DNA from: Chryseobacterium sp. PMSZPI
Lineage (GTDB): Bacteria > Bacteroidota > Bacteroidia > Flavobacteriales > Weeksellaceae
NCBI RefSeq assembly: GCF_002835665.1
Contig: NZ_PIZV01000034.1
Location: 1 to 64,000 of the forward strand
DNA length: 64,000 nucleotides
Direction: 5' to 3'
Shown here: positions 1-64,000 of the stretch, in pieces
Numbering within the stretch: position 1 is the stretch's first letter
Layout of the letters: each line of letters starts with the position of its first letter
Made by a program: the position numbers and the translations under genes
Notes under the pieces: generated by a model
The model's input: the letters and a program-made list of their open reading frames with translations, nothing else
Database searches by the model: none
What the model was told of the DNA's origin: nothing

Positions 1-149
1 TTCACTTTATTTTCTCTGGTTCTTCAGAATTTAATTAATATCTAATTTATTACTAAATCCTTTTGCAAATCTAAAGGTATTCGTGACATTAATCTTTTCT
101 ATTATATCTGAAATAAAATCTCAGTGTCCGCTATGCTTTCCGACAAAAA

Positions 150-710
150 TCAGTTATCTTCGAATTCGTTGTTTTTTAAGAGTTCAGCGAGAACTTTTTT
201 AGCACGCATGACACGAACCTTTGTATTGGCTACTGAAATTCCCAGTTCCTCAGCGATCTCCTTGATGCTTTTTTCCTCAAAGAATCTTAGTTTGATAATA
301 TCCTGATAATTAGCATCTAAAGATTCTATGGTTTTAATGATCTTCTTTTGCTCTTCGTCAGAAATCATAAGTTCTTCCGGCGATTTTGCATATTGATTTT
401 TAACCTCATCAAGGTTTTCGATAGAATCTTCATTTTCCCTATTTCTCTTTCTCCAGAAATCAATCACTGTATTTTGAGCAATCGTAAGAATCCAAGTCTT
501 AAATTGAAAATGCGGATCAAACATGTCCAGCTTCGATAATACTTTAGAAAAAACATTCACAGTAATTTCATCGGCATCATTTTCATCCCTTACTTTTTTC
601 ATCACAAAAGAGAAAACATCCACCCAAAAAATATTAATGAGTTTAGTCTGGGCCTTTTGATCCTTATCCTTGGCCTTCTGGATGAGCAGGAATAGCTGTT
701 CGTCGTTCAT
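150..710 (-). CDS. RNA polymerase ECF-type sigma-70 family sigma factor
   Basis: A 186-residue protein of normal ECF sigma length. It would direct RNA polymerase core to a special promoter set. Region 2 occupies about residues 20-95 and includes the core-binding and -10-recognition helices ending in DFWRKR. Region 4 occupies about 120-180 with a helix-turn-helix around EIAEELGISVANTKVRVMRA. A run of acidic residues links the two. The frame is open a little further upstream through a TTG, but the ATG at 710 is preferred because a promoter with both boxes ends only 7 bases before it. No anti-sigma gene is visible in the 149 bases downstream before the window edge, so the stimulus is unknown. 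Family assignment is firm; target genes cannot be told. Confidence 0.9.
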   Translation of the reverse strand: MNDEQLFLLIQKAKDKDQKAQTKLINIFWVDVFSFVMKKVRDENDADEITVNVFSKVLSKLDMFDPHFQFKTWILTIAQNTVIDFWRKRNRENEDSIENLDEVKNQYAKSPEELMISDEEQKKIIKTIESLDANYQDIIKLRFFEEKSIKEIAEELGISVANTKVRVMRAKKVLAELLKNNEFEDN

Positions 711-716
711 TAATAA

Positions 717-747
717 CAAATATAGCGCATTTGAAGTAAAATTGCAA
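717..747 (-). promoter_or_regulatory. Promoter of the ECF sigma factor gene
   Basis: Reading the minus strand, TTG (747-745) is followed after exactly 20 bases by TATATTTG (724-717), matching the Bacteroidota primary sigma promoter (TTG, 17-23 bases, TAnnTTTG). Transcription would begin at or within a few bases of the ATG at 710, so the mRNA is probably leaderless. Confidence 0.65.
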
Positions 748-1131
748 AAGGCTAAGGGAACAAAAAAGCAGATAGCATGACTTCCATTTATATTTTATCA
801 ATTCAGCTTTCTTAGCTCATTAATTTATAAGCATTTTAAGATAAAAGTTGTTTAAACTTTATAGACCACAGAAGCTTTCATTTTAAAACACTTTAGTTCA
901 CTTAAGTAAGTTTGTTTAAAACGATTTCGTAAAAAAGTCCATATAAGATGAAAATCAAAGATTTTCACAAAGCTTAGGTGTTCTTATTATGCATAGGCCA
1001 GACTAAAAAAACTTAAGTGGTGAAACCTTTTGTGGTTAAAAATAATCAATATAAAAGTTTAAACTGCTTCGGTATTCCATCGTTTCAATTTTTTGCTTTT
1101 CTAGTCTTTTTCTCTTCCTTCTGAATTTTAC
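748..1131. other. AT-rich intergenic stretch, no gene seen
   Basis: No supportable coding frame or RNA gene. The stretch has several short related motifs: CTTAAGT at 901 and 1012, and GTTTAAA-type motifs near 849, 909 and 1055. It has the look of the interspersed intergenic repeats common in flavobacterial chromosomes, but there is only one copy in this window, so that is a guess. Confidence 0.3.
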
Positions 1132-1139
1132 TATCTTTG
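1132..1139 (+). promoter_or_regulatory. -7 promoter element of tyrS
   Basis: TATCTTTG fits the Bacteroidota -7 consensus TAnnTTTG and lies 28 bases before the tyrS start. No TTG is found at the right distance upstream, so only the -7 box supports it. Confidence 0.5.
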
Positions 1140-1167
1140 CATCGTAAAATTTTAAAGAAAAAAATCA

Positions 1168-2463
1168 ATGAATTCCTTTATAGAAGAACTAAAATGGCGT
1201 GGTCTTTTTGCCGATATGATGCCCGGAACCGATGAACAACTGAATAAAGAGGTAACTACTGCATATATTGGTTTTGATCCAACTGCCGATTCTTTACATA
1301 TCGGAAGTCTTATCCAGATAAAAATTTTAGCACACTTTCAACAACATGGTCATAAACCAATTGCTTTGGTAGGGGGTGCTACAGGAATGATTGGAGATCC
1401 ATCCGGAAAATCTGCAGAAAGAAATTTATTGGACGAAGAAACGCTTTTACATTATGTTGATTGTTTAAAAAATCAGCTTTCTAAATTCTTAAATTTTGAT
1501 GGTAACGAGCCCAACAAAGCAGAATTGGTAAACAATTACGATTGGATGAAGAATATTTCATTCCTTGATTTTGCAAAGAATATCGGAAAGAACATCACCG
1601 TTAACTATATGATGGCCAAAGATTCTGTAAAGAAAAGATTCTCAGGAGAAGGCGGTGCAGACGGAATGAGTTTTACAGAATTTACGTATCAGTTGATTCA
1701 GGGATATGATTTCCTTCATTTATATCAAAACAACAATGTCAAACTTCAAATGGGAGGTTCTGATCAGTGGGGAAATATCACTACAGGAACAGAATTAATC
1801 CGTAGAAAGGCTCAGGGTGAAGCTTTTGCGTTAACGGTTCCTTTGATTACAAAAGCTGACGGTTCTAAATTCGGAAAGTCTGAAAGTGGTGAAAACTATT
1901 GGTTGGATAAAAAGAAAACCTCTCCTTACAAATTCTACCAATTCTGGCTGAACGCTACGGATGAAGACGCTGAAAGATTTATCAAATTCTATACTTTCTT
2001 AGGAAAAGAGGAAATCGAAACTTTAATTGAAGAACATAAAACAGCTCCACACGAAAGAAAGCTTCAGAAAAAACTGGCTGAAGAAGTTACAGTCTGGGTG
2101 CACGGCAGAGAGGAATATGAAAAGGCATTAAAGGCTTCCGAAATTCTTTTTGGACGTTCTACAGCTGAAGACTTAGTAAGCCTGGATGAAGAAACGTTCC
2201 TTGAAGTTTTTGATGGAGTTCCACAAAAAGAAGTGGCCAAAGCTGATGTATTAGGAATCAACATCATTGATCTTCTTTCTGAAAAATCAGGATTCTTGAA
2301 GTCTAAAAGTGAGGCCCAAAGAGAAATTAAAGGAAATGCTATTTCTGTAAACAAACAAAAAGTAAATGATACTTTTACAGCCAATGAAAGCGACCTTATT
2401 GATGGTAAATTCTTATTACTTCAAAAAGGTAAAAAAAGCTACTTTATTGTAAAAGTGATGTAA
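1168..2463 (+). CDS. tyrS: Tyrosyl-tRNA synthetase
   Basis: Cytoplasmic class I aminoacyl-tRNA synthetase that charges tRNA-Tyr with tyrosine using ATP. At 431 residues it has the usual bacterial length. The HIGH-type motif is LHIGSL around residues 46-51, and the KMSKS-type loop is KFGKS around residue 235. Tyrosine-binding landmarks such as GGSDQWGN are present. An S4 RNA-binding domain fills the last 70 residues or so (about 360-431). The gene stands alone, with its own -7 box upstream and a strong hairpin terminator downstream. Nothing is odd about it, and it anchors the left end as ordinary chromosome. Confidence 0.97.
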
Positions 2464-2479
2464 TCATCTTACATATAGT

Positions 2480-2523
2480 AAATACAATCAGCGCTGAGAT
2501 AAATCTCAGCGCCGATTGTATTT
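2480..2523. terminator. Bidirectional terminator between tyrS and the desaturase gene
   Basis: A near-perfect 21-pair stem (AAATACAATC, one A/C mismatch, then GCGCTGAGAT, mirrored on the other side) with a two-base loop lies between two convergent genes. T-rich tracts flank it, so it can serve both strands. Confidence 0.8.
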
Positions 2524-2568
2524 ATATAATATCCCTCTCTGTTTTTTTGAAATGTAAAAAGGAAAATA

Positions 2569-3618
2569 CTATTTCGGAGAATATTCCCTAAAACGGTTTG
2601 CCCTTCTGAAAGTTCCTAAATCATTAAATCGGACACCATATTTCCGCAACACATCTTGTGCCTGTTTCCTACCTAAATGACGTACATAAAACGTTTCATT
2701 CACCACAAAATGATGAATACTGTGTGTCCAACCGAAAAAGAAGCAAAACAATTGCATAGGGAAAGTCCACCAAACATTAAGTACTTGTGTCTGCTCGATG
2801 ACATTACCATCTTCAAGATCACCAAAATAATGCATATTGGAAGTTATAAAATGTAAGCAGAATTGACGCAATAAATTAGGCAAAAGAATTGTATATGTAA
2901 TGATATCCAAACTTCTCAATATATTTTCAATAGAATACGGGAAGCCAAGATGGGTTCCGAATTGCCCATTCATCCAATTCATCAGCATATCTGCAAAAAA
3001 GAAATACAATACCACATGCGCAAAGATGGTCACAGGTATTATGCTTAAAAATGTGATTCGTTTCAATGTTAAAGATGTTTCCTCTTTAAGATTCCCGTTC
3101 TTTACTTCCCTATCCATATCACTATGCATTTGATAAAGTCGGAACAAGCCTCCCAGAACCACATCGGGAGTCATCAACAATCGTTTAACAGACCAGCGTT
3201 CACCATTGGTTACGCTACGTTCTTCCACATCATGTAAAGTTCCCGAAAACTTATGGTGATGGTAATGCATTTTACGCCTGATCCAGGGGTTAACAGTTAA
3301 TGGTCGTAGGATCCAAACCGTAAAGAGCATAAAATGATGAATCGGTTTGTATTTTTTGAAATAAAGCCAATGAATGAGATCATGTTCAATTTCATGGAGC
3401 ACTCCCATAAAAAAAGCATTGATAACGATCATGAGCCATGTCGGAATAAGAGTTTTATACCAGCCGATGGATACAGCAATAATTGCAATGATAGATAATA
3501 GAAATATCGAAAGTCCGATACTATCCTGCCACTTGAGCAAAGGATACGTTTCTTTAAGCTGTTGGAAAGATTGATTAATCTCTTTCCTGATTTGTCTTGA
3601 GGTTTCTTGGTGTTTCAC
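2569..3618 (-). CDS. Membrane fatty-acid-desaturase-like protein
   Basis: About 349 residues from a GTG start; an integral membrane di-iron enzyme of the fatty acid desaturase/hydroxylase superfamily. Hydrophobic segments appear in pairs near residues 30-75 and 175-250. The iron-binding histidine boxes are visible: HEIEHDLIH, MHYHHHKF and, near the C terminus, HSIHHFVV; MHYFGD is a further His-containing element. The substrate is not evident and could be an acyl lipid, a sterol-like lipid or a carotenoid. The frame continues 26 codons upstream to an ATG at 3696. That start is unlikely because a good promoter (3638-3666) lies inside this extension. No operon partner is visible. The superfamily is secure, the substrate is not. 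Confidence 0.8.
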   Translation of the reverse strand: MKHQETSRQIRKEINQSFQQLKETYPLLKWQDSIGLSIFLLSIIAIIAVSIGWYKTLIPTWLMIVINAFFMGVLHEIEHDLIHWLYFKKYKPIHHFMLFTVWILRPLTVNPWIRRKMHYHHHKFSGTLHDVEERSVTNGERWSVKRLLMTPDVVLGGLFRLYQMHSDMDREVKNGNLKEETSLTLKRITFLSIIPVTIFAHVVLYFFFADMLMNWMNGQFGTHLGFPYSIENILRSLDIITYTILLPNLLRQFCLHFITSNMHYFGDLEDGNVIEQTQVLNVWWTFPMQLFCFFFGWTHSIHHFVVNETFYVRHLGRKQAQDVLRKYGVRFNDLGTFRRANRFREYSPK

Positions 3619-3637
3619 TATTTTGTGATTTGTATAA

Positions 3638-3666
3638 CAAAAATAATAATTTTCGCAATACACCAA
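3638..3666 (-). promoter_or_regulatory. Promoter of the desaturase-like gene; decides its start
   Basis: On the minus strand TTG (3666-3664), 18 bases, TATTTTTG (3645-3638). The predicted transcript begins around 3632, downstream of the ATG at 3696 and about 15 bases before the GTG at 3618. This supports the shorter protein. Confidence 0.6.
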
Positions 3667-3757
3667 CACATAAATGTAAATTATTAAATAAACCATATTA
3701 AATAATTAATATGGTTTACATATATTCACAACCTAAAACAAATTAAAGTAATTAAAA

Positions 3758-4180
3758 TCAGAAAGTATAACTCGCAGAAGCTGATAAATATTGGCCGCTG
3801 GAAGTCCCTTCTTTTTTCAGTTCTCCGTCCACCCAAATCTGAACTTTCAACGTAGAAGAAGCATTAGCACCGATTGCATTTACCACAACATTTGCATTAT
3901 AAGCTCCCGGTTCCGATGTTACTTCAGGGCTTGACCAGGTTGTCCCGCTGAGACTACTTGCTGTCGTAGCGTTTCCATCAATTCCATATACCGCTCCATC
4001 AATATTACTTCCTGAAGAAGCGATTGCTTTAAAAACGATTTTATGACTTTTTCCTCCTCCATTGATATTGTTATTGTCATCATTATCCTTACTACAAGAA
4101 GTCACAAACCCGAAAAACAACACCGTCATTATAGCGACCAATGTACCTCTTAACAGTTGACTCATTTTCATTCTTTTCAT
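3758..4180 (-). CDS. Small lipoprotein of unknown function, paralogue of the one at 7030-7461
   Basis: 140 residues with a signal peptide and lipobox ending in VTSC (Cys29), followed by an acidic, Asn-rich stretch (SKDNDDNNN). This is a common arrangement for exported lipoproteins in Bacteroidota. The remaining 100 residues look like one beta-rich domain ending in YLSASASYTF. The protein at 7030-7461 shares the layout: a VKA/FKA start, a central TWSS/SPWT segment, an I-WVDG or LWIDG segment, and an aromatic end. The gene is divergent from the sensor kinase gene across a 198-base gap and has its own full promoter. A role as ligand, sensor partner or target of that two-component system is only inferred from position. 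Confidence 0.7.
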   Translation of the reverse strand: MKRMKMSQLLRGTLVAIMTVLFFGFVTSCSKDNDDNNNINGGGKSHKIVFKAIASSGSNIDGAVYGIDGNATTASSLSGTTWSSPEVTSEPGAYNANVVVNAIGANASSTLKVQIWVDGELKKEGTSSGQYLSASASYTF

Positions 4181-4241
4181 AATCTTTTGTTTAAATTTTA
4201 ATTATTTATATAATATTCTATGATTCGTGATTTTATATTTG

Positions 4242-4272
4242 CAAAGCTATGAGAGTCAGTAAATATTATCAA
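4242..4272 (-). promoter_or_regulatory. Promoter of the small lipoprotein gene
   Basis: Minus strand: TTG (4272-4270), 20 bases, TAGCTTTG (4249-4242). It leaves an AT-rich leader of about 60 bases before the ATG at 4180. Confidence 0.65.
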
Positions 4273-4378
4273 TCCTAAAAAATTGGTATTTTTTTCTACC
4301 TAAATTCAGGTATTTTGTATGCTATTTTTTTTAATTAAATTGAACGTTTGAAAAAATATTTTACAGAATTGATATATA

Positions 4379-6352
4379 ATGAAGAGATTACTTATTTTAT
4401 TAAGCCTATTATTGTTTTTCAGTTTACGATCACAACAAATTTTCCCACTTAATGAAAAATTTTACATAGACAGCCTACAAAGTGTTATAAAAAGCACAGC
4501 ACCCAACACTTCAAAAGCTACAGCTTCTTTTCTATTATCTAATTACTATAGAAACAGCGACTCCCTTTTAAGTAAAAATTATTTAAAAAATGGGAAAGAG
4601 CTTATCCAAAACAACGCTTTCTTCATCGCAAAATATTATTATTACGAAGGACAATACAACATGGATCGGAATAAAGCTAAAGCTGCACAATCTTATCAGC
4701 GATCCATTAAATCGTTATCAAAATTCAAAAATGAAGAATCTGATTTTCTCCAATCATTGGCGTGGTATAGCTACGGAGTCACACAAAAAGATAAAGAAGG
4801 ATATGCTCCTTTAGTTAAAATTATTCTCGAAAAAAGCATTCCACTGGTCAAGAAATATGAGAAAAGTAGAAATTTGGGATTTTTATATACCCAGTTTGCC
4901 ATTATTCTTACTTATAATGCACAGTTTGAGAAAGCTGTAAACTATAATAAAAAGGCACTAGAAATTCTCGAAAGGAGTTATCCAAATTCCGCTGAGTTGT
5001 TTTATACTTATCTCAACTCAGCCAATAATTACTGTTATCAGGCCAATGGAGAAGAAGCTAAAAAATATTTGGAAAAGGCAGAAAAATTAATCGCTCCATA
5101 TCCTGAGTCATCAGCCAATGCCTTCTATTATTACAGTAAGACACTTTTATATATTACCAAACAAAAGAATTCAGAAGCGCTCTCTGTCATTGAAAAGGGA
5201 CTTTTTTATGCTAAAAAGTTCAATCAAAACCTCTTGGCACAAATGTTTTATTTCAATAAATATGACATTTTGAAGAAGCTTAAGAGATACAGCGAAGCCA
5301 AAACCGTTTTGGAAGATGTCCTCACAGAAAAATCTCTCGCCATTGATCTTAACAACAGAAAAACTTTTTATAAACAACTTTCTTTATTAAATGAAGAAAT
5401 AGGAAATACAAAAGAAGCTCTGGTTTGGGAACAAAAATACTCCAAACTGAATGATAGTCTAAATACAGAAAATATAAAGCTTGAAATCAACAAAATTGAG
5501 TCCAAGTATAATGCTGCTGAAAAGGAAAGAAAAATAGCAACTTTAAATGCCGAAAAAAATCAAAAGGATTTAGAAGTCAACAAAAAAAATTCTTACTTAT
5601 GGGGAATGGGTCTTATTTTATTATTAGCATTGAGCCTTCTCACTTTCCTTTTTATCATTTTTAGAAAAAATAAAAAAATATCTGAACAAAAAATAAACGA
5701 AATAAAGCAAAAGGAAGAACTATCGCTTACTAAAGCTATTCTAGACGGTGAAGAAAGAGAAAGAGAACGCATCGCCAGAGATCTTCATGATGGTTTAGGC
5801 GGAATGCTTGCCGGAGTAAAAATTAATTTTTCCACCTGGTCTTCCAATCATTTACATCCGGAGAAAGATAAAGAATTTTACAAAATTTTAGGACAGCTGG
5901 ATAATTCTGTGAGTGAACTCCGCCATGTCGCCAGGAACCTTATGCCGGAATCATTACTTAATTTTGGTCTGGAAACGGCATTAAATGACCTTTGTGAATT
6001 CTACGTTAGAAAAGATCTTGAAATTGATTTTCAAGCTATTGATATTGAAAAAAATCTTCCATTAAACATCCAGCTTAATATTTACAGAATTGTACAAGAA
6101 CTATTAGCTAACGCGGTGAAACATTCCGAAGCTAATAATATTTTATTACAATGTTCCCAATCCGGCGAGAACTTTTTGATCACGATTGAAGACAATGGAA
6201 AAGGATTCAAAAAAGACATTGATAAGTCCACTAAAAGCATGGGACTCCATAACTTAAAAAACAGGGTAAACTACCTGAAAGGAAAAATGGAAATACATTC
6301 CGATAACCAAGGTACAACAATTAATATAGAACTCAATACTTATGGAGAATGA
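4379..6352 (+). CDS. TPR-containing sensor histidine kinase (HisKA_3 type)
   Basis: 657 residues. A signal peptide (1-18, ending near LRSQ) is followed by a long helical region, about 30-390, of TPR-like repeats, probably in the periplasm. Then come a coiled-coil, one membrane segment at about 404-428, and a cytoplasmic kinase. The HisKA_3 dimerisation helix contains the phospho-acceptor in ARDLHDGLGG (His470). The HATPase_c domain follows, with an N box around QELLANAVKH and the glycine-rich DNGKGF. This is the NarX/DesK-like kinase group that pairs with LuxR-type response regulators. The stop overlaps the next gene's start by 11 bases, indicating a translationally coupled pair. The stimulus is unknown; the neighbouring small lipoproteins are candidates for partners. 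Confidence 0.92.
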   Translation: MKRLLILLSLLLFFSLRSQQIFPLNEKFYIDSLQSVIKSTAPNTSKATASFLLSNYYRNSDSLLSKNYLKNGKELIQNNAFFIAKYYYYEGQYNMDRNKAKAAQSYQRSIKSLSKFKNEESDFLQSLAWYSYGVTQKDKEGYAPLVKIILEKSIPLVKKYEKSRNLGFLYTQFAIILTYNAQFEKAVNYNKKALEILERSYPNSAELFYTYLNSANNYCYQANGEEAKKYLEKAEKLIAPYPESSANAFYYYSKTLLYITKQKNSEALSVIEKGLFYAKKFNQNLLAQMFYFNKYDILKKLKRYSEAKTVLEDVLTEKSLAIDLNNRKTFYKQLSLLNEEIGNTKEALVWEQKYSKLNDSLNTENIKLEINKIESKYNAAEKERKIATLNAEKNQKDLEVNKKNSYLWGMGLILLLALSLLTFLFIIFRKNKKISEQKINEIKQKEELSLTKAILDGEERERERIARDLHDGLGGMLAGVKINFSTWSSNHLHPEKDKEFYKILGQLDNSVSELRHVARNLMPESLLNFGLETALNDLCEFYVRKDLEIDFQAIDIEKNLPLNIQLNIYRIVQELLANAVKHSEANNILLQCSQSGENFLITIEDNGKGFKKDIDKSTKSMGLHNLKNRVNYLKGKMEIHSDNQGTTINIELNTYGE

Positions 6353-6980
6353 AAAAATAAATATTGCTATTGTAGATGATCATCCTATCGTTATTGAAGG
6401 CTTGAAAATGATGTTAAATAGCCAACCTCTTTTTAATGCTACTGAAAGCTTTACATCCGGATCGGAAATTCTTCACTTCATCAAGTCCAATAAAATAGAT
6501 ATTATCCTTTTGGATATAACCTTACCCGATATAAATGGTACAGAACTATGCAGGGAAATCAAAAAAATATCACCCGATACTTCTGTAATTATGTTTAGCA
6601 ACCGCTCAGAAAGGAGTATTATTATGCAATCTATACAAAATAGTGCCAATGGGTATATTTTAAAAAATACTTCCATAGATGAGTTAGCAGAATGTATTAA
6701 AGGAGCTCGATCAGGAAATATCGTTTTTTGTAACGAAACAAAACAAATCATAAGTCGTCTTTCTCCAACCGATGCTCCTACTCCCAGGCTCACCAAAAGG
6801 GAAAAACAAATATTACAAATGGTCGCCCAAGGAAAAACAAGTATAATGATTGCTGAAGAGCTTTTTTTAAGCCCACTCACCGTAGACACTCATCGTAAAA
6901 ACCTGTTGCAAAAATTCCAGGCAAAAAATTCTACAGAGCTTATTAATCTTGCCTTACAACAGCATATGATTGAGGAATAA
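6342..6980 (+). CDS. NarL/LuxR-type response regulator
   Basis: 212 residues. The receiver domain (about 5-120) has the acidic pair Asp12/Asp13, the phospho-acceptor Asp58 in ILLDITLPD, and a conserved Lys near 107. A linker leads to a LuxR helix-turn-helix (about 148-205) with LTKREKQILQMVAQGK. It is the partner of the kinase encoded immediately upstream, whose gene it overlaps by 11 bases. On phosphorylation it would bind DNA as a dimer and change transcription. Likely targets, by position only, are the two lipoprotein genes flanking the pair. Confidence 0.93.
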   Translation: MENEKINIAIVDDHPIVIEGLKMMLNSQPLFNATESFTSGSEILHFIKSNKIDIILLDITLPDINGTELCREIKKISPDTSVIMFSNRSERSIIMQSIQNSANGYILKNTSIDELAECIKGARSGNIVFCNETKQIISRLSPTDAPTPRLTKREKQILQMVAQGKTSIMIAEELFLSPLTVDTHRKNLLQKFQAKNSTELINLALQQHMIEE

Positions 6981-6989
6981 AATAAAAAA

Positions 6990-7010
6990 GCCGCTCCTAA
7001 GGCGGCATTT
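6990..7010. terminator. Terminator after the response regulator gene
   Basis: GCCGC and GCGGC form a five-pair GC stem with a seven-base loop, flanked by an A run on the left and ATTTTAT on the right. It lies between convergent genes and could work in both directions. Confidence 0.75.
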
Positions 7011-7029
7011 TATATCTCAATATTTACAT

Positions 7030-7461
7030 TTACAATTCCAGAAAACTATAATCAATAGAAGCTGTTAAGACTCCTTTTCCTACTTTTTTATCAGTTTTCA
7101 CGATGTTTCCGTCAATCCAAAGATTAATAATCAATTCAGAATCAGTGTTTGGCATATCTGCATTAGCATCTAAATTTAACTGAGCCTGACTAGAGTTCAC
7201 AAAAATTTCTCCGCTTGTCCAAGGTGAGGTCAAAGGAGTCTGTGTCGTATTATACATGGTATTCTGGCTGGTTCCGATCTGCGTAACGATAGTTTTAATA
7301 ACTCCGCCTGCTGATGCTTTTACTTCGAATTGAACCAAATGATCCTGATAACCCTCATCATCATCTTTTTTACAAGAATTCACAACGGTAATCACAGAAA
7401 ATAATAAAACGAATAAAAAAGAAAGTCTAGGTAAACTTTTTGATTTGTAAAATTGCTTCAT
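7030..7461 (-). CDS. Small lipoprotein of unknown function, paralogue of the one at 3758-4180
   Basis: 143 residues from the ATG at 7461. The signal peptide ends in VNSC (Cys30), then an acidic linker KKDDDEG. The mature part is a single beta-rich domain ending in LTASIDYSF. The order of segments matches the lipoprotein upstream of the kinase gene: VKASAGG near the start, SPWTSGE in the middle, then LWIDGNIVK. A longer frame begins at 7542, but a TATATTTG promoter element lies within that extension, so the shorter form is preferred. Function is unknown. The two related lipoproteins on either side of one two-component system suggest a common signalling circuit. Confidence 0.7.
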   Translation of the reverse strand: MKQFYKSKSLPRLSFLFVLLFSVITVVNSCKKDDDEGYQDHLVQFEVKASAGGVIKTIVTQIGTSQNTMYNTTQTPLTSPWTSGEIFVNSSQAQLNLDANADMPNTDSELIINLWIDGNIVKTDKKVGKGVLTASIDYSFLEL

Positions 7462-7487
7462 TTCTTCAAATAGATTTTTTAATGTTT

Positions 7488-7495
7488 CAAATATA
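7488..7495 (-). promoter_or_regulatory. -7 promoter element of the second small lipoprotein gene
   Basis: TATATTTG on the minus strand, 27 bases before the ATG at 7461. No correctly spaced TTG is seen. It supports the shorter start. Confidence 0.45.
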
Positions 7496-7697
7496 AGTTT
7501 TTTATTAATATAAAAATAATTTTCATGACAATTTTCTAACAAAGATTTACAAATAATATCAAATCAACAAAACACAAATTATACTATAAAATCCAATAAT
7601 ATAACTTAGATAATCAATCATTACATATAAGACATCATATTAATAAACTTATTTACATGAATAATAAAACATAATATTCACAATGTGATTTATTAAT

Positions 7698-7705
7698 TAT
7701 ATTTG
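7698..7705 (+). promoter_or_regulatory. -7 promoter element of the esterase gene
   Basis: TATATTTG ends four bases before the ATG at 7709, implying a leaderless or nearly leaderless message. It also argues against the TTG codon at 7703 as start, since that lies inside the box. No TTG element at the expected distance. Confidence 0.5.
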
Positions 7706-7708
7706 TAC

Positions 7709-8347
7709 ATGAATTTAGATTATCTAGTAAGAGAACCGGAAAATATTACCCCTAATACTCCAATTCTTTTTATGCTCCATGGCTATGGTAGCAATGAGCA
7801 GGACCTTTTCAGTTTCAGGGAAACCCTTCCCAATGATTGGCTTATCGTAAGTTTCAGAGCTCCAAGAAGCACACAGTTTGAAGGCTACTCGTGGTACGAT
7901 ATTGATTTCAATACTCCTGAAGGCTTTATCGACGTACCTCAGGCAAAAGAAGCATTAAATTCAGTATTGGAAAGCATATTAAAAATTATCAATCATTATG
8001 GACTTACCGACAGTAAGGTCCACCTTTGTGGCTTTAGCCAGGGAGGTGTATTATGTTATGCTTTAGCCTTGAAGTATCCTGAATTATTCAATAATATAGC
8101 ATGCCTTAGCAGTTATCCCGAAGATAAAATTCTGGATGATATCGTAAAAGATAAAAAGAAGTTGGAAAGATTACGCTTTTTTGTTTCTCATGGTACAGAC
8201 GATGCTGTCATTCCGTTGGATTGGGGAAGAAAAGCTGCAGATTTATTATATGATCTTAACTGTTATTTCACTTTCAGGGAATACATGAGCGGACATGGAG
8301 TTAATCAGAAAAATTATATGGATTTAATGGATTTTTTCTCAAAATAG
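7709..8347 (+). CDS. Alpha/beta-hydrolase esterase (phospholipase/carboxylesterase family)
   Basis: 212 residues, cytoplasmic. The fold and motifs match the small serine esterases related to acyl-protein thioesterase and YpfH-type carboxylesterases. The oxyanion region is LHGYGSNEQDL (about 24-34), the nucleophile elbow is CGFSQGG (about 110-116), the acid is in SHGTDDAVIP, and the catalytic His is in SGHGVN near residue 192. It would hydrolyse short-chain carboxylic or thioesters; the natural substrate is unknown. The gene is monocistronic, with its own -7 box and a terminator. Confidence 0.85.
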   Translation: MNLDYLVREPENITPNTPILFMLHGYGSNEQDLFSFRETLPNDWLIVSFRAPRSTQFEGYSWYDIDFNTPEGFIDVPQAKEALNSVLESILKIINHYGLTDSKVHLCGFSQGGVLCYALALKYPELFNNIACLSSYPEDKILDDIVKDKKKLERLRFFVSHGTDDAVIPLDWGRKAADLLYDLNCYFTFREYMSGHGVNQKNYMDLMDFFSK

Positions 8348-8405
8348 AAACAATTACACTTTTAATAAGTTTCAACAAAATATCCAATTTTATTAAAAGA
8401 CACAC

Positions 8406-8433
8406 AAACATTCCAACATTGGAATGTTTTTTT
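8406..8433 (+). terminator. Intrinsic terminator after the esterase gene
   Basis: ACATTCCAA pairs perfectly with TTGGAATGT across a two-base centre and is followed by a run of seven T. Confidence 0.85.
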
Positions 8434-8468
8434 ATTCACAATAACAATAATTTTACTAAATTCAGTAA

Positions 8469-9791
8469 ATGAAAACCATGATTCTTTTACTGGGATTATT
8501 TGTAAGCATTTTTACGAATGCTCAAAACACCTTTGAGCTCATCAACACCCAAAAAGCAGTCATCCCTTTTCGATTCATTAACAATCTTATCTTTCTCCCC
8601 ATCAACATTAATGGTGCCGATCTTACTTTCCTTCTGGATACAGGAGTTGCTGAAACCATACTTTTCAGTCTTGATAATAAGGAACTCAGATTAGAAAATG
8701 TAGAAAAAGTAAGATTTTCCGGTCTTGGCGGAAGCTTAAGTATTGATGGTCTAAAATCCGACCACAATACCGCCAAAATAGGTGATGCCATTATCAATAC
8801 GTCAATGTCGTTATATGTAATCATTGATGAAGAATTTAATATTTCGTCTCACGTGGGAATACCTGTTAATGGTGTTATTGGATATAATTTTTTTAAAAAT
8901 CATCCTATTTTGATAGACTATATGTCAAAAAAAATCACAGTATATGACAGCATTGATCCTTTAAAAAAGAAATTAAGAAAGTTTGAAGAGTTCCCTATAA
9001 GCATTGAAAAAAGCAAACCCTACCTCTATGCTGACGTAGAAATGACCAATGAAAAGAAAAATTCAAAACTGTTGATCGATCTTGGAAACAGTGATGCCAT
9101 ATGGCTCTTCCCTACTCTTATTAAGGATTTCGTATACAACAGACCAAATATAGATGATTTCCTCGGACGTGGCTTCAATGGAGACATTTATGGCAAAAGA
9201 AGCAGAATTCATAACTTTTATCTCGGCAAGTTTCAATTTGAAAAACCTCTCACCTCTATGCCTGATGAATTTTCCATCCAGCATGTCACCATGGTAGAAA
9301 ACAGAAAAGGATCCGTAGGAGGAGAAATTATGCGTCGTTTCACTACTATTTTTGATTATACCAACGGAAAACTTTATCTGAGAAAGAATAGAAATTTCAA
9401 CGATCCTTTTCACTTTAATATGAGTGGACTGGACTTCAAACAAGACGGATTGGAATGGCAGGAAGACAGGGTAAAAATCGAAACAAAGAAAACCGCAGGT
9501 ACTGTAATGAATGAAATATACAACGATTCTTTTCAGTATAAGTTTAGCCTAAAACCGATATTTTCCGTTGCAGGAGTAAGAAAAGATTCCCCGGCCGATC
9601 TGGCAGGAATAAAGAAGGATGACAGAATCATAAGCATCAACGGAAGTCCAACTTCTGAAATGACTATGGAAAGAATCATAGAATTGATGAAGTCCAGCGA
9701 AGGAAGAAGTATAACCATGCTTATTCAAAGGAAAAATGAAAAATTAACCTTAACTTTCACCTTAGAAGATCCAATTCCTTATCAAGAATAG
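8469..9791 (+). CDS. Exported retropepsin-like aspartyl protease with C-terminal PDZ domain
   Basis: 440 residues with a signal peptide (about 1-18, ending TNAQ). The first lobe carries the aspartyl-protease motif FLLDTGVAET near residue 57. A second lobe has LLIDLGNSDA near 202, where the usual T/S of the D-T/S-G triad is replaced by Leu. A PDZ domain covers about 355-430 (GVRKDSPADLAGIKKDD, then IISINGSP). This layout is frequent in Bacteroidota, where such proteins are thought to act in the periplasm; substrates are not established. It is followed after three bases by a small membrane protein gene, so the two are probably co-transcribed. Confidence 0.8.
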   Translation: MKTMILLLGLFVSIFTNAQNTFELINTQKAVIPFRFINNLIFLPININGADLTFLLDTGVAETILFSLDNKELRLENVEKVRFSGLGGSLSIDGLKSDHNTAKIGDAIINTSMSLYVIIDEEFNISSHVGIPVNGVIGYNFFKNHPILIDYMSKKITVYDSIDPLKKKLRKFEEFPISIEKSKPYLYADVEMTNEKKNSKLLIDLGNSDAIWLFPTLIKDFVYNRPNIDDFLGRGFNGDIYGKRSRIHNFYLGKFQFEKPLTSMPDEFSIQHVTMVENRKGSVGGEIMRRFTTIFDYTNGKLYLRKNRNFNDPFHFNMSGLDFKQDGLEWQEDRVKIETKKTAGTVMNEIYNDSFQYKFSLKPIFSVAGVRKDSPADLAGIKKDDRIISINGSPTSEMTMERIIELMKSSEGRSITMLIQRKNEKLTLTFTLEDPIPYQE

Positions 9792-9794
9792 CAT

Positions 9795-10322
9795 ATGAAA
9801 ACAGAAGAGACCACTTTAGATAAAATAAGAACAAGGCCCAGATTCAAAATGCTGACACATCTTACCAAAGAAGAATACGCTGAGAGTCTAAAAAAATATC
9901 TTGCTGAACATAAAACCGAATTTTCCGGCAACATCAACAAAGAAGTGGCCACGATCTGGGTGGAAACTCCATATGATAATTATTGGAAACCACGCCTTTC
10001 CCTGCGGGTAGAAATTGAGGATGACCAAACAACAATAAGGGGCGTATTCGGCCCCAGTTCTGCAGTCTGGACATTTTTCATGTTTCTTTATTTTTCTTTT
10101 TCTATTTTGTGGATGACCTTCTTCACGATGCATTATGTAGAAAATCAAATAAAAAGCGCCGAATACCCTTGGGCATTGAGCGCTTCTTTTGTGATGTTAT
10201 TTTTTATTCTCCTTACCTATTTAGCTGCAAGATTTGGGCAATATAAGGGAAAAGAAGAAATGCTTAAGCTAAGACAATTTGCTGAGGAATCTACTTTACA
10301 ATTTGAGAAAATCGTTAATTAA
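9795..10322 (+). CDS. Conserved-looking two-span membrane protein of unknown function
   Basis: 175 residues, not recognised as a named family. The first 85 residues are soluble and rich in charged and aromatic residues (for example WVETPYDNYWKPRLSLRVE). Two hydrophobic segments follow at about 90-113 and 124-145, and a short charged tail ends the protein. It starts three bases after the protease gene, suggesting a partner role in the envelope. Its last 8 bases overlap the convergent L,D-transpeptidase gene. Confidence 0.65.
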   Translation: MKTEETTLDKIRTRPRFKMLTHLTKEEYAESLKKYLAEHKTEFSGNINKEVATIWVETPYDNYWKPRLSLRVEIEDDQTTIRGVFGPSSAVWTFFMFLYFSFSILWMTFFTMHYVENQIKSAEYPWALSASFVMLFFILLTYLAARFGQYKGKEEMLKLRQFAEESTLQFEKIVN

Positions 10323-11361
10323 CAGGAGAATCTACAGGCTTTTCATTCTGAATAGGCGTCATACTTGCTCTTGCTGTTTTAATAGAATCTGCAACTTTCT
10401 CTCTGTTCGCTTGCTCTTTCAACATTTTTGAAACATCCGGCTCCAATAATTTTATAAGCTCTTCCACCGAGATATTATTAGCATTCGGATCTTCCAAAAG
10501 TTTTCTCCAAGGCTTTCTTCCGCCCCAATTATAATCTCCAAATACCATTACTGCCGTTCCTCTCGCCTTTGTTGTTGCACCACCCGGATTCAAAATCCAA
10601 GTATCTGCGTAAGAATACAACCATTGAGCATCTTTCCTCAATAATCTTAGGCAAGAATGAGAAGCTGGATATCCCGGAAGCGTATATTCATGCCATCCGA
10701 TTCCACCTATATTGTGTATATTGAAGTTATAAGGGAGTTTCCATTCGCTGCTGACTGTTGAGATCGATAATTTCTTTTTCCAGTTGGCAAAGGTAAGTCC
10801 TCTTGTAGTCTGAGCCGCTTTTTTCCCCATACTCGTTGGTCCCCATTTAACAAGGCTTCCATTAGAGTACACTGCGAATGCCTGTATCGGATATGAAAAA
10901 ATAACAAACTTTTTCACTCCACTTAAAACATCCAGCTGCATAGGAAATGGCGAATAAGCCATTAACGTTGTATCTATTTTAGCAGGAACTACCAAAGTAT
11001 CCGAATTCCATTTACTTTTGGAGTCTAATCTGTTGAGGGCTAAAATAGCAGTTCGCTCCTGCTCATTATATTTTTTACTAAACTCCGCATACACGGAATC
11101 TCTTACTTTTTTATCTTTTGGAATTGCAAAAGCATTATAAAAACCATTTTCCTGCATGATCGGAGGGACAGATTCTTTCTTCACGACAGGTACCGAATCT
11201 TTTTTCACACTATCTTTTTCCGCTTCAGGAGTTTCTGAGACAGAAGAAACAGTATCTTTAAAAGTATCGCTTATCTTTTCTATTTCTTTCTTGCATGAAA
11301 CCAGGAATACAGCACATAAGCAGGCATATAAAAATGATTTTTTCACAAATATGTTTTTCAT
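10315..11361 (-). CDS. L,D-transpeptidase (YkuD domain) lipoprotein
   Basis: 348 residues with a lipoprotein signal ending LVSC (Cys23) and a Ser/Lys/Pro-rich linker to about residue 70. The catalytic YkuD domain lies roughly at 140-275. It shows the family motif HxxxxxxxxxxxSHxCxR as GWHEYTLPGYPASHSCLRL, with Cys237 the predicted nucleophile. Such enzymes link peptidoglycan stem peptides 3-3 or attach proteins to the wall, in the periplasm. The C-terminal 70 residues are charged and probably extended. It is convergent with, and overlaps by 8 bases, the small membrane protein gene. Confidence 0.87.
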   Translation of the reverse strand: MKNIFVKKSFLYACLCAVFLVSCKKEIEKISDTFKDTVSSVSETPEAEKDSVKKDSVPVVKKESVPPIMQENGFYNAFAIPKDKKVRDSVYAEFSKKYNEQERTAILALNRLDSKSKWNSDTLVVPAKIDTTLMAYSPFPMQLDVLSGVKKFVIFSYPIQAFAVYSNGSLVKWGPTSMGKKAAQTTRGLTFANWKKKLSISTVSSEWKLPYNFNIHNIGGIGWHEYTLPGYPASHSCLRLLRKDAQWLYSYADTWILNPGGATTKARGTAVMVFGDYNWGGRKPWRKLLEDPNANNISVEELIKLLEPDVSKMLKEQANREKVADSIKTARASMTPIQNEKPVDSPVN

Positions 11362-11474
11362 AAGTAAAATTGGCCATCTAGTTTGGCTACCCAGTACAAA
11401 TATCAGACCTAAAATCGAATCTGAAAAGACATTATGAAAAATTCCGTAAAAAAACGGTAATAAAAATGATTATT

Positions 11475-12254
11475 TTAAATCAATTTGTTGGTTTTAGCGT
11501 AAGATAATGCTTCAGCAATATTGTTCACACCAATTTTATCAAAGAGTTTTTTTCTGTGAAACTTTACCGTATCCGCAGTAATAAAAAGCTTACCCGCTAT
11601 TTCACTGATCGTCAATCCACTGGCGTACAAACTTAAAATTTCATACTCTCTTGAAGAAAGTTTTATTTTTTCATTCTTCTCCCATACTTCCGCCTCCAAA
11701 TCATATTTCCATATTTCATCAGATCCGTCTTTACTCAGTACAACATTTCCTGCCGAACTGTTAGCAGATAGAGAAACAACACACAATGCCTTCCAAACCT
11801 GCCCTTCTTCTGTAAGGAACATCGGAGTAAGTTTATGATTAACCAGGATAAGATTTTTTTTATTATTGATCAGATTAAAATCATAAGAAATAGAATATCT
11901 TTTTCTATCCTCTACAGGAATTTTTTCATAAAAATTAAAGCCTGCCTCATTGATTTTGATCAACATCTCCACATCTTCAGGTTTTACGTTTTGAAAATAA
12001 AAAGCATACCCCAGGTCTTTCACCTCCTCTGAAGTCTTACCACATAGAAAAAGTGGATTATCAGAAACGTATTCAAATCCTTTGGTTTGATAGTTGATCA
12101 CATAGAGACTCTGGTAAGTAGTTCTGGAAAGCGCTTTTATCGCCTCCAGATAATCTCCGGACTGGCTAAAGTCAATATCCGCATTGCTACTGACTTCATT
12201 TTTATCATTAAAAAATCTATTAATTTCTTCCATAATGTTACAAATACCGTTCAT
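11475..12254 (-). CDS. LuxR-type transcriptional regulator with PAS-like sensor domain
   Basis: 259 residues if started at the ATG at 12254, or 252 from the ATG at 12233 (MEEINRFF); both are downstream of the promoter. Residues about 35-160 look like a PAS fold (VINYQTKGFEYVSDN, then FQNVKPEDVEML). The C-terminal 65 residues form a LuxR helix-turn-helix (LSSREYEILSLYASGLTISE) with a typical recognition helix. There is no receiver domain, so it probably senses a small ligand or redox state. Two 16-base palindromes lie upstream, one beside the -7 box, so autoregulation and control of the divergent short unit are likely. The ligand and targets are unknown. Confidence 0.85.
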   Translation of the reverse strand: MNGICNIMEEINRFFNDKNEVSSNADIDFSQSGDYLEAIKALSRTTYQSLYVINYQTKGFEYVSDNPLFLCGKTSEEVKDLGYAFYFQNVKPEDVEMLIKINEAGFNFYEKIPVEDRKRYSISYDFNLINNKKNLILVNHKLTPMFLTEEGQVWKALCVVSLSANSSAGNVVLSKDGSDEIWKYDLEAEVWEKNEKIKLSSREYEILSLYASGLTISEIAGKLFITADTVKFHRKKLFDKIGVNNIAEALSYAKTNKLI

Positions 12255-12257
12255 ATA

Positions 12258-12273
12258 CTACACAAAAAGGTAG
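12258..12273. promoter_or_regulatory. Palindromic operator-like site 1
   Basis: CTACACAAAAAGGTAG, an imperfect copy of the palindrome at 12296-12311. It is centred 38 bases from that site and falls in the predicted leader of the LuxR regulator message. Confidence 0.5.
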
Positions 12274-12290
12274 TTTTAGCTTTGATGTCA

Positions 12291-12321
12291 CAAATCTACA
12301 CAAAAGTGTAGTTGTTTTCAA
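12291..12321 (-). promoter_or_regulatory. Promoter of the LuxR-type regulator gene
   Basis: Minus strand: TTG (12321-12319), 20 bases, TAGATTTG (12298-12291). The palindrome at 12296-12311 lies between the two boxes and touches the -7 box, an ideal place for repression by a bound dimer. Confidence 0.65.
12296..12311. promoter_or_regulatory. Palindromic operator-like site 2
   Basis: CTACACAAAAGTGTAG: a perfect six-base inverted repeat around AAAA. It lies within the regulator's promoter and abuts the -33 TTG (12312) of the divergent plus-strand promoter. A single bound dimer could repress one side and activate the other. Confidence 0.6.
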
Positions 12322-12341
12322 AATGAGGTGATTTACTTTTG
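12312..12341 (+). promoter_or_regulatory. Divergent promoter of a short transcription unit
   Basis: Plus strand: TTG (12312-12314), 19 bases, TACTTTTG (12334-12341). Both boxes and the spacing match the Bacteroidota consensus. Transcription would start near 12346 and run into the short unit ending at 12703. Confidence 0.65.
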
Positions 12342-12386
12342 CGAAAAGATTTACATGATTGTACCTTTTTGAAATACAATGATCAA

Positions 12387-12545
12387 ATGCACTCAAAAGC
12401 AGCTTTATATAAGGCAATTGAAGAGTCCATTTTCAATATAAAAATAACCATGATTATAAAGAAGCTGCAAAAATAACCGGTTAAAGTTAAAACAAATTCC
12501 GCTAATGAAGTTTTTATCGTAACCAACTCAAAACATGAGTCTTAA
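12387..12545 (+). pseudogene. Small open frame with an in-frame stop, probably decayed
   Basis: An ATG at 12387 opens a 29-codon frame (beginning MHSKAALYKAIEESIF) closed by TAA at 12474. The same frame then runs on for another 22 codons with plausible composition (ending NEVFIVTNSKHES) to TAA at 12543. The first part resembles small helical proteins of flavobacteria by general feel, but no family is claimed. It could be a real 29-residue peptide or the remains of a protein of about 52 residues. It lies directly downstream of the divergent promoter. Confidence 0.35.
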
Positions 12546-12673
12546 TTCAGATCAGGAATATACATAACAATTACCGAATTGAGCAGCGTTTAGAGATCAG
12601 CTTTTTGAACAGTACATTCATCCCTGTTCAAAAAACTATAAGCTGATCGAAGCACCATATCGCTGATCTTTCT

Positions 12674-12703
12674 ATTACTGTCTTTCGGCAGTAATTTTTT
12701 TTT
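12674..12703 (+). terminator. Intrinsic terminator of the short unit
   Basis: ATTACTG pairs with CAGTAAT around an eight-base loop and is followed by about nine T, a very strong rho-independent terminator. Confidence 0.85.
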
Positions 12704-12737
12704 ACACTAAATTCAAGATACCTCTAGATCAATCACG

Positions 12738-13046
12738 GAACAAGAGCAAAAGTTGTGAGACTTAGAATATTTAGATCTATTTAATTTTAAAATGTAACGC
12801 AAAGGATTTCTATTATCCGGTGTTGTATTTTAGGAAGCAAAGGCTGAATCAATTATATTGATTCTTTCTAAGCGTACGCATATCTACATCGCTTCATCAG
12901 CGACTTTTGTCGCTTTCTTAGCTCTCTTATCAATAATCAATTGAATCTTGTCTTTGCGTTGAAATTAAATTTCAATATAAAGCTTAGAGGAGTAAAAAGA
13001 TAATTCATTTTTTTCTTCAGATTAACTCATTTTTTACCCAGCCCAC
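12738..13046 (-). repeat. Inverted repeat, copy 1 (about 300 bases)
   Basis: Read on the minus strand, this matches 17224-17525 over nearly its whole length, with scattered substitutions and small gaps. Identical blocks include CTCACAACTTTTGCTCTTG and TTGATTCAGCCTTTGCTT. Both copies carry the remains of one short coding frame (IDKxxKK, then VRLERINxIDSAFA). Here that frame is broken by a TAG after DEAM. The flanking 13047-13202 holds nothing recognisable. Confidence 0.8.
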
Positions 13047-13202
13047 AACTTCTGCACCTGACCCTCAATCACCCATATTTTCAGTTTCTTCACAAATTTT
13101 AAATAAAACACATTAAGGAATTTATTTTGGTAGTATAAAATTTCGTATTAAATTAGACATTGGATTATATCAAAAACAAATTATAAAAGAAATTTTCAAC
13201 TT

Positions 13203-14846
13203 ATGAAACTGCCTATAGAATTAGGAGATGAATATATAAATACAGTTTTATCCAACCTTTCTTTAAAAGATCTTCCCAATGAAGAATGGAAACTGATAGA
13301 AGATTTTGAGAATTATGCCATCTCTAATTACGGACGAGTAAAAAGCCTGGAACGTTGGGTTTCAAACCCCAATGGAGGAGAACAGAAAATATTGGATAGA
13401 ATCAAAAAGCCACAAGCTTTCAGATATTTCAATAAACACTTAAAGACTCATTTTTTTAGTGTGAAATGTGATCTTTGTATCGAGGGAAGATCATATGGAA
13501 AATCAGTAGCACGTTTAGTGTATTATCATTTTGTTGAAAAATTCAATATGGATGATCATTCATTTCTTATATCTTTTAAGGATGACAATCGATTTAATGT
13601 ACATTTTAGTAATTTAGAGAAGTTAACAGTAGGCCAGCTGCATAGTAAGTCGCTAAGTACCGGTAGAGGAAAGAAAGGAAATTATCAGCAGGCAGTTAGT
13701 CAGTATACTGTTGATGGAAATTTTGTCGCTTCTTACGAAAATATTTATGCCGCAAGTGAAGCTTTGGAAATTTATCCTCCTCATATTCTATCAGTAATCA
13801 ATAAAAAAAAAATTACCGCAGGAAAATTTCTATGGTTTGAAAAAGAATATAAGCCCAGTAAAAAAGATTTTATACCATCAAGAAAAAGTAAGCCAGAAAA
13901 GATACTCAATACAAGTTTGTGGAAAAGGCTCGGGCAGCCGCTAATCGATGAAAACAACCCTCCGGCCTGTATGAACTTATCACTAAAAAATCTTCCCGGA
14001 GAGCATTGGAAGCCGTTTCCTGATCTTGAGCCCTATTTCGCCATTTCCAATAAAGGAAGAATAAAGAGACTAAACACCTGGACACAAAGTATAAGCCAGA
14101 CTTTTTGGAAGGAGCAGATCATCTCACTCTTTGTACAAAAGTCTGGTAATGAAAAATATTATCTTTACACTAAAATAAATTGCAATGGAATAGGCTATAA
14201 TGTAGCAATTATCAGAATGCTTTACTATTGCTTTATTGAAAAGTTCGATCTTAAAGACAGGAATCTGGTGATCATAAACAAAAATGATCCACAATGGGAT
14301 TTAGATATTTCAAAATTGACCCTACAGTCTGTTACTAAAATCCTTACTGAAAGAAATAAACAGTATGCTACTAAGGTAAGAACGGTACTTAATTCCAAAG
14401 AGGTATTCAACAATTCTCTTTGGGAAAAACTAGGTAAGCCCCCAATTAATAAAGAAAACCCTCCCTCTATTTTCGATTTATCTTTAAGAACCTTACCGAA
14501 TGAGCAATGGAAACCGTTACCAGGTTTTAGCGAAAAATATTTTATTTCTAATAAAGGAAGAGTAAAACGATTAAGTGGATGGAGAGCCGGCATTCATTTT
14601 TATGAAGAGGAACAAATTATTTCTTTGAACTTGACAAAAGGCAAATATCCTGTTCTTTATTTTAAGTTACATCCAAAGGTAGATAATGTTAAAAAAATGC
14701 TTTTCCGGTTTCTTTGCTGCTCTTTTGTTGAAGAATTTGATATAAATAACAAAAACCTTCGGGTAATTAATGAAAATGAGAGGCTGTGGAAGATCGATCT
14801 GTCAAAGCTATCATTACACCCAATGATAGACTCATTAAAAAAATAA
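13203..14846 (+). CDS. Protein with three NUMOD4 plus degenerate HNH-like units
   Basis: 547 residues built from three similar units. Each starts with a NUMOD4-type segment (LPNEEWKLIEDF, ISNYGRVKSL near 22; HWKPFPDL, ISNKGRIKRL near 262; QWKPLPGF, ISNKGRVKRL near 428). Each ends with an HNH-endonuclease-like tail (about 102-142, 337-373, 500-538) of the form LxYxxFxExF, then N, then a S-L pair. The invariant HNH histidines of active homing nucleases are absent in all three. A NUMOD1-like segment (YENIYAASEALEIYPPHILS, about 178-197) follows the first unit. Linkers SLWxxLGxPxI and NPP recur before units 2 and 3. Known NUMOD modules bind DNA in homing and phage nucleases, so this is probably a DNA-binding but nuclease-dead relative. 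No partner gene is visible. Confidence 0.75.
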   Translation: MKLPIELGDEYINTVLSNLSLKDLPNEEWKLIEDFENYAISNYGRVKSLERWVSNPNGGEQKILDRIKKPQAFRYFNKHLKTHFFSVKCDLCIEGRSYGKSVARLVYYHFVEKFNMDDHSFLISFKDDNRFNVHFSNLEKLTVGQLHSKSLSTGRGKKGNYQQAVSQYTVDGNFVASYENIYAASEALEIYPPHILSVINKKKITAGKFLWFEKEYKPSKKDFIPSRKSKPEKILNTSLWKRLGQPLIDENNPPACMNLSLKNLPGEHWKPFPDLEPYFAISNKGRIKRLNTWTQSISQTFWKEQIISLFVQKSGNEKYYLYTKINCNGIGYNVAIIRMLYYCFIEKFDLKDRNLVIINKNDPQWDLDISKLTLQSVTKILTERNKQYATKVRTVLNSKEVFNNSLWEKLGKPPINKENPPSIFDLSLRTLPNEQWKPLPGFSEKYFISNKGRVKRLSGWRAGIHFYEEEQIISLNLTKGKYPVLYFKLHPKVDNVKKMLFRFLCCSFVEEFDINNKNLRVINENERLWKIDLSKLSLHPMIDSLKK

Positions 14847-14902
14847 AATATTTAACCTATTTATTGCAATAGTATTATTATCCCATCAAATCCCGTTATA
14901 AC

Positions 14903-15010
14903 CTATTCATAATTAACATTCTCTTTAGTATAATTATCCACCAGCTGCACAAGATCAGCGTCTAATATAGGATCATTGGAAGCAAAGAATACTTCAGTTT
15001 CAGTGTACAT
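14903..15010 (-). CDS. Possible 35-residue peptide gene
   Basis: A 35-codon frame (MYTETEVFFASNDPILDADL at its N terminus, acidic overall, ending ENVNYE) with an in-frame stop just upstream, so the ATG is fixed. A perfect -7 element (15074-15081) lies upstream on the same strand, giving a leader of about 55 bases. There is no signal peptide, membrane segment or recognised family. It lies between the NUMOD4 protein and the AraC regulator in an otherwise empty 419-base gap. It may be a real micro-protein or chance. Confidence 0.3.
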   Translation of the reverse strand: MYTETEVFFASNDPILDADLVQLVDNYTKENVNYE

Positions 15011-15073
15011 AATTTTTGTTTTTTAATCGTTAATAATTGTTTACAAAGAATTCTTGCAAGAAATCTCTAGTCC

Positions 15074-15081
15074 CAAAAGTA
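15074..15081 (-). promoter_or_regulatory. -7 promoter element before the small peptide frame
   Basis: TACTTTTG on the minus strand matches TAnnTTTG. TTG triplets lie at 14 and 26 bases upstream, both outside the usual spacing. It is the only sign that the 35-codon frame is transcribed. Confidence 0.35.
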
Positions 15082-15265
15082 AAAACAGGCAACGCCAAAA
15101 CTTGACGCAACAAAAATTATTAGGAATAAGAAAACAATTTAGAAAAAGCACATCCGTCAAATTATTAATTTCACTACTTTTATTTCCTTGAAAACAGCAT
15201 TAGTACTAATACTGTAAAAGACTCATCCTATATCAATCAATGCTTTTTATAAACATTCTATATCT

Positions 15266-16120
15266 ATGGAAAATAAAATATCGACGCCTTTTATCCATCA
15301 TATAGATGAAAGTAAATTCATTTTAAAAAACATTAGTGATGTTTCTTTAAACGATTTTGATTCTCACGATGCCGAAGATCTTTTTATCATTATATGGAAT
15401 AAGAACCCTAAAGATAAATCGGAACTCAATACAATTTATTTAATACCTCCCTATCGTAAAATTGATATTGACCTAACCGGTATGAATGGCTATTTTATAG
15501 CTTTCAAACGAGATTATCTTGAAGAAGATGAAGAAGAGTATGCTCTGGATGTTTACAATATATTCAATAATCAAGGACAATTTACCACCATCACTATATC
15601 GTCCGAGATACAGACAAACCTTAACCATATTATTGAATTAATACAATACGAGCTTAGTATTGAAAAAGGAACTTTTTTAGTGATAAAATCACTCTTAAAA
15701 GTAGTATTACTTCATTTAATCAGAATCAGGCAAAGCGCTTTTTTAAATCAGGATATTAATCAAAAAAGAGTGTATGAGTTTTGCAAATTATTAGACGAAT
15801 TTTATACCGTTGAGAAAAAAGCTTCATTTTATGCTGATCGGTTAAATATAAGCGAAAAAAGACTCAATCAGATTCTTTCAGACAAAATGAATCGGACAAT
15901 AACCCAACTCATCCATATCAGATTAATCCAAGAAGCAAAGAGGTTTCTTACGAGCGGAAAACTGTCAATAAAGGAGATTGCTAATCATTTAAACTTTGAA
16001 GATCAATCTTACTTCAGTCGCTTTTTTAAAAAACATACAGGACATTCTCCTGAAAATTATAAAAAAAATGCAAAGGGAGTTTCTCCTTTGCATTCATTAA
16101 AACAAGCTAGAAAAGATTGA
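15266..16120 (+). CDS. AraC-family transcriptional regulator
   Basis: 284 residues. The N-terminal 170 residues resemble a cupin-like effector domain of the AraC type (acidic segment DYLEEDEEEYALDVYNIF near 95). The C-terminal 95 residues are the double helix-turn-helix: first ADRLNISEKRLNQILSDK, second SIKEIANHLNFEDQSYFSRF, ending with GHSPENYKK. It is convergent with the DAPG-hydrolase-family pseudogene with no gap: its TGA ends at 16120 and the neighbour's stop begins at 16121. It may once have regulated that gene; the ligand is unknown. Confidence 0.88.
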   Translation: MENKISTPFIHHIDESKFILKNISDVSLNDFDSHDAEDLFIIIWNKNPKDKSELNTIYLIPPYRKIDIDLTGMNGYFIAFKRDYLEEDEEEYALDVYNIFNNQGQFTTITISSEIQTNLNHIIELIQYELSIEKGTFLVIKSLLKVVLLHLIRIRQSAFLNQDINQKRVYEFCKLLDEFYTVEKKASFYADRLNISEKRLNQILSDKMNRTITQLIHIRLIQEAKRFLTSGKLSIKEIANHLNFEDQSYFSRFFKKHTGHSPENYKKNAKGVSPLHSLKQARKD

Positions 16121-16973
16121 TTATTTTGATTTAGGTCCATATTCTTTATACAACATGGGAAGAATTTTTTCAAGATTAGTATACTCTTCCAATGCATGAT
16201 AATTTAAACCACGCAAAGCATTATTGGTTGGGTTCAGTTCTTTTGAAAGCCAAAATCTGCTTCTAAGTTCTATTCCATTTTTTGTTCTCCTTACAAAGTG
16301 AACCATGTTAATAAAACCTTTTGCACAAATTGCCGTTCCAACATTAGGTTCTTTAAATTGAGACATATCAAAGCCAAACTCTTCCGGAGAAACAAATTTG
16401 ATATTGATATCTGCTGCCCCCATCCCAATATCTTCATTGATTAAGTGGGTAACCTCCCAATTTTTTTCGTGAATCGGAATACGATCAGAAAGCAACGTTT
16501 CTCTTTCTTTTTTACCGACAGCAACATCATAATGTACATAATGATCCCATATCTTATATCTTAGCGGATCAAGCTGATGCCATGTAAACCACCAATCAAA
16601 CATTTCAGGTGTCACTCCTTTCATTTCTAGAATTGATGACACATATCCGGTTCCATCCGGTAACACACAATACCCAATTTCAGAAGGCAAATATCCCGGT
16701 TTTAGTAAATATTGAAAGTGCTTTTGCAGGGTCTAATGGTCCTTTTTTAATAGCATTTGTTTTTGCTTTATCCACAGGAGCCATTGGCATATAAAAGTAT
16801 TTGGCAAGAGGTTGTTTTTTCTCTTCTTCAGACAGAATTTGTTTGGAAATTTTCCGACCATCCAATACGGTAACCTTTTCTGTTTTTGAAAAAATGGCAT
16901 TACGAGCCTGACTATAGATCGTTGTCGGAATCATTGCAAGTGCCATACCTGCAATAAAACTATTATATTTCAT
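16121..16973 (-). pseudogene. DAPG hydrolase (PhlG) family protein, frameshifted
   Basis: Two adjacent frames together encode one protein of about 283 residues. The first (16973-16680) has a signal peptide (MKYNSFIAGMALAM, ending IYSQ) and ends after LSIFTKTGIFAF. The second (to 16121) continues with PGYLPSEIGYCVLPDGTGYV and the family core: VTPEMFDWWFTWHQLDPLRY, HYVHYDVAVG, and a C-terminal NYHALEEYTN. The break falls at TTTT, 16700-16703; one base fewer there would restore KPGYLPSE. Enzymes of this family cleave a carbon-carbon bond in acylated phloroglucinols (DAPG, phloretin) and use zinc. The mutation is either a real inactivation or a homopolymer sequencing error. Confidence 0.8.
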
Positions 16974-17223
16974 AACTTAATTTTTAAGATGTTAATTAAG
17001 ATTTAAAAGTGATTTATTAAGAAAAGCCTGCCGGCAAAGCTTCTCCCTCTAACAGCCTACGACGAATATAACATTCAACAGTAGCGTATGCATTTAACAC
17101 TTATTATCTTCATGGCAAAGTTATATCGAGATTATTACATACAGTATGCACAATTTGCGGACAATTAGGGATTATTTGGAAAATACCTCCAGTACCCAAT
17201 AAGGAAAGTGGAACAGTTTCAAA

Positions 17224-17525
17224 ATTTGTGGACTAGACAAAAAGTTGGGTTAATTTGAAGGGGAAGTAAATTAGCTTTAGTACTCTGAACTTACAATGAA
17301 GTCTTATTTAAATGAAAAAACAAGATACAATTCATTATTGATAAGGGAACTAAGAAAGAGACAAGGGCGATGAATAAGCTGTATGGATATGTACGCTTGG
17401 AAAGAATCAATACAATTGATTCAGCCTTTGCTTATACAACACCTGATAATTGAAATACTTTGCGTGAAATTTTAAAATTAAACAGATCTAAATATTCTAA
17501 GCCTCACAACTTTTGCTCTTGATCC
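17224..17525 (+). repeat. Inverted repeat, copy 2 (about 300 bases)
   Basis: Reverse-complement relative of 12738-13046. In this copy the shared short frame stays open for 45 codons, 17316-17450, closed by TGA at 17451. It has an internal ATG at 17370 (MNKLYGYVRLERINTIDSAF), but the TGA just upstream and the lack of a start make it a probable remnant. The stretch 16974-17223 before it shows nothing beyond a weak minus-strand -7 match (17116-17123) far ahead of the pseudogene. Confidence 0.8.
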
Positions 17526-17573
17526 AAATTAAAAGATTTAAATTTTTCTGAGGAGTCTTGTTAGGATAAGTAC

Positions 17574-17605
17574 AAAAAAAGTGCTGTAAAAGATTTTTAC
17601 AACAC
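17574..17605 (-). terminator. Intrinsic terminator of the tRNA-Asp unit
   Basis: On the minus strand GTGTTGTAAAA and TTTTACAGCAC form an 11-pair stem (one G-U pair) with a three-base loop, followed by seven T. Confidence 0.8.
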
Positions 17606-17630
17606 TTGTACTATTTTGATCAAATAGTTG

Positions 17631-17698
17631 CGATCCGGCTCGAACCCGCGACCTCCGCCGTGACAGGGCGGCATTCTAACCAGCTGAACTACCGGATC
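17631..17698 (-). tRNA. tRNA-Asp (GTC) lacking the 3' half of the T arm
   Basis: The acceptor stem (GATCCGG / CCGGATC), D arm (GTTC AGCTGGTTA GAAT), anticodon arm (CCGCC CTGTCAC GGCGG, anticodon GTC) and the 5' T stem with loop start (GCGGG TTCGAG) are all canonical. The acceptor 3' strand then follows directly. The last loop base and the five bases pairing with GCGGG are missing, giving 68 bases instead of 74. A full promoter and a strong terminator flank it. CCA is not encoded. It is either a damaged extra copy or an assembly error; a T-armless tRNA would be exceptional in bacteria. Confidence 0.75.
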
Positions 17699-17741
17699 AT
17701 TTTCTTAATTTTTAAAGAACTATGTTTCTTTTTTGTGATTG

Positions 17742-17771
17742 CAAAAATACATCTTTTTTTAATCCCTCCAA
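17742..17771 (-). promoter_or_regulatory. Promoter of the tRNA-Asp unit
   Basis: Minus strand: TTG (17771-17769), 19 bases, TATTTTTG (17749-17742). It lies about 44 bases before the tRNA 5' end. The remaining stretch to 18009 holds nothing else recognisable. Confidence 0.65.
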
Positions 17772-18009
17772 ACATTCACACCTTTTTTTTCTGCGACATT
17801 TAGATAAAACACAGATTATCAATTATAAAAATTTTAAAAAAAATTAAATTCAATCACATGTAATCCCCTTTTATAAACCGTTTCCAGAGTTTTTAAGTAG
17901 TCTACACCTTCTACTTTTTATTCAAACTGTTTATTTTTTTCAAAAAATAAACTTCCTTCATTGATTTTTTTCCTGTTAAAAAAAAACATTTTCAATAACA
18001 TAAAATTAT

Positions 18010-18017
18010 TATCTTTG
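18010..18017 (+). promoter_or_regulatory. -7 promoter element of the predicted ascorbate operon
   Basis: TATCTTTG ends four bases before the ATG of the aldo/keto reductase gene, implying a leaderless operon message. No correctly spaced TTG is visible. Confidence 0.5.
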
Positions 18018-18021
18018 AATT

Positions 18022-18957
18022 ATGATCAATTCACATATTAGAGATAAAAAACTTATCAGTGTAAATTCTACTCCTGTATTCCCTATTTCTCTTGGTGGAG
18101 CGGGCCTAGGCTCTTGTAAAGAAAATATTTTTTTTGAAGGACCCGTTTCAGAAAAACAAGCTGTTGAAACAGTTTTATTTGCGCTAGACAATGGAATTAA
18201 TCTTATCGATACTTCCCCTTTTTATGGTGATAGCGAAACCAAAATAGGGATTGCTTTACAAGAATATGGAAAACGGTCATCCATTGTTCTGTCCACAAAA
18301 GTAGGTACACACCCTCAATATAAAGGTTATACTCCGGACAAAATTCTTAGAAGCATTGAGAACAGTTTAAAAACATTACAAACAGATTACCTCGATATCT
18401 TACACATCCATGACCCTTCTGATATTAACCTTCAAAGTATTATGAAAAATGGTACCATAGAAGCTTTACTTCGACTAAAGGAAGAAAAAGTAATTTTAAA
18501 TCTTGGGCTTGGAGTTCGTGATCATCAACTCCATTTTCAATTCATTTCATCAGGATATGCCGATGTTATTTTACCCTATTTAGATTATAATCTCTTGCGT
18601 ACTGATGCCGGTAATCTATTAGAAAAAGCTTATCAGGAGAAAGTTTCCGTAATGCTTGGATCGGCTCTGTGTATGGGATTGCTCTCCGGAAACGACCCAT
18701 CCCAAATTAATATTCGTCATTATAATATAGAGCAAGACGTTTCAATAAAGAAATCCCAACAGATGTATGACTGGTGCAAACAAAACAATGTTGATCTGAT
18801 GGCTCTCAACTATCAGTTTATCCTTACTCATCCGGCGGTAAACACTATCATTGTTGGAGCATCTTCCAAAGAGGAAGTACAAAAAAGCTTACATGCTTAT
18901 AACGAACCTGTTAACCCCAAAATTATGAATTCTTTTTTAAAACAGTTTAATTTTTAA
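18022..18957 (+). CDS. Aldo/keto reductase, L-galactose dehydrogenase-like
   Basis: 311 residues, cytoplasmic, with an NAD(P)-dependent TIM barrel. The catalytic tetrad is visible as Asp63 and Tyr68 in LIDTSPFYGDS, Lys93 in LSTKVG, and His130 in ILHIHDP. Features shared with plant L-galactose dehydrogenase and L-fucose/aldose 1-dehydrogenases include an ADVIL-Y segment, a C-terminal MGLLSG and IIVGAS. These enzymes oxidise a free aldose at C1 to the lactone. It is the first gene of a three-gene operon, 32 bases before the Nudix-epimerase fusion. In that context the predicted reaction is L-galactose to L-galactono-1,4-lactone. L-fucose or D-arabinose would be the main alternative substrates. 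Confidence 0.85.
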   Translation: MINSHIRDKKLISVNSTPVFPISLGGAGLGSCKENIFFEGPVSEKQAVETVLFALDNGINLIDTSPFYGDSETKIGIALQEYGKRSSIVLSTKVGTHPQYKGYTPDKILRSIENSLKTLQTDYLDILHIHDPSDINLQSIMKNGTIEALLRLKEEKVILNLGLGVRDHQLHFQFISSGYADVILPYLDYNLLRTDAGNLLEKAYQEKVSVMLGSALCMGLLSGNDPSQINIRHYNIEQDVSIKKSQQMYDWCKQNNVDLMALNYQFILTHPAVNTIIVGASSKEEVQKSLHAYNEPVNPKIMNSFLKQFNF

Positions 18958-18989
18958 TAAAAATACAACCAACTCACTTAACAAAACTT

Positions 18990-20567
18990 ATGAAAAAAAA
19001 CCTTTTACATTACAAAGATGAAAACATCTTACAATCATCAACCGGAATGATTCCTACGGATGTTTACCGCACAATTCTCGACAACGTTCCCCTAGTCTGC
19101 GTTGATTTGATTATCATCAAAGACAACAAAGCTTTCCTTACCAAACGTAAAAATAAGCCCTGCAAAGATGTATATTGGATGCAAGGTGGCAGAATGTTAA
19201 AAAACGAAGGAATAGAAGAATGTGGAATAAGAAAAGCCGCCTTAGAACTGAATATTCCTGCAGACAAAATAAAAATCACAAACTATTTGGGTACCTTCTC
19301 TACAGAATTTAATGATTCTGAACAAGGAGCTTCTTCACATACGATAAATGTAACTTTTCAGGCAGAAGTTGATGCTGATATTTCTTTAGGTTTTGACCAT
19401 GATCATTCCGATGGAAAGTGGTTTGATATCAACGGAACTATTCCAACTGAATTACAAAGTCAGTATATACATCATCCTTATATTGCTGAGATATTAAAAA
19501 TGATTGAACCCAAACGCACTTTAAAAACTGATAAAATCAAAGTATTAGTGACAGGAGCAAGCGGGTTCATAGGATCTCATTTAGGTAAACGACTAAAAAA
19601 AGAAGGATATTATGTAGTAGGAGCAGATTGGAAAAGTCCGGAATTTATGCAGCCCAACGAATTCTGTCACGAATTCCTTAGAATTGATCTAAGGGTAATG
19701 AAAAACTGTTTGCAGGCTTGCGAAGGAATTGACTGGGTTTTCAATCTTGCAGCTGATATGGGAGGCATGGGCTTTATCCAAAGTAACCACAGCCGAATCG
19801 GATACAACAACACAATGATCAGTTTAAATATGCTGGAAGCAGCAAGACACCATAACATCAAACGTTACTTTTATTCTTCAAGCGCTTGTGTATACCCTCT
19901 ACACGCACAAGACGATTCTGAAAACACAATTGGATTAAAAGAGAGTGATGCATGGCCGGCTCAACCTCAAGACATCTATGGCCTTGAAAAATTGTACGGT
20001 GAAGAACTCGCCATGAAATATGCAGAAGAGTTCCCACAAATGCAAATGCGTATTGCCAGATTTCACGGAATTTATGGTGAGCAGGGAACCTGGAAAGGAG
20101 GAAGAGAAAAAGTACCTGCTGCCTTCTGTCGTAAAGCAGCTGCTGCGGAATCTGTTTTCGAAATCTGGGGAGATGGTGAACAAAAACGTTCTTTCTGCTA
20201 CATTGATGACTGTGTAGAAGGTGTTATCAGAATTATGAAATCTGACTATGACAAGCCTCTCAATCTAGGTTCGGAAGAAATGATTTCTATGAATGATTTT
20301 GCCAAGCTTGTTATGGAAATTGCAGGAAGAAATCTACCTTTAAAACATATTGAAGGGCCAGAAGGTGTTCGTGGAAGAAATTCAGACAACAGCCTCATCG
20401 AAGAAGTGCTGGGCTGGAAGCCATCAATCCCTTTAGCTATAGGAATCGAAAAAACCTATCAATGGATTAAAGAACAGATAAAAGCAGAAAAGCAAACCGG
20501 AGTTAACACATCTGTATATAGTGAATCAACGGTAGTGGTTACAGAAGCATCAGATATTAATGCTTAA
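18990..20567 (+). CDS. Fusion of GDP-mannose-hydrolase-type Nudix domain and GDP-mannose 3,5-epimerase
   Basis: 525 residues in two domains. Residues about 35-165 are a Nudix fold whose box begins at Gly66 (GGRMLKNEGIEECGIRKAAL). It has the R and shortened end (LELNI) typical of GDP-mannose glycosyl hydrolase (Gmm), which releases free sugar and GDP rather than cutting the diphosphate. Residues about 183-500 are a short-chain epimerase with TGASGFIGSH (from 188) and the YGLEK catalytic pair (Tyr330, Lys334). Hallmarks of plant GDP-mannose 3,5-epimerase are present: SSSACVYP (Cys300, the acid/base cysteine), GTWKGGREKVPAAFCRKA and GPEGVRGRNSDN. Predicted chemistry: GDP-D-mannose to GDP-L-galactose, then L-galactose plus GDP. 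Its last 8 bases overlap the next gene. The epimerase assignment is strong; the hydrolase's preference is inferred. Confidence 0.9.
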   Translation: MKKNLLHYKDENILQSSTGMIPTDVYRTILDNVPLVCVDLIIIKDNKAFLTKRKNKPCKDVYWMQGGRMLKNEGIEECGIRKAALELNIPADKIKITNYLGTFSTEFNDSEQGASSHTINVTFQAEVDADISLGFDHDHSDGKWFDINGTIPTELQSQYIHHPYIAEILKMIEPKRTLKTDKIKVLVTGASGFIGSHLGKRLKKEGYYVVGADWKSPEFMQPNEFCHEFLRIDLRVMKNCLQACEGIDWVFNLAADMGGMGFIQSNHSRIGYNNTMISLNMLEAARHHNIKRYFYSSSACVYPLHAQDDSENTIGLKESDAWPAQPQDIYGLEKLYGEELAMKYAEEFPQMQMRIARFHGIYGEQGTWKGGREKVPAAFCRKAAAAESVFEIWGDGEQKRSFCYIDDCVEGVIRIMKSDYDKPLNLGSEEMISMNDFAKLVMEIAGRNLPLKHIEGPEGVRGRNSDNSLIEEVLGWKPSIPLAIGIEKTYQWIKEQIKAEKQTGVNTSVYSESTVVVTEASDINA

Positions 20568-21915
20568 AGTAAATAATTATACATGGATCAACTGGGCAGG
20601 AAATTATTCCTGCCTTGCTGAAAATTATTTTGAACCTGAAACAGAAGAACAGATAATCGATATTGTCAGATTTGCAGGAATAAATAAGAAAAAGATTCGC
20701 GTGGTCGGTTCAGGGCATTCATTTACTCCATTAGCCCTGAGTAATGAAATTTTAGTATCTCTTAAAAATTATCGAAATTTAATTTCAATAGGCCAAGATT
20801 TCATCACCTGCCAGGGAGGAATGTATTTGCATGAATTGTACTCCATAATGAAAGTCAACAATTTATCCTTTCCCAATTTCGGAGTTATCAATAAACAAAC
20901 TGTTGCCGGAGCATTGGCTACAGGTACACATGGTAGCGGGTTAAAACATAAAAGTCTTTCCGCACAAATAAAAAAAATACGTATTATACAAGCATCAGGA
21001 GATATATTGGAAATAAGCAAAGATGATGTATTAAAAATCGGTAATAAAGAGTTGAATCTTTGGGACGCAGCATCTATTTCATTAGGTACTCTTGGAATTG
21101 TCACAGAGGTAACATTACAGTGTGAACCTTTATTTTATCTAAAATCAGAGGAATCGATTATTGGATTTGACGAGTACCTTGACTCCATGGATGAATATGC
21201 TAAAAAATATGAGTATTTCAAAGCCTGGTGGTTTCCTCATACAGACAAAGTATATGTATTTAAAGCTGAGCGAATCCCGAAAGAACTTTATCTTGAAAAA
21301 GACAAGCTTCAAAACTATACCGATGAGCAGAGAAAACGCGACTCTGAAATTGATGTATTAACCGCTCCTTTATTCATAAAAAGCAATGAAGAAACTTTTC
21401 TAATTCCAAAAATCAATGCCTACTGTCTTGATTTCTTTTTCACACCTCGTATAAGAGTTGGAACTAGTTTTGAAATCTTAGTCCATGATGAAACAGTGCC
21501 AATGGTGGTTTCCGAATATGGATTGCCTATATTGGATAATTATCACAAAAAAGCATTAAAAGAATTCAGAGATACTTTGGAACACTCCGGACAAAAGATC
21601 CACTTCCCTATTGATCTTCGTTATACGGCCGCTGAAAGCTCATGGTTAAGCCCTTCTTACCAACAGGACACTTTTTATATTGGAATGTGTATTCGTGAAT
21701 ATCATAAAAAAGAGATTCATCCGTCTATGCAGCTATTTTTTGATGTTATGAAAAAATATAGAGCTTGTCCTAATTGGGGTAAACTTTCAGACTTATCTAA
21801 AACAGTGTTGGATGAAAGGTTTCCAAAGTTGAAAGATTTCCGGGAACTTCGTAATGACCTGGATCCGGACGGTACATTCTTAAATGATTTTACGAAAGAT
21901 ATTTTCCTTCCTTAA
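20560..21915 (+). CDS. FAD-dependent aldonolactone oxidase (L-galactono/L-gulono-lactone oxidase family)
   Basis: 451 residues of the VAO flavoprotein family. The FAD domain (about 20-190) contains VVGSGHSFTPLAL, whose His53 matches the covalent flavin histidine of gulonolactone oxidases, and later THGSGLKHKSL and LGTLGIVTEV. The substrate domain follows, with an FPIDLRYTAAESSWLSP segment where family members usually have E-x-R. The usual C-terminal HWxK motif reads NWGK (Asn405-Lys408). No signal peptide is seen. Family members oxidise L-galactono-, L-gulono- or D-arabinono-1,4-lactone to ascorbate or erythroascorbate. Overlap with the epimerase fusion (ATGCTTAA) indicates translational coupling. 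L-galactono-lactone is the predicted substrate from context. Confidence 0.85.
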   Translation: MLKVNNYTWINWAGNYSCLAENYFEPETEEQIIDIVRFAGINKKKIRVVGSGHSFTPLALSNEILVSLKNYRNLISIGQDFITCQGGMYLHELYSIMKVNNLSFPNFGVINKQTVAGALATGTHGSGLKHKSLSAQIKKIRIIQASGDILEISKDDVLKIGNKELNLWDAASISLGTLGIVTEVTLQCEPLFYLKSEESIIGFDEYLDSMDEYAKKYEYFKAWWFPHTDKVYVFKAERIPKELYLEKDKLQNYTDEQRKRDSEIDVLTAPLFIKSNEETFLIPKINAYCLDFFFTPRIRVGTSFEILVHDETVPMVVSEYGLPILDNYHKKALKEFRDTLEHSGQKIHFPIDLRYTAAESSWLSPSYQQDTFYIGMCIREYHKKEIHPSMQLFFDVMKKYRACPNWGKLSDLSKTVLDERFPKLKDFRELRNDLDPDGTFLNDFTKDIFLP

Positions 21916-21930
21916 AGAATATAAAAACAA

Positions 21931-21962
21931 AAACCAAAGCAATAGTAAAATTACTCTGGTTT
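21931..21962. terminator. Weak hairpin after the predicted ascorbate operon
   Basis: AAACCA with TGGTTT, and inside it AGTAA with TTACT, then an AT-rich tail with TTATTTATTTTTG. It lies between convergent genes. Confidence 0.45.
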
Positions 21963-22109
21963 AATTATTTATTTTTGTAATATAATCTGTATCAGATTTT
22001 CAGGACTAGTCAATCCAAACAAGGAACTACAGTTTTTTAGAAAAGTACATTTTTAGTTATAACTTCAGATATAAAATAATCTTCATATCTAGAATTGATA
22101 AATTTGCAT

Positions 22110-23321
22110 TTAATTCCGTTGGGAAAATGATAAATAAATACACCAGCTCCCAATTAAAGCCAAAAATGAAGCAAATATAAAAGGAGCTCCACTAAAGAAT
22201 ATTGGGGTGTTATCAGAAGTAAAATAAGCAAATATCCCGGTCATTAATAATGGTCCAAAAACTGCTGTAATACTACCAATACTGGATAATCCTCCCTGGA
22301 GCACTCCCTGTTTGTTATCGGGTACTTTTGAAGATATCATACTTTGGAGTATAGGGGTAGCCATTCCTCCTAATGCATACGGAATCATAACGACAAAAGC
22401 CATCCATGATGCATTGATGAACCCAAAAAGCAACAAACTAACACAATAAATGAACATACAAACCATAATAGCTTTCTTCTGTCCTAATTTGTCAATAAAT
22501 AATCTAATAAATAATCCTTGGGATACTACCATTAAAATGCCAAAAAAGCCTAATGAGTAACCTATCATATCTGCCTTCCAGTTAAATTTTTCCATTCCAT
22601 ATACATTCCAGATACTCGACATAGCGTGACCCGCCAAAGCTATAAATACAAAAGCAATGATCAGATATGGTCCCAATATTTCTTTTTTAATACTTTTCAT
22701 GGCACTGATAGGGTTGGCAGCTTTCCATGAAAATGATCTTCGATTATCATCTTTAAGTGATTCGGGCAAAACAAAAAAACCATAGATCAAATTGAGTAAG
22801 CTCAATGCAGCAGCTGTATAGAAAGGAATTCGCTCTCCATAATGACCTAATACTCCCCCGATCAGAGGACCTATTATTAGACCAAGCCCTGCAATTGCAC
22901 TTATCATTCCAAAATTCTGGCTTTTCTTCTCCGGGGTACTGATATCTGAAACATATGCTGTAACCGTTGTCATACTGGATCCCATAATTCCCGCAATTAT
23001 TCTTCCAACAAACAGCCATATAAGATTGGGTGCCATTGCCAGAATCAAATAATCTATTCCAAGTCCCAATAAAGACCATAACAATAATGGCCGTCTCCCG
23101 TAACGATCACTAAGACTTCCCAATACAGGAGCAAATATAAACTGCATTAAGGCATATAGGGATATAAACCAACCAATATACTTTGTTGTAGCACTTAGAT
23201 CTCCATTCGATAATTTTAAAATAAGTGTGGGTAACACAGGAGCTACAATTCCTATCCCAATAATATCAATCAGAACTGTAACATAAATAAACACTAATGC
23301 GTATTCTTTTTTCCTAATCAT
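22110..23321 (-). CDS. MFS exporter (TetA/multidrug-resistance type), probable peptide exporter
   Basis: 403 residues from the ATG at 23321 (MIRKKEYALVFIYV). Twelve hydrophobic spans are visible. The loop 2-3 MFS signature is GSLSDRYGRRPLLL, and further family signs are GIGIVAPVLPTL in span 1 and a PIIGG-like IIGPLIGGVLG. This is the drug:proton antiporter group related to tetracycline exporters. The frame is open 15 codons further up (23366), but the shorter start is preferred: its ATG overlaps the last 8 bases of the thioesterase gene (ATGATTAG), a coupling arrangement. Placement at the end of the synthetase gene cluster suggests export of, or self-protection against, the peptide product. 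Confidence 0.85.
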   Translation of the reverse strand: MIRKKEYALVFIYVTVLIDIIGIGIVAPVLPTLILKLSNGDLSATTKYIGWFISLYALMQFIFAPVLGSLSDRYGRRPLLLWSLLGLGIDYLILAMAPNLIWLFVGRIIAGIMGSSMTTVTAYVSDISTPEKKSQNFGMISAIAGLGLIIGPLIGGVLGHYGERIPFYTAAALSLLNLIYGFFVLPESLKDDNRRSFSWKAANPISAMKSIKKEILGPYLIIAFVFIALAGHAMSSIWNVYGMEKFNWKADMIGYSLGFFGILMVVSQGLFIRLFIDKLGQKKAIMVCMFIYCVSLLLFGFINASWMAFVVMIPYALGGMATPILQSMISSKVPDNKQGVLQGGLSSIGSITAVFGPLLMTGIFAYFTSDNTPIFFSGAPFIFASFLALIGSWCIYLSFSQRN

Positions 23322-24060
23322 GATAAAGATAATTGTTTGATTTAGCAGTTGCAGTATCCATTGCATTTTTAATAATCTGTGCGAGATAATTGAAATGCTG
23401 ATTGATAAAGAAGTGATTTCCTTTTACAATTTGGCATTCGCAGCCGGCAGTTGTATAGTTTTGCCAATTTCTAATGTTGAGTGCGTACTGCTCATCTTTA
23501 CCCATTACAGCATAAATTGGTGTCTGTATTTTTCCATTAAAAGTCCTATTTTCATTGTTTTCTAATAATCCGAAATCAGCTCTGAGTAAAGGTTCAAAGA
23601 AATCAAGCAATTCTTCTATTTCCATTACCTCATCGGACAGCCCACCAAGTTTTCTCACTTCAGCAAAAAAGTCTGTTCTTGGCAGTTCTGAAATGGGAAG
23701 ATTTTTTTTTATTTTGGGTCCGGGGAAACCTGTAGGAATAAAATATTTAGGAGCATCTCCATTATTCTCCATAATCTGGCATATTTCAAGTCCCAGGATA
23801 GCACCCATACTATGTCCATAGATAATGTAAGGAACATTTTTTTTCCTTGTTTGCTTTATCTGGACCAGTAAATCTCCTACTGCTGTTTGTTTATTCTCCA
23901 AAAAAGGTTCAGACATACGTTCTCCTCTTCCCGGAAGTTCCGGAGTTTCTATCTGAAAATATGATTGTAAATTTTCGATTAGGGGACGAAAAGAGTTTTT
24001 GTCTCCGCCCGCATAATGTAATAAATAAATCTGCGGTTTTGATGATATTGTTGTGTTCAT
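23314..24060 (-). CDS. Type II thioesterase of the NRPS cluster
   Basis: 248 residues, alpha/beta hydrolase, cytoplasmic. Motifs of the GrsT/SrfAD family are present: LLHYAGGDKNSF at the start, ELPGRGER near 40, the nucleophile in YGHSMGA near 85, and the late histidine in VKGNHFF. Such enzymes free stalled or mis-primed carrier proteins by hydrolysing acyl groups from the phosphopantetheine arm. It begins 53 bases after the giant synthetase gene, with a hairpin between, and overlaps the exporter gene by 8 bases. Confidence 0.92.
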   Translation of the reverse strand: MNTTISSKPQIYLLHYAGGDKNSFRPLIENLQSYFQIETPELPGRGERMSEPFLENKQTAVGDLLVQIKQTRKKNVPYIIYGHSMGAILGLEICQIMENNGDAPKYFIPTGFPGPKIKKNLPISELPRTDFFAEVRKLGGLSDEVMEIEELLDFFEPLLRADFGLLENNENRTFNGKIQTPIYAVMGKDEQYALNIRNWQNYTTAGCECQIVKGNHFFINQHFNYLAQIIKNAMDTATAKSNNYLYHD

Positions 24061-24080
24061 ATGTTTTTTTGTTAAAATAA

Positions 24081-24106
24081 GACATGGAGGCTGTCCTCTC
24101 CATGTC
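24081..24106 (-). terminator. Hairpin between the NRPS and thioesterase genes
   Basis: GACATGGAG and CTCCATGTC form a perfect nine-pair stem with an eight-base loop, followed on the minus strand by TTATTTTAAC. It starts 8 bases after the synthetase stop. Because the downstream genes belong to the same cluster, it may be a leaky terminator or a mRNA 3'-end stabiliser that lowers their expression. Confidence 0.6.
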
Positions 24107-24113
24107 TTTCAGG

Positions 24114-27100
24114 TTAGTCTTTAACTAATGTTTTATTAATAATCTCCAAGATCTGTTCCTCTTTCTCCAACATCATCTGATGAGTAGCTTCGATTGGATA
24201 AACAGATAGTAACTCCGGATTTTCTATGATTGAATCCACGTTATTGTACATTGAATTTTTAATATTGTTATTAAATGATTCATTAAATGTATCCCCATTC
24301 AGCATTGCTTTTAATAAAATAACTTTCGTCAAGTTGAGATTATTGGAAACAGATTCTTTAGCAATGGTAAACTCTGCCGACATAAACTTCTTGGTTGCAA
24401 TAAAATGACTATCACCAATTGGAACATTCAGCCTGTCACTTAGCTCTTCATCGGTAGGGAATGCAAGAAAATCTATCAACGTCTGATCGTTAGCATAAAA
24501 AATTGTATCCAACAGATAGACCGTAATCTTTCTATGTCCTCTTTTCTCCAGCTCAGAAGCAATCTCTAATGCAATATTTCCTCCTAAAGACCAGCCCAGT
24601 AAAATGTATTCTTCCTGTTTTGTCTGCTCCTGTATCATATTAATGTGGTCCAGATAATAGCTTGCAAGCTTGTTCAGATTATCAATTTTTTCTTCATGAT
24701 ACAGATTGTAGGAATCTACCCCATAGCAGTCATAATCTGATTTCAGCTGTTCTGCAAGTGACTGATATACCTCACTTCCTCCATTTCCGGGATGGATAAG
24801 GAAAATATTCGGGTTGTTAGTGATTCCTCCCAATGTTGATATTGTTTTATATTCTTTACCTGTATTGGCTAGAGTCACAGACAATTTACTGATGGTTCTT
24901 TCTTTGAAAATATCCAGGATTTTGATTTGAATATCCAATAAGACTCTTATTCTGCTTATCAGCTTGATCACCATAATACTATTTCCTCCTAATTTGAAGA
25001 AATCATCATGAATACTTATGCTTTCCGGATTAAGCCCCAGGACCTCAGCATAGATTTCTGACAATTGTTTCTGGAGATCATTCATTGGGGCAACATACTC
25101 GGAAACCCCTGTAAATTTAGGTTCAGGAAGCTGTTTTCGATTAAGCTTACCATTGATGGTTAGCGGGAGATGATCAAGATGAACAAAAATATCCGGAATC
25201 ATATACTCAGGAAGAGATTTTTTCAGGAATTCTGAAAGTAATTGCGGATCAATTACCGGATCGGATACATAATACCCAGCAAGATACTTTGCTCCTCCTT
25301 TATTTTCTTTTGCCAGTACTGCAACCTGACGAATACCTTCATAACGAAGCAATGTATTTTCGATCTCTCCCAATTCAATTCTATAGCCACGTATTTTTAC
25401 CTGAAGATCATTTCTGCTAATATACTCTAGCTCTCCATTTGGCAGCCAGCGTACCAAATCTCCGGTTTTATATAACCGTCCATTTATTTCTTTTTCTTTC
25501 TGTTCAGCTGTTTGGAACGGATTTCTAACAAAGCATTCTTTGGTAAGATCTGCTCTGTTAAGGTATCCACGGGCAATACCTGCACCTCCAATATAAAGTT
25601 CTCCTATTGCTCCTACAGGGATAGGACGTTGATGATTATCCAATACATACAATGTGGTATTGGCAATGGGAGCACCAATGTTCAGTGAATTATAATCTTC
25701 TTTATAATAATGAAGCGTTGCACACACCGTTCCTTCAGTAGGACCATACTCGTTGATCAAAATAACATCATCGATATTTTTATTCAGGGCAGGGAAACTT
25801 TCTCCGCCCGCAAATATGAGTTTAAGGCTTGTTCCATAATCTATTACTTCTCTTAATAAAACCGGTGGAATAAATGAAACTTCAATTTTATTTTCATTGA
25901 TATACTCATTAAGCTCTGCCACTGATGTTCTGAGCTCATTGCTGTAGAGCCACAAAGTATTTCCATTACATAAGACAGGGAATGCTTCATACACAAAAGC
26001 ATCAAACACATAATTTGAGAAACAACCCACTTCATTAAATTCCTCAAGCTTATGGGCTTTTATCATTAACTCAATAAGGTTTATTACTCCTTTATGTTCG
26101 ATCATTACTCCTTTTGGAAGCCCTGTTGTACCGCTGGTATAGATTACATAAGCAAGGTTAGCTGAACATACCTGAGTAACAGGGTTATCAGTACTTGATG
26201 TTTCTAGCATTTCCGCTAGATTATCCAGGGATAGCAATTCTGCATTTTCTATTCTATCACCTGAATCCTTCTGTGTCAGCACTACTTTTGCATTTGTATC
26301 TTCTAAAATATGTTTTATTCTTTCTGCAGGATAAGACGGATCCATCGGTACATACGCAGCCCCTGCTTTTAATACTGCCATGATAGCAATAAGCATCTGC
26401 TCAGAGCGTTCAAAAAGTAACGGAATCAGATCATCAGGTTGAATCTTGTAAGCTTCAATAAGATAGTTTGCCAAACGGTTGGCTCTCTCATTCAATGCTT
26501 TGAATGACAATCTGCAATCTTTATATACCAAAGCTATTTTTTCCGGAGTTTGTAAAACTTGTCTTTCAAATAGCTCATGAATTGTCATTTCTGACTGATA
26601 GTTTTTCTGTGTTGCATTCCAATTTTCTATAACCTGTTTATTTTCTTCTTCTGATAAAAGAACAAGCCCGTCGATTTTAGCATCCGATATTCCTAATTTT
26701 ACCATCTGGTTTAGAAGGAACTGATAAGAATTGGCCATTCTGTCTATCGTTTCTTTTCTAAACAAGGATATTGCATAATTGAATGTCATCTGCATCATTC
26801 CCGGATAATCATTAATCATTGTTGTAAGATCAAATTTTGCGGCCTGATAGTCTACTTCTCCATGAAAAGGATGAAATAGAGTCTGTTCATCCCCAGAAGA
26901 TTCTTCATGATCTGAACTTTGAATTCCGAACATGATCTGGAAAACAGGATGTCTTGAAGTATCTTGCTCTACCTCCAATTCTTCTACCAGTTTTTCAAAT
27001 GGAAGATCCTGATAAGACTGAGCTTCTGTGACTGAGCCTGCCACTTGTAAAATAAAATCTTTTATACTTTGTTTTGAATCTATCTTTTCCCGCAGAGCCA

Positions 27101-27965
27101 AAGTATTAACAAAGAAACCTATGATATTTTCAAGACCTGCATGATGACGGTTGGCAATAGGGCTTCCCACGACAATATCATCCTGTCCTGAATAAGCAGA
27201 CAACATCAGATAATAACCACTTAACATGACACTGTATAAACTCACTCCAAGCTTCTTGGAAATGTCTTTGAGACCTTCTCTTGTTTCTCCGGAAATATTA
27301 AAGGTAAGTGTTTCTCCTTCATAGGATACTTCAGAAGGTCTATGGAAATCGGTAGGAAGATTAAGACTTTGATAGTCATCAAATTTTGTTTTCCAATACT
27401 TGATTTGGTGATCCAGGCGTTCTCCCGAAAGATAGTTACGTTGCCATAATGCATAGTCTTTATATTGAATCTTCAACTCAGGAAGTTTAGGAATATTTCC
27501 ATTCACCAACGCAAAATAAATGGTAGAAACCTCATTCATCAACAGATCTGTAGACCATCCATCGAAAGCAATATGGTGGATGACAACCGACAGATAATGC
27601 AAACCTTCCAAACGGAATATATGAATGTCCACCGGAATTTCTTCATTCAATCTGAACACTTTATTTGCGCATTTATTGATCGCCACATCAAGTTGAGCTC
27701 TGGTCTCTATATCGGTTATTCCAAATTCGGGAACATAATCTGTAACAACCTGATACCCTATCCCTTCTTCTGTAGTATGGATTATTGTGCGAAGTACTTC
27801 ATGACGCATTATGATTGCCTGGAAAGCTGTACATAGAAGCGAAATATCAGTATTTTCATCCAATAAAACAGTCATTGGAATATTATATGCACCACTTCCT
27901 CCTTCATAAGAATCAATAAACCAAAGTCTTTCCTGTGCAAAAGATAAACGCTGCTTTTCAGGAGA
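24114..27965 (-). other. NRPS module 10: C-A-T-TE, termination module
   Basis: L-accepting C domain and an A domain with the recurring X code of modules 3 and 8. The T domain (GGNSIM near 24980) is followed by a thioesterase (about 24870 to 24114) with FLIHPGNGG, the nucleophile in LGWSLGGN, an acid in YLLDT and the late histidine in EATHQMM. It would release the chain by hydrolysis or cyclisation; which one cannot be told. Confidence 0.9.
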
Positions 27966-30900
27966 ATCAATTTTCATAGGAGTTATAAGAACCTGCTCAG
28001 TATTATTTTCATCTTTCAGAGCTTTTGCCAATGATGCTATTGTTTTATGATTAAATATCATAGATACATTGACAGGAACATCCAGCTCTTGCTTAATTTT
28101 ACTGATCAGCTTTATAGCCATAATACTGTTTCCTCCTAATCTAAAAAAGTCATCATGAATACTGATCTTTTCTGACGCAATACCTAAAACCTCTCCATAA
28201 ATATGTGACAGTTTCTTCTGCAATTCGTTTTCTATGGCAACAAATTCCCTATTACTTTTATATACCGGCTCCGGTAAAGCTCTTCTGTCTAGTTTACCAT
28301 TAATAGTAAGAGGCATTTCTTGCAAATGAACAAAAACTGCAGGTATCATGTATTCCGGTAGTGTTTCTAATAAAAACCCGGCAAGATTCTCACCATTTAA
28401 TTCAATATCAGAAACATAATACCCCACAAGGTACTTCATCCCTGTATTGTTTTCTTTAGCCACTACAACAGATTGCTTTACTTCAGGGAACAAAGACAGT
28501 TTGTTCTCAATTTCACCCAATTCTATTCTATATCCACGAATTTTAACCTGGAAATCTGATCGTCCTATATACTCAATATTTCCATCCGGGAGACATCGTA
28601 CTAAATCTCCTGTTTTATATAATCGTTCATTTGTACCTTTTGTCCTTTGTTCCTGTGTTTGGAAAGGATTGGTTATAAATCGTTCTTCGGTCAGTTTAGC
28701 AAGATTCAAATAACCTCGTGCAATACCTGCTCCTCCTATATAGAGCTCTCCTATTGCTCCTACAGGTAATAACCTATTGTAATTATCCAAAATATAAGCT
28801 GTAGAGTTGCCAACAGGGCGTCCTATTAAATGAACATCACCTGCTTTCACTTGCTTGTAAGTAGCATATATGGTAGCTTCTGTAGGCCCATATAAGTTGT
28901 ATAATTTTTTGATTTCTGACCAGTATTTTCCTGTTTCATAATCGCACGGCTCACCTGCATAAAGTAAACCTTTCAATAATGGATAGTCTACCCGAGGTAA
29001 TACTGAAAGCATTACCGGAGGTAAATAAGCATATGCAATTTCATTTGTCAATAAATATTGACTGATCAAATCAGCATCTTTTTTTATACTTTCATCCAAC
29101 AAATGAAGTTCATTCCCATACAATAAAGTATTGAAAAATTCAGATACCGATACATCAAAAACGTAAGAAGTATACGCCGTTATTTTTTGTCCTTCACTAA
29201 ATCCATAAGCTTCTCTAACCTGATCTAATACATTCACTACATTTCTGTGCTCCACCATTACTCCTTTTGGCATTCCTGTCGTTCCACTCGTGTAGATCAC
29301 ATAAGCCAGGTTTTCTGAAGTGACCGTTGTGGAAGGATTATCTTTAGGCACCTCATCAATAATCTCCTGAAAATCAACATTATCTAAAGAAACCAGATGT
29401 GTATGTATATTCTGAAGCTTTTCCAGAGTTGCTTCTTGGGCAATAACAATTTTTGCCCTTGTGTCCTCCAGAATATATTTTATTCTATCTGAAGGATAAA
29501 AGGGATCCACCGGTACATAGGCTGCTCCTGATTTCAGTACCCCCAAAATAGCAATAAGCATATATTCAGAACGTTCAAAACATAAAGGAATAAGGCAATC
29601 AGGTTGAATATTATATGTTTTGATCAGATAATTAGCCAAGCGATTTGACCTTTCATTAAGCTCACGGTATGAAAGTTTCACATTTTGGTATACAAGCGCT
29701 GTGGCTTCTGGTGTTCTTATCACCTGCTCTTCAAACAACTTATGAAGGGTTTCAAATTTTAGAATATCCCAACCTTCTATTGCTTCTAATTGATTTTCTG
29801 AAACATATAAAATATTCTCCGAGGTTATTTCCCAGTCTTTTAAAATCTGATCCAACACGATCATCATTCCTTCCATCAGCTGCCCTATCATTTGAGATTC
29901 AAACAGAACACCTTCATAATTGAGTTTAAGTGTTACTTTATCTCCTTGTTCAGAAGCCATTATTCCTAAAGGATAGTCTAGTTTTTCTACTGAATCTGTG
30001 AATACAAAACCAAGCTCATTATCTTCTCCCCCTTTTGGTACCGGATAATTTTCATATACAAACAAACTGCTAAAAATTCGGCGCCCGTCGTGGTGAAGTT
30101 CTGCAAGATTGATATCACTGTATGTATTTAATTCACTGATTCTCTCCTGTATCTCTTTAATCTGGTCTACTACTTTACCTTCTTTATGAGAAACAATCAA
30201 TGGTAAGGTATTGATGTAAAGACCGGCCGAGGTTTCAATTCCATCTACAGGTAGATTTCTTCCGGATACTGTGGTTCCTACTACTGTGCTTACTGATCCA
30301 CTGTATATACTCAGCTGCTTGTGCCACAGATATTGAAGTACTGCATTGACAGTAAACCCGTTTGCTTTAGTAAAGTTTTTCAGCAAATGATATTGATCAT
30401 CTGCTACCGAAAGGCTTACAAAATGATGGTCTTTAATATGACGATACGTTCCTAAATCTGTATTTTTCTGATTTTCTTTAATCAAGCTGCTTAAATTCTC
30501 CTGGTCTTCCAACAAATTCATATACTTCTTCCAAAAGTCACGACTATTTTCTTTCTGGCCCTGAAGATACTTCTGTGTTGTTGCGTAAGCATTATCTTTT
30601 ATCAGAACCGGAAGTTGATTTTTAATCAATTTGAGATATGCGTCATGAACAGCATTTAAAACAACCGGCATACTCCATCCATCCAAAATTGCATGGTGAT
30701 TACTGAACAAACAACTGAAATGTTTCTCATCCCGCTTGAACATATATACTCTGAACAGACTTCCTTTTGATAAATCATAAACTTCAAAACGATCATCATA
30801 CATTATTTTGTTGATGATTGTTTCTTGTGCCTGTTCATCCATCATACTAATATCCTTATATCGGAAATCAAGGGATCCTTCTCTATTGATAACCTGGACA

Positions 30901-33900
30901 ATTTCTCCGTTCCAATCAAATCTCAATCGCAAAGACGGATAGTGATCCTGTGTAAGTTTCCATGATTTCTGAAGTTTATCAATATCCATTTTTGTATGGT
31001 AATCCCACATTAATTGTACTCTGTAAGCATCATCTTTATCACCTTGACTTAATGCATGATACACAAATCCTTCCTGTAAACTGTTTGCCAGATATACCCC
31101 TTCAATTTCTTCAGATTCCTGAATAGCAAGTAATTGATTGTAATTCACCACATGATCTATATCAGATGGAGTAAGATAGCTTCTTTCTTCTGCCGACAAA
31201 TAATCAATGATCTCAATAATATATTTTTTAAAGCCCTCGGACAAAGTGGAAATCTGCGAATCAGACAAATATCCAGATATTCCGAATCTCAACTGCCCGT
31301 CTACCACTGCTCCATTGATGCTGATCAAATGACTATCACGGTTTTGTCTTCCCATTCCTGAACCACTATCTTCAGCAGCAATAAACCAGGATTTTTCTCC
31401 TCCTGTTTCTTCCTGATCCAATTGCCCCAGATAATTAAAACTAATCTTTGGAAGATCTCTTCCAATATATCCGATAAGGCTTCCGTATCCCATTCCATTG
31501 TTTGGAATATTTCTCAGAGATTCTTTAGTAAGAATAATTGTGTCTTTCAGCTCTTTACCTGTTTCCAATACGGTAGGATACATGATTGTAAACCAACCTA
31601 CTGTCTCTGTAATGTCTAGATTATGAAATACTTCTTCACGTCCGTGACCTTCCAATAAAACCGCATGATGAGAGTTTCCGCTTATTTTCGTTAAAGCAGA
31701 TGACAATGCAGACAGCAACAGATCATTAATCTGAGTATGGTAAACATGATGGGTATTTCTGATCAGTTTTCCGGTCATTTCTTTATCTAAAATAAGATGA
31801 CCATGATGATATTCTGTCCCTGCCAACGCACCCAGAACAGTATTATTTTCATCTACAATACCGGCAATTGAATTCCAATAGGCTATTTCTTTCTCTTTTA
31901 ATTCTAAATCTTCAGATTTATAACTTCTTACTGCATTTACCCATTGACGGTAGCTACTTCCCTTAGTTTGGGCGCGAATACTTTCTTCATCTCCTTTTTC
32001 AACAGACTGATAGATATTCTTCAGATCTTCCGTAATAATTCTCCAGCTTACCGCATCAATAATCAAGTGATGAAGAGCAAAGAAGATTCTTGCACTACCA
32101 TCCTGATAACCATTGATATATCCAATTCGGAATAACGGTCCGTTTTCAATATCAAAATCAGACTGCCATTCAGTCATTTTTTGGGATAGTGCTTCCTGGG
32201 TTAAATCAGATGCGTCAAGGTAACTGATTTTCGGAATAAGGACATTTTTATTATATTCCTGACTATATATTTCTTCTGTTTTAGGATAATACAATCTGAA
32301 GGCATCATGTCTTTCCAGTAAATATTGAATGGAAGTGTTCAAGTAGTCACGATTTAATTCCGGAACATGAATCAAAAATGCCTGATTCCAGTGGTTGAAA
32401 TCCTTCAGATATCCACTTTCTTTCTGATTGAAGAACCACTCCTGAACAGGAAGGAAAGGTACACTTCCATGTAATAACCCTTGTTCTGTAAGGATATGTG
32501 CTTCCGAACTGTATTTTTTGTATTCAATAAGCGAAGATAATGCTGCTGCTGTTCTGGCACTAAAGACTTCTTTAACACTTATCTTTATCTCCAATTGTTG
32601 TCTGATTCTTCCTACAAGCTGAATACTGATAATACTGTCTCCTCCTAATTTGAAGAAATCATCATGAATACTGATTGTTTCTGTATTTAATCCTAATACT
32701 TCTCCATAAATTCGGCAAAGCTGTTTCTGAAGAGGAGTCTCTGGAGCCGAATATTCTTTGTTACCTGTAAAATCCGGTTCAGGTAAAGCTTTTCGATCTA
32801 ATTTTCCATTGATGGTTACCGGTAAATTCATTAGATGGACAAAAACTCCGGGAACCATATACTCAGGAAGAGATGCTGATAAATGTTCAGTAAGTAATTC
32901 TGAATCTATCGCCGAATCGGAAACGTAATAAGCTACCAGGTATTTCAATCCGGATTTGTTTTCTTTAGCCAATACAGCAACCTGACGAATACCGGAATAT
33001 TCCAATAATGTATTTTCAATCTCTCCTAATTCGATACGGTAGCCACGGACTTTCACCTGGAAGTCATTTCTTCCTACATATTCCAGTTCTCCACTCGGTA
33101 ACCAGCGTACTAAATCTCCGGTTTTATATAAACGGGTATTTTCTCCTCTTTCTTTTTGAGCGTTCGTTTGGAAAGGGTTTGACATGAAACGTTCTTCCGT
33201 TAATTCAAGACGGTTCAGATAGCCTCTGGCAATACCTGCACCACCAATATACAACTCACCCACCGCACCTATAGGAACTGGTCGGAAATATGGATCCAGC
33301 ACATACACCGTCATATTACGAATAGGACCTCCAATATTTAATGGATTTTTATCTTCTTTATAATAGTGAAGTGTAGAGCATACTGTCCCTTCTGTTGGAC
33401 CATATTCATTAATCAGGGTAAGGTTTTCTATATTCTTATCTAAAACAGGGAAACTTTCTCCTCCGGCAAATATAAGTTTAAGACTCGTTCCCTGATGCAC
33501 AACTTCTCTCAACAGGACAGGCGGAATAAAAGAAACTTCAATATTATTTTCTTTGATATATTCGTTAAGTTCTGTCACAGATGTTCTGAGATCATTGCTG
33601 TACAACCACAAGGTATTTCCATTACACAAAACGGAAAATGCTTCATATACAAAGGCATCAAAAACATAGTTTGAGTAGCAACCTACTTCATTGTATTGTT
33701 GAAGTCTATGAGTATTGATCATTGTTACAATAAGATTTACAACACTCTTATGTTCAATCATTACTCCTTTTGGCAGCCCTGTTGTTCCACTGGTGTAGAT
33801 CACATAGGAAAGATTATCTGAAGTAACTTGGGTAACGGGATTTTCAGATGATACTATTTCAAGTTTTGCTTTGCAATTAACATCATCCAAAGAAATAATT

Positions 33901-36900
33901 TCAATATTCTCTACGGCTTTTATTTTATCAACGCAGTCCTCCTGGGTAAGGATTAGCTTAGCAGAGACATCATCCAAAATATGCTTTATCCTGTCTGACG
34001 GATAGGAAGGATCCATCGGAACATAGGCAGCCCCAGCTTTTAATACGGCAAAAATAGCAATCAATATATTTTCAGATCGCTCTAAACATATCGGTATTAA
34101 ATCATCCGGTTGAATCGCATAATTTTCGATCAGATAGTGAGCCAGGCTATTTGCTTTTTCATTCAATTCCTTGTAAGACAGCTCTACATCCTGATATACT
34201 AAAGCAGTATGGTTCGGCATTCTTGCAGCCTGTTCTTCGAAAAGCTGGTGAATTGTTACATTTTCCGGATATTCCTGCCTAGTATTATTCCAGGCTTCTA
34301 ATATCTGGAATGTTTCTTCTTGTGAAATCAATGGTATATCACAAATTTGAGTAGTATCGTCAGTCTGTACTATTTTCTCTAAAAGAAACTGATAAGAACC
34401 GGCCATACGAATGATGGTTTCTTTTCTGAAAAGGGCCTTCGCATAATTAAACATTATACGGATATTTCTTCCATCATCATCCACCATGGTTGTCAAATCA
34501 AACTTGGCAGCCTGATAGTCTATTTCTCCGTCAAAAGGATAGAATAATATTTCTTCATCATTATTTTCGTTACCTGCTTCAATATTCTGAAGTCCAAACA
34601 TTACCTGGAATACAGGGTGTCTTGAGGTGTCCTGTTCCACACCCAATTCATCTACCAGTCTTTCAAACGGAAGATCCTGATAAGACTGAGCTTCAGTAAC
34701 TGATTTTGAAACCTGAATAATAAAGTCTCTGATACTTTGTTTTGGATTGATCTGCTCCCGTAAAGCCAGCGTATTGACAAAGAGACCAATAATATCTTCA
34801 AGACCTGAATGATGACGGTTGGCTATAGGGCTACCCACAACAATATCGCTCTGTCCGGAATACATTGAAAGCATCAGATAATACCCACTTAGAAATACAG
34901 AATACATGCTTACTCCCATACTTTTTGAAAGTTCTCTAAGCCTTTCTGCTTGTTCCGGCATCAGATGAAAATATAAATTTTCACCTTCATAAGATATCTC
35001 TGCCGGTCTTTGGAAATCTGCAGTCAGATTAAGGTTCTCAAAGTCCTCGAATTTATTTTTCCAATAGTTGATCTGCTGTTCAAGACGTTCTCCCGAAAGA
35101 TAATTACGTTGCCACAATGCAAAGTCCCTATATTGGATTTTTAATTCCGGGAGTTCATGGGTTTCTTTTCCAATAAGGCCATTATAAATGATCGCAACCT
35201 CTTTCAGGAAGACATCAGTAGACCATCCATCAAATGCAATATGATGAATAACAATCGATAGGTAATAACGATTCTCAAATCTGAAAATATTAATTTTAAT
35301 AGGAGTTTCTTCAGATAAATGGAAAACAATATTAACGCTTTTGTTAATTACATTTTCCAACTCCTCCCTTGACGCAATATCTATAATATCAAAATCAGGA
35401 ACGATATCGGTAACCAGCTGATATCCTACTCCTTTTTCGTTCGTTCTGATTATAGAGCGAAGAACTTCATGGCGTCTTATTACATTTATCAATGCTTCTT
35501 GGAGCAATTCAATCTGAATATTTTCATCTAATATTGTCGTAATAGGAATATTATAGGCGCTGCTTCCTCCTTCATAGGATTCAATAAACCAAAGTCTTTC
35601 CTGTGCGAATGACAGTCTCTGTTCCTCTTCAGAACTTACCTGAATCGAAGCAATAGTAACAAGCTCTTCAAAATGTGTTTCATCTGATAAGATACTTGCC
35701 AGTGACGACACTGTTTTATGATTAAATATCGTTGCTACATTAACCTGTATATTCAATTCCTGCTTGATTTTACTAAGCAGTTTAATCGCCATAATACTAT
35801 TTCCTCCTAGTCTGAAGAAATCATCATGGATACTGATTTCTGTTGCCTCCAGTTTCAATATTTCGCCATAGATACTGCATAGTTTTGTTTCCAATTCGTT
35901 TTGAGGAGCAGAATACTCTTTGCTTCCCGTAAAATCAGGTTCAGGTAATGCGCGTCTGTCCAGTTTTCCATTGATTGTTAATGGTAAAGCTTCCATGTGA
36001 ACAAAAACCTCAGGAATCATATATTCCGGAAGGAAATCGGCTAAGTAGTCCGAGAGCAGTATTGAATCAATATTCTTTTCAGATACATAATAACCTGCCA
36101 GATATTTTAATCCGGATTTATTTTCTTTTGCCAATACAGCAACCTGGCGGATATTAGGATAGGATTGTAACGTATTTTCTATTTCACCTAATTCAATTCT
36201 ATAACCACGAATCTTCACCTGGAAGTCATTTCGACCAATGTATTCCAGCTCACCATCACGAAGCATACGAACTAAATCTCCTGTTTTATATAAGCGTCCG
36301 TTTTCTTTTTTCTCCTTTTGTTCCGGTGTTTGGAATGGATTGGATATAAAACGTTCTTCCGTTAAGTCAGGTCTATTTAGGTAACCTCTTGCAACACCTG
36401 CTCCACCAACATACAATTCCCCTACGGCTCCCACCGGAACAGGACGTTGGTATTGATCCAAAACATAGATGGTCATATTACCAATCGGGCCACCGATATT
36501 TACCGGGTTTTCATCTTCATTATAGTGGTGCAGTGTTGCACATACAGTTGTTTCTGTAGGGCCATAAGCATTGATAAGATCCACTCCATTAGCTTTATAA
36601 AGAGACATGATCTGTGGATTGGTTACATCACCAGCCACCACAAGCTTTTCTAAAGGAAGTATAAATTCACTTGTTAATAGGACGGGTGGTATCGTTGCTA
36701 TACTAATGGTATTTTCTTTAATATATTGCTGCAATGCAGAAAGGTCAATCCGTTTTTCAGCATCCAGTAAATAAATACGATGACCATGAGTAATCGCCGG
36801 ATATAGCTCCCAAATATGGGCATCAAATACATAATTGGCATACCACAGGCAATTCTTTTGTATGAAAGGCAAGTTAAAATCATGGATTAAGCCAAACTCT

Positions 36901-39900
36901 TTTGCCTCTTGCTGAATAAGATTCATTACATTTTTGTGTTCAATCATGACCCCTTTAGGCATACCGGTTGTTCCACTGGTAAAGATTACATAGGCCAGAT
37001 TAGATGAACGAACCTTAGTCACAGGATTTTCTGAAGATATTCTTCCGATAATTACCTGGAATACTGCATTATCTAAAGAAAGAAACGAAGTCTCCAGGCT
37101 TTGCAGTTTTTCTATTGTATTTTCCTGTCCGATCACCACCTGTGCTCCGGTATCCTGAAGAATGTGTTCTATTCTTTCCACAGGATAAGAAGGATCCATT
37201 GGTACGTAAGCTGCTCCGGCCTTCAGCACAGCCAAAATAGCAATAAGCATATGCTCAGATCGTTCCAGGAATAACGGCACCAGGCTATCTGGTTGAAGAT
37301 CGTATGTTTTGAGCAGGTAATTAGCCAAACGATTTGATCTTTCGTTCAGTTCTCTGTAGCTTAATACAACATCCTGATACACCAATGCAGGAGCGTCCGG
37401 AGCTTTAACAACCTGTTCTTCAAATAGCTGATGAATGGTTTTATCAGAAGGATAATCTGATTCTACAGCATTCCATTCTTCCATTAGCTTAAGCTGATTA
37501 TCAGAAACATGTGAGAATTTATCGGAAGTAATTGTCCAGTTTTCAAGAATTTGGGCAAGAACCGTTTTCATTCCATCAATCAGCTGTTCCATGGTATGCT
37601 GTTCAAAAAGAACGCCTTCATAATTGATTTTCAGGGTTACACTTTCTCCCTGCTCAAATGCCATAATTCCTAGTGGATAATCCAGTTTTTCAACTGAATC
37701 TTTGAAAACAAATCCTAATTCATTGTTATCATCTCCACCTTGTGGTACCGGATAGTTTTCATAGACAAATAGGCTGCTGAAAATACGTCTTGCATCCTGA
37801 TGAAGTTCTGCAAGGTTTACATCACTGTGGGTATTCAGTTCACTGATTCTCTGTTGAATATCAGCAATAACATCCATCACTTTACCTTCATTATGCTGTA
37901 CAATTAATGGAAGTGTATTGATAAAGAGACCTGCTGAAGATTCTATATCATCTACAGGAAGACTTCGCCCGGATACGGTTGTCCCTACAACAGTAGTTCC
38001 AACTCCTCCATATACGTTTAACTGGCTATGCCACAAGTACTGTAATACAGCATTAATGGTAACTCCGTTTTCCGCAGTGAACTTTTTCAGTTGCTGATAT
38101 TCCTCTTCAATGATCGTCATTTTTACAACCTGATGATCTTTAATCCGACGATAAGTTCCCACATCAATATGTTTTTGGGACTCTTTGAGCAGGCTGCTAA
38201 GGTCTTCACGGTCTTCGAGAAGGTTCATATAAGTAGTCCAGAAGCTTCGGCTGCCCTCTTTGTGCTGCTGAAGGTATTCCTGGGTTTTGATGTAAGCATG
38301 ATCTGTTAGAATATTCAGATCCTGTTTTTTGGTCAGTTTCAGATAGATATCGTGAATACTGGTCAGTATGATAGGCATACTCCAGCCATCCAACACTGCG
38401 TGATGATTGCTGAAAAGACAGGTATAATGCTTATCAGAACGTTTAAACAGATATACTCTGAACAATCCTCCTTTTGATAAATCATATACTTCAAAACGGT
38501 CTTTTTGAGTAGCTTCTCTAATCAGTTCATCCTGCTCTTCTTCATTCATGGTACTCAGATCCTGATAACGCCAGTCTAAGCTTCCTTTTTTATCAATGAT
38601 CTGGATAATTTCTCCATTCCAGTCAAATCTAAGTCTCAGAGCCGGAAACTGTTGTTGGGTATAAGACCATGCTTCTTTAAGGGTCTCAACATTCATATCC
38701 GAAAGATAATCCCATACCAATTGTACACGATAGGCATCATCTGTATCTCCCTGGTTCAATGCATGATATACAAACCCTTCCTGAAGACTGTTTGCCAGAT
38801 ATATTTTATCTACTTCTTCTGATTCCTGAACTGATAAAAGTTGTTGATCCTCTATGATATAGTCAATATCCGAACGGGTAAGGAAGCTGCGGGTATTTTG
38901 AGAAAGTTCTTCCACCACATGAATAATCTGCTCTTTAAAAGATTGAGCAAGCTGCTCTACCTGTTGTTGGGTGAGATATCCTGAAAGACTGAAACGAAGC
39001 TGTCCTTTTAATACTCCACCATTAATACTGATAATATGGCCGTCTTTGTTCTTTTTTCCTATTGAAAGACCAGTATCTTCTGCTGCAATAGACCATGTTT
39101 TTTCACCGGAATGATCTTCCTGATCTAGCTGTCCAAGATAATTGAATCCAATCTTCGGAAGTTCGTGGTTAGTATAGCCAACAAGACCTCCATAGCCGAT
39201 ACCATGATCCGGAATTTCTCTTAAGGCTTCTTTGGTCAATATTACTGTATCGCTCGCATTTGCTCCAGTTGTCAGTAATAGCGGATACATTGAAGTAAAC
39301 CAGCCTACCGTTTCCGTAATATCCAGATTAGTGAATACATCTTCACGGCCATGCCCTTCCAGTACAATAGCATGTCTGGATGCTCCAGTGAACTCTGTAA
39401 GTGCTGATGACAATGCTGCCAACAGCAGATCATTGATTTCCGTATGATACACGTGATGGCTTCCTCTAATCAGTTTTTCAGTAGTATTCTGATCCAGAAG
39501 AAGGATATCATGATGGTATTCAGTACCAGAAATTTCTTCAAGAGTCTGATTGCTTTCGTCTACCTGAGAGGTTATTCCGTTCCAATAGCCCAATTCTTTA
39601 TTTCTGGATTCAGCATCTCCAGATTTATAATTTTTAATAGCCTGCACCCATTGGCGGTAGCTGCTGCCTTTCTTAATCTGATAATTTTCTCCTTTTTCAA
39701 GCGTCTGATAGATGTTTCTGAGATCTTCAAGAATAATTCTCCAGCTCACCGTATCAATGATAAGATGATGGAAAGCAAAGAAGATTCTTGCCGTTTTATC
39801 CTGGTATCCTGTGATGTAGCCGATATTGTAAAGTGGTCCTTTTTCAATATCAAACTGCTCCTGCCATGTAGTAAATATTTCAGAAAGTTCTGTCTGACTT

Positions 39901-42900
39901 ACTTTGGAAGCATCAAGATCATTGATTTTTACTCCTGTTTTTTGGTCACCATAATATTGGCTATAATTTCCATTTTCAAGAGGATAATATAACCTGAAAG
40001 CATCATGTTTTTCAATCAGAAGTTCAATGCTTTTTTCTAAAAGACTGCGATCCAGCTCAGGAACATTAATCAAGAATGCCTGATTCCAATGGTTCGAATC
40101 CGCTAGGTACCCTTTTTCTTTTTCACTAAAGAACCATTCCTGAACAGGTAAAAGCGGAACTTCGCCTGTAAGGATTCCCTGTTCTGTAAGGATCTCAATC
40201 TCTGCTCCTGATTTTTTCTCTTCCATTAGAACAGCTAATGCTGCGGCTGTTCTTGAAGAGAATATTTCCTTCACACTCAACCTTAAATCCAGACGTTGTT
40301 TTATTTTTCCTACCAGCTGAATACTGATGATACTATCCCCTCCTAATCTGAAGAAATCATCATGAATACTGATACTTTCAGCATTGATTCCCAGTACTTC
40401 TCCATAAATTTCAACAAGGCTCTTCTGAAGTGCGGTTTCAGGTGCAGAATATTCTTTGTTTCCTGTGAAATCAGGTTCCGGTAATGCTCTTTTATCCAGT
40501 TTTCCATTAATGGTTAATGGTAAAGCTGTTAAATGAACAAAAGCTCCGGGAACCATATATTCAGGAAGGGTTTCAGATAAATATTCTGAAAGCAGCACTG
40601 AATCAATCATTGCATCAGAAACATAATATCCGGCCAGATATTTAATTCCTGATTTATTTTCTTTGGCTATGACAGCAACCTGACGAATGCCTGGATAGCC
40701 TAACAATGTATTTTCAATCTCTCCTAATTCAATACGATAGCCACGGATTTTCACCTGGAAGTCATTTCTTCCAATGTATTCAAGTTCTCCGTTTGGTAAC
40801 CAACGCACCAAGTCTCCGGTTTTATACAATCTTCCATTCTCTCCTTTTTTATTTTGTTCAGGAGTTTGGAAAGGATTAGAAATAAAACGTTCTTCTGTAA
40901 GTTCAAGACGGTTCAGATAGCCTCTGGCAATACCGGCACCACCGATATAAAGTTCACCTGCTGCCCCTACTGGAACAGGACGTTGATAATCATCCAGAAC
41001 ATACACCGTCATATTTCCAATAGCACCTCCGATATTCACCGGATTACCATCTTCGTTGTAATGATGTAAAGTGGCACATACGGTACTTTCTGTAGGTCCA
41101 TAGGCATTAATCAAATCTACTCCCTGTTCTTTATACAGCTTCATCACCTGAGGATTGGTAACATCTCCTGCCACTACCATTATTTCTAATGGAAGAATAT
41201 GGTCTTTTGTGAGAAGTACCGGTGGTATGGTCGCAATACTGATATTATTTTCATGTATATACTCCTGCAAAGCAATAAGATCCGTTTGTTTATCTTTTTC
41301 CAAGATATAAATGCTGTGTCCATGGGTAATAGACGGATATAATTCCCAAACGTGCGCATCAAATACGTAGTTAGCGTACCATAGACAGTTTTTATGAACA
41401 GAGTCTGATTTCAGACCAAATTCTTTGGCTTCCTGCTCTATTAAGTTGGCTACACTTTTATGTTCAATCATTACTCCTTTTGGAAGTCCTGTAGTACCGC
41501 TGGTATAAATTACATAAGCAAGATTCTCAGGTTTTACTTCCGTTATAGGGTTTTCTGAAGATATCGTTTCAAGAATAGCATGGACAGTGATTGTATCCAG
41601 TGAAATAATCTCTACTGATGTATTTTTTACTCTTTCTGCTGTATTTTCTTCTGCCAAAATGATTTTTGCTGCCGTATCCTGAAGAATATGTTCTATTCTG
41701 TCTGCAGGATATGAAGGATCCATCGGCACATAAGCTGCCCCGGATTTTAATACTGCCAGGATCGCAATAAGCATTTGCTCAGAACGATTCAGGCATAGTG
41801 GGACAATATCATCCGGCTGAAGACCATAGGTTTCAATAAGATGGTTCGCCAAGCGGTTAGCACGCTCATTAAGCTCACGATAAGACAATCTTACGTTCTG
41901 ATATACTACTGCAATCTGATTCGGAGTTTTCGCAACCTGTTTTTCGAATAATTTGTGAATGGTTGTATCGGAAGGATAAAATACTTCTGTTGCATTCCAT
42001 TCTTTCATTATTTTTTCACCAGCATCTTCTGTAATTAAACGAAGGTCAGATAGTTTGGTTGTTTCCAGGTTTACATCATTACCAAAGGCCTGTTCAAGCA
42101 GGTACAGATAAGAATCAATCATATTCTTAACCGTTTCTCTTGCAAAAATTGCCTTGGCATAATTGAACATTCCCTGGATGGTTTCTTCACCATCATCAAT
42201 CATGGTAGACAAATCAAACTTAGCCACATCATAATCCGTATCTCCTTCATAAGGATGGAACAGTAAATCTGTATCATCAGCACTTCTGCCGAAACTCTGA
42301 AGACCAAACATTACCTGGAATACAGGATGACGGGACATATCCTGTTCTACCCCTAATTCTTCAACCAGTTTTTCGAACGGCAGATCCTGATGAGACTGCG
42401 CCTCAATTACAGACTGAGCGATCTGAAGAATAAAGTCTTTCAGATTTTGCTCTGCATCAATGGTTTCTCTTAAGGCTAATGTGTTCACAAAGAAACCTAT
42501 CATATCCTCAAGACCTGCATGGTGTCTATTGGCAATAGGGCTTCCTACTACAATATCATTCTGACCGGAATAAGCAGACAGCATCAGATAATAACCTCCC
42601 AGCATCACACTGTATAAACTAACTCCCAGTTCTTTAGATGTTTTTCTCAGACCCTGGGCTAGTTTTGGAGACAGTACAAAATGGATGGTTTCTCCATCAT
42701 AAGAAACCTGGTTGGGTCTCTTATAATCTACAGGCAGGTTCAGGGTCTGGAAATCATCCAGTTTTGTTTTCCAATAGTCTACCTGACGATCAAGTCTTTC
42801 TCCGGAAAGGTAATCTCTCTGCCATAATGCAAAGTCTTTATATTGTACCTTAACTTCAGGAAGTTGAGGTTCTTCACCCTTGATAAGGGCGTTGTAAATT

Positions 42901-45900
42901 GTTTGTATTTCTTTTAAGAAAATATCCGTTGACCAACCATCAAATGCAATGTGATGAATCACAACTGACAAATGATGGTGGTCTCCTAACCTAAAAATGC
43001 TAATTTCTATAGGAAGTTCTTCATCCAGACGGAAGATTTTATTGGAAACTCTATTGATTTCTCTGTCCAGCTCCTCTTTTGTATTTACCTCGTGTAAATG
43101 AATAGCCGGAACCTGGTCAAGAATCAACTGATATCCTTTTCCTTCGTCGGTTGAACGGATAATGGTTCGTAATACTTCATGTCGTATTACAATGGTTTCG
43201 AGTGCCTTTCCTATTACTGAAAGGTCTGTTTTTTCATTCAGACGGACAGTCATAGGAATGTTATAGGCACTGCTTCCTCCTTCATAAGTTTCAATAAACC
43301 AAAGTCTTTCCTGGGCAAATGATAACTTTTGCTCTTCAGGGGAATTCACTTTTACCGGTATTATTGTAACCTGTTCATCAATATTATTTTGATCATTTAA
43401 TGCTTCTGAAAGTGAGGCTACTGTTTTATGGCCAAATATCACAGCTACCCCAACCTGCATATCCAGAGTTCGTTTGATGGAGCTGATTAATTTGATGGCC
43501 ATGATACTGTTTCCTCCAAGACTGAAGAAATCATCATGAATACCAATACCAGAAGCGTCTAATCCAAGGACTTCTCCATAGATTCGACATAATTTCTCCT
43601 GTAATTCCGTCTCTGGGGCAGTATATTCCTTACCTCCTGTAAACTCAGGTTCTGGTAAGGCTCTTCTGTCTAATTTACCATTGATGGTTAATGGTAATGA
43701 GGTTAAGTGAACAAATGCTGCTGGAACCATATATTCTGGCAACACCTCTGATAAAAATGCGGTAAGATCACTTACTTCATTTGCTTTTTCTGAGACATAA
43801 TATCCAACAAGGTATTTCAGTCCGCCTTTGTTTTCTTTGGCCAGAACCACAGCTTGTTTTACTTCTGGATATTCCTGAAGTCTGTTTTCTATTTCTCCTA
43901 ATTCGATTCTATATCCACGGATCTTCACCTGGAAGTCGTTTCTTCCAATGTATTCCAGTTCGCCATCAGCAAGATAACGTACCAAATCTCCGGTTTTGTA
44001 CAGGATTCCGTTCGTTCCCTGATTCTTTTCTTCTAATGTCTGGAAAGGATTTCTGATGAAACGTTCGGCGGTGAGTTCTTCACGGTTCAGGTAGCCTCTG
44101 GCAATTCCTGCTCCGCCTACATACAATTCTCCTACAGCTCCTACCGGAACGGCACGAAGATGTTTATCAAGGATATACATGCCTTGGTCTGGAATATTCT
44201 CCCCGATTAATGAGGCTTTATCCAAGTCGTCTGCACTCAATTTCTTGTAAGTAACATGGACGGTGGTCTCAGTAATTCCATACATGTTAATCAGTGTTGG
44301 AGAAGAATAATAACGTTCGTACCAAGGTTTTAAAGAGGCCAGATTTAAGGCTTCTCCACCAAAGATCACATAGCGAAGACTGCTTAATAGTTCGTCTCTT
44401 TGAAGTGCTGTATCTATAAACTGGTAGAAGGCAGTTGGGGTTTGGTTTAATACCGTTAAGCCTTCTTCTAAACATAAACTGAAGAATAAATTCGTGTCTT
44501 TGGTCTGTTCAGAGGATGGAACTAATAATTTTCCACCATAGAACAAAGCTCCCCAGATTTCCCATACACTAAAGTCAAATACATAGGAATGGAATAAGCT
44601 CCAAACATCTTTGTCATTGAACTGGTACCAATGATCTGTCGCACTGAACAAACGAGCTACATTGCGGTGTTCCTGTAGTACTCCTTTTGGCATTCCTGTT
44701 GTTCCACTGGTGTAGATTACATACGCCAGATGATTAGAAGCTACGGATGTAACAGGATTTTCAATGCTGCTGTTTTCAAGAACTGTTTTAAGCTCTGGAT
44801 CGTTCAAAATAAGCATGGAAGTTTCCTCTCCGCAGGCTTCAAGAACATTAAGCTCAGAACCGCCTTGAGTAATGACAATTTTTGCACCTGTATCTGTCAA
44901 AATATGTTTGATTCTATCGGAAGGATATGATGGATCCATTGGAACATAAGCCCCTCCGGATTTTAACACAGCCAGAATAGCTACAAGCATTTCTTCGGAA
45001 CGCTCCAAGCATAAAGGAATAAGATCATCTGGCTGAATATCATACGTTTTGATAAGGTAGTTTGCCAAACGATTAGCTCGTTCATTTAACTCACGATAAG
45101 AAAGTCTTATGTCCTGATAAACGACTGCTGTATGATTTGGTGTTCTCTCAACCTGAGTTTCAAATAATTGATGAATGGTGGTATCACTCGGATAATGAAC
45201 CCCAGAAGACCATAGTTTGGAAACCGTTTTATATTCTTCCTGAGTAAGATAAGATAACTGATCGGATGAAATTTCTGAATTTTCAAGGATCTGATCCAAA
45301 ACAGTGTTCATCCCACTGATTAATTGCTGAATCATGGCTTCCTCAAACAGATAGCCTTCGTAGCTGATATTCAGCCAAATTTCATCACCCGCTTCATAAG
45401 CTACAATTCCCAACGGATAATCCAGACGCTCTACCGAACCTTTGAAGACAAATGATAATTCATTATCCTCATCTCCTTTCGGAGCCGGGTAATTTTCATA
45501 AACAAATAAGCTGCTGAAAATCCGGCGCCCATCATGCTGAAGGCTTGCCAGGTTTACACTGCTATGCGTATTAAGCTCACTGATCCTGTTCTGAATTTCT
45601 GAAATAATATTGGCTACTTTACCTTCCGTATGGCTCACAATCAGTGGTAAGGTATTGATATACAAGCCAACTGAAGATTCAATATCATCTACCGGTATGC
45701 TTCTTCCGGAAACCGTAGTTCCTACCACGGTAGACTGTGTTCCGCTGTAAATCGCCAATTGTTTATGCCATAGATATTGAAGTACAGCATTGATGGTAAA
45801 TCCGTTCTTTGTTGTAAACTTCTTCAATTGCTGATATTGTTCACCCACAATCGACATTTTGATCGAGCGATGATCTACAATCTGCTTGTATTCTGAAAGA

Positions 45901-48900
45901 TCAATCTGTTTCTTAGATTCTTTAATCCAACCACTGATATCTTCACGATCTTCAAGAAGTCCCATATAGTCTTTCCAGAAATCAGCATTAGCATCTTTAT
46001 GGTTCTGAAGATACTTTTGGGCTTCTGCATACGCTTCATCCGGTGCCGGAGAAAGCTCCTGATTTTTAATGAGTTTTAAATAAGCCTCATGAATAAGGGT
46101 CAGGAATATAGGCATACTCCATCCATCAAGAATGGCATGATGATTACTGAAAAGACAAGTATAATGCTGCTCTGAGCGTTTGAACAGGTATATTCTGAAA
46201 AGACTTCCTTTTGCAAGGTCATACACTTCAAAACGGTCTTTCTGGGTCAGTTCTGCAATGAAATCTTCCTGTTGATCTTTGTTCATTTCACTCAAATCAT
46301 GATAACGCCAGTCGAGACTTCCTTTTTTATCGATAATCTGAACAATTTCTTCACTCCAGTCAAACCTCAGCCTTAATGTAGGAAGTTGATTTTGAGTATA
46401 TACCCATGCTTCTTTCAGCTTTTCAAGATTCATTTCAGAAAGATAATCCCATACCAGTTGTACACGGTAGGCATCATCAGTATCTCCTTGATTCAATGCG
46501 TGATATACAAATCCTTCCTGTAAGCTGTTGGCAAGATATACGCCTTCTACCGCTCCAGATTCCTGAATATACATCAGCTGATCTTTACCAACAATATTCT
46601 CTGTATCCGATGGAGTTAACCAGGTTTTTGGTTCTGCTGTTAATTCATCAACAATTTGTTTTATATATTCTTCAAATTTTCGGGTAAGCAGATCTACCTG
46701 ATTCTGTGAAAGGTATCCTGAGATTCCAAAGCGAAGCTGTCCGTCAGCAATGGCTCCGTTGACACTAATTATATAGCTGTCACGGTTTTTATCGCCCATG
46801 GAGTTTCCGCTGTTTTCTCCAGAAATATACCAGGTTTTCTCTCCTGTACTTTCTTCCTGGTCAAGCTGCCCAAGATAGTTGAAACTGATTTTCGGAAGTG
46901 CCTGTTTGGTATATCCAACAAGACTACCATATCCAATTCCATTGTTTGGAATACTTCTCAGTGATTCTTTGGTTAAAATAACAGTATCTTTTACGTCCTT
47001 CCCAGTCTGTAACAACAATGGATACATGGAAGTAAACCATCCCACTGTTTCTGTAATATCCAGGTTATTGAATACCTCTTCACGGCCATGGCCCTCTAGA
47101 AGAACGGCATGTCCTGATGTTCCGGTAAGGTCTGAAAGCGCGGAAGCAAGGGCAGATAACAAGATATCATTAATCTGTGTATGATATACATGATGAATCT
47201 CTCTAATCAGCTTCTCTGTATAGCTTTCTTCAAGGCTAAGATTTGCAAAATGATAACCATCAGAAGATACTTCAGCTAAAATATCATTGTTTTTCGCAAC
47301 ATTTCCGGCAGTATGAGTCCAGTAAGCAAGTTCTTTGGTTCTGGCTTCAGGGTTATCAAGAAGATATCCTTTTACAGCTTCAGTCCACTGGCGGTAGCTG
47401 CTTCCTTTTACATAGGCTTCAGGCTGGTTTCCTTTTTCTTCCGTATATTTTTTATTTGATGAATTAAGGTCGTCAGGAACCCCGATTGTATTTTCAAAGG
47501 AAGAAATTTTGTATTTCATCGGGGTTTCCAGATTCTGATATATATTTTTCAGGTCTTCTGTAATAATTCTCCAGCTTACGGCATCAATAATCAAGTGATG
47601 CAATGCAAAGAAGATTCTTGCGCTTCCGTCTTGGTATCCGTGAGCATATCCAACCTGGAATAAAGGTCCGTTCACAATATCAAAATGAGACTGCCATTCT
47701 GTAAATACGTTGGAAATTTCTTCTGATGACATTCCTGAAATATCAAGATCTTTAATTTCCGGTATATATTCTATTCCGTACTGTTGAGTGTATGTATTAT
47801 TCTCTTTTGGATAATAGATTCTGAAGGCATCATGCTTTTCAATCAACAGCTTTATACTTTGCTTCAGCACTTCTGGATTAAGCTCAGGAACGGTAATCAG
47901 GAAAGATTGGTTCCAGTGATTAAGATCTCCTACATATCCTTCCTCAACCAAATTAAAGAACCATTCCTGAATAGGAAGGAAAGATAAACTTCCGGTAAGC
48001 TGACCTTGTTCTGTCAGAATCTGAGTTTGTTCTTCTTTGGCCTTGCTTTCCATTAATTCGGAAAGTTTCAGGACCGATCTGGTTGTAAAAATATCTTTAA
48101 CGCTTACTCTTATATCAAGTCTTTGTCTGATTCTGCTGACAAGCTGGATACTGATAATACTGTCACCTCCTAATCTGAAGAAATCATCATGAATACCAAT
48201 ACCAGAAGCGTCTAATCCAAGAACTTCTCCATAAATCTGACATAATTTCTCCTGTAATTCGGTTTCAGGGGCTGTGTATTCTCTGCCTCCTGTAAACTCA
48301 GGCTCCGGTAAGGCTCTTCTGTCTAATTTACCATTGATAGTCAGTGGTAATGAGGTTAAGTGAACAAACGCTACAGGAACCATGTATTCTGGTAATACCT
48401 CTGATAAGAATGCAGTAAGATCACTTACTTCATTTGCTTTTTCTGAGACATAATAGCCAACAAGGTATTTCAGTCCGGCTTTGTTTTCTTTAGCCAGAAC
48501 AACAGCTTGTTTTACTTCCGGGTATTCCTGAAGTCTGTTTTCTATTTCTCCTAATTCTATTCTATAGCCGCGGATCTTCACCTGGAAGTCGTTTCTTCCG
48601 ATATATTCCAGTTCACCGTCTGCAAGATAGCGTACTAAATCTCCGGTTTTGTAAAGGATTCCATTTATTTCCTGATTCTTTTCTTCTAAAGTCTGGAAAG
48701 GATTAGTGATGAAACGTTCGGCTGTAAGTTCTTCACGGTTCAGGTAGCCTCTTGCTATTCCTGCTCCGCCTACATACAATTCTCCTACTGCTCCTACCGG
48801 AACGGCACGAAGATGTTTATCAAGGATATACATGCCTTGGTCAGGAATATTCTCCCCAATTAAGGAAGCTTTGTCCAAGTCTTCTGCTCTCAATTTCTTG

Positions 48901-51900
48901 TAGGTTACATGGACGGTGGTCTCAGTAATTCCATACATGTTAATCAGTGTTGGTGCGGAATGATAACGCTCATACCAAGGTTTTAAAGAGGCCAGATTTA
49001 AGGCTTCTCCACCAAAGATCACATAGCGAAGACTACTTAGCTGTTCTTCTCTCTGAAGTGCGGTATCAATAAACTGGTAGAAGGCAGTTGGGGTTTGGTT
49101 TAATACCGTTAAGCCTTCTTCTAAACATAAGCTGAAGAATAAGTTCGTGTCTTTGGTCTGTTCAGAAGATGGAACTAATAATTTTCCGCCATAGAACAGA
49201 GCTCCCCAGATTTCCCATACACTAAAGTCAAAGACATAGGAATGGAATAAGCTCCAAACGTCTTTGTCATTGAACTGATACCAATGATCGGTCGCACTAA
49301 ACAAACGGGACACATTGCAGTGTTCCTGCAGTACTCCTTTTGGCATTCCTGTGGTTCCACTGGTGTAGATTACATATGCCAGATGATGAGATGCTACGGA
49401 AGTAACAGGGTTTTCAATGCTGTAGTTTTCAAGAACTGTTTCCAGTTCCGGATCGTTCAAAATTAACATGGAAGTTTCCTCTCCGCAAGCTTCAAGAACA
49501 TTAAGCTCAGAACCACCTTGGGTAATGACGATTTTTGCGCCTGTATCGGTAAGAATATGTTTGATTCTATCTGCTGGATATGACGGATCCATCGGCACAT
49601 AAGCTCCACCGGATTTTAACACAGCCAGAATAGCTACAAGCATTTCTTCTGAACGCTCCAAACATAAAGGAATAAGATCATCTGGCTGAATATCATACGT
49701 TTTGATAAGGTAGTTTGCCAAACGGTTAGCTCGTTCATTTAACTCACGATAAGAGAGTCTTACGGCCTGATAAACGATTGCTGTATGGTCTGGTGTTCTC
49801 TCAACCTGATTTTCAAATAACTGATGAATGGTGGTATCACTCGGATAGTCAATTCCACAAGACCATAGCTTAGAAACAGCTTCATTTTGTTCTTCAGAAA
49901 TTAAATCCAATTCGGATATAGCAAGACTTTCTGTATCATTGATTTCTGCGATCTGACCAAGCAGGAACAGATATGTATTCAACATATTCTGAACGGTTTC
50001 TTTTGAGAAAACAGATTTCGCATAATTGAACATTCCCTGTAAACTATGGCCGATATCGTTAATCATAGTCGTCAGATCAAACTTAGCTACCTGATAATCA
50101 ATATTTCCATTGAAAGGATATAACAATGTGTTTTCATTTTCCGATTGAGAAACGTCTTCTCCAAAACTCTGAAGCCCAAACATCACCTGGAACACAGGAT
50201 GTCTTGAAGTATCTTTCTCTACCCCAAGCTCTTCCACTAATTTTTCAAAAGGAAGATCCTGATAAGACTGTGCTTCCGTCACTGATTGAGCAACCTGTAA
50301 GATAAAGTCTTTTATCTGCTGATTCGGATCAATAGTTTCTCTGAGTGCCAATGTATTGACAAAGAATCCGATCATCTCTTCGAGACCTGCATGGTGACGG
50401 TTTGCAATAGGACTTCCTACAATAATATCATCCTGTCCGGAATAAGCGGAAAGTGTTAAGTAATATCCTCCTAACAAAATACTATACAAGCTTACTCCAA
50501 GGTCTTTTGAGAGATTTTTTAACTTTTGAGTCTGCTCTTCATTAAGGCTGAAATAGATATTTTCTCCTTCATACGATATTTGAGCTGGTCTCTTGAAGTC
50601 TGTTGCCAGATCAAGGTTCTGGAATCCTCCAAGTTTGTTTTTCCAGTAACCGATCTGTTGTTCAAGCCTTTCTCCAGTAAGATAATTACGCTGCCATAAT
50701 GCAAAATCCTTGTATTGGATCTTTAATGCAGCCAATTCATGGGGTTGCCCTTGTTTAATCGCATTGTAAATAGTGATTAGCTCTTTTAAGAAGATATCTG
50801 TGGACCATCCATCAAATGCAATATGATGAATCACTACTGATAAATAATGGCTTTCTTCAAGCCTAAAGATGTTGATATCTATAGGCAGTTCTTCTTCCAA
50901 CTTGAAGATTTTATTAGCCACGCGGCTCACTTTTTCTTCCAGTTCCTGCATTGTTTTCACTTCATACTGATGAATAGCAGGAATATCATTCATAACCAAT
51001 TGCCAGCCTTTTCCTTCATCGGTCATGCGAATGACTGAACGAAGTACTTCATGACGCATTACAATAGCATCCAATGCTTTACAAAGGGTTGTAATATCTG
51101 TATTTTTATCAAGAAGGAAGGCCATTGGAATATTATAAGCGCTGGTTCCGCCTTCATAATTTTCAATAAACCACAGTCTTTCCTGAGCAAAAGATAAACT
51201 CTGCTCTTCTGGGGTGTTAACCTTTACAGGAGTAATCGTAACCTGTTCATTGTTATGGTTTTCATCTGATAAAACAGTTGATAACAGAGCAATCGTTTTA
51301 TGATTGAATATTTTGGCAACTTCTACCTGTATCTGTAAAGTCTGCTTGATTTTACTGATAAGCTTGATGGCCATGATACTATTTCCACCCAATCTGAAGA
51401 AATCATCATGAATGCTGATGGTATCTGCATCCAATCCTAATACTTCACCATAAACCTGGCAAAGCTGTTTCTGAAGAGTCGTCTCCGGAGCTGTATATTC
51501 TTTGCTGCCTGTAAAATCCGGTTCAGGTAGTGCTTTTCTGTCTAATTTTCCATTGATCGTTACTGGTAAAGTCGTTAAATGAACAAAAGCACCAGGAACC
51601 ATATATTCAGGAAGAGATGCTGATAAATATTCTGAAAGCAGTTCTGAATCTATAGCCTCATCAGAAACATAATACGCCGCCAGATATTTCAATCCGGATT
51701 TGTTTTCTTTGGCCAATACAGCAACCTGACGAATTTCAGAATATCCTAACAGTGTATTTTCAATTTCTCCTAATTCGATACGATACCCACGGATTTTCAC
51801 CTGGAAGTCGTTTCTTCCCACATATTCCAGTTCTCCATTCGATAACCAGCGAACTAAATCCCCGGTTTTGTATAAACGGCTGTTCTCTCCTCTTTCTTTC

Positions 51901-54900
51901 TGGTCTGAAGTCTGGAAAGGATTTGAAATGAAACGTTCTTCGGTAAGTTCAGGACGATTTAAATACCCTCTTGCAATCCCTGCTCCTCCAATGTACAGCT
52001 CACCTACAGCTCCTATCGGAACCAGGCGATTTTGCTGATCGAGAACGTATGCATAAGTATTGGCAATCGGTCCACCGATATTCAATGGATTTCTATCTTC
52101 TTTATAGTAATGAAGCGTTGCACAGACGGTTCCTTCTGTAGGACCATATTCGTTCACAAAAATAATATCATCAATATTTTTATCCAGGGCAGGGAAACTT
52201 TCACCTCCGGCAAATATCAGTTTCAGATTGGTTCCGTTCTCTACCACTTCTCTTAACAGAACGGGCGGAATAAATGAAACTTCAATATTATTTTCTTTGA
52301 CGTATTGATTAAGTTCTCCTACTGATGTTCTAAGCTCATTGCTGTACAACCACAAAGTATTTCCATTACATAACACCGGAAATGCTTCGTATACAAAAGC
52401 ATCAAATACATAGTTAGAGTAACATCCTACTTCCTGATATTCTTGAAGTCGGTGAGCCTTTATCATTGATTCAATGAGGTTTATCACTCCTGAATGTTCA
52501 ATCATTACTCCTTTTGGCAATCCAGTTGTTCCACTGGTGTAGATCACATAAGCAAGATGATTAGCATTTACCTGGATAACAGGATTTTCAGATGATGTTA
52601 TTTCAAGTTTTGCTTGAAGGCTTACCTCATGTATAGAAAGAAGCTCAACGGCTGTATTTTCCAGCTTTCCTGCTGTACTTTCCTGCCCAATAACCAACTT
52701 AGCCTGTGTATCCTGAAGAATATGCTGTATTCTGTCTGATGGATAAGAAGGATCCATTGGAACATAAGCTGCTCCTGATTTTAATATAGCAAGAATAGCG
52801 ATCAATATATTTTCAGAACGCTCCAGGCATATTGGTACCAGATCATCTGGCTGAAGAGCATAATTGTCAATCAGATAATGAGCCAGCTGATTGGCTTTTT
52901 CATTCAGTTCCTGATAAGAGAAACGGATATTCTGATACACCAAAGCTGTTTGAGCAGGAGTCTTTTTCACCTGATCTTCAAAAAGCTGATGGATTGTTAT
53001 TTCTGACGGATATGCTTTATAGGTGGCGTTCCATTCTTCTGTTAATTTCTTATTTTGCTCAAGAGGAACCAGATTCAATTCAGAAAGTGTCATTTCCTTC
53101 TGACCATCACCTTCTGCTATCTGCTCCAGTAAAAACTCATAAGAACGGATCATGTTTCCAACCGTTTCTTTTGAGAAAATGGCTTTAGCATAGTTGAACA
53201 TTCCTTTGATGTGATCTTCTCCATCATCAATCATCGTCGTCAGATCAAATTTAGCCACCTGATAGTCTATTTCTCCATCAAAAGGATACAACAGCCTGTC
53301 CTGATTATTTTGAGAAGAAGAATCGCTTCCAAAATTCTGAAGGCCAAACATTACCTGGAAAACAGGGTGTCTTGAGGTATCCTGCTCTACTCCAAGTTCT
53401 TCTACCAGCTTTTCGAATGGCAGATCCTGATGAGACTGTGCTTCGGTAACTGATTTTGAAACCTGAAGAAGGAAGTCTCTAAGGTTTTGCTTAGTATCCA
53501 GGGTTTCTCTCAATGCCAGTGTGTTGACAAAGAATCCTATAATATCTTCTAGTCCTGCATGATGACGATTGGCAATAGGACTTCCTACCACAATATCATC
53601 CTGCCCTGAATACGCAGAAAGCATTAAATAATAGCCTCCTAACATTACAGAATACAGGCTTATTCCAAGGTTTTTAGACAGCGTTCTCAGCTTTTCACTT
53701 TGTTCTCCATCTAAGCTGAAATATAGATTTTCTCCTTCGTAGGATATTTGAGAAGGTCTTCTGAAATCTGTAGGAAGATCCAAATTCTGGAAATCTTCCA
53801 GTTTATCTTTCCAATAGCTGATCTGTTTTTCGAGGCGATGCCCGGAAAGGTAATCACGCTGCCATAAAGCATAATCTTTGTACTGTACTGGCAGATCAGA
53901 AAGCACCTCAGTATGTTCATTATTAAGAAAAGCCTGATAGATTGTTTGGATTTCTTTCAGGAATATATCCGTAGACCATCCATCAAAAGCAATATGGTGA
54001 ATGACTGCTGACAGATAATATCGGTTTTCAAATCTGAAAATATTAATTTCAACAGGGATCTCTGTATCAAGTCGGAAGACTTTATTAGCACATTTGTTGA
54101 TGGCTTCATCTAGATCTTTTCTTGTGTTTATTTCAGTCACTTTCCATTCAGGAATGCTGTTAGTAACCACTTGGTAGCCTATTCCATCTTCTGTTGTTTT
54201 AATGATGGAACGTAGAACTTCATGACGCTTAATAACTTCTTCGAAAGCTTTCTGTAAAATAGAAATATCCGTTTTCTGATCCAGAATTGCCGTCATTGGA
54301 ATATTGTAGGCACTGCTTCCGCCTTCATAGGTTTCAATAAACCAAAGCCTTTCCTGAGCAAACGATAATCTTTGTTCTTCAGGAGTATTAACTTTTATAG
54401 AGGTAATGGCAACCTGCTCTTCAATATGGGTTTCATCCATTAACACTTCAGCTAAAGAAGCAATTGTTTTATGGCTGAAAATTGCAGCTACTTCTACTCT
54501 TATACCAAGAACCTGTTTAATCTTACTGATAAGTTTGATGGCCATGATACTGTTTCCTCCTAATCTGAAGAAATCATCATGTATTCCTATGTTGGCTGCC
54601 TCCAAACCAAGAACCAGGGCATAGATCTGACATAATTGTTTTTGTAGTTCAGTTTCAGGGGCTGTGTAATCTGTTCCTGCTGTAAATTCAGGTTCAGGAA
54701 GCCCTCGTCGGTCCAGTTTTCCATTGATGGTTAGCGGCAGTGAACTAAGGTGTACGAATGCCACAGGCACCATATATTCCGGTAATGTTTGTGATAAAAA
54801 GGTAGTAAGAAGTCCTGCTTCTATTGAAGAATCTGAAACATAATAGCCTACAAGGTATTTAAGTCCTGCTTTATTTTCTTTAGCCAACACAACGGATTGT

Positions 54901-57900
54901 CTTACCTCCGGATATTCCTGAAGCCTGTTTTCAATTTCGCCCAGCTCTATTCTATACCCACGGATTTTTACCTGGAAGTCATTTCTTCCCATGTATTCAA
55001 GTTCTCCGGAAGGCAGATAACGAACAAGATCGCCTGTTTTATAGATACGTCCGTTTTCTCCTTTTTCTTTCTGCTCTTTTGTCTGGAAAGGATTTTCTTG
55101 AAAGCGTTCTACAGTAAGTTCGGAACGGTTCAAATAGCCTCTGGCAACGCCTGCCCCACCAATATAGAGTTCTCCAATAGCACCTACCGGTACCGGACGA
55201 TGGTAAGCATCAAGCACATAAATACTTGTATTGCTGATTGGCCGTCCAATATTATTAACTCTGCTGTTGGTATTGACAAGAGATGTTACTGTAGTCTCAG
55301 TAGGGCCATAGGAATTGACTAATTTAAATGCTCCTTCTTTTAATTTTTTGTGTAAATCTGAGGATAAGGCTTCCCCGCCTGAGTTCAGTATACGCAAGCT
55401 TTTCACCTTAGTAACATCTATACTTTGCAGTACGGAAGGCGTAAGGTGGATATAAGAAACGTTATGATCCGTCAATGTTTTTATAAACTCTTCTTCATTG
55501 AGTAACAGATTTTGACTGTCTATGAAGACTAAAGTATTTCCATTTAATATAGCGAGCAAAATCTGCTCTATAGAGGCATCAAACACATAGTTGGCAAACT
55601 GCAGAATAACATCGGAACTGTTTAATCCGTAACGAGGATAGAGATCATGAATTAAATTAACAGCACCTTTATGCTCTATCATTACCCCTTTAGGCATACC
55701 CGTTGTTCCACTGGTATAAATTACATAGGCAAGGTTTTCTTCCGTACCTTTCGTAAGAGGGTTATCTGTGCTCATTCCTGCAAGGGTACTGATGAAAGAC
55801 ATATTGTCTAAAGAGATAATATCCAGCGGCTTTTCTGCATTCTGAGATATTGCCTCTTTTGTAGTTTCCTGAGCAATAACCAGTAAAGCACTGGTGTCTT
55901 TTAGGATATGCTGTATTCTTTTTGCAGGATATGACGGATCTACAGGTACATACGCTGCACCTGCTTTCATTACTGCAAGAATCGCAATAAGCATTTGCTC
56001 GGAACGATTCAGACAAAGGGGAATCAGGTCATCCGGTTTAATACCGTATGTCTTTATAAGATAATTGGCTAAACGATTGGCTTTCTCATTCAATTCAAAA
56101 TAAGACAGCTTATTGGCCTGATAGATAACAGCAATATTATCAGGCGTTTTAATTACCTGATTTTCAAATATATGATGTATTGTTTTTTGAGTTAAATAAT
56201 TATTCTCTGTATCAGCAGAAAATTCATATTCTGAAACAGAATGCACATCATTTTCAATTTCCTCTGGCTTGGTTGGGCTAATAACAAAATTAGTGTGGGA
56301 ACTATTTCTATTGATGTATTCAATGCTGCCATTAGGAAGATATCTGGCAGTATCCCCTGTTTTATACAGTCTTTCGTTTTCTCCATTTTTATTAGAGACC
56401 GCCTCTTGGAATGGATTATTAATGAAACGTTGAGCAGTTAGTTCCGGCTGATTCAAATATCCTCTGGCAATACCAGGTCCGCCTATGTAAAGCTCTCCTA
56501 TAGATCCAAACTGAACCTGATTAAGCTCAGCATCAAGAATATAAACATCCTGGCCAAGAACATTTTTACGTGTAAAGGCATTGTCCTTATTATCTGAATG
56601 GAACTTTTTATAGGTTACAAAAACAGTAGTTTCAGTAGGGCCATAAATATTAATAACGGAGCAATTTTTATGATAACGTTCATTCCAGGATTCCAAAATA
56701 CCTGGATTCAGGGTCTCACCACCTAAAATTACATAACGAAGGTGATTGAGTTGATCTTCTTTTTCAAGAGCTACCTCAATAAATTGTCCAAATGCCGTTG
56801 GGGTCTGACAAAGAATAGTAATTTGCTGTTCTAAACATAATGTAAAGAGTAAGTTTAGATCTTTAATCTGCTCAGATGAAGGGACAAGCAATTTCCCCCC
56901 GTATAACAGAGCTCCCCATATTTCAAGTACACTGAAATCAAATACATAGGAGTGGAATAAAGTCCAGACATCCTTATCCGTAAAATTATAGCCGTGATCT
57001 GTTGCTTTAAATAAACGTATTACATTCTTATGTTCCTGCATCACGCCTTTAGGCAGCCCTGTAGTTCCACTGGTATAGATTACATAGGCAAGATGAGAAT
57101 GCGTAACATGGGTAAATGGATTTGAACAGCTGTATCCTTTTATCTCTTCTTTCAGCTCCAAATCATCCAAAACCAATAGAGAAACCGGCTGGGTATCTAT
57201 TGTACGTATTTTGAGTGCTGCATCAGCATGTGCGAAGACAATTCTGGCTCCGGTATCATTAAGAATATGTTTTATTCTATCGGCAGGATGGGTTGGATCC
57301 ATAGGAACATAGCCCGCTCCAGCCTTTAATACGGCAAGAATGGAGATCAACATATCATCTGAACGGTTCAGACATAACGGAATCATCTCGTCCGGCTGAA
57401 CATCATATTTTTCAATAAGATAATGCGCCAAACGATTGGCTTTTTCATTAAGTTCTCTATAGGAAAGTTCAATACCCTTATAAACCACCGCAATATGATC
57501 CGGTGTTTGTGCAACCTGATTTTCGAAAAGCTCATGGATGGTTTTTTCTGATGAGAATTCATGCCAGGTGTTATTCCAGTCTTCGGTGATCTTTTTATAT
57601 TTTTCCTGTGTAAGAAGGTGTAATCCGGATGATGTTATATTTTCATTTTCAAGGATCTGGCCAAGTGAAACCTGCATTCCCTCAATCATTTGACCCATCA
57701 TTTCATGATCAAACAGAAACCCTTCATAGTTTAGGGTTAATGAAACTTCACTTCCTCTTTCAAAAGCAACAATTCCCAGCGGATAATCCAGCTTTTCCAC
57801 GGCATCTCTGAAAACAAAACCGAGTTCATTCTGATCTTCTCCTTCTGGTACAGGATAGTTTTCATACACAAATAAGCTGCTGAAAATCCTGCGCCCATCA

Positions 57901-60900
57901 TGATGCAGTTCTGCCAGGTTAATGTCACTATGGGTATTAATATCACTGATTCTATTCTGAATTTCTTTGATATGATCTACCACTCTTCCTTCTTCATGGC
58001 TAACGATTAATGGCAATGTGTTGATGTATAATCCTGCAGAAGACTCTATTCCATCTATTGGCAAGCTTCGTCCTGATACCGTTGTTCCTACAACTGTTGT
58101 ACTTAACCCGCCATAGATTCTCAGCTGTTGATGCCACAGGTACTGTAATATAGCATTTACCGTTAATCCGTGAGTCTTTGTAAAGGCTTTAAGTAAATCA
58201 TATTGATCCCCATCAATCGTCATTTTTACCTGTTGATGATCTTGGATATGGCGGTATGTTCCTAAGTCAATATGTCTTTGAGATGCTTTAATGAGCCCGC
58301 TTAAGTCTTCCTGATCTTCCAAAGACTTCATATAAGTATTCCAGAATCCTCTGGCTGTTTCTTTATGATCCCGAAGGTATCTTTGGGTATCTGTATAGGC
58401 CTGATCTGGTACAACAGTAATTTTCTCCCCTTTGGTAAGGTTCAGATAATGGGTATGGATACTGTTAAGAATTACCGGGATACTCCATCCATCCAAAATA
58501 GCATGATGGTTACTGAACAAACAGGTATACTGATCTTTCGAACGTTTAAACAAATATACTCTGAAGAGATCTCCTTTGGAAAGATCATACCCTTCAAAAC
58601 GGTCTTTTGCTGTACTATCTTTAATGAATGTTTCCTGAACATCTTCAGTCATATCGCTGATATCCTGATAACGCCAGTCTACATTTCCATTTTTATTGAT
58701 GACCTGAACAATCTCTCCATTCCAGTCGAATCTCATCCTCAATGAAGGATAAGCAGCCTGAGTAAGACTCCAGGCTTTTTTAAGGCTTTCTGCATCCAGA
58801 ACAGCATTATAATCCCATAATAACTGCACCCTGTAGGCATCATCTTTTTCTCCCTGATTTAAAGCGTGGTATACAAACCCTTCCTGTAAACTGTTAGCAA
58901 GATATACGCCTTCTATTTCCGCTGTTTTTTGGATCTCTGTAAGCTGTTCAAAGTCTACCACATGGTCTACATCGGACGGAGTTAGATAACTTTGTGTTTC
59001 CTGAGAAAGAGTTTCAACGATAGTTTCAATATTGGCTTTAAAATCTTCTGTTAAAAGTTTAATCTGTTCTTCCGGCAGATATCCTGCAATTTCAAAGCGT
59101 AATTGTCCATCCACAACAGCACCATTCATGCTGATATAGTGACTGTCACGATTATTTTTTCCTATTCCCGATCCGGCATCTTCAGCTGCAATAAACCAGT
59201 TTTGCTCTCCTGTTTCCTGATCTAATTGTCCTAAATAATTGAAACTTACCTTTGGCAGCGCACGTTCAGTATATCCCACTAAACTTCCATAACCAATTCC
59301 ATTATGAGGAACACTTCTCAAGGATTCTTTGGTCAAAATGATAGTCTCTGCCAATCCTTTTCCATTTTTCAGGAGTAAAGGGAACATTGTAGTGAACCAT
59401 CCTACGGTTTCTGTAATATCAAGCTGCGGAAATACTTCTTCACGGCCATGGCTTTCTAAAAGAACAGCATGAGATTCCTCCCCTGTTAATTTTGTAAGCG
59501 AAATTGACAACGCTGAAAGCAATAGATCGTTAATCTGAGTCTGATAAACGTGATGCGTATTTCTGATTAAAGCTTCTGTTGTTTCTTTATTTAAAATCAG
59601 GCTACTGCGATAAGAATCTTTTATGATGAAACGATCCAGCACTTTATTATGAGCTTCTGTTGTCTCTGCGGATGTATTCCAGTATAGCAATTCTTTGATT
59701 CTGGATTCAGTATCTTCAGAGCGATAGTCTTTTACAGCATTTACCCATTGACGATAACTGCTTCCCTTCGTATGGGAAAGAACTTTTTCTCTATCTCCTT
59801 TTTCAAGAGACTGATAGATATTCTTTATGTCTTCTGTAATAATCCTCCAGCTTACTGCATCAATAATCAAATGATGAAAAGCGAAATAAAGTCTCGCGCT
59901 GCCATCTTCATATCCATTGATGTATCCTATCTGATACAACGGTCCTTGTTCAATATCAAAACCAGACTGCCATTCTGTAAGTATTTTTGATAATTCTTCT
60001 TTATTCAGAACGGAAGCATCCAAATACTTAAGAGACGGGAAATTCTGAGTATTTCCATAGGTTTGAGTATATCCACTCTCTCCTCTTTCAAATTTTAATC
60101 TGAATGCATCATGTCTTTCTATCAAATGCTGGATAGATTCTTCCAGTAATTCTTTATCAAGCTCTGGAACATTGACAAGGAAAGCCTGATTCCAATGATT
60201 GAAATCTGCAAGATATCCCTGTTCTTTCTTGCTAAAGAACCATTCCTGAACAGGAAGTAAGGAAACCTCTCCTGTAAGAAGCCCCTGTTCTGTTGCAATT
60301 TGTGTTTGCTCGTTCTGTTTTTTCTCTTCAATAAGTAAAGACAGTGCTGCTGCTGTTCGGGACGTGAAGACCTCTTTCACGCTTATTTTTACATCCAATT
60401 GCTGTCTGATTCTTCCTACCAGCTGAATACTTATGATACTGTCGCCTCCTAATCTGAAGAAATCATCATGAATACTGATCGTTTCAACATCAATTCCCAA
60501 CACGCTGCCATAAATCTGACAAAGCTTAATCTGAATTTCGGTTTGTGGAGCAATATAGTCTTTGCTACCTGTAAATTCGGGTTCCGGAAGTTGTTTTCTA
60601 TCCAGCTTTCCATTAATTGTGAGCGGTAAAGCCTCCAAATGAACAAAAACTGCGGGAACCATATATTCCGGCAAAGATTCTGATACATATTCAGATAGAA
60701 GGTGAGAATCTATTTCGGAATCGGAAACATAATATCCGGCCAGATATTTCAATCCAGCTTTATTTTCTTTAGCTAAAACCGCTGTCTGGCGAATTCCCGG
60801 ATAACGTACTAATGTATTTTCAATTTCTCCTAATTCAATTCTATATCCTCGGATTTTTACCTGGAAATCATTTCTGCCCAGGTATTCCAGTTCTCCATTA

Positions 60901-63900
60901 GCAAGCCAGCGTACTAAATCCCCTGTTTTATATAATCGTCCGTTTTTACCATTTTCTTTATCTTCTAAGCTTTGGAAAGGATTGATAATAAAACGTTCTT
61001 CCGTAAGTTCAGGACGGTTCAGGTATCCTCTGGTAATACCTGCTCCGCCGATATACAATTCTCCTATTGCTCCAACGGGAACAGGACGAAGGGTTTCATC
61101 CAGAACATAAGAGGTCATATTTCCAATTGGACGCCCTATATTCAACGAATTATTATCTTCTTTGTAATAATGAAGAGTAGCACAAACGGTTCCTTCAGTA
61201 GGTCCATAGGCATTAATAATATCTACTCCTTCAGTCTGATAAAGAGCCATCAACTGTGGATTGGTTATGTCTCCTGCTACTATCAGTTTCTCTAAAGGTA
61301 AAATATAGTCCTTGGTAAGAAGTACAGGCGGAATGGTTGCGATCCGGATATTATTTTCATTGATATAATTTTGCAATGCTGCAATATCAGTCTGTTTTTC
61401 TTTATCCAGCAGATAGATGCTATGACCATGAGTAATGAAAGGGAAAAGCTCCGCAACATGGGCATCAAAGACATAGTTAGCATACCACAAACAGTTTTTA
61501 TAGGTTGAATCCCCCGACACAAGAGACTGATGTTGTTTCGCCAGGTTTACCACTCCTCTATGTTCCACCATAACTCCTTTCGGAAGTCCTGTTGTTCCAC
61601 TTGTGTAAATCACATAAGCTAGATTCTCAGATTTTGTTTTGGTAGCCGGATTGTTTGAATCTGCTATTTCCAGCTGTGCTTTATGTTGAACCTCATCCAG
61701 AGAAATAAGTTCTGCATTTTGATCTTTTAATTTCTCAACTGTACTTTCCTGACCTATTACTAACCTTGCCTGAGTATCTTCAAGAATATGTCTGATTCTG
61801 TCTGAAGGATATGATGGATCAACCGGCACATATGCTCCTCCTGATTTCAGAACTCCTAAAATAGCAATCAGCATATTTTCACTGCGTTCCAGACATAAAG
61901 GAATAATTTCGTCCGGTTGAATATTATATTTCCCGATCAGATAATGGGCTAACCGGTTTGACTTTTCATTTAATTCCTGATAGGAAAGTTGAATATCCTG
62001 ATATACCAAAGCTATATGATCCGGAGTCTTTATCACCTGATCTTCAAAAAGCTGATGAATGGTTTTATTGGATGGATACTCTGTAACCGTGTCATTCCAG
62101 TCTTCTGTTACTTTCTTATACTCTGTATGAGTAAGGAACTGGAAATCATTAATTGTAGTATTCGCTGCATTTTCAGTACCTATCGCTGCAATCTGTTCTA
62201 AAAGCAGAACATAGGTATCTTTCATTTTCAGAATGGTATCTTTACTGAAAAGAGAAACTGAATAATTAAACATCCCTTTTATCTTCTCTTCACCATCATC
62301 AATCATCGTAGTCAAATCAAACTTCGCAGCCTGATAATCTATTTCGCCTTCAAAAAGTGAGAATACAGCGTCTTTTTGGGTCTCTCTTCCAAAGCTTTGA
62401 ACGCCAAACATCACCTGAAATACAGGATGACGGGACATATCCTGTTCTACACCCAGTTCTTCCACCAATTTTTCAAATGGAAGATCCTGATGAGACTGTG
62501 CTTCTGCCACAGATTGAGATACCTGAAGAATAAAGTTTTTAAAATTCTGTCCGGAATTCACATTTTCTCTCAGTGCCAGCGTATTAACAAAGAAACCAAC
62601 AATATCTTCAAGGCCGGCATGGTGACGATTGGAGATCGGGCTTCCCAGAATAATGTCTTTCTGTCCTGAATAAGCAGACAACATCAGATAATATCCACTT
62701 AACATCACGCTGTATAAGCTTACTCCAAGATCTCTGGAAATTTTTCTTAATCCTGAAGCTACTTCTGGAGCCAAATCAAAGTAAATGGCAGCTCCTTCAT
62801 AAGAAATCTGAGCCGGACGTTTGAAATCCAGCGGTAAATTAAGAGACTCAAAGTCTTCTAATATTCCTTTCCAATACTTAATTTGCTTATCTAATACTTC
62901 TCCTTTCAGATAATTTCTCTGCCAAAGAGCAAAGTCTTTATATTGAACAGCAAGATCAGGAAGCTGATGAGCCGTTTTGTTAATTAAAGCTTCATATACT
63001 GCCTGAATTTCATTTAAAATAATGTCTACAGACCATCCGTCAAATGCGATATGATGGACGACAACAGATAAATAGTACTGATCGTTCAGTCTAAATAAAG
63101 TAATATCTACAGGAAGCTCTTCTTCCAGACGGAATACCTTATTAGCCACGGAGTTAATCGCAGTTTCCAGCTCTTCTTCAGTTTTTATATCCACCTTTTT
63201 GAATTCCGGCAGAGCCTCTGTAACAACCTGATATCCTATTCCTTCTGCTGTTGTTTTTATTACAGATCGAAGGACTTCGTGTCTTTTAATAACTGTTTCC
63301 AGAGATTTTTGAAGTTCCTCCAACTTTGCATCCGGACTCAAAGTGAGTACCATCGGAATATTATAAGCACTGCTTCCACCTTCATATGCTTCAATAAACC
63401 AAAGTCTTTCCTGTGCAAAAGATAAACGCTGGTCCTCTGGTGAGGAAACCACTACAGGCTCTATATGTATATTTTCTTCCTGGAATTCCGTTTCCAGAAA
63501 AGAAGCAAGAGAAGCAATGGTTTTATGATTAAATACAGAAGTTACCTGAATACGGAGATCCAAATAATTCTTAATCTTACTAATCAGCTTTATCGCCATA
63601 ATACTGTTCCCTCCCAAACGGAAGAAATCATCATGAATACTGATCTCTCCTGTATCAAGGCCTAATATTTCACCATAAATACGGCAAAGCTTTTTCTGAA
63701 GCTCTGTTTGTGGAGCTGTATATTTTTGGATGCTTGTAAATTCAGGTTCCGGTAATGCTCTTCGGTCTAGTTTTCCGTTGATAGTTAAAGGAAGAGCTTC
63801 AAGCTGTACATAGACTGCAGGAATCATATATTCAGGCAATGTTTCCAATAAAAATGCAGTAAGTTTATCCTCAGCTACAACCTCATCAGAAACATAATAT

Positions 63901-64000
63901 CCGGCAAGAAACTTCATTCCTGCCTTATTTTCTTTAGCAAGAACCACCGCTTGTTTTACTCCTGTGTATTCCTGAATTCTGGTTTCAATTTCACCTAATT
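24114..64000 (-). CDS. Giant multimodular non-ribosomal peptide synthetase (5' end beyond the window)
   Basis: The frame is open from the right edge to the TAA at 24114: at least 13,295 residues (roughly 1.5 MDa) without interruption. The true start lies outside. In order: the end of an adenylation (A) domain with its carrier (T), then ten modules. Domain totals visible are 10 condensation (C), 10 full plus 1 truncated A plus the partial one, 11 T, 4 epimerisation (E) and a final thioesterase (TE). C domains after an E domain are all of the D-accepting type (YLANSLQEGFVYHAL), the others of the LSFAQERLWFIE type, so the chain is self-consistent. The predicted product ends with about 11 residues, with D residues 1, 4, 6 and 8 counting from the first full module. 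The TE, then a type II thioesterase and an exporter, mark the end of the assembly line. Confidence 0.97.
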   Translation of the reverse strand, partial: LGEIETRIQEYTGVKQAVVLAKENKAGMKFLAGYYVSDEVVAEDKLTAFLLETLPEYMIPAVYVQLEALPLTINGKLDRRALPEPEFTSIQKYTAPQTELQKKLCRIYGEILGLDTGEISIHDDFFRLGGNSIMAIKLISKIKNYLDLRIQVTSVFNHKTIASLASFLETEFQEENIHIEPVVVSSPEDQRLSFAQERLWFIEAYEGGSSAYNIPMVLTLSPDAKLEELQKSLETVIKRHEVLRSVIKTTAEGIGYQVVTEALPEFKKVDIKTEEELETAINSVANKVFRLEEELPVDITLFRLNDQYYLSVVVHHIAFDGWSVDIILNEIQAVYEALINKTAHQLPDLAVQYKDFALWQRNYLKGEVLDKQIKYWKGILEDFESLNLPLDFKRPAQISYEGAAIYFDLAPEVASGLRKISRDLGVSLYSVMLSGYYLMLSAYSGQKDIILGSPISNRHHAGLEDIVGFFVNTLALRENVNSGQNFKNFILQVSQSVAEAQSHQDLPFEKLVEELGVEQDMSRHPVFQVMFGVQSFGRETQKDAVFSLFEGEIDYQAAKFDLTTMIDDGEEKIKGMFNYSVSLFSKDTILKMKDTYVLLLEQIAAIGTENAANTTINDFQFLTHTEYKKVTEDWNDTVTEYPSNKTIHQLFEDQVIKTPDHIALVYQDIQLSYQELNEKSNRLAHYLIGKYNIQPDEIIPLCLERSENMLIAILGVLKSGGAYVPVDPSYPSDRIRHILEDTQARLVIGQESTVEKLKDQNAELISLDEVQHKAQLEIADSNNPATKTKSENLAYVIYTSGTTGLPKGVMVEHRGVVNLAKQHQSLVSGDSTYKNCLWYANYVFDAHVAELFPFITHGHSIYLLDKEKQTDIAALQNYINENNIRIATIPPVLLTKDYILPLEKLIVAGDITNPQLMALYQTEGVDIINAYGPTEGTVCATLHYYKEDNNSLNIGRPIGNMTSYVLDETLRPVPVGAIGELYIGGAGITRGYLNRPELTEERFIINPFQSLEDKENGKNGRLYKTGDLVRWLANGELEYLGRNDFQVKIRGYRIELGEIENTLVRYPGIRQTAVLAKENKAGLKYLAGYYVSDSEIDSHLLSEYVSESLPEYMVPAVFVHLEALPLTINGKLDRKQLPEPEFTGSKDYIAPQTEIQIKLCQIYGSVLGIDVETISIHDDFFRLGGDSIISIQLVGRIRQQLDVKISVKEVFTSRTAAALSLLIEEKKQNEQTQIATEQGLLTGEVSLLPVQEWFFSKKEQGYLADFNHWNQAFLVNVPELDKELLEESIQHLIERHDAFRLKFERGESGYTQTYGNTQNFPSLKYLDASVLNKEELSKILTEWQSGFDIEQGPLYQIGYINGYEDGSARLYFAFHHLIIDAVSWRIITEDIKNIYQSLEKGDREKVLSHTKGSSYRQWVNAVKDYRSEDTESRIKELLYWNTSAETTEAHNKVLDRFIIKDSYRSSLILNKETTEALIRNTHHVYQTQINDLLLSALSISLTKLTGEESHAVLLESHGREEVFPQLDITETVGWFTTMFPLLLKNGKGLAETIILTKESLRSVPHNGIGYGSLVGYTERALPKVSFNYLGQLDQETGEQNWFIAAEDAGSGIGKNNRDSHYISMNGAVVDGQLRFEIAGYLPEEQIKLLTEDFKANIETIVETLSQETQSYLTPSDVDHVVDFEQLTEIQKTAEIEGVYLANSLQEGFVYHALNQGEKDDAYRVQLLWDYNAVLDAESLKKAWSLTQAAYPSLRMRFDWNGEIVQVINKNGNVDWRYQDISDMTEDVQETFIKDSTAKDRFEGYDLSKGDLFRVYLFKRSKDQYTCLFSNHHAILDGWSIPVILNSIHTHYLNLTKGEKITVVPDQAYTDTQRYLRDHKETARGFWNTYMKSLEDQEDLSGLIKASQRHIDLGTYRHIQDHQQVKMTIDGDQYDLLKAFTKTHGLTVNAILQYLWHQQLRIYGGLSTTVVGTTVSGRSLPIDGIESSAGLYINTLPLIVSHEEGRVVDHIKEIQNRISDINTHSDINLAELHHDGRRIFSSLFVYENYPVPEGEDQNELGFVFRDAVEKLDYPLGIVAFERGSEVSLTLNYEGFLFDHEMMGQMIEGMQVSLGQILENENITSSGLHLLTQEKYKKITEDWNNTWHEFSSEKTIHELFENQVAQTPDHIAVVYKGIELSYRELNEKANRLAHYLIEKYDVQPDEMIPLCLNRSDDMLISILAVLKAGAGYVPMDPTHPADRIKHILNDTGARIVFAHADAALKIRTIDTQPVSLLVLDDLELKEEIKGYSCSNPFTHVTHSHLAYVIYTSGTTGLPKGVMQEHKNVIRLFKATDHGYNFTDKDVWTLFHSYVFDFSVLEIWGALLYGGKLLVPSSEQIKDLNLLFTLCLEQQITILCQTPTAFGQFIEVALEKEDQLNHLRYVILGGETLNPGILESWNERYHKNCSVINIYGPTETTVFVTYKKFHSDNKDNAFTRKNVLGQDVYILDAELNQVQFGSIGELYIGGPGIARGYLNQPELTAQRFINNPFQEAVSNKNGENERLYKTGDTARYLPNGSIEYINRNSSHTNFVISPTKPEEIENDVHSVSEYEFSADTENNYLTQKTIHHIFENQVIKTPDNIAVIYQANKLSYFELNEKANRLANYLIKTYGIKPDDLIPLCLNRSEQMLIAILAVMKAGAAYVPVDPSYPAKRIQHILKDTSALLVIAQETTKEAISQNAEKPLDIISLDNMSFISTLAGMSTDNPLTKGTEENLAYVIYTSGTTGMPKGVMIEHKGAVNLIHDLYPRYGLNSSDVILQFANYVFDASIEQILLAILNGNTLVFIDSQNLLLNEEEFIKTLTDHNVSYIHLTPSVLQSIDVTKVKSLRILNSGGEALSSDLHKKLKEGAFKLVNSYGPTETTVTSLVNTNSRVNNIGRPISNTSIYVLDAYHRPVPVGAIGELYIGGAGVARGYLNRSELTVERFQENPFQTKEQKEKGENGRIYKTGDLVRYLPSGELEYMGRNDFQVKIRGYRIELGEIENRLQEYPEVRQSVVLAKENKAGLKYLVGYYVSDSSIEAGLLTTFLSQTLPEYMVPVAFVHLSSLPLTINGKLDRRGLPEPEFTAGTDYTAPETELQKQLCQIYALVLGLEAANIGIHDDFFRLGGNSIMAIKLISKIKQVLGIRVEVAAIFSHKTIASLAEVLMDETHIEEQVAITSIKVNTPEEQRLSFAQERLWFIETYEGGSSAYNIPMTAILDQKTDISILQKAFEEVIKRHEVLRSIIKTTEDGIGYQVVTNSIPEWKVTEINTRKDLDEAINKCANKVFRLDTEIPVEINIFRFENRYYLSAVIHHIAFDGWSTDIFLKEIQTIYQAFLNNEHTEVLSDLPVQYKDYALWQRDYLSGHRLEKQISYWKDKLEDFQNLDLPTDFRRPSQISYEGENLYFSLDGEQSEKLRTLSKNLGISLYSVMLGGYYLMLSAYSGQDDIVVGSPIANRHHAGLEDIIGFFVNTLALRETLDTKQNLRDFLLQVSKSVTEAQSHQDLPFEKLVEELGVEQDTSRHPVFQVMFGLQNFGSDSSSQNNQDRLLYPFDGEIDYQVAKFDLTTMIDDGEDHIKGMFNYAKAIFSKETVGNMIRSYEFLLEQIAEGDGQKEMTLSELNLVPLEQNKKLTEEWNATYKAYPSEITIHQLFEDQVKKTPAQTALVYQNIRFSYQELNEKANQLAHYLIDNYALQPDDLVPICLERSENILIAILAILKSGAAYVPMDPSYPSDRIQHILQDTQAKLVIGQESTAGKLENTAVELLSIHEVSLQAKLEITSSENPVIQVNANHLAYVIYTSGTTGLPKGVMIEHSGVINLIESMIKAHRLQEYQEVGCYSNYVFDAFVYEAFPVLCNGNTLWLYSNELRTSVGELNQYVKENNIEVSFIPPVLLREVVENGTNLKLIFAGGESFPALDKNIDDIIFVNEYGPTEGTVCATLHYYKEDRNPLNIGGPIANTYAYVLDQQNRLVPIGAVGELYIGGAGIARGYLNRPELTEERFISNPFQTSDQKERGENSRLYKTGDLVRWLSNGELEYVGRNDFQVKIRGYRIELGEIENTLLGYSEIRQVAVLAKENKSGLKYLAAYYVSDEAIDSELLSEYLSASLPEYMVPGAFVHLTTLPVTINGKLDRKALPEPDFTGSKEYTAPETTLQKQLCQVYGEVLGLDADTISIHDDFFRLGGNSIMAIKLISKIKQTLQIQVEVAKIFNHKTIALLSTVLSDENHNNEQVTITPVKVNTPEEQSLSFAQERLWFIENYEGGTSAYNIPMAFLLDKNTDITTLCKALDAIVMRHEVLRSVIRMTDEGKGWQLVMNDIPAIHQYEVKTMQELEEKVSRVANKIFKLEEELPIDINIFRLEESHYLSVVIHHIAFDGWSTDIFLKELITIYNAIKQGQPHELAALKIQYKDFALWQRNYLTGERLEQQIGYWKNKLGGFQNLDLATDFKRPAQISYEGENIYFSLNEEQTQKLKNLSKDLGVSLYSILLGGYYLTLSAYSGQDDIIVGSPIANRHHAGLEEMIGFFVNTLALRETIDPNQQIKDFILQVAQSVTEAQSYQDLPFEKLVEELGVEKDTSRHPVFQVMFGLQSFGEDVSQSENENTLLYPFNGNIDYQVAKFDLTTMINDIGHSLQGMFNYAKSVFSKETVQNMLNTYLFLLGQIAEINDTESLAISELDLISEEQNEAVSKLWSCGIDYPSDTTIHQLFENQVERTPDHTAIVYQAVRLSYRELNERANRLANYLIKTYDIQPDDLIPLCLERSEEMLVAILAVLKSGGAYVPMDPSYPADRIKHILTDTGAKIVITQGGSELNVLEACGEETSMLILNDPELETVLENYSIENPVTSVASHHLAYVIYTSGTTGMPKGVLQEHCNVSRLFSATDHWYQFNDKDVWSLFHSYVFDFSVWEIWGALFYGGKLLVPSSEQTKDTNLFFSLCLEEGLTVLNQTPTAFYQFIDTALQREEQLSSLRYVIFGGEALNLASLKPWYERYHSAPTLINMYGITETTVHVTYKKLRAEDLDKASLIGENIPDQGMYILDKHLRAVPVGAVGELYVGGAGIARGYLNREELTAERFITNPFQTLEEKNQEINGILYKTGDLVRYLADGELEYIGRNDFQVKIRGYRIELGEIENRLQEYPEVKQAVVLAKENKAGLKYLVGYYVSEKANEVSDLTAFLSEVLPEYMVPVAFVHLTSLPLTINGKLDRRALPEPEFTGGREYTAPETELQEKLCQIYGEVLGLDASGIGIHDDFFRLGGDSIISIQLVSRIRQRLDIRVSVKDIFTTRSVLKLSELMESKAKEEQTQILTEQGQLTGSLSFLPIQEWFFNLVEEGYVGDLNHWNQSFLITVPELNPEVLKQSIKLLIEKHDAFRIYYPKENNTYTQQYGIEYIPEIKDLDISGMSSEEISNVFTEWQSHFDIVNGPLFQVGYAHGYQDGSARIFFALHHLIIDAVSWRIITEDLKNIYQNLETPMKYKISSFENTIGVPDDLNSSNKKYTEEKGNQPEAYVKGSSYRQWTEAVKGYLLDNPEARTKELAYWTHTAGNVAKNNDILAEVSSDGYHFANLSLEESYTEKLIREIHHVYHTQINDILLSALASALSDLTGTSGHAVLLEGHGREEVFNNLDITETVGWFTSMYPLLLQTGKDVKDTVILTKESLRSIPNNGIGYGSLVGYTKQALPKISFNYLGQLDQEESTGEKTWYISGENSGNSMGDKNRDSYIISVNGAIADGQLRFGISGYLSQNQVDLLTRKFEEYIKQIVDELTAEPKTWLTPSDTENIVGKDQLMYIQESGAVEGVYLANSLQEGFVYHALNQGDTDDAYRVQLVWDYLSEMNLEKLKEAWVYTQNQLPTLRLRFDWSEEIVQIIDKKGSLDWRYHDLSEMNKDQQEDFIAELTQKDRFEVYDLAKGSLFRIYLFKRSEQHYTCLFSNHHAILDGWSMPIFLTLIHEAYLKLIKNQELSPAPDEAYAEAQKYLQNHKDANADFWKDYMGLLEDREDISGWIKESKKQIDLSEYKQIVDHRSIKMSIVGEQYQQLKKFTTKNGFTINAVLQYLWHKQLAIYSGTQSTVVGTTVSGRSIPVDDIESSVGLYINTLPLIVSHTEGKVANIISEIQNRISELNTHSSVNLASLQHDGRRIFSSLFVYENYPAPKGDEDNELSFVFKGSVERLDYPLGIVAYEAGDEIWLNISYEGYLFEEAMIQQLISGMNTVLDQILENSEISSDQLSYLTQEEYKTVSKLWSSGVHYPSDTTIHQLFETQVERTPNHTAVVYQDIRLSYRELNERANRLANYLIKTYDIQPDDLIPLCLERSEEMLVAILAVLKSGGAYVPMDPSYPSDRIKHILTDTGAKIVITQGGSELNVLEACGEETSMLILNDPELKTVLENSSIENPVTSVASNHLAYVIYTSGTTGMPKGVLQEHRNVARLFSATDHWYQFNDKDVWSLFHSYVFDFSVWEIWGALFYGGKLLVPSSEQTKDTNLFFSLCLEEGLTVLNQTPTAFYQFIDTALQRDELLSSLRYVIFGGEALNLASLKPWYERYYSSPTLINMYGITETTVHVTYKKLSADDLDKASLIGENIPDQGMYILDKHLRAVPVGAVGELYVGGAGIARGYLNREELTAERFIRNPFQTLEEKNQGTNGILYKTGDLVRYLADGELEYIGRNDFQVKIRGYRIELGEIENRLQEYPEVKQAVVLAKENKGGLKYLVGYYVSEKANEVSDLTAFLSEVLPEYMVPAAFVHLTSLPLTINGKLDRRALPEPEFTGGKEYTAPETELQEKLCRIYGEVLGLDASGIGIHDDFFSLGGNSIMAIKLISSIKRTLDMQVGVAVIFGHKTVASLSEALNDQNNIDEQVTIIPVKVNSPEEQKLSFAQERLWFIETYEGGSSAYNIPMTVRLNEKTDLSVIGKALETIVIRHEVLRTIIRSTDEGKGYQLILDQVPAIHLHEVNTKEELDREINRVSNKIFRLDEELPIEISIFRLGDHHHLSVVIHHIAFDGWSTDIFLKEIQTIYNALIKGEEPQLPEVKVQYKDFALWQRDYLSGERLDRQVDYWKTKLDDFQTLNLPVDYKRPNQVSYDGETIHFVLSPKLAQGLRKTSKELGVSLYSVMLGGYYLMLSAYSGQNDIVVGSPIANRHHAGLEDMIGFFVNTLALRETIDAEQNLKDFILQIAQSVIEAQSHQDLPFEKLVEELGVEQDMSRHPVFQVMFGLQSFGRSADDTDLLFHPYEGDTDYDVAKFDLSTMIDDGEETIQGMFNYAKAIFARETVKNMIDSYLYLLEQAFGNDVNLETTKLSDLRLITEDAGEKIMKEWNATEVFYPSDTTIHKLFEKQVAKTPNQIAVVYQNVRLSYRELNERANRLANHLIETYGLQPDDIVPLCLNRSEQMLIAILAVLKSGAAYVPMDPSYPADRIEHILQDTAAKIILAEENTAERVKNTSVEIISLDTITVHAILETISSENPITEVKPENLAYVIYTSGTTGLPKGVMIEHKSVANLIEQEAKEFGLKSDSVHKNCLWYANYVFDAHVWELYPSITHGHSIYILEKDKQTDLIALQEYIHENNISIATIPPVLLTKDHILPLEIMVVAGDVTNPQVMKLYKEQGVDLINAYGPTESTVCATLHHYNEDGNPVNIGGAIGNMTVYVLDDYQRPVPVGAAGELYIGGAGIARGYLNRLELTEERFISNPFQTPEQNKKGENGRLYKTGDLVRWLPNGELEYIGRNDFQVKIRGYRIELGEIENTLLGYPGIRQVAVIAKENKSGIKYLAGYYVSDAMIDSVLLSEYLSETLPEYMVPGAFVHLTALPLTINGKLDKRALPEPDFTGNKEYSAPETALQKSLVEIYGEVLGINAESISIHDDFFRLGGDSIISIQLVGKIKQRLDLRLSVKEIFSSRTAAALAVLMEEKKSGAEIEILTEQGILTGEVPLLPVQEWFFSEKEKGYLADSNHWNQAFLINVPELDRSLLEKSIELLIEKHDAFRLYYPLENGNYSQYYGDQKTGVKINDLDASKVSQTELSEIFTTWQEQFDIEKGPLYNIGYITGYQDKTARIFFAFHHLIIDTVSWRIILEDLRNIYQTLEKGENYQIKKGSSYRQWVQAIKNYKSGDAESRNKELGYWNGITSQVDESNQTLEEISGTEYHHDILLLDQNTTEKLIRGSHHVYHTEINDLLLAALSSALTEFTGASRHAIVLEGHGREDVFTNLDITETVGWFTSMYPLLLTTGANASDTVILTKEALREIPDHGIGYGGLVGYTNHELPKIGFNYLGQLDQEDHSGEKTWSIAAEDTGLSIGKKNKDGHIISINGGVLKGQLRFSLSGYLTQQQVEQLAQSFKEQIIHVVEELSQNTRSFLTRSDIDYIIEDQQLLSVQESEEVDKIYLANSLQEGFVYHALNQGDTDDAYRVQLVWDYLSDMNVETLKEAWSYTQQQFPALRLRFDWNGEIIQIIDKKGSLDWRYQDLSTMNEEEQDELIREATQKDRFEVYDLSKGGLFRVYLFKRSDKHYTCLFSNHHAVLDGWSMPIILTSIHDIYLKLTKKQDLNILTDHAYIKTQEYLQQHKEGSRSFWTTYMNLLEDREDLSSLLKESQKHIDVGTYRRIKDHQVVKMTIIEEEYQQLKKFTAENGVTINAVLQYLWHSQLNVYGGVGTTVVGTTVSGRSLPVDDIESSAGLFINTLPLIVQHNEGKVMDVIADIQQRISELNTHSDVNLAELHQDARRIFSSLFVYENYPVPQGGDDNNELGFVFKDSVEKLDYPLGIMAFEQGESVTLKINYEGVLFEQHTMEQLIDGMKTVLAQILENWTITSDKFSHVSDNQLKLMEEWNAVESDYPSDKTIHQLFEEQVVKAPDAPALVYQDVVLSYRELNERSNRLANYLLKTYDLQPDSLVPLFLERSEHMLIAILAVLKAGAAYVPMDPSYPVERIEHILQDTGAQVVIGQENTIEKLQSLETSFLSLDNAVFQVIIGRISSENPVTKVRSSNLAYVIFTSGTTGMPKGVMIEHKNVMNLIQQEAKEFGLIHDFNLPFIQKNCLWYANYVFDAHIWELYPAITHGHRIYLLDAEKRIDLSALQQYIKENTISIATIPPVLLTSEFILPLEKLVVAGDVTNPQIMSLYKANGVDLINAYGPTETTVCATLHHYNEDENPVNIGGPIGNMTIYVLDQYQRPVPVGAVGELYVGGAGVARGYLNRPDLTEERFISNPFQTPEQKEKKENGRLYKTGDLVRMLRDGELEYIGRNDFQVKIRGYRIELGEIENTLQSYPNIRQVAVLAKENKSGLKYLAGYYVSEKNIDSILLSDYLADFLPEYMIPEVFVHMEALPLTINGKLDRRALPEPDFTGSKEYSAPQNELETKLCSIYGEILKLEATEISIHDDFFRLGGNSIMAIKLLSKIKQELNIQVNVATIFNHKTVSSLASILSDETHFEELVTIASIQVSSEEEQRLSFAQERLWFIESYEGGSSAYNIPITTILDENIQIELLQEALINVIRRHEVLRSIIRTNEKGVGYQLVTDIVPDFDIIDIASREELENVINKSVNIVFHLSEETPIKINIFRFENRYYLSIVIHHIAFDGWSTDVFLKEVAIIYNGLIGKETHELPELKIQYRDFALWQRNYLSGERLEQQINYWKNKFEDFENLNLTADFQRPAEISYEGENLYFHLMPEQAERLRELSKSMGVSMYSVFLSGYYLMLSMYSGQSDIVVGSPIANRHHSGLEDIIGLFVNTLALREQINPKQSIRDFIIQVSKSVTEAQSYQDLPFERLVDELGVEQDTSRHPVFQVMFGLQNIEAGNENNDEEILFYPFDGEIDYQAAKFDLTTMVDDDGRNIRIMFNYAKALFRKETIIRMAGSYQFLLEKIVQTDDTTQICDIPLISQEETFQILEAWNNTRQEYPENVTIHQLFEEQAARMPNHTALVYQDVELSYKELNEKANSLAHYLIENYAIQPDDLIPICLERSENILIAIFAVLKAGAAYVPMDPSYPSDRIKHILDDVSAKLILTQEDCVDKIKAVENIEIISLDDVNCKAKLEIVSSENPVTQVTSDNLSYVIYTSGTTGLPKGVMIEHKSVVNLIVTMINTHRLQQYNEVGCYSNYVFDAFVYEAFSVLCNGNTLWLYSNDLRTSVTELNEYIKENNIEVSFIPPVLLREVVHQGTSLKLIFAGGESFPVLDKNIENLTLINEYGPTEGTVCSTLHYYKEDKNPLNIGGPIRNMTVYVLDPYFRPVPIGAVGELYIGGAGIARGYLNRLELTEERFMSNPFQTNAQKERGENTRLYKTGDLVRWLPSGELEYVGRNDFQVKVRGYRIELGEIENTLLEYSGIRQVAVLAKENKSGLKYLVAYYVSDSAIDSELLTEHLSASLPEYMVPGVFVHLMNLPVTINGKLDRKALPEPDFTGNKEYSAPETPLQKQLCRIYGEVLGLNTETISIHDDFFKLGGDSIISIQLVGRIRQQLEIKISVKEVFSARTAAALSSLIEYKKYSSEAHILTEQGLLHGSVPFLPVQEWFFNQKESGYLKDFNHWNQAFLIHVPELNRDYLNTSIQYLLERHDAFRLYYPKTEEIYSQEYNKNVLIPKISYLDASDLTQEALSQKMTEWQSDFDIENGPLFRIGYINGYQDGSARIFFALHHLIIDAVSWRIITEDLKNIYQSVEKGDEESIRAQTKGSSYRQWVNAVRSYKSEDLELKEKEIAYWNSIAGIVDENNTVLGALAGTEYHHGHLILDKEMTGKLIRNTHHVYHTQINDLLLSALSSALTKISGNSHHAVLLEGHGREEVFHNLDITETVGWFTIMYPTVLETGKELKDTIILTKESLRNIPNNGMGYGSLIGYIGRDLPKISFNYLGQLDQEETGGEKSWFIAAEDSGSGMGRQNRDSHLISINGAVVDGQLRFGISGYLSDSQISTLSEGFKKYIIEIIDYLSAEERSYLTPSDIDHVVNYNQLLAIQESEEIEGVYLANSLQEGFVYHALSQGDKDDAYRVQLMWDYHTKMDIDKLQKSWKLTQDHYPSLRLRFDWNGEIVQVINREGSLDFRYKDISMMDEQAQETIINKIMYDDRFEVYDLSKGSLFRVYMFKRDEKHFSCLFSNHHAILDGWSMPVVLNAVHDAYLKLIKNQLPVLIKDNAYATTQKYLQGQKENSRDFWKKYMNLLEDQENLSSLIKENQKNTDLGTYRHIKDHHFVSLSVADDQYHLLKNFTKANGFTVNAVLQYLWHKQLSIYSGSVSTVVGTTVSGRNLPVDGIETSAGLYINTLPLIVSHKEGKVVDQIKEIQERISELNTYSDINLAELHHDGRRIFSSLFVYENYPVPKGGEDNELGFVFTDSVEKLDYPLGIMASEQGDKVTLKLNYEGVLFESQMIGQLMEGMMIVLDQILKDWEITSENILYVSENQLEAIEGWDILKFETLHKLFEEQVIRTPEATALVYQNVKLSYRELNERSNRLANYLIKTYNIQPDCLIPLCFERSEYMLIAILGVLKSGAAYVPVDPFYPSDRIKYILEDTRAKIVIAQEATLEKLQNIHTHLVSLDNVDFQEIIDEVPKDNPSTTVTSENLAYVIYTSGTTGMPKGVMVEHRNVVNVLDQVREAYGFSEGQKITAYTSYVFDVSVSEFFNTLLYGNELHLLDESIKKDADLISQYLLTNEIAYAYLPPVMLSVLPRVDYPLLKGLLYAGEPCDYETGKYWSEIKKLYNLYGPTEATIYATYKQVKAGDVHLIGRPVGNSTAYILDNYNRLLPVGAIGELYIGGAGIARGYLNLAKLTEERFITNPFQTQEQRTKGTNERLYKTGDLVRCLPDGNIEYIGRSDFQVKIRGYRIELGEIENKLSLFPEVKQSVVVAKENNTGMKYLVGYYVSDIELNGENLAGFLLETLPEYMIPAVFVHLQEMPLTINGKLDRRALPEPVYKSNREFVAIENELQKKLSHIYGEVLGIASEKISIHDDFFRLGGNSIMAIKLISKIKQELDVPVNVSMIFNHKTIASLAKALKDENNTEQVLITPMKIDSPEKQRLSFAQERLWFIDSYEGGSGAYNIPMTVLLDENTDISLLCTAFQAIIMRHEVLRTIIHTTEEGIGYQVVTDYVPEFGITDIETRAQLDVAINKCANKVFRLNEEIPVDIHIFRLEGLHYLSVVIHHIAFDGWSTDLLMNEVSTIYFALVNGNIPKLPELKIQYKDYALWQRNYLSGERLDHQIKYWKTKFDDYQSLNLPTDFHRPSEVSYEGETLTFNISGETREGLKDISKKLGVSLYSVMLSGYYLMLSAYSGQDDIVVGSPIANRHHAGLENIIGFFVNTLALREKIDSKQSIKDFILQVAGSVTEAQSYQDLPFEKLVEELEVEQDTSRHPVFQIMFGIQSSDHEESSGDEQTLFHPFHGEVDYQAAKFDLTTMINDYPGMMQMTFNYAISLFRKETIDRMANSYQFLLNQMVKLGISDAKIDGLVLLSEEENKQVIENWNATQKNYQSEMTIHELFERQVLQTPEKIALVYKDCRLSFKALNERANRLANYLIEAYKIQPDDLIPLLFERSEQMLIAIMAVLKAGAAYVPMDPSYPAERIKHILEDTNAKVVLTQKDSGDRIENAELLSLDNLAEMLETSSTDNPVTQVCSANLAYVIYTSGTTGLPKGVMIEHKGVINLIELMIKAHKLEEFNEVGCFSNYVFDAFVYEAFPVLCNGNTLWLYSNELRTSVAELNEYINENKIEVSFIPPVLLREVIDYGTSLKLIFAGGESFPALNKNIDDVILINEYGPTEGTVCATLHYYKEDYNSLNIGAPIANTTLYVLDNHQRPIPVGAIGELYIGGAGIARGYLNRADLTKECFVRNPFQTAEQKEKEINGRLYKTGDLVRWLPNGELEYISRNDLQVKIRGYRIELGEIENTLLRYEGIRQVAVLAKENKGGAKYLAGYYVSDPVIDPQLLSEFLKKSLPEYMIPDIFVHLDHLPLTINGKLNRKQLPEPKFTGVSEYVAPMNDLQKQLSEIYAEVLGLNPESISIHDDFFKLGGNSIMVIKLISRIRVLLDIQIKILDIFKERTISKLSVTLANTGKEYKTISTLGGITNNPNIFLIHPGNGGSEVYQSLAEQLKSDYDCYGVDSYNLYHEEKIDNLNKLASYYLDHINMIQEQTKQEEYILLGWSLGGNIALEIASELEKRGHRKITVYLLDTIFYANDQTLIDFLAFPTDEELSDRLNVPIGDSHFIATKKFMSAEFTIAKESVSNNLNLTKVILLKAMLNGDTFNESFNNNIKNSMYNNVDSIIENPELLSVYPIEATHQMMLEKEEQILEIINKTLVKD
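27966..31107 (-). other. NRPS module 9: C-A-T, unassigned substrate
   Basis: D-accepting C domain. The A pocket from FDVSVSE, AYLPP, LLYAGE, NLYGPTE and TIYA reads DVSYLALIYK. It is unlike the other A domains of this enzyme and has no code I can match. Confidence 0.82.
31108..35625 (-). other. NRPS module 8: C-A-T-E, D form of recurring substrate X
   Basis: The A pocket is the same as in modules 3 and 10 (FDAFVYE, SFIPP, LIFAGGE, NEYGPTE, GTVC). T has GGDSI, followed by an E domain from about 32470. Confidence 0.82.
35626..38822 (-). other. NRPS module 7: C-A-T, predicted phenylalanine
   Basis: D-accepting C domain (NHHAVLDG). The A pocket FDAHIWE gives the same code as module 6, DAWTVAAVCK. 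T has GGNSIM and no E follows, so an L-aromatic residue is expected. Confidence 0.83.
38823..43345 (-). other. NRPS module 6: C-A-T-E, predicted D-phenylalanine
   Basis: The A pocket from FDAHVWE, ATIPP, VVAGD, NAYGPTE and TVC gives DAWTVAAVCK, a phenylalanine-type code (tyrosine or tryptophan not excluded). T has GGDSI, and the E domain from about 40165 has HHLIIDTVSW. Confidence 0.83.
43346..46560 (-). other. NRPS module 5: C-A-T, predicted threonine
   Basis: The C domain is D-accepting, matching the E domain of module 4. The A code is again DFWNIGMVHK, and the A domain is almost identical to that of module 4 down to DNA. T has SLGGNSIM and no E follows, so L-threonine is expected. Confidence 0.88.
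43516..45210 (-). repeat. Near-identical A-domain DNA, copy in module 5
   Basis: Partner of 48171-49860. The shared unit is A domain plus linker up to the carrier's GIHDDFF, suggesting an A-domain-sized duplication or gene conversion. Confidence 0.8.
46561..51215 (-). other. NRPS module 4: C-A-T-E, predicted D-threonine
   Basis: The A domain code DFWNIGMVHK is the established threonine code (FDFSVWE, LNQTP, IFGGE, NMYGITE, TVHV). The following E domain (about 47990 to 46600) makes the D form, so D-allo-threonine is expected. This E domain has about 27 extra residues (47409-47533) before KGSSYRQW compared with the other three. Confidence 0.88.
48171..49860 (-). repeat. Near-identical A-domain DNA, copy in module 4
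   Basis: This stretch covers the threonine A domain and the start of the carrier. It matches 43516-45210 closely, with only scattered single-base differences in compared lines (for instance 49171-49320 against 44521-44680). The similarity drops in the C domains and at the carrier core. Confidence 0.8.
51216..54389 (-). other. NRPS module 3: C-A-T, recurring unassigned substrate X
   Basis: L-accepting C domain. The A pocket reads D-A-Y-F, (I/F), (A/G), E-V-C-K from FDAFVYE, SFIPP, LIFAGGE, NEYGPTE and GTVC. The 299/301 positions are uncertain by one residue in alignment. The same code recurs in modules 8 and 10. I know no secure assignment. Confidence 0.8.
54390..58929 (-). other. NRPS module 2: C-A(truncated)-A-T with tandem A domains
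   Basis: A D-accepting C domain (NHHAILDG) is followed by an A domain (57550 to about 56200) that keeps cores A1-A7 up to LYKTGD. It then loses A8, A9, A10 and any carrier, ending in INRNSSHTNF and a degenerate EEIEN. A second, complete A domain starts near 56190 and leads to the only T. The first A has pocket residues DFLCIGIVF, a decayed threonine type, and lacks the A10 lysine. The second reads DAEHNGSVTK; the acidic Glu at position 239 resembles lysine-type DAESIGSVCK, so a basic residue is the best guess. Confidence 0.85.
58930..63445 (-). other. NRPS module 1: C-A-T-E, predicted D-aromatic residue
   Basis: The C domain has HHIAFDG. The A domain starts near 62070, with its pocket at FDAHVAE (about 61460). 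The ten-residue code read by eye is DAATIAAVCK, one change from the phenylalanine-type DAWTIAAVCK and close to tyrosine-type DASTxAAVCK; an aromatic residue is likely. T carries GGDSI, typical before E. The E domain (from about 60275) has HHLIIDAVSW and NYLGQLD. Confidence 0.85.
63446..64000 (-). other. NRPS module 0 (partial): end of A domain and T
   Basis: Only the C-terminal subdomain of the A domain is inside, with the A10 lysine motif LTINGKLDR, then a carrier with LGGNSIM (near 63600). Substrate pocket residues are outside the window, so its amino acid cannot be predicted. There is no E domain. Confidence 0.9.

Follow-up and report, generated by a model that had tools for sequence, protein, structure and literature searches.

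A recurrent operon of Bacteroidota with a Nudix-GDP-mannose 3,5-epimerase fusion and its proposed role in the synthesis of L-ascorbate or a near relative

Three coupled genes, identified in a window of 64,000 nt (the whole stretch of contig NZ_PIZV01000034.1 of Chryseobacterium sp. PMSZPI that was analysed), probably form a self-contained mobile operon that makes L-ascorbate or a near relative from GDP-D-mannose. Judged by sequence, the GDP-mannose 3,5-epimerase (GME), the type of the Nudix domain fused to it, the presence and order of the genes and their conservation can be regarded as established, and the first half of the route appears well supported on the same grounds; for the substrates of steps 2 to 4 and for the final product we infer an assignment. 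The earlier note had proposed a bacterial ascorbate operon, of which the GME type, the Nudix type and the gene order were recovered; the aldo/keto reductase (AKR) does not group with plant L-galactose dehydrogenases (L-GalDHs), and the oxidase departs from two marks typical of lactone oxidases that form ascorbate.

Operon structure, recurrence and mobility

All three ORFs are located on one strand. Gene 1 (18022..18957, +) encodes an AKR of 311 aa (Aldo_ket_red PF00248, 142.6 bits, cut-off 24), gene 2 (18990..20567, +) a Nudix-GME fusion of 525 aa, assigned by Pfam and by full-length relatives in four other genomes, and gene 3 (20560..21915, +) a flavoprotein of the aldonolactone oxidase family of 451 aa (ALO PF04030, 162.4 bits, cut-off 23.1; FAD_binding_4 PF01565, 85.8 bits). 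Genes 1 and 2 are separated by 32 bp, and gene 3 shares its first 8 bp with the end of gene 2. In the fusion, the Nudix half comprises residues about 25-151 (19062..19442, +; NUDIX, 35.7 bits, cut-off 21.1) and the GME half residues 184-520 (19539..20549, +; Epimerase, 155.5 bits, cut-off 20.9). The Pfam matches of all three genes were judged against curated cut-offs, which are exceeded by Aldo_ket_red, Epimerase, NUDIX and ALO, and the three-gene set claimed before is thus borne out. Except for a start placed 12 bp too early, the formerly claimed span of 18010-21915 holds together with the other coordinates, and the motifs SSSACVYP, GTWKGGREK, GPEGVRGRNSDN and GSGHS were each found in the translations. 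A promoter and terminator scan gave results at chance level.

The same three-gene order was observed in all five genomes found with the fusion, namely that of the window and those of Chryseobacterium phosphatilyticum ISE14, C. rhizosphaerae KCTC 22548 and two Bacteroidota from other families. The search for this order in other genomes that the earlier note had suggested thus revealed conservation, and since the entire order recurs in four other genomes, the operon is not a chance arrangement. Of 18 comparisons, 8 gave a finite dS; these lie without exception among the three Chryseobacterium copies and show dN/dS ratios of 0.03-0.10. To the left of the operon in the window, a tRNA-Asp gene (17626..17698, -) belongs to a tRNA-Asp array that acts as a hot spot for insertions within this genus. 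Overall, the copies apparently occupy four sites and, due to this recurrence of the order at different positions, the operon behaves as a horizontally mobile, travelling unit and not as a piece of the adjacent gene cluster.

This cluster is represented by a giant NRPS-like ORF that adjoins the operon in the window. Its position, together with a report that ties bacterial GME to lipopolysaccharide and possibly to antibiotics (PMC8787198, in the part available), would fit an operon that serves the NRPS product or a polysaccharide of the cell surface by supplying a sugar or taking it away. However, such a giant ORF was not detected by eye in the ORF lists of the 15-18 kb around each of the four other copies, none of the three operon genes encodes a glycosyltransferase, and a hydrolase destroying the GDP-sugar would defeat glycosyl transfer. 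A role in sugar supply or removal is accordingly regarded as very improbable, even though L-gulose is used in bleomycin, and an assignment of the operon to an NRPS cluster was rejected on the basis of the ORF lists of these four flanks.

Among 197 further genomes from the phylum, none has a relative of the Nudix half as a standalone protein (E<=1e-12), and relatives of the oxidase (E<=1e-40) and of the AKR (E<=1e-20) occur in 2 and 5 of 246 other genomes, respectively, in both cases with 29-33% identity. Among 80 retained loci of viral contigs, none carries a Nudix, AKR or oxidase relative close to a GME, and none of the four plasmid records with a GME-type match at E<=1e-60 holds a full-length one.

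The two halves of the fusion protein

The top PDB matches of the GME half are GMEs with 468-475 bits, followed by a next match of 105 bits. The catalytic set of GME consists of the Ser, Tyr and Lys of short-chain dehydrogenases, a Cys/Lys acid-base pair and an Arg (PMC8787198, in the part available). All six residues (S298, C300, Y330, K334, K374, and R463) are present in the GME half and are invariant across an alignment of 8 rows; they are shared with plant GME and with the bacterial GM35E of Methylacidiphilum. Taken together, the sequence identifies this half as a GME. With two plant GMEs it shares 59-60% identity (435-439 bits), whereas the free prokaryotic GMEs compared score at most 378 bits. 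In a tree of 70 rows, the GME half and the two plant GMEs, which are the only eukaryotic GMEs in the comparison and were both taken as plant, form a clade with a support of 100/99, and all 64 free-standing prokaryotic GMEs fall outside of it. This clade was recovered again without long rows (SH-aLRT 99). The tree and an AU test rejected a derivation from free-standing GMEs within the same family; in the AU test, grouping with six of these GMEs, picked post hoc from the tree, yielded a p-AU of 7.6e-29. The plant-type epimerase half predicted in the earlier note is therefore borne out by sequence, catalytic residues and tree, the latter being the phylogeny that had been suggested as a check. As an exclusive mark the plant-like C-terminal tail has to be softened, because among 108 prokaryotic GMEs 5 likewise reach residue 335 (of 348) or beyond in the alignment. 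Due to the clade with plant GMEs, the GME half points to an exchange of the gene between bacteria and eukaryotes, which may have proceeded in either direction. In contrast to the free GMEs, it is fused to a Nudix domain and groups with the plant enzymes.

For the Nudix half, the top PDB match by phmmer is GDP-mannose mannosyl hydrolase (1rya, 39.5 bits), and identity to the E. coli enzyme (Gmm/NudD) amounts to 28%. Residues D39, R53, R68, E86, and H139 align with D22, R37, R52, E70, and H124 of the latter and, E86 and H139 among them, are retained in the operon relatives. RExxEE is part of the Nudix box, and of this motif the last Glu alone is kept (R81-KAAL-E86), as is the case in the E. coli enzyme (R65-LTMA-E70). 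A modified Nudix box and the catalytic His124, which we take to be the hallmarks of GDP-mannose mannosyl hydrolase, thus both have their counterparts in the Nudix half. In a Foldseek search with a low-confidence model (mean pLDDT 56), GDP-mannose mannosyl hydrolase occupies ranks 1-4 by E-value, but by TM-score several other Nudix enzymes match this weak model better. The NCBIfam model NF011963 of this hydrolase is not reached (45 bits, cut-off 146). Hence, the Gmm-type Nudix domain claimed before holds in so far as the Nudix half appears closest to the GDP-mannose mannosyl hydrolase type by sequence and by Foldseek E-value. It differs from the E. coli enzyme by the fusion to GME, by a presumed L-sugar substrate and by Thr at the equivalents of Y103 and H88, presumably sites with roles in that enzyme.

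The latter two replacements would be compatible with a cleavage of the pyrophosphate (NudK/AtNUDX9-like), and the majority of Nudix enzymes cut at phosphorus, according to a title cited in PMC3744803. In this case L-galactose 1-phosphate and GMP would be released, a phosphatase would be encoded elsewhere in the genome and the remainder of the route would be plant-like. The reduced RExxEE and the complete set of D22, R37, R52, E70, and H124 equivalents argue against such a cleavage, as does the absence of a phosphatase from the three operon genes, and it is considered improbable. A hydrolase that releases the free sugar is the preferred reading; its fusion to a GME is plausible provided that the free L-sugar is needed, and the neighbouring genes are presumably those of a sugar dehydrogenase and of a lactone oxidase.

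The aldo/keto reductase and the flavoprotein

The AKR family is characterised by a D-Y-K-H tetrad, which is present in gene 1 (D63, Y68, K93, and H130). Family and tetrad are common to plant L-GalDH and to bacterial L-fucose dehydrogenase-like AKRs, and the five best PDB matches of gene 1 are all named L-galactose dehydrogenase. However, identity to two L-GalDHs is 32-34% and to everything found 28-34%, and gene 1 is situated on a separate long branch (tree stem 1.72). In the tree, four operon AKRs lie apart from the plant L-GalDH clade and are weakly (85/75) placed with bacterial AKRs resembling L-fucose dehydrogenase and pyridoxal dehydrogenase. For the L-galactose-dehydrogenase-like reductase described earlier, family and tetrad are present, but the tree does not place it with the plant enzymes. 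A putative L-galactose (or L-gulose) 1-dehydrogenase yielding a 1,4-lactone is proposed.

The PDB matches of gene 3 are galactonolactone dehydrogenase (GLDH) and xylitol oxidase. Marks of the aldonolactone oxidases are the His of the FAD motif, a Gly for oxygen reactivity, an ExR pair and HWxK (table in PMC9602106, as far as accessible). In gene 3, H53 occupies the position of covalent FAD attachment and G108 that of the oxidase-type gate, followed by D352-L-R354 and N405-W-G-K408. GSGHS with the FAD His and NFG with the oxidase Gly occur in all five operon oxidases, which share these features, the ALO domain, the Arg of ExR and the Lys of HWxK with GULO, ALO, AldO/xylitol oxidase and GUDH of M. 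tuberculosis. In contrast, all five carry DLR instead of ExR and NWGK instead of HWxK, while among 13 comparators HWxK is found in 13 and ExR in 10. The aldonolactone oxidase with a flavin-binding GSGHS claimed before is consequently retained with respect to FAD His and oxidase Gly and not with respect to the ExR and HWxK hallmarks. Asp at ExR is not unique, since it also occurs in comparator L201 from another Bacteroidota genome.

Identity of gene 3 to the comparators is 26-31%, and neither the NCBIfam cut-off for sugar 1,4-lactone oxidase (264 versus 397 bits) nor that for GLDH (TIGR01676, 88 versus 458 bits) is reached. The TIGR01678/TIGR01679 scores of the five operon oxidases are about equal (264/257, 264/237, 270/256, 242/243, and 257/257 bits), and in three plasmid-borne bacterial relatives TIGR01679 is favoured by 146-351 bits; a eukaryotic affiliation of the operon oxidase by this balance is suggestive only. 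The operon clade is unplaced (66/86) in the oxidase tree, a comparison that comprises no eukaryotic GULO/ALO sequences, and the structure model (pLDDT 46) is unusable.

Due to the Asp in ExR and the Asn in HWxK of all five operons, membership in the family does not reveal the substrate. A relative of ascorbate could be formed instead, as already considered in the earlier note, or the flavoprotein could produce another oxidised lactone after the same first half of the route. These replacements, set against the comparators, and the divergence of AKR and oxidase from the known families, which is not seen for the GME, are in favour of such an end product. Opposed to it are the retained Lys of HWxK, Arg of ExR, FAD His and oxidase Gly, the Asp of the Bacteroidota comparator and the chemistry of the last step, and a product other than ascorbate itself is rather unlikely on balance.

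Proposed route and its implications

For a synthesis of ascorbate we propose four steps. The GME half would epimerise GDP-D-mannose to GDP-L-galactose and/or GDP-L-gulose (step 1), and the Nudix half would cut at C1 to release the free L-sugar and GDP (step 2), thereby drawing the reversible epimerisation onward and substituting for the phosphorylase (VTC2) and the phosphatase (VTC4) of plants. In step 3, oxidation at C1 by the AKR would convert the free L-sugar into the aldonolactone, which the flavoprotein, with its predicted covalent FAD and oxidase-type glycine, would oxidise at C2 with O2 (step 4). According to established chemistry, L-ascorbate arises when either L-galactono- or L-gulono-1,4-lactone is oxidised at C2, so that the predicted product would be the same for both lactones. 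A supply of GDP-mannose in the host is plausible, and a mannose-1-phosphate guanylyltransferase-like gene is present in the genome.

With the Smirnoff-Wheeler (D-mannose/L-galactose) pathway of plants the operon shares a plant-type GME, an AKR-superfamily sugar dehydrogenase and a lactone-oxidising flavoprotein from the superfamily of GLDH, in the same succession as in plants. It differs by the lack of phosphorylase and phosphatase, for which the fused Nudix domain would substitute, by an AKR outside the plant L-GalDH clade, by a flavoprotein of the covalent-FAD oxidase type instead of GLDH, and by the linkage of the three genes in bacteria.

Such a three-gene operon was not found in the open-access literature. 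Clear evidence for prokaryotic ascorbate synthesis was described as lacking in a passage of a 2015 study (PMC4396506), and bacteria are still described as unable to make ascorbate in a passage of PMC12614181. With three linked genes in named strains, the question of bacterial ascorbate becomes directly testable. It is an evenly balanced proposition that de novo synthesis of vitamin C from GDP-mannose takes place in some Bacteroidota by means of a mobile cassette of three genes. The plant-type GME of this cassette would probably have been exchanged with a eukaryote, and the Nudix hydrolase fused to it would release the sugar and replace two plant enzymes. If true, the bacterial operon would depart from the view of de novo ascorbate synthesis as a eukaryotic trait, and the Nudix-GME fusion would offer a shorter path to L-galactose, L-gulose and vitamin C that may be of use in fermentation.

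Organisation and occurrence of the operon

The operon comprises an aldo/keto reductase (AKR) gene (gene 1, 18022-18957, + strand, 311 aa; Pfam aldo/keto reductase), a gene for a fusion of NUDIX and NAD-dependent epimerase domains (gene 2, 18990-20567, +, 525 aa) and a gene for a protein with FAD_binding_4 and ALO domains (gene 3, 20560-21915, +, 451 aa). Genes 1 and 2 are separated by 32 bp, and genes 2 and 3 overlap by 8 bp. Full-length fusions were found in three of the 296 genomes sampled from the family, 3 of 395 from the class, 1 of 395 from the phylum (the window's genome itself) and at three of the best 80 among 553 candidate loci of a genome_contigs scan. The family, class and phylum samples overlap and each contain the window's genome, and all matches collapse to five genomes: Chryseobacterium sp. 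PMSZPI, C. phosphatilyticum ISE14 (loci L040, L038), C. rhizosphaerae KCTC 22548 (L041, L039), the uncultured Bacteroidetes Ja_bin-4406 (L042; counted together with genome G914, whose operon occupies an identical position on a contig of equal length, 79,800) and genome G925 (L270), from a third family. The order AKR-fusion-oxidase, for which the earlier note had proposed a search in other genomes, is present in all five. At the 77 loci among the best 80 that have a free GDP-mannose 3,5-epimerase (GME) gene, the flanks covered, some of them short, contain no relative (E<=1e-6) of the AKR, the Nudix half or the oxidase. Identity to the window copies is 74-88% for the fusion, 56-71% for the AKR and 60-74% for the oxidase. 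Of 18 comparisons among four copies, 8 had a finite dS, and their dN/dS was 0.03-0.10; these 8 are all between Chryseobacterium copies, whose dS of 1.3-2.0 is near saturation.

Genomic surroundings

A tRNA-Asp gene (17626-17698) lies 323 bp upstream of the operon, and a second is located past the NRPS (contig 82155-82229, i.e., 18155-18229 of locus L266). In case of C. phosphatilyticum, which shares this site, four tRNA-Asp genes flank the operon on one side and a fifth on the other. In eight further genomes of the genus, selected from 39 others that carry the flanking desulfurase gene, the site has 2-5 tRNA-Asp genes, and the 9 kb examined lack the operon. The arrays of L258-L265 contain polysaccharide-type genes (assigned by eye), a phage integrase (at the tRNA-Asp site of L260), single ORFs, or nothing; the five tandem tRNA-Asp genes of L258 represent an empty site. 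This tRNA-Asp array, next to the gene for cysteine desulfurase, appears to be a hot spot of insertion in the genus. According to ORF lists, the operon neighbours differ in C. rhizosphaerae, Ja_bin and G925, and in Ja_bin the operon is situated downstream of a transposase with an rve domain, by our own reading IS3-like. Differing neighbours, tRNA-Asp site and transposase are compatible with horizontal movement of the operon.

Several neighbouring genes deserve mention. A giant ORF of many modules (24114-63947, -, 13,277 aa), NRPS-like by eye, is absent from the examined flanks of the other four operon copies. It adjoins a Tet-like MFS transporter gene (22110-23366; 346 bits to a Tet model, cut-off 475) and an ORF at 23314-24060 that resembles a thioesterase gene by eye; past the giant ORF, a further one (contig 64001-69788, L266) runs off the edge and has 1,929 aa or more. 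A protein whose only Pfam matches are three NUMOD4 motifs (13203-14846, +) has a relative with two motifs (46% identity) 0.6 kb past the C. rhizosphaerae operon (L039 3377-4582, -); its occurrence near two operon copies could reflect chance or a mobility-linked gene. Immediately upstream of an ORF with a DAPG hydrolase (PhlG) domain and TTG start (16121-16690, -), the sequence to about 16974 resembles the N-terminal part of this protein in another frame, and thus this gene may be broken.

The Nudix-epimerase fusion

The top five PDB matches of the epimerase half are GMEs (468-475 bits), followed by the next family at 105 bits; one of the five, 8sg0, we presume to be of plant origin as well. 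The other four (2C54, 2C59, 2C5A, 2C5E) are Arabidopsis entries according to PMC8787198. All catalytic residues named in this review are present in the fusion (S298, C300, Y330, K334, K374, and R463; equivalence to the Arabidopsis numbering counted by hand on the PDB-match alignment). Including the C-terminal tail, the epimerase half is 59-60% identical to 2c59 and 8sg0; its blastp scores with these two are 435-439 bits, and no free prokaryotic GME of the comparison exceeds 378. A 70-row tree (4 operon, 2 plant and 64 other GMEs) unites operon with plant GMEs in a single group (support 100/99), outside of which fall all 64 others, including four from the window's own genus. The two plant GMEs are the sole eukaryotic rows, and bacterial rows were thinned from the best 80 of the 553 candidates plus family and phylum samples. 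The group was recovered (SH-aLRT 99) in a quick 62-row tree to which the fifth operon had been added and from which the long rows had been removed. Both the identity and this phylogeny, which the earlier note had suggested, bear out its reading of a plant-type epimerase half. A constraint uniting operon GMEs with six same-family free GMEs was rejected (p-AU 7.6e-29), the group having been picked after the tree was known. Within the family sample, 11 further genomes have free-standing GMEs (L007-L017) with 46-49% identity to the fusion's GME half; the six entered in the tree belong to a different lineage.

Among PDB entries, the Nudix half matches GDP-mannose mannosyl hydrolase of E. coli best (39.5 bits), followed by plant Nudix hydrolase 1 (23). 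D22, R37, R52, R65, E70, and H124 of the E. coli enzyme correspond to D39, R53, R68, R81, E86, and H139 (counted by hand on the alignment), of which all are kept in the operon relatives except for R81, a Lys in the Ja_bin copy. In contrast, H88 and Y103 are replaced by T105 and T118. The Gmm-type assignment proposed earlier stands with respect to the best match and the equivalents of D22, R37, R52, E70, and H124, but not for the two Thr positions, nor for the NCBIfam model of this hydrolase, where the Nudix half reached 45 of the 146 bits of the cut-off. On a weak model (pLDDT 56), Foldseek placed GDP-mannose mannosyl hydrolase at ranks 1-4 by E-value among 128 matches at E<=0.001, but with TM-scores of 0.42-0.54 and an rmsd of about 8; by TM-score, better fits to this model come from other Nudix enzymes, e.g., 3i7u (0.53/0.69). 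According to the title of a paper cited in PMC3744803, GDP-mannose mannosyl hydrolase acts by substitution at carbon and other Nudix hydrolases do not.

Reductase, oxidase and the predicted route

All top five PDB matches of the AKR are named L-galactose dehydrogenase (84-107 bits), and the catalytic tetrad that is the rule in AKRs is present (D63, Y68, K93, H130). These features agree with the L-galactose dehydrogenase character noted earlier; in a 21-row tree, the operon AKRs do not group with three L-galactose dehydrogenases (8scc, 7smi, 7ezi) which we take to be plant enzymes. Four operon AKRs share a long stem (1.72) there; their neighbours, with weak support (85/75), are bacterial AKRs, of which one carries a pyridoxal 4-dehydrogenase annotation and another adjoins L-fuconate dehydratase. 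As L-fucose and L-galactose are configured alike, a position near L-fucose-type AKRs is compatible with, and no proof of, the AKR being an L-galactose dehydrogenase.

The flavin-binding GSGHS reported earlier for the oxidase is confirmed: all five operons retain this motif, in which H53 is the covalent FAD position, as well as the oxygen-reactivity Gly, G108, and all five have DLR in place of ExR and NWGK in place of HWxK (for the meaning of the motifs see a table in PMC9602106). The 13 comparators (11 loci, the engineered ancestral GLDH 8qnc, and 2vfr; 26-31% identity) all have HWxK, and 10 have ExR; the exceptions are L201 with DVR, and L220 and L221 with Leu. In the latter two, from a haloarchaeon and a Deinococcus, the D-arabinono-1,4-lactone-oxidase-family gene has a 'sensory rhodopsin transducer' gene immediately downstream, an odd common pairing. 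Because the FAD His and Gly are kept but ExR and HWxK are changed, gene 3 encodes a flavoprotein of the aldonolactone oxidase family whose pocket is altered; we infer its substrate from the operon context. That the operon yields a different oxidised product appears rather unlikely; the product is probably ascorbate, or a near relative made by the same steps.

With respect to precursor supply, a gene resembling mannose-1-phosphate guanylyltransferase is present in the genome; it scores 262 bits against TIGR01479 (positions 3-352), short of the 373-bit cut-off, which is set for a two-part enzyme of 467 positions. Among the top-ranked matches of open-access literature searches, neither the operon nor a bacterial L-galactose route to ascorbate was reported. 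PMC4396506 finds that clear evidence for prokaryotic ascorbate synthesis is lacking, PMC9602106 considers prokaryotic aldonolactone oxidases worth studying and cites publications that report prokaryotic ascorbate, PMC6678494 characterises the first bacterial GME, and PMC11066809, a review of the plant route, notes that it has been reconstructed in E. coli. We regard the operon as a new bacterial variant of the plant ascorbate route, of which the predicted part up to the GDP-L-sugar is well supported on sequence grounds, the putative release of the L-sugar less well supported, and the continuation to ascorbate plausible.
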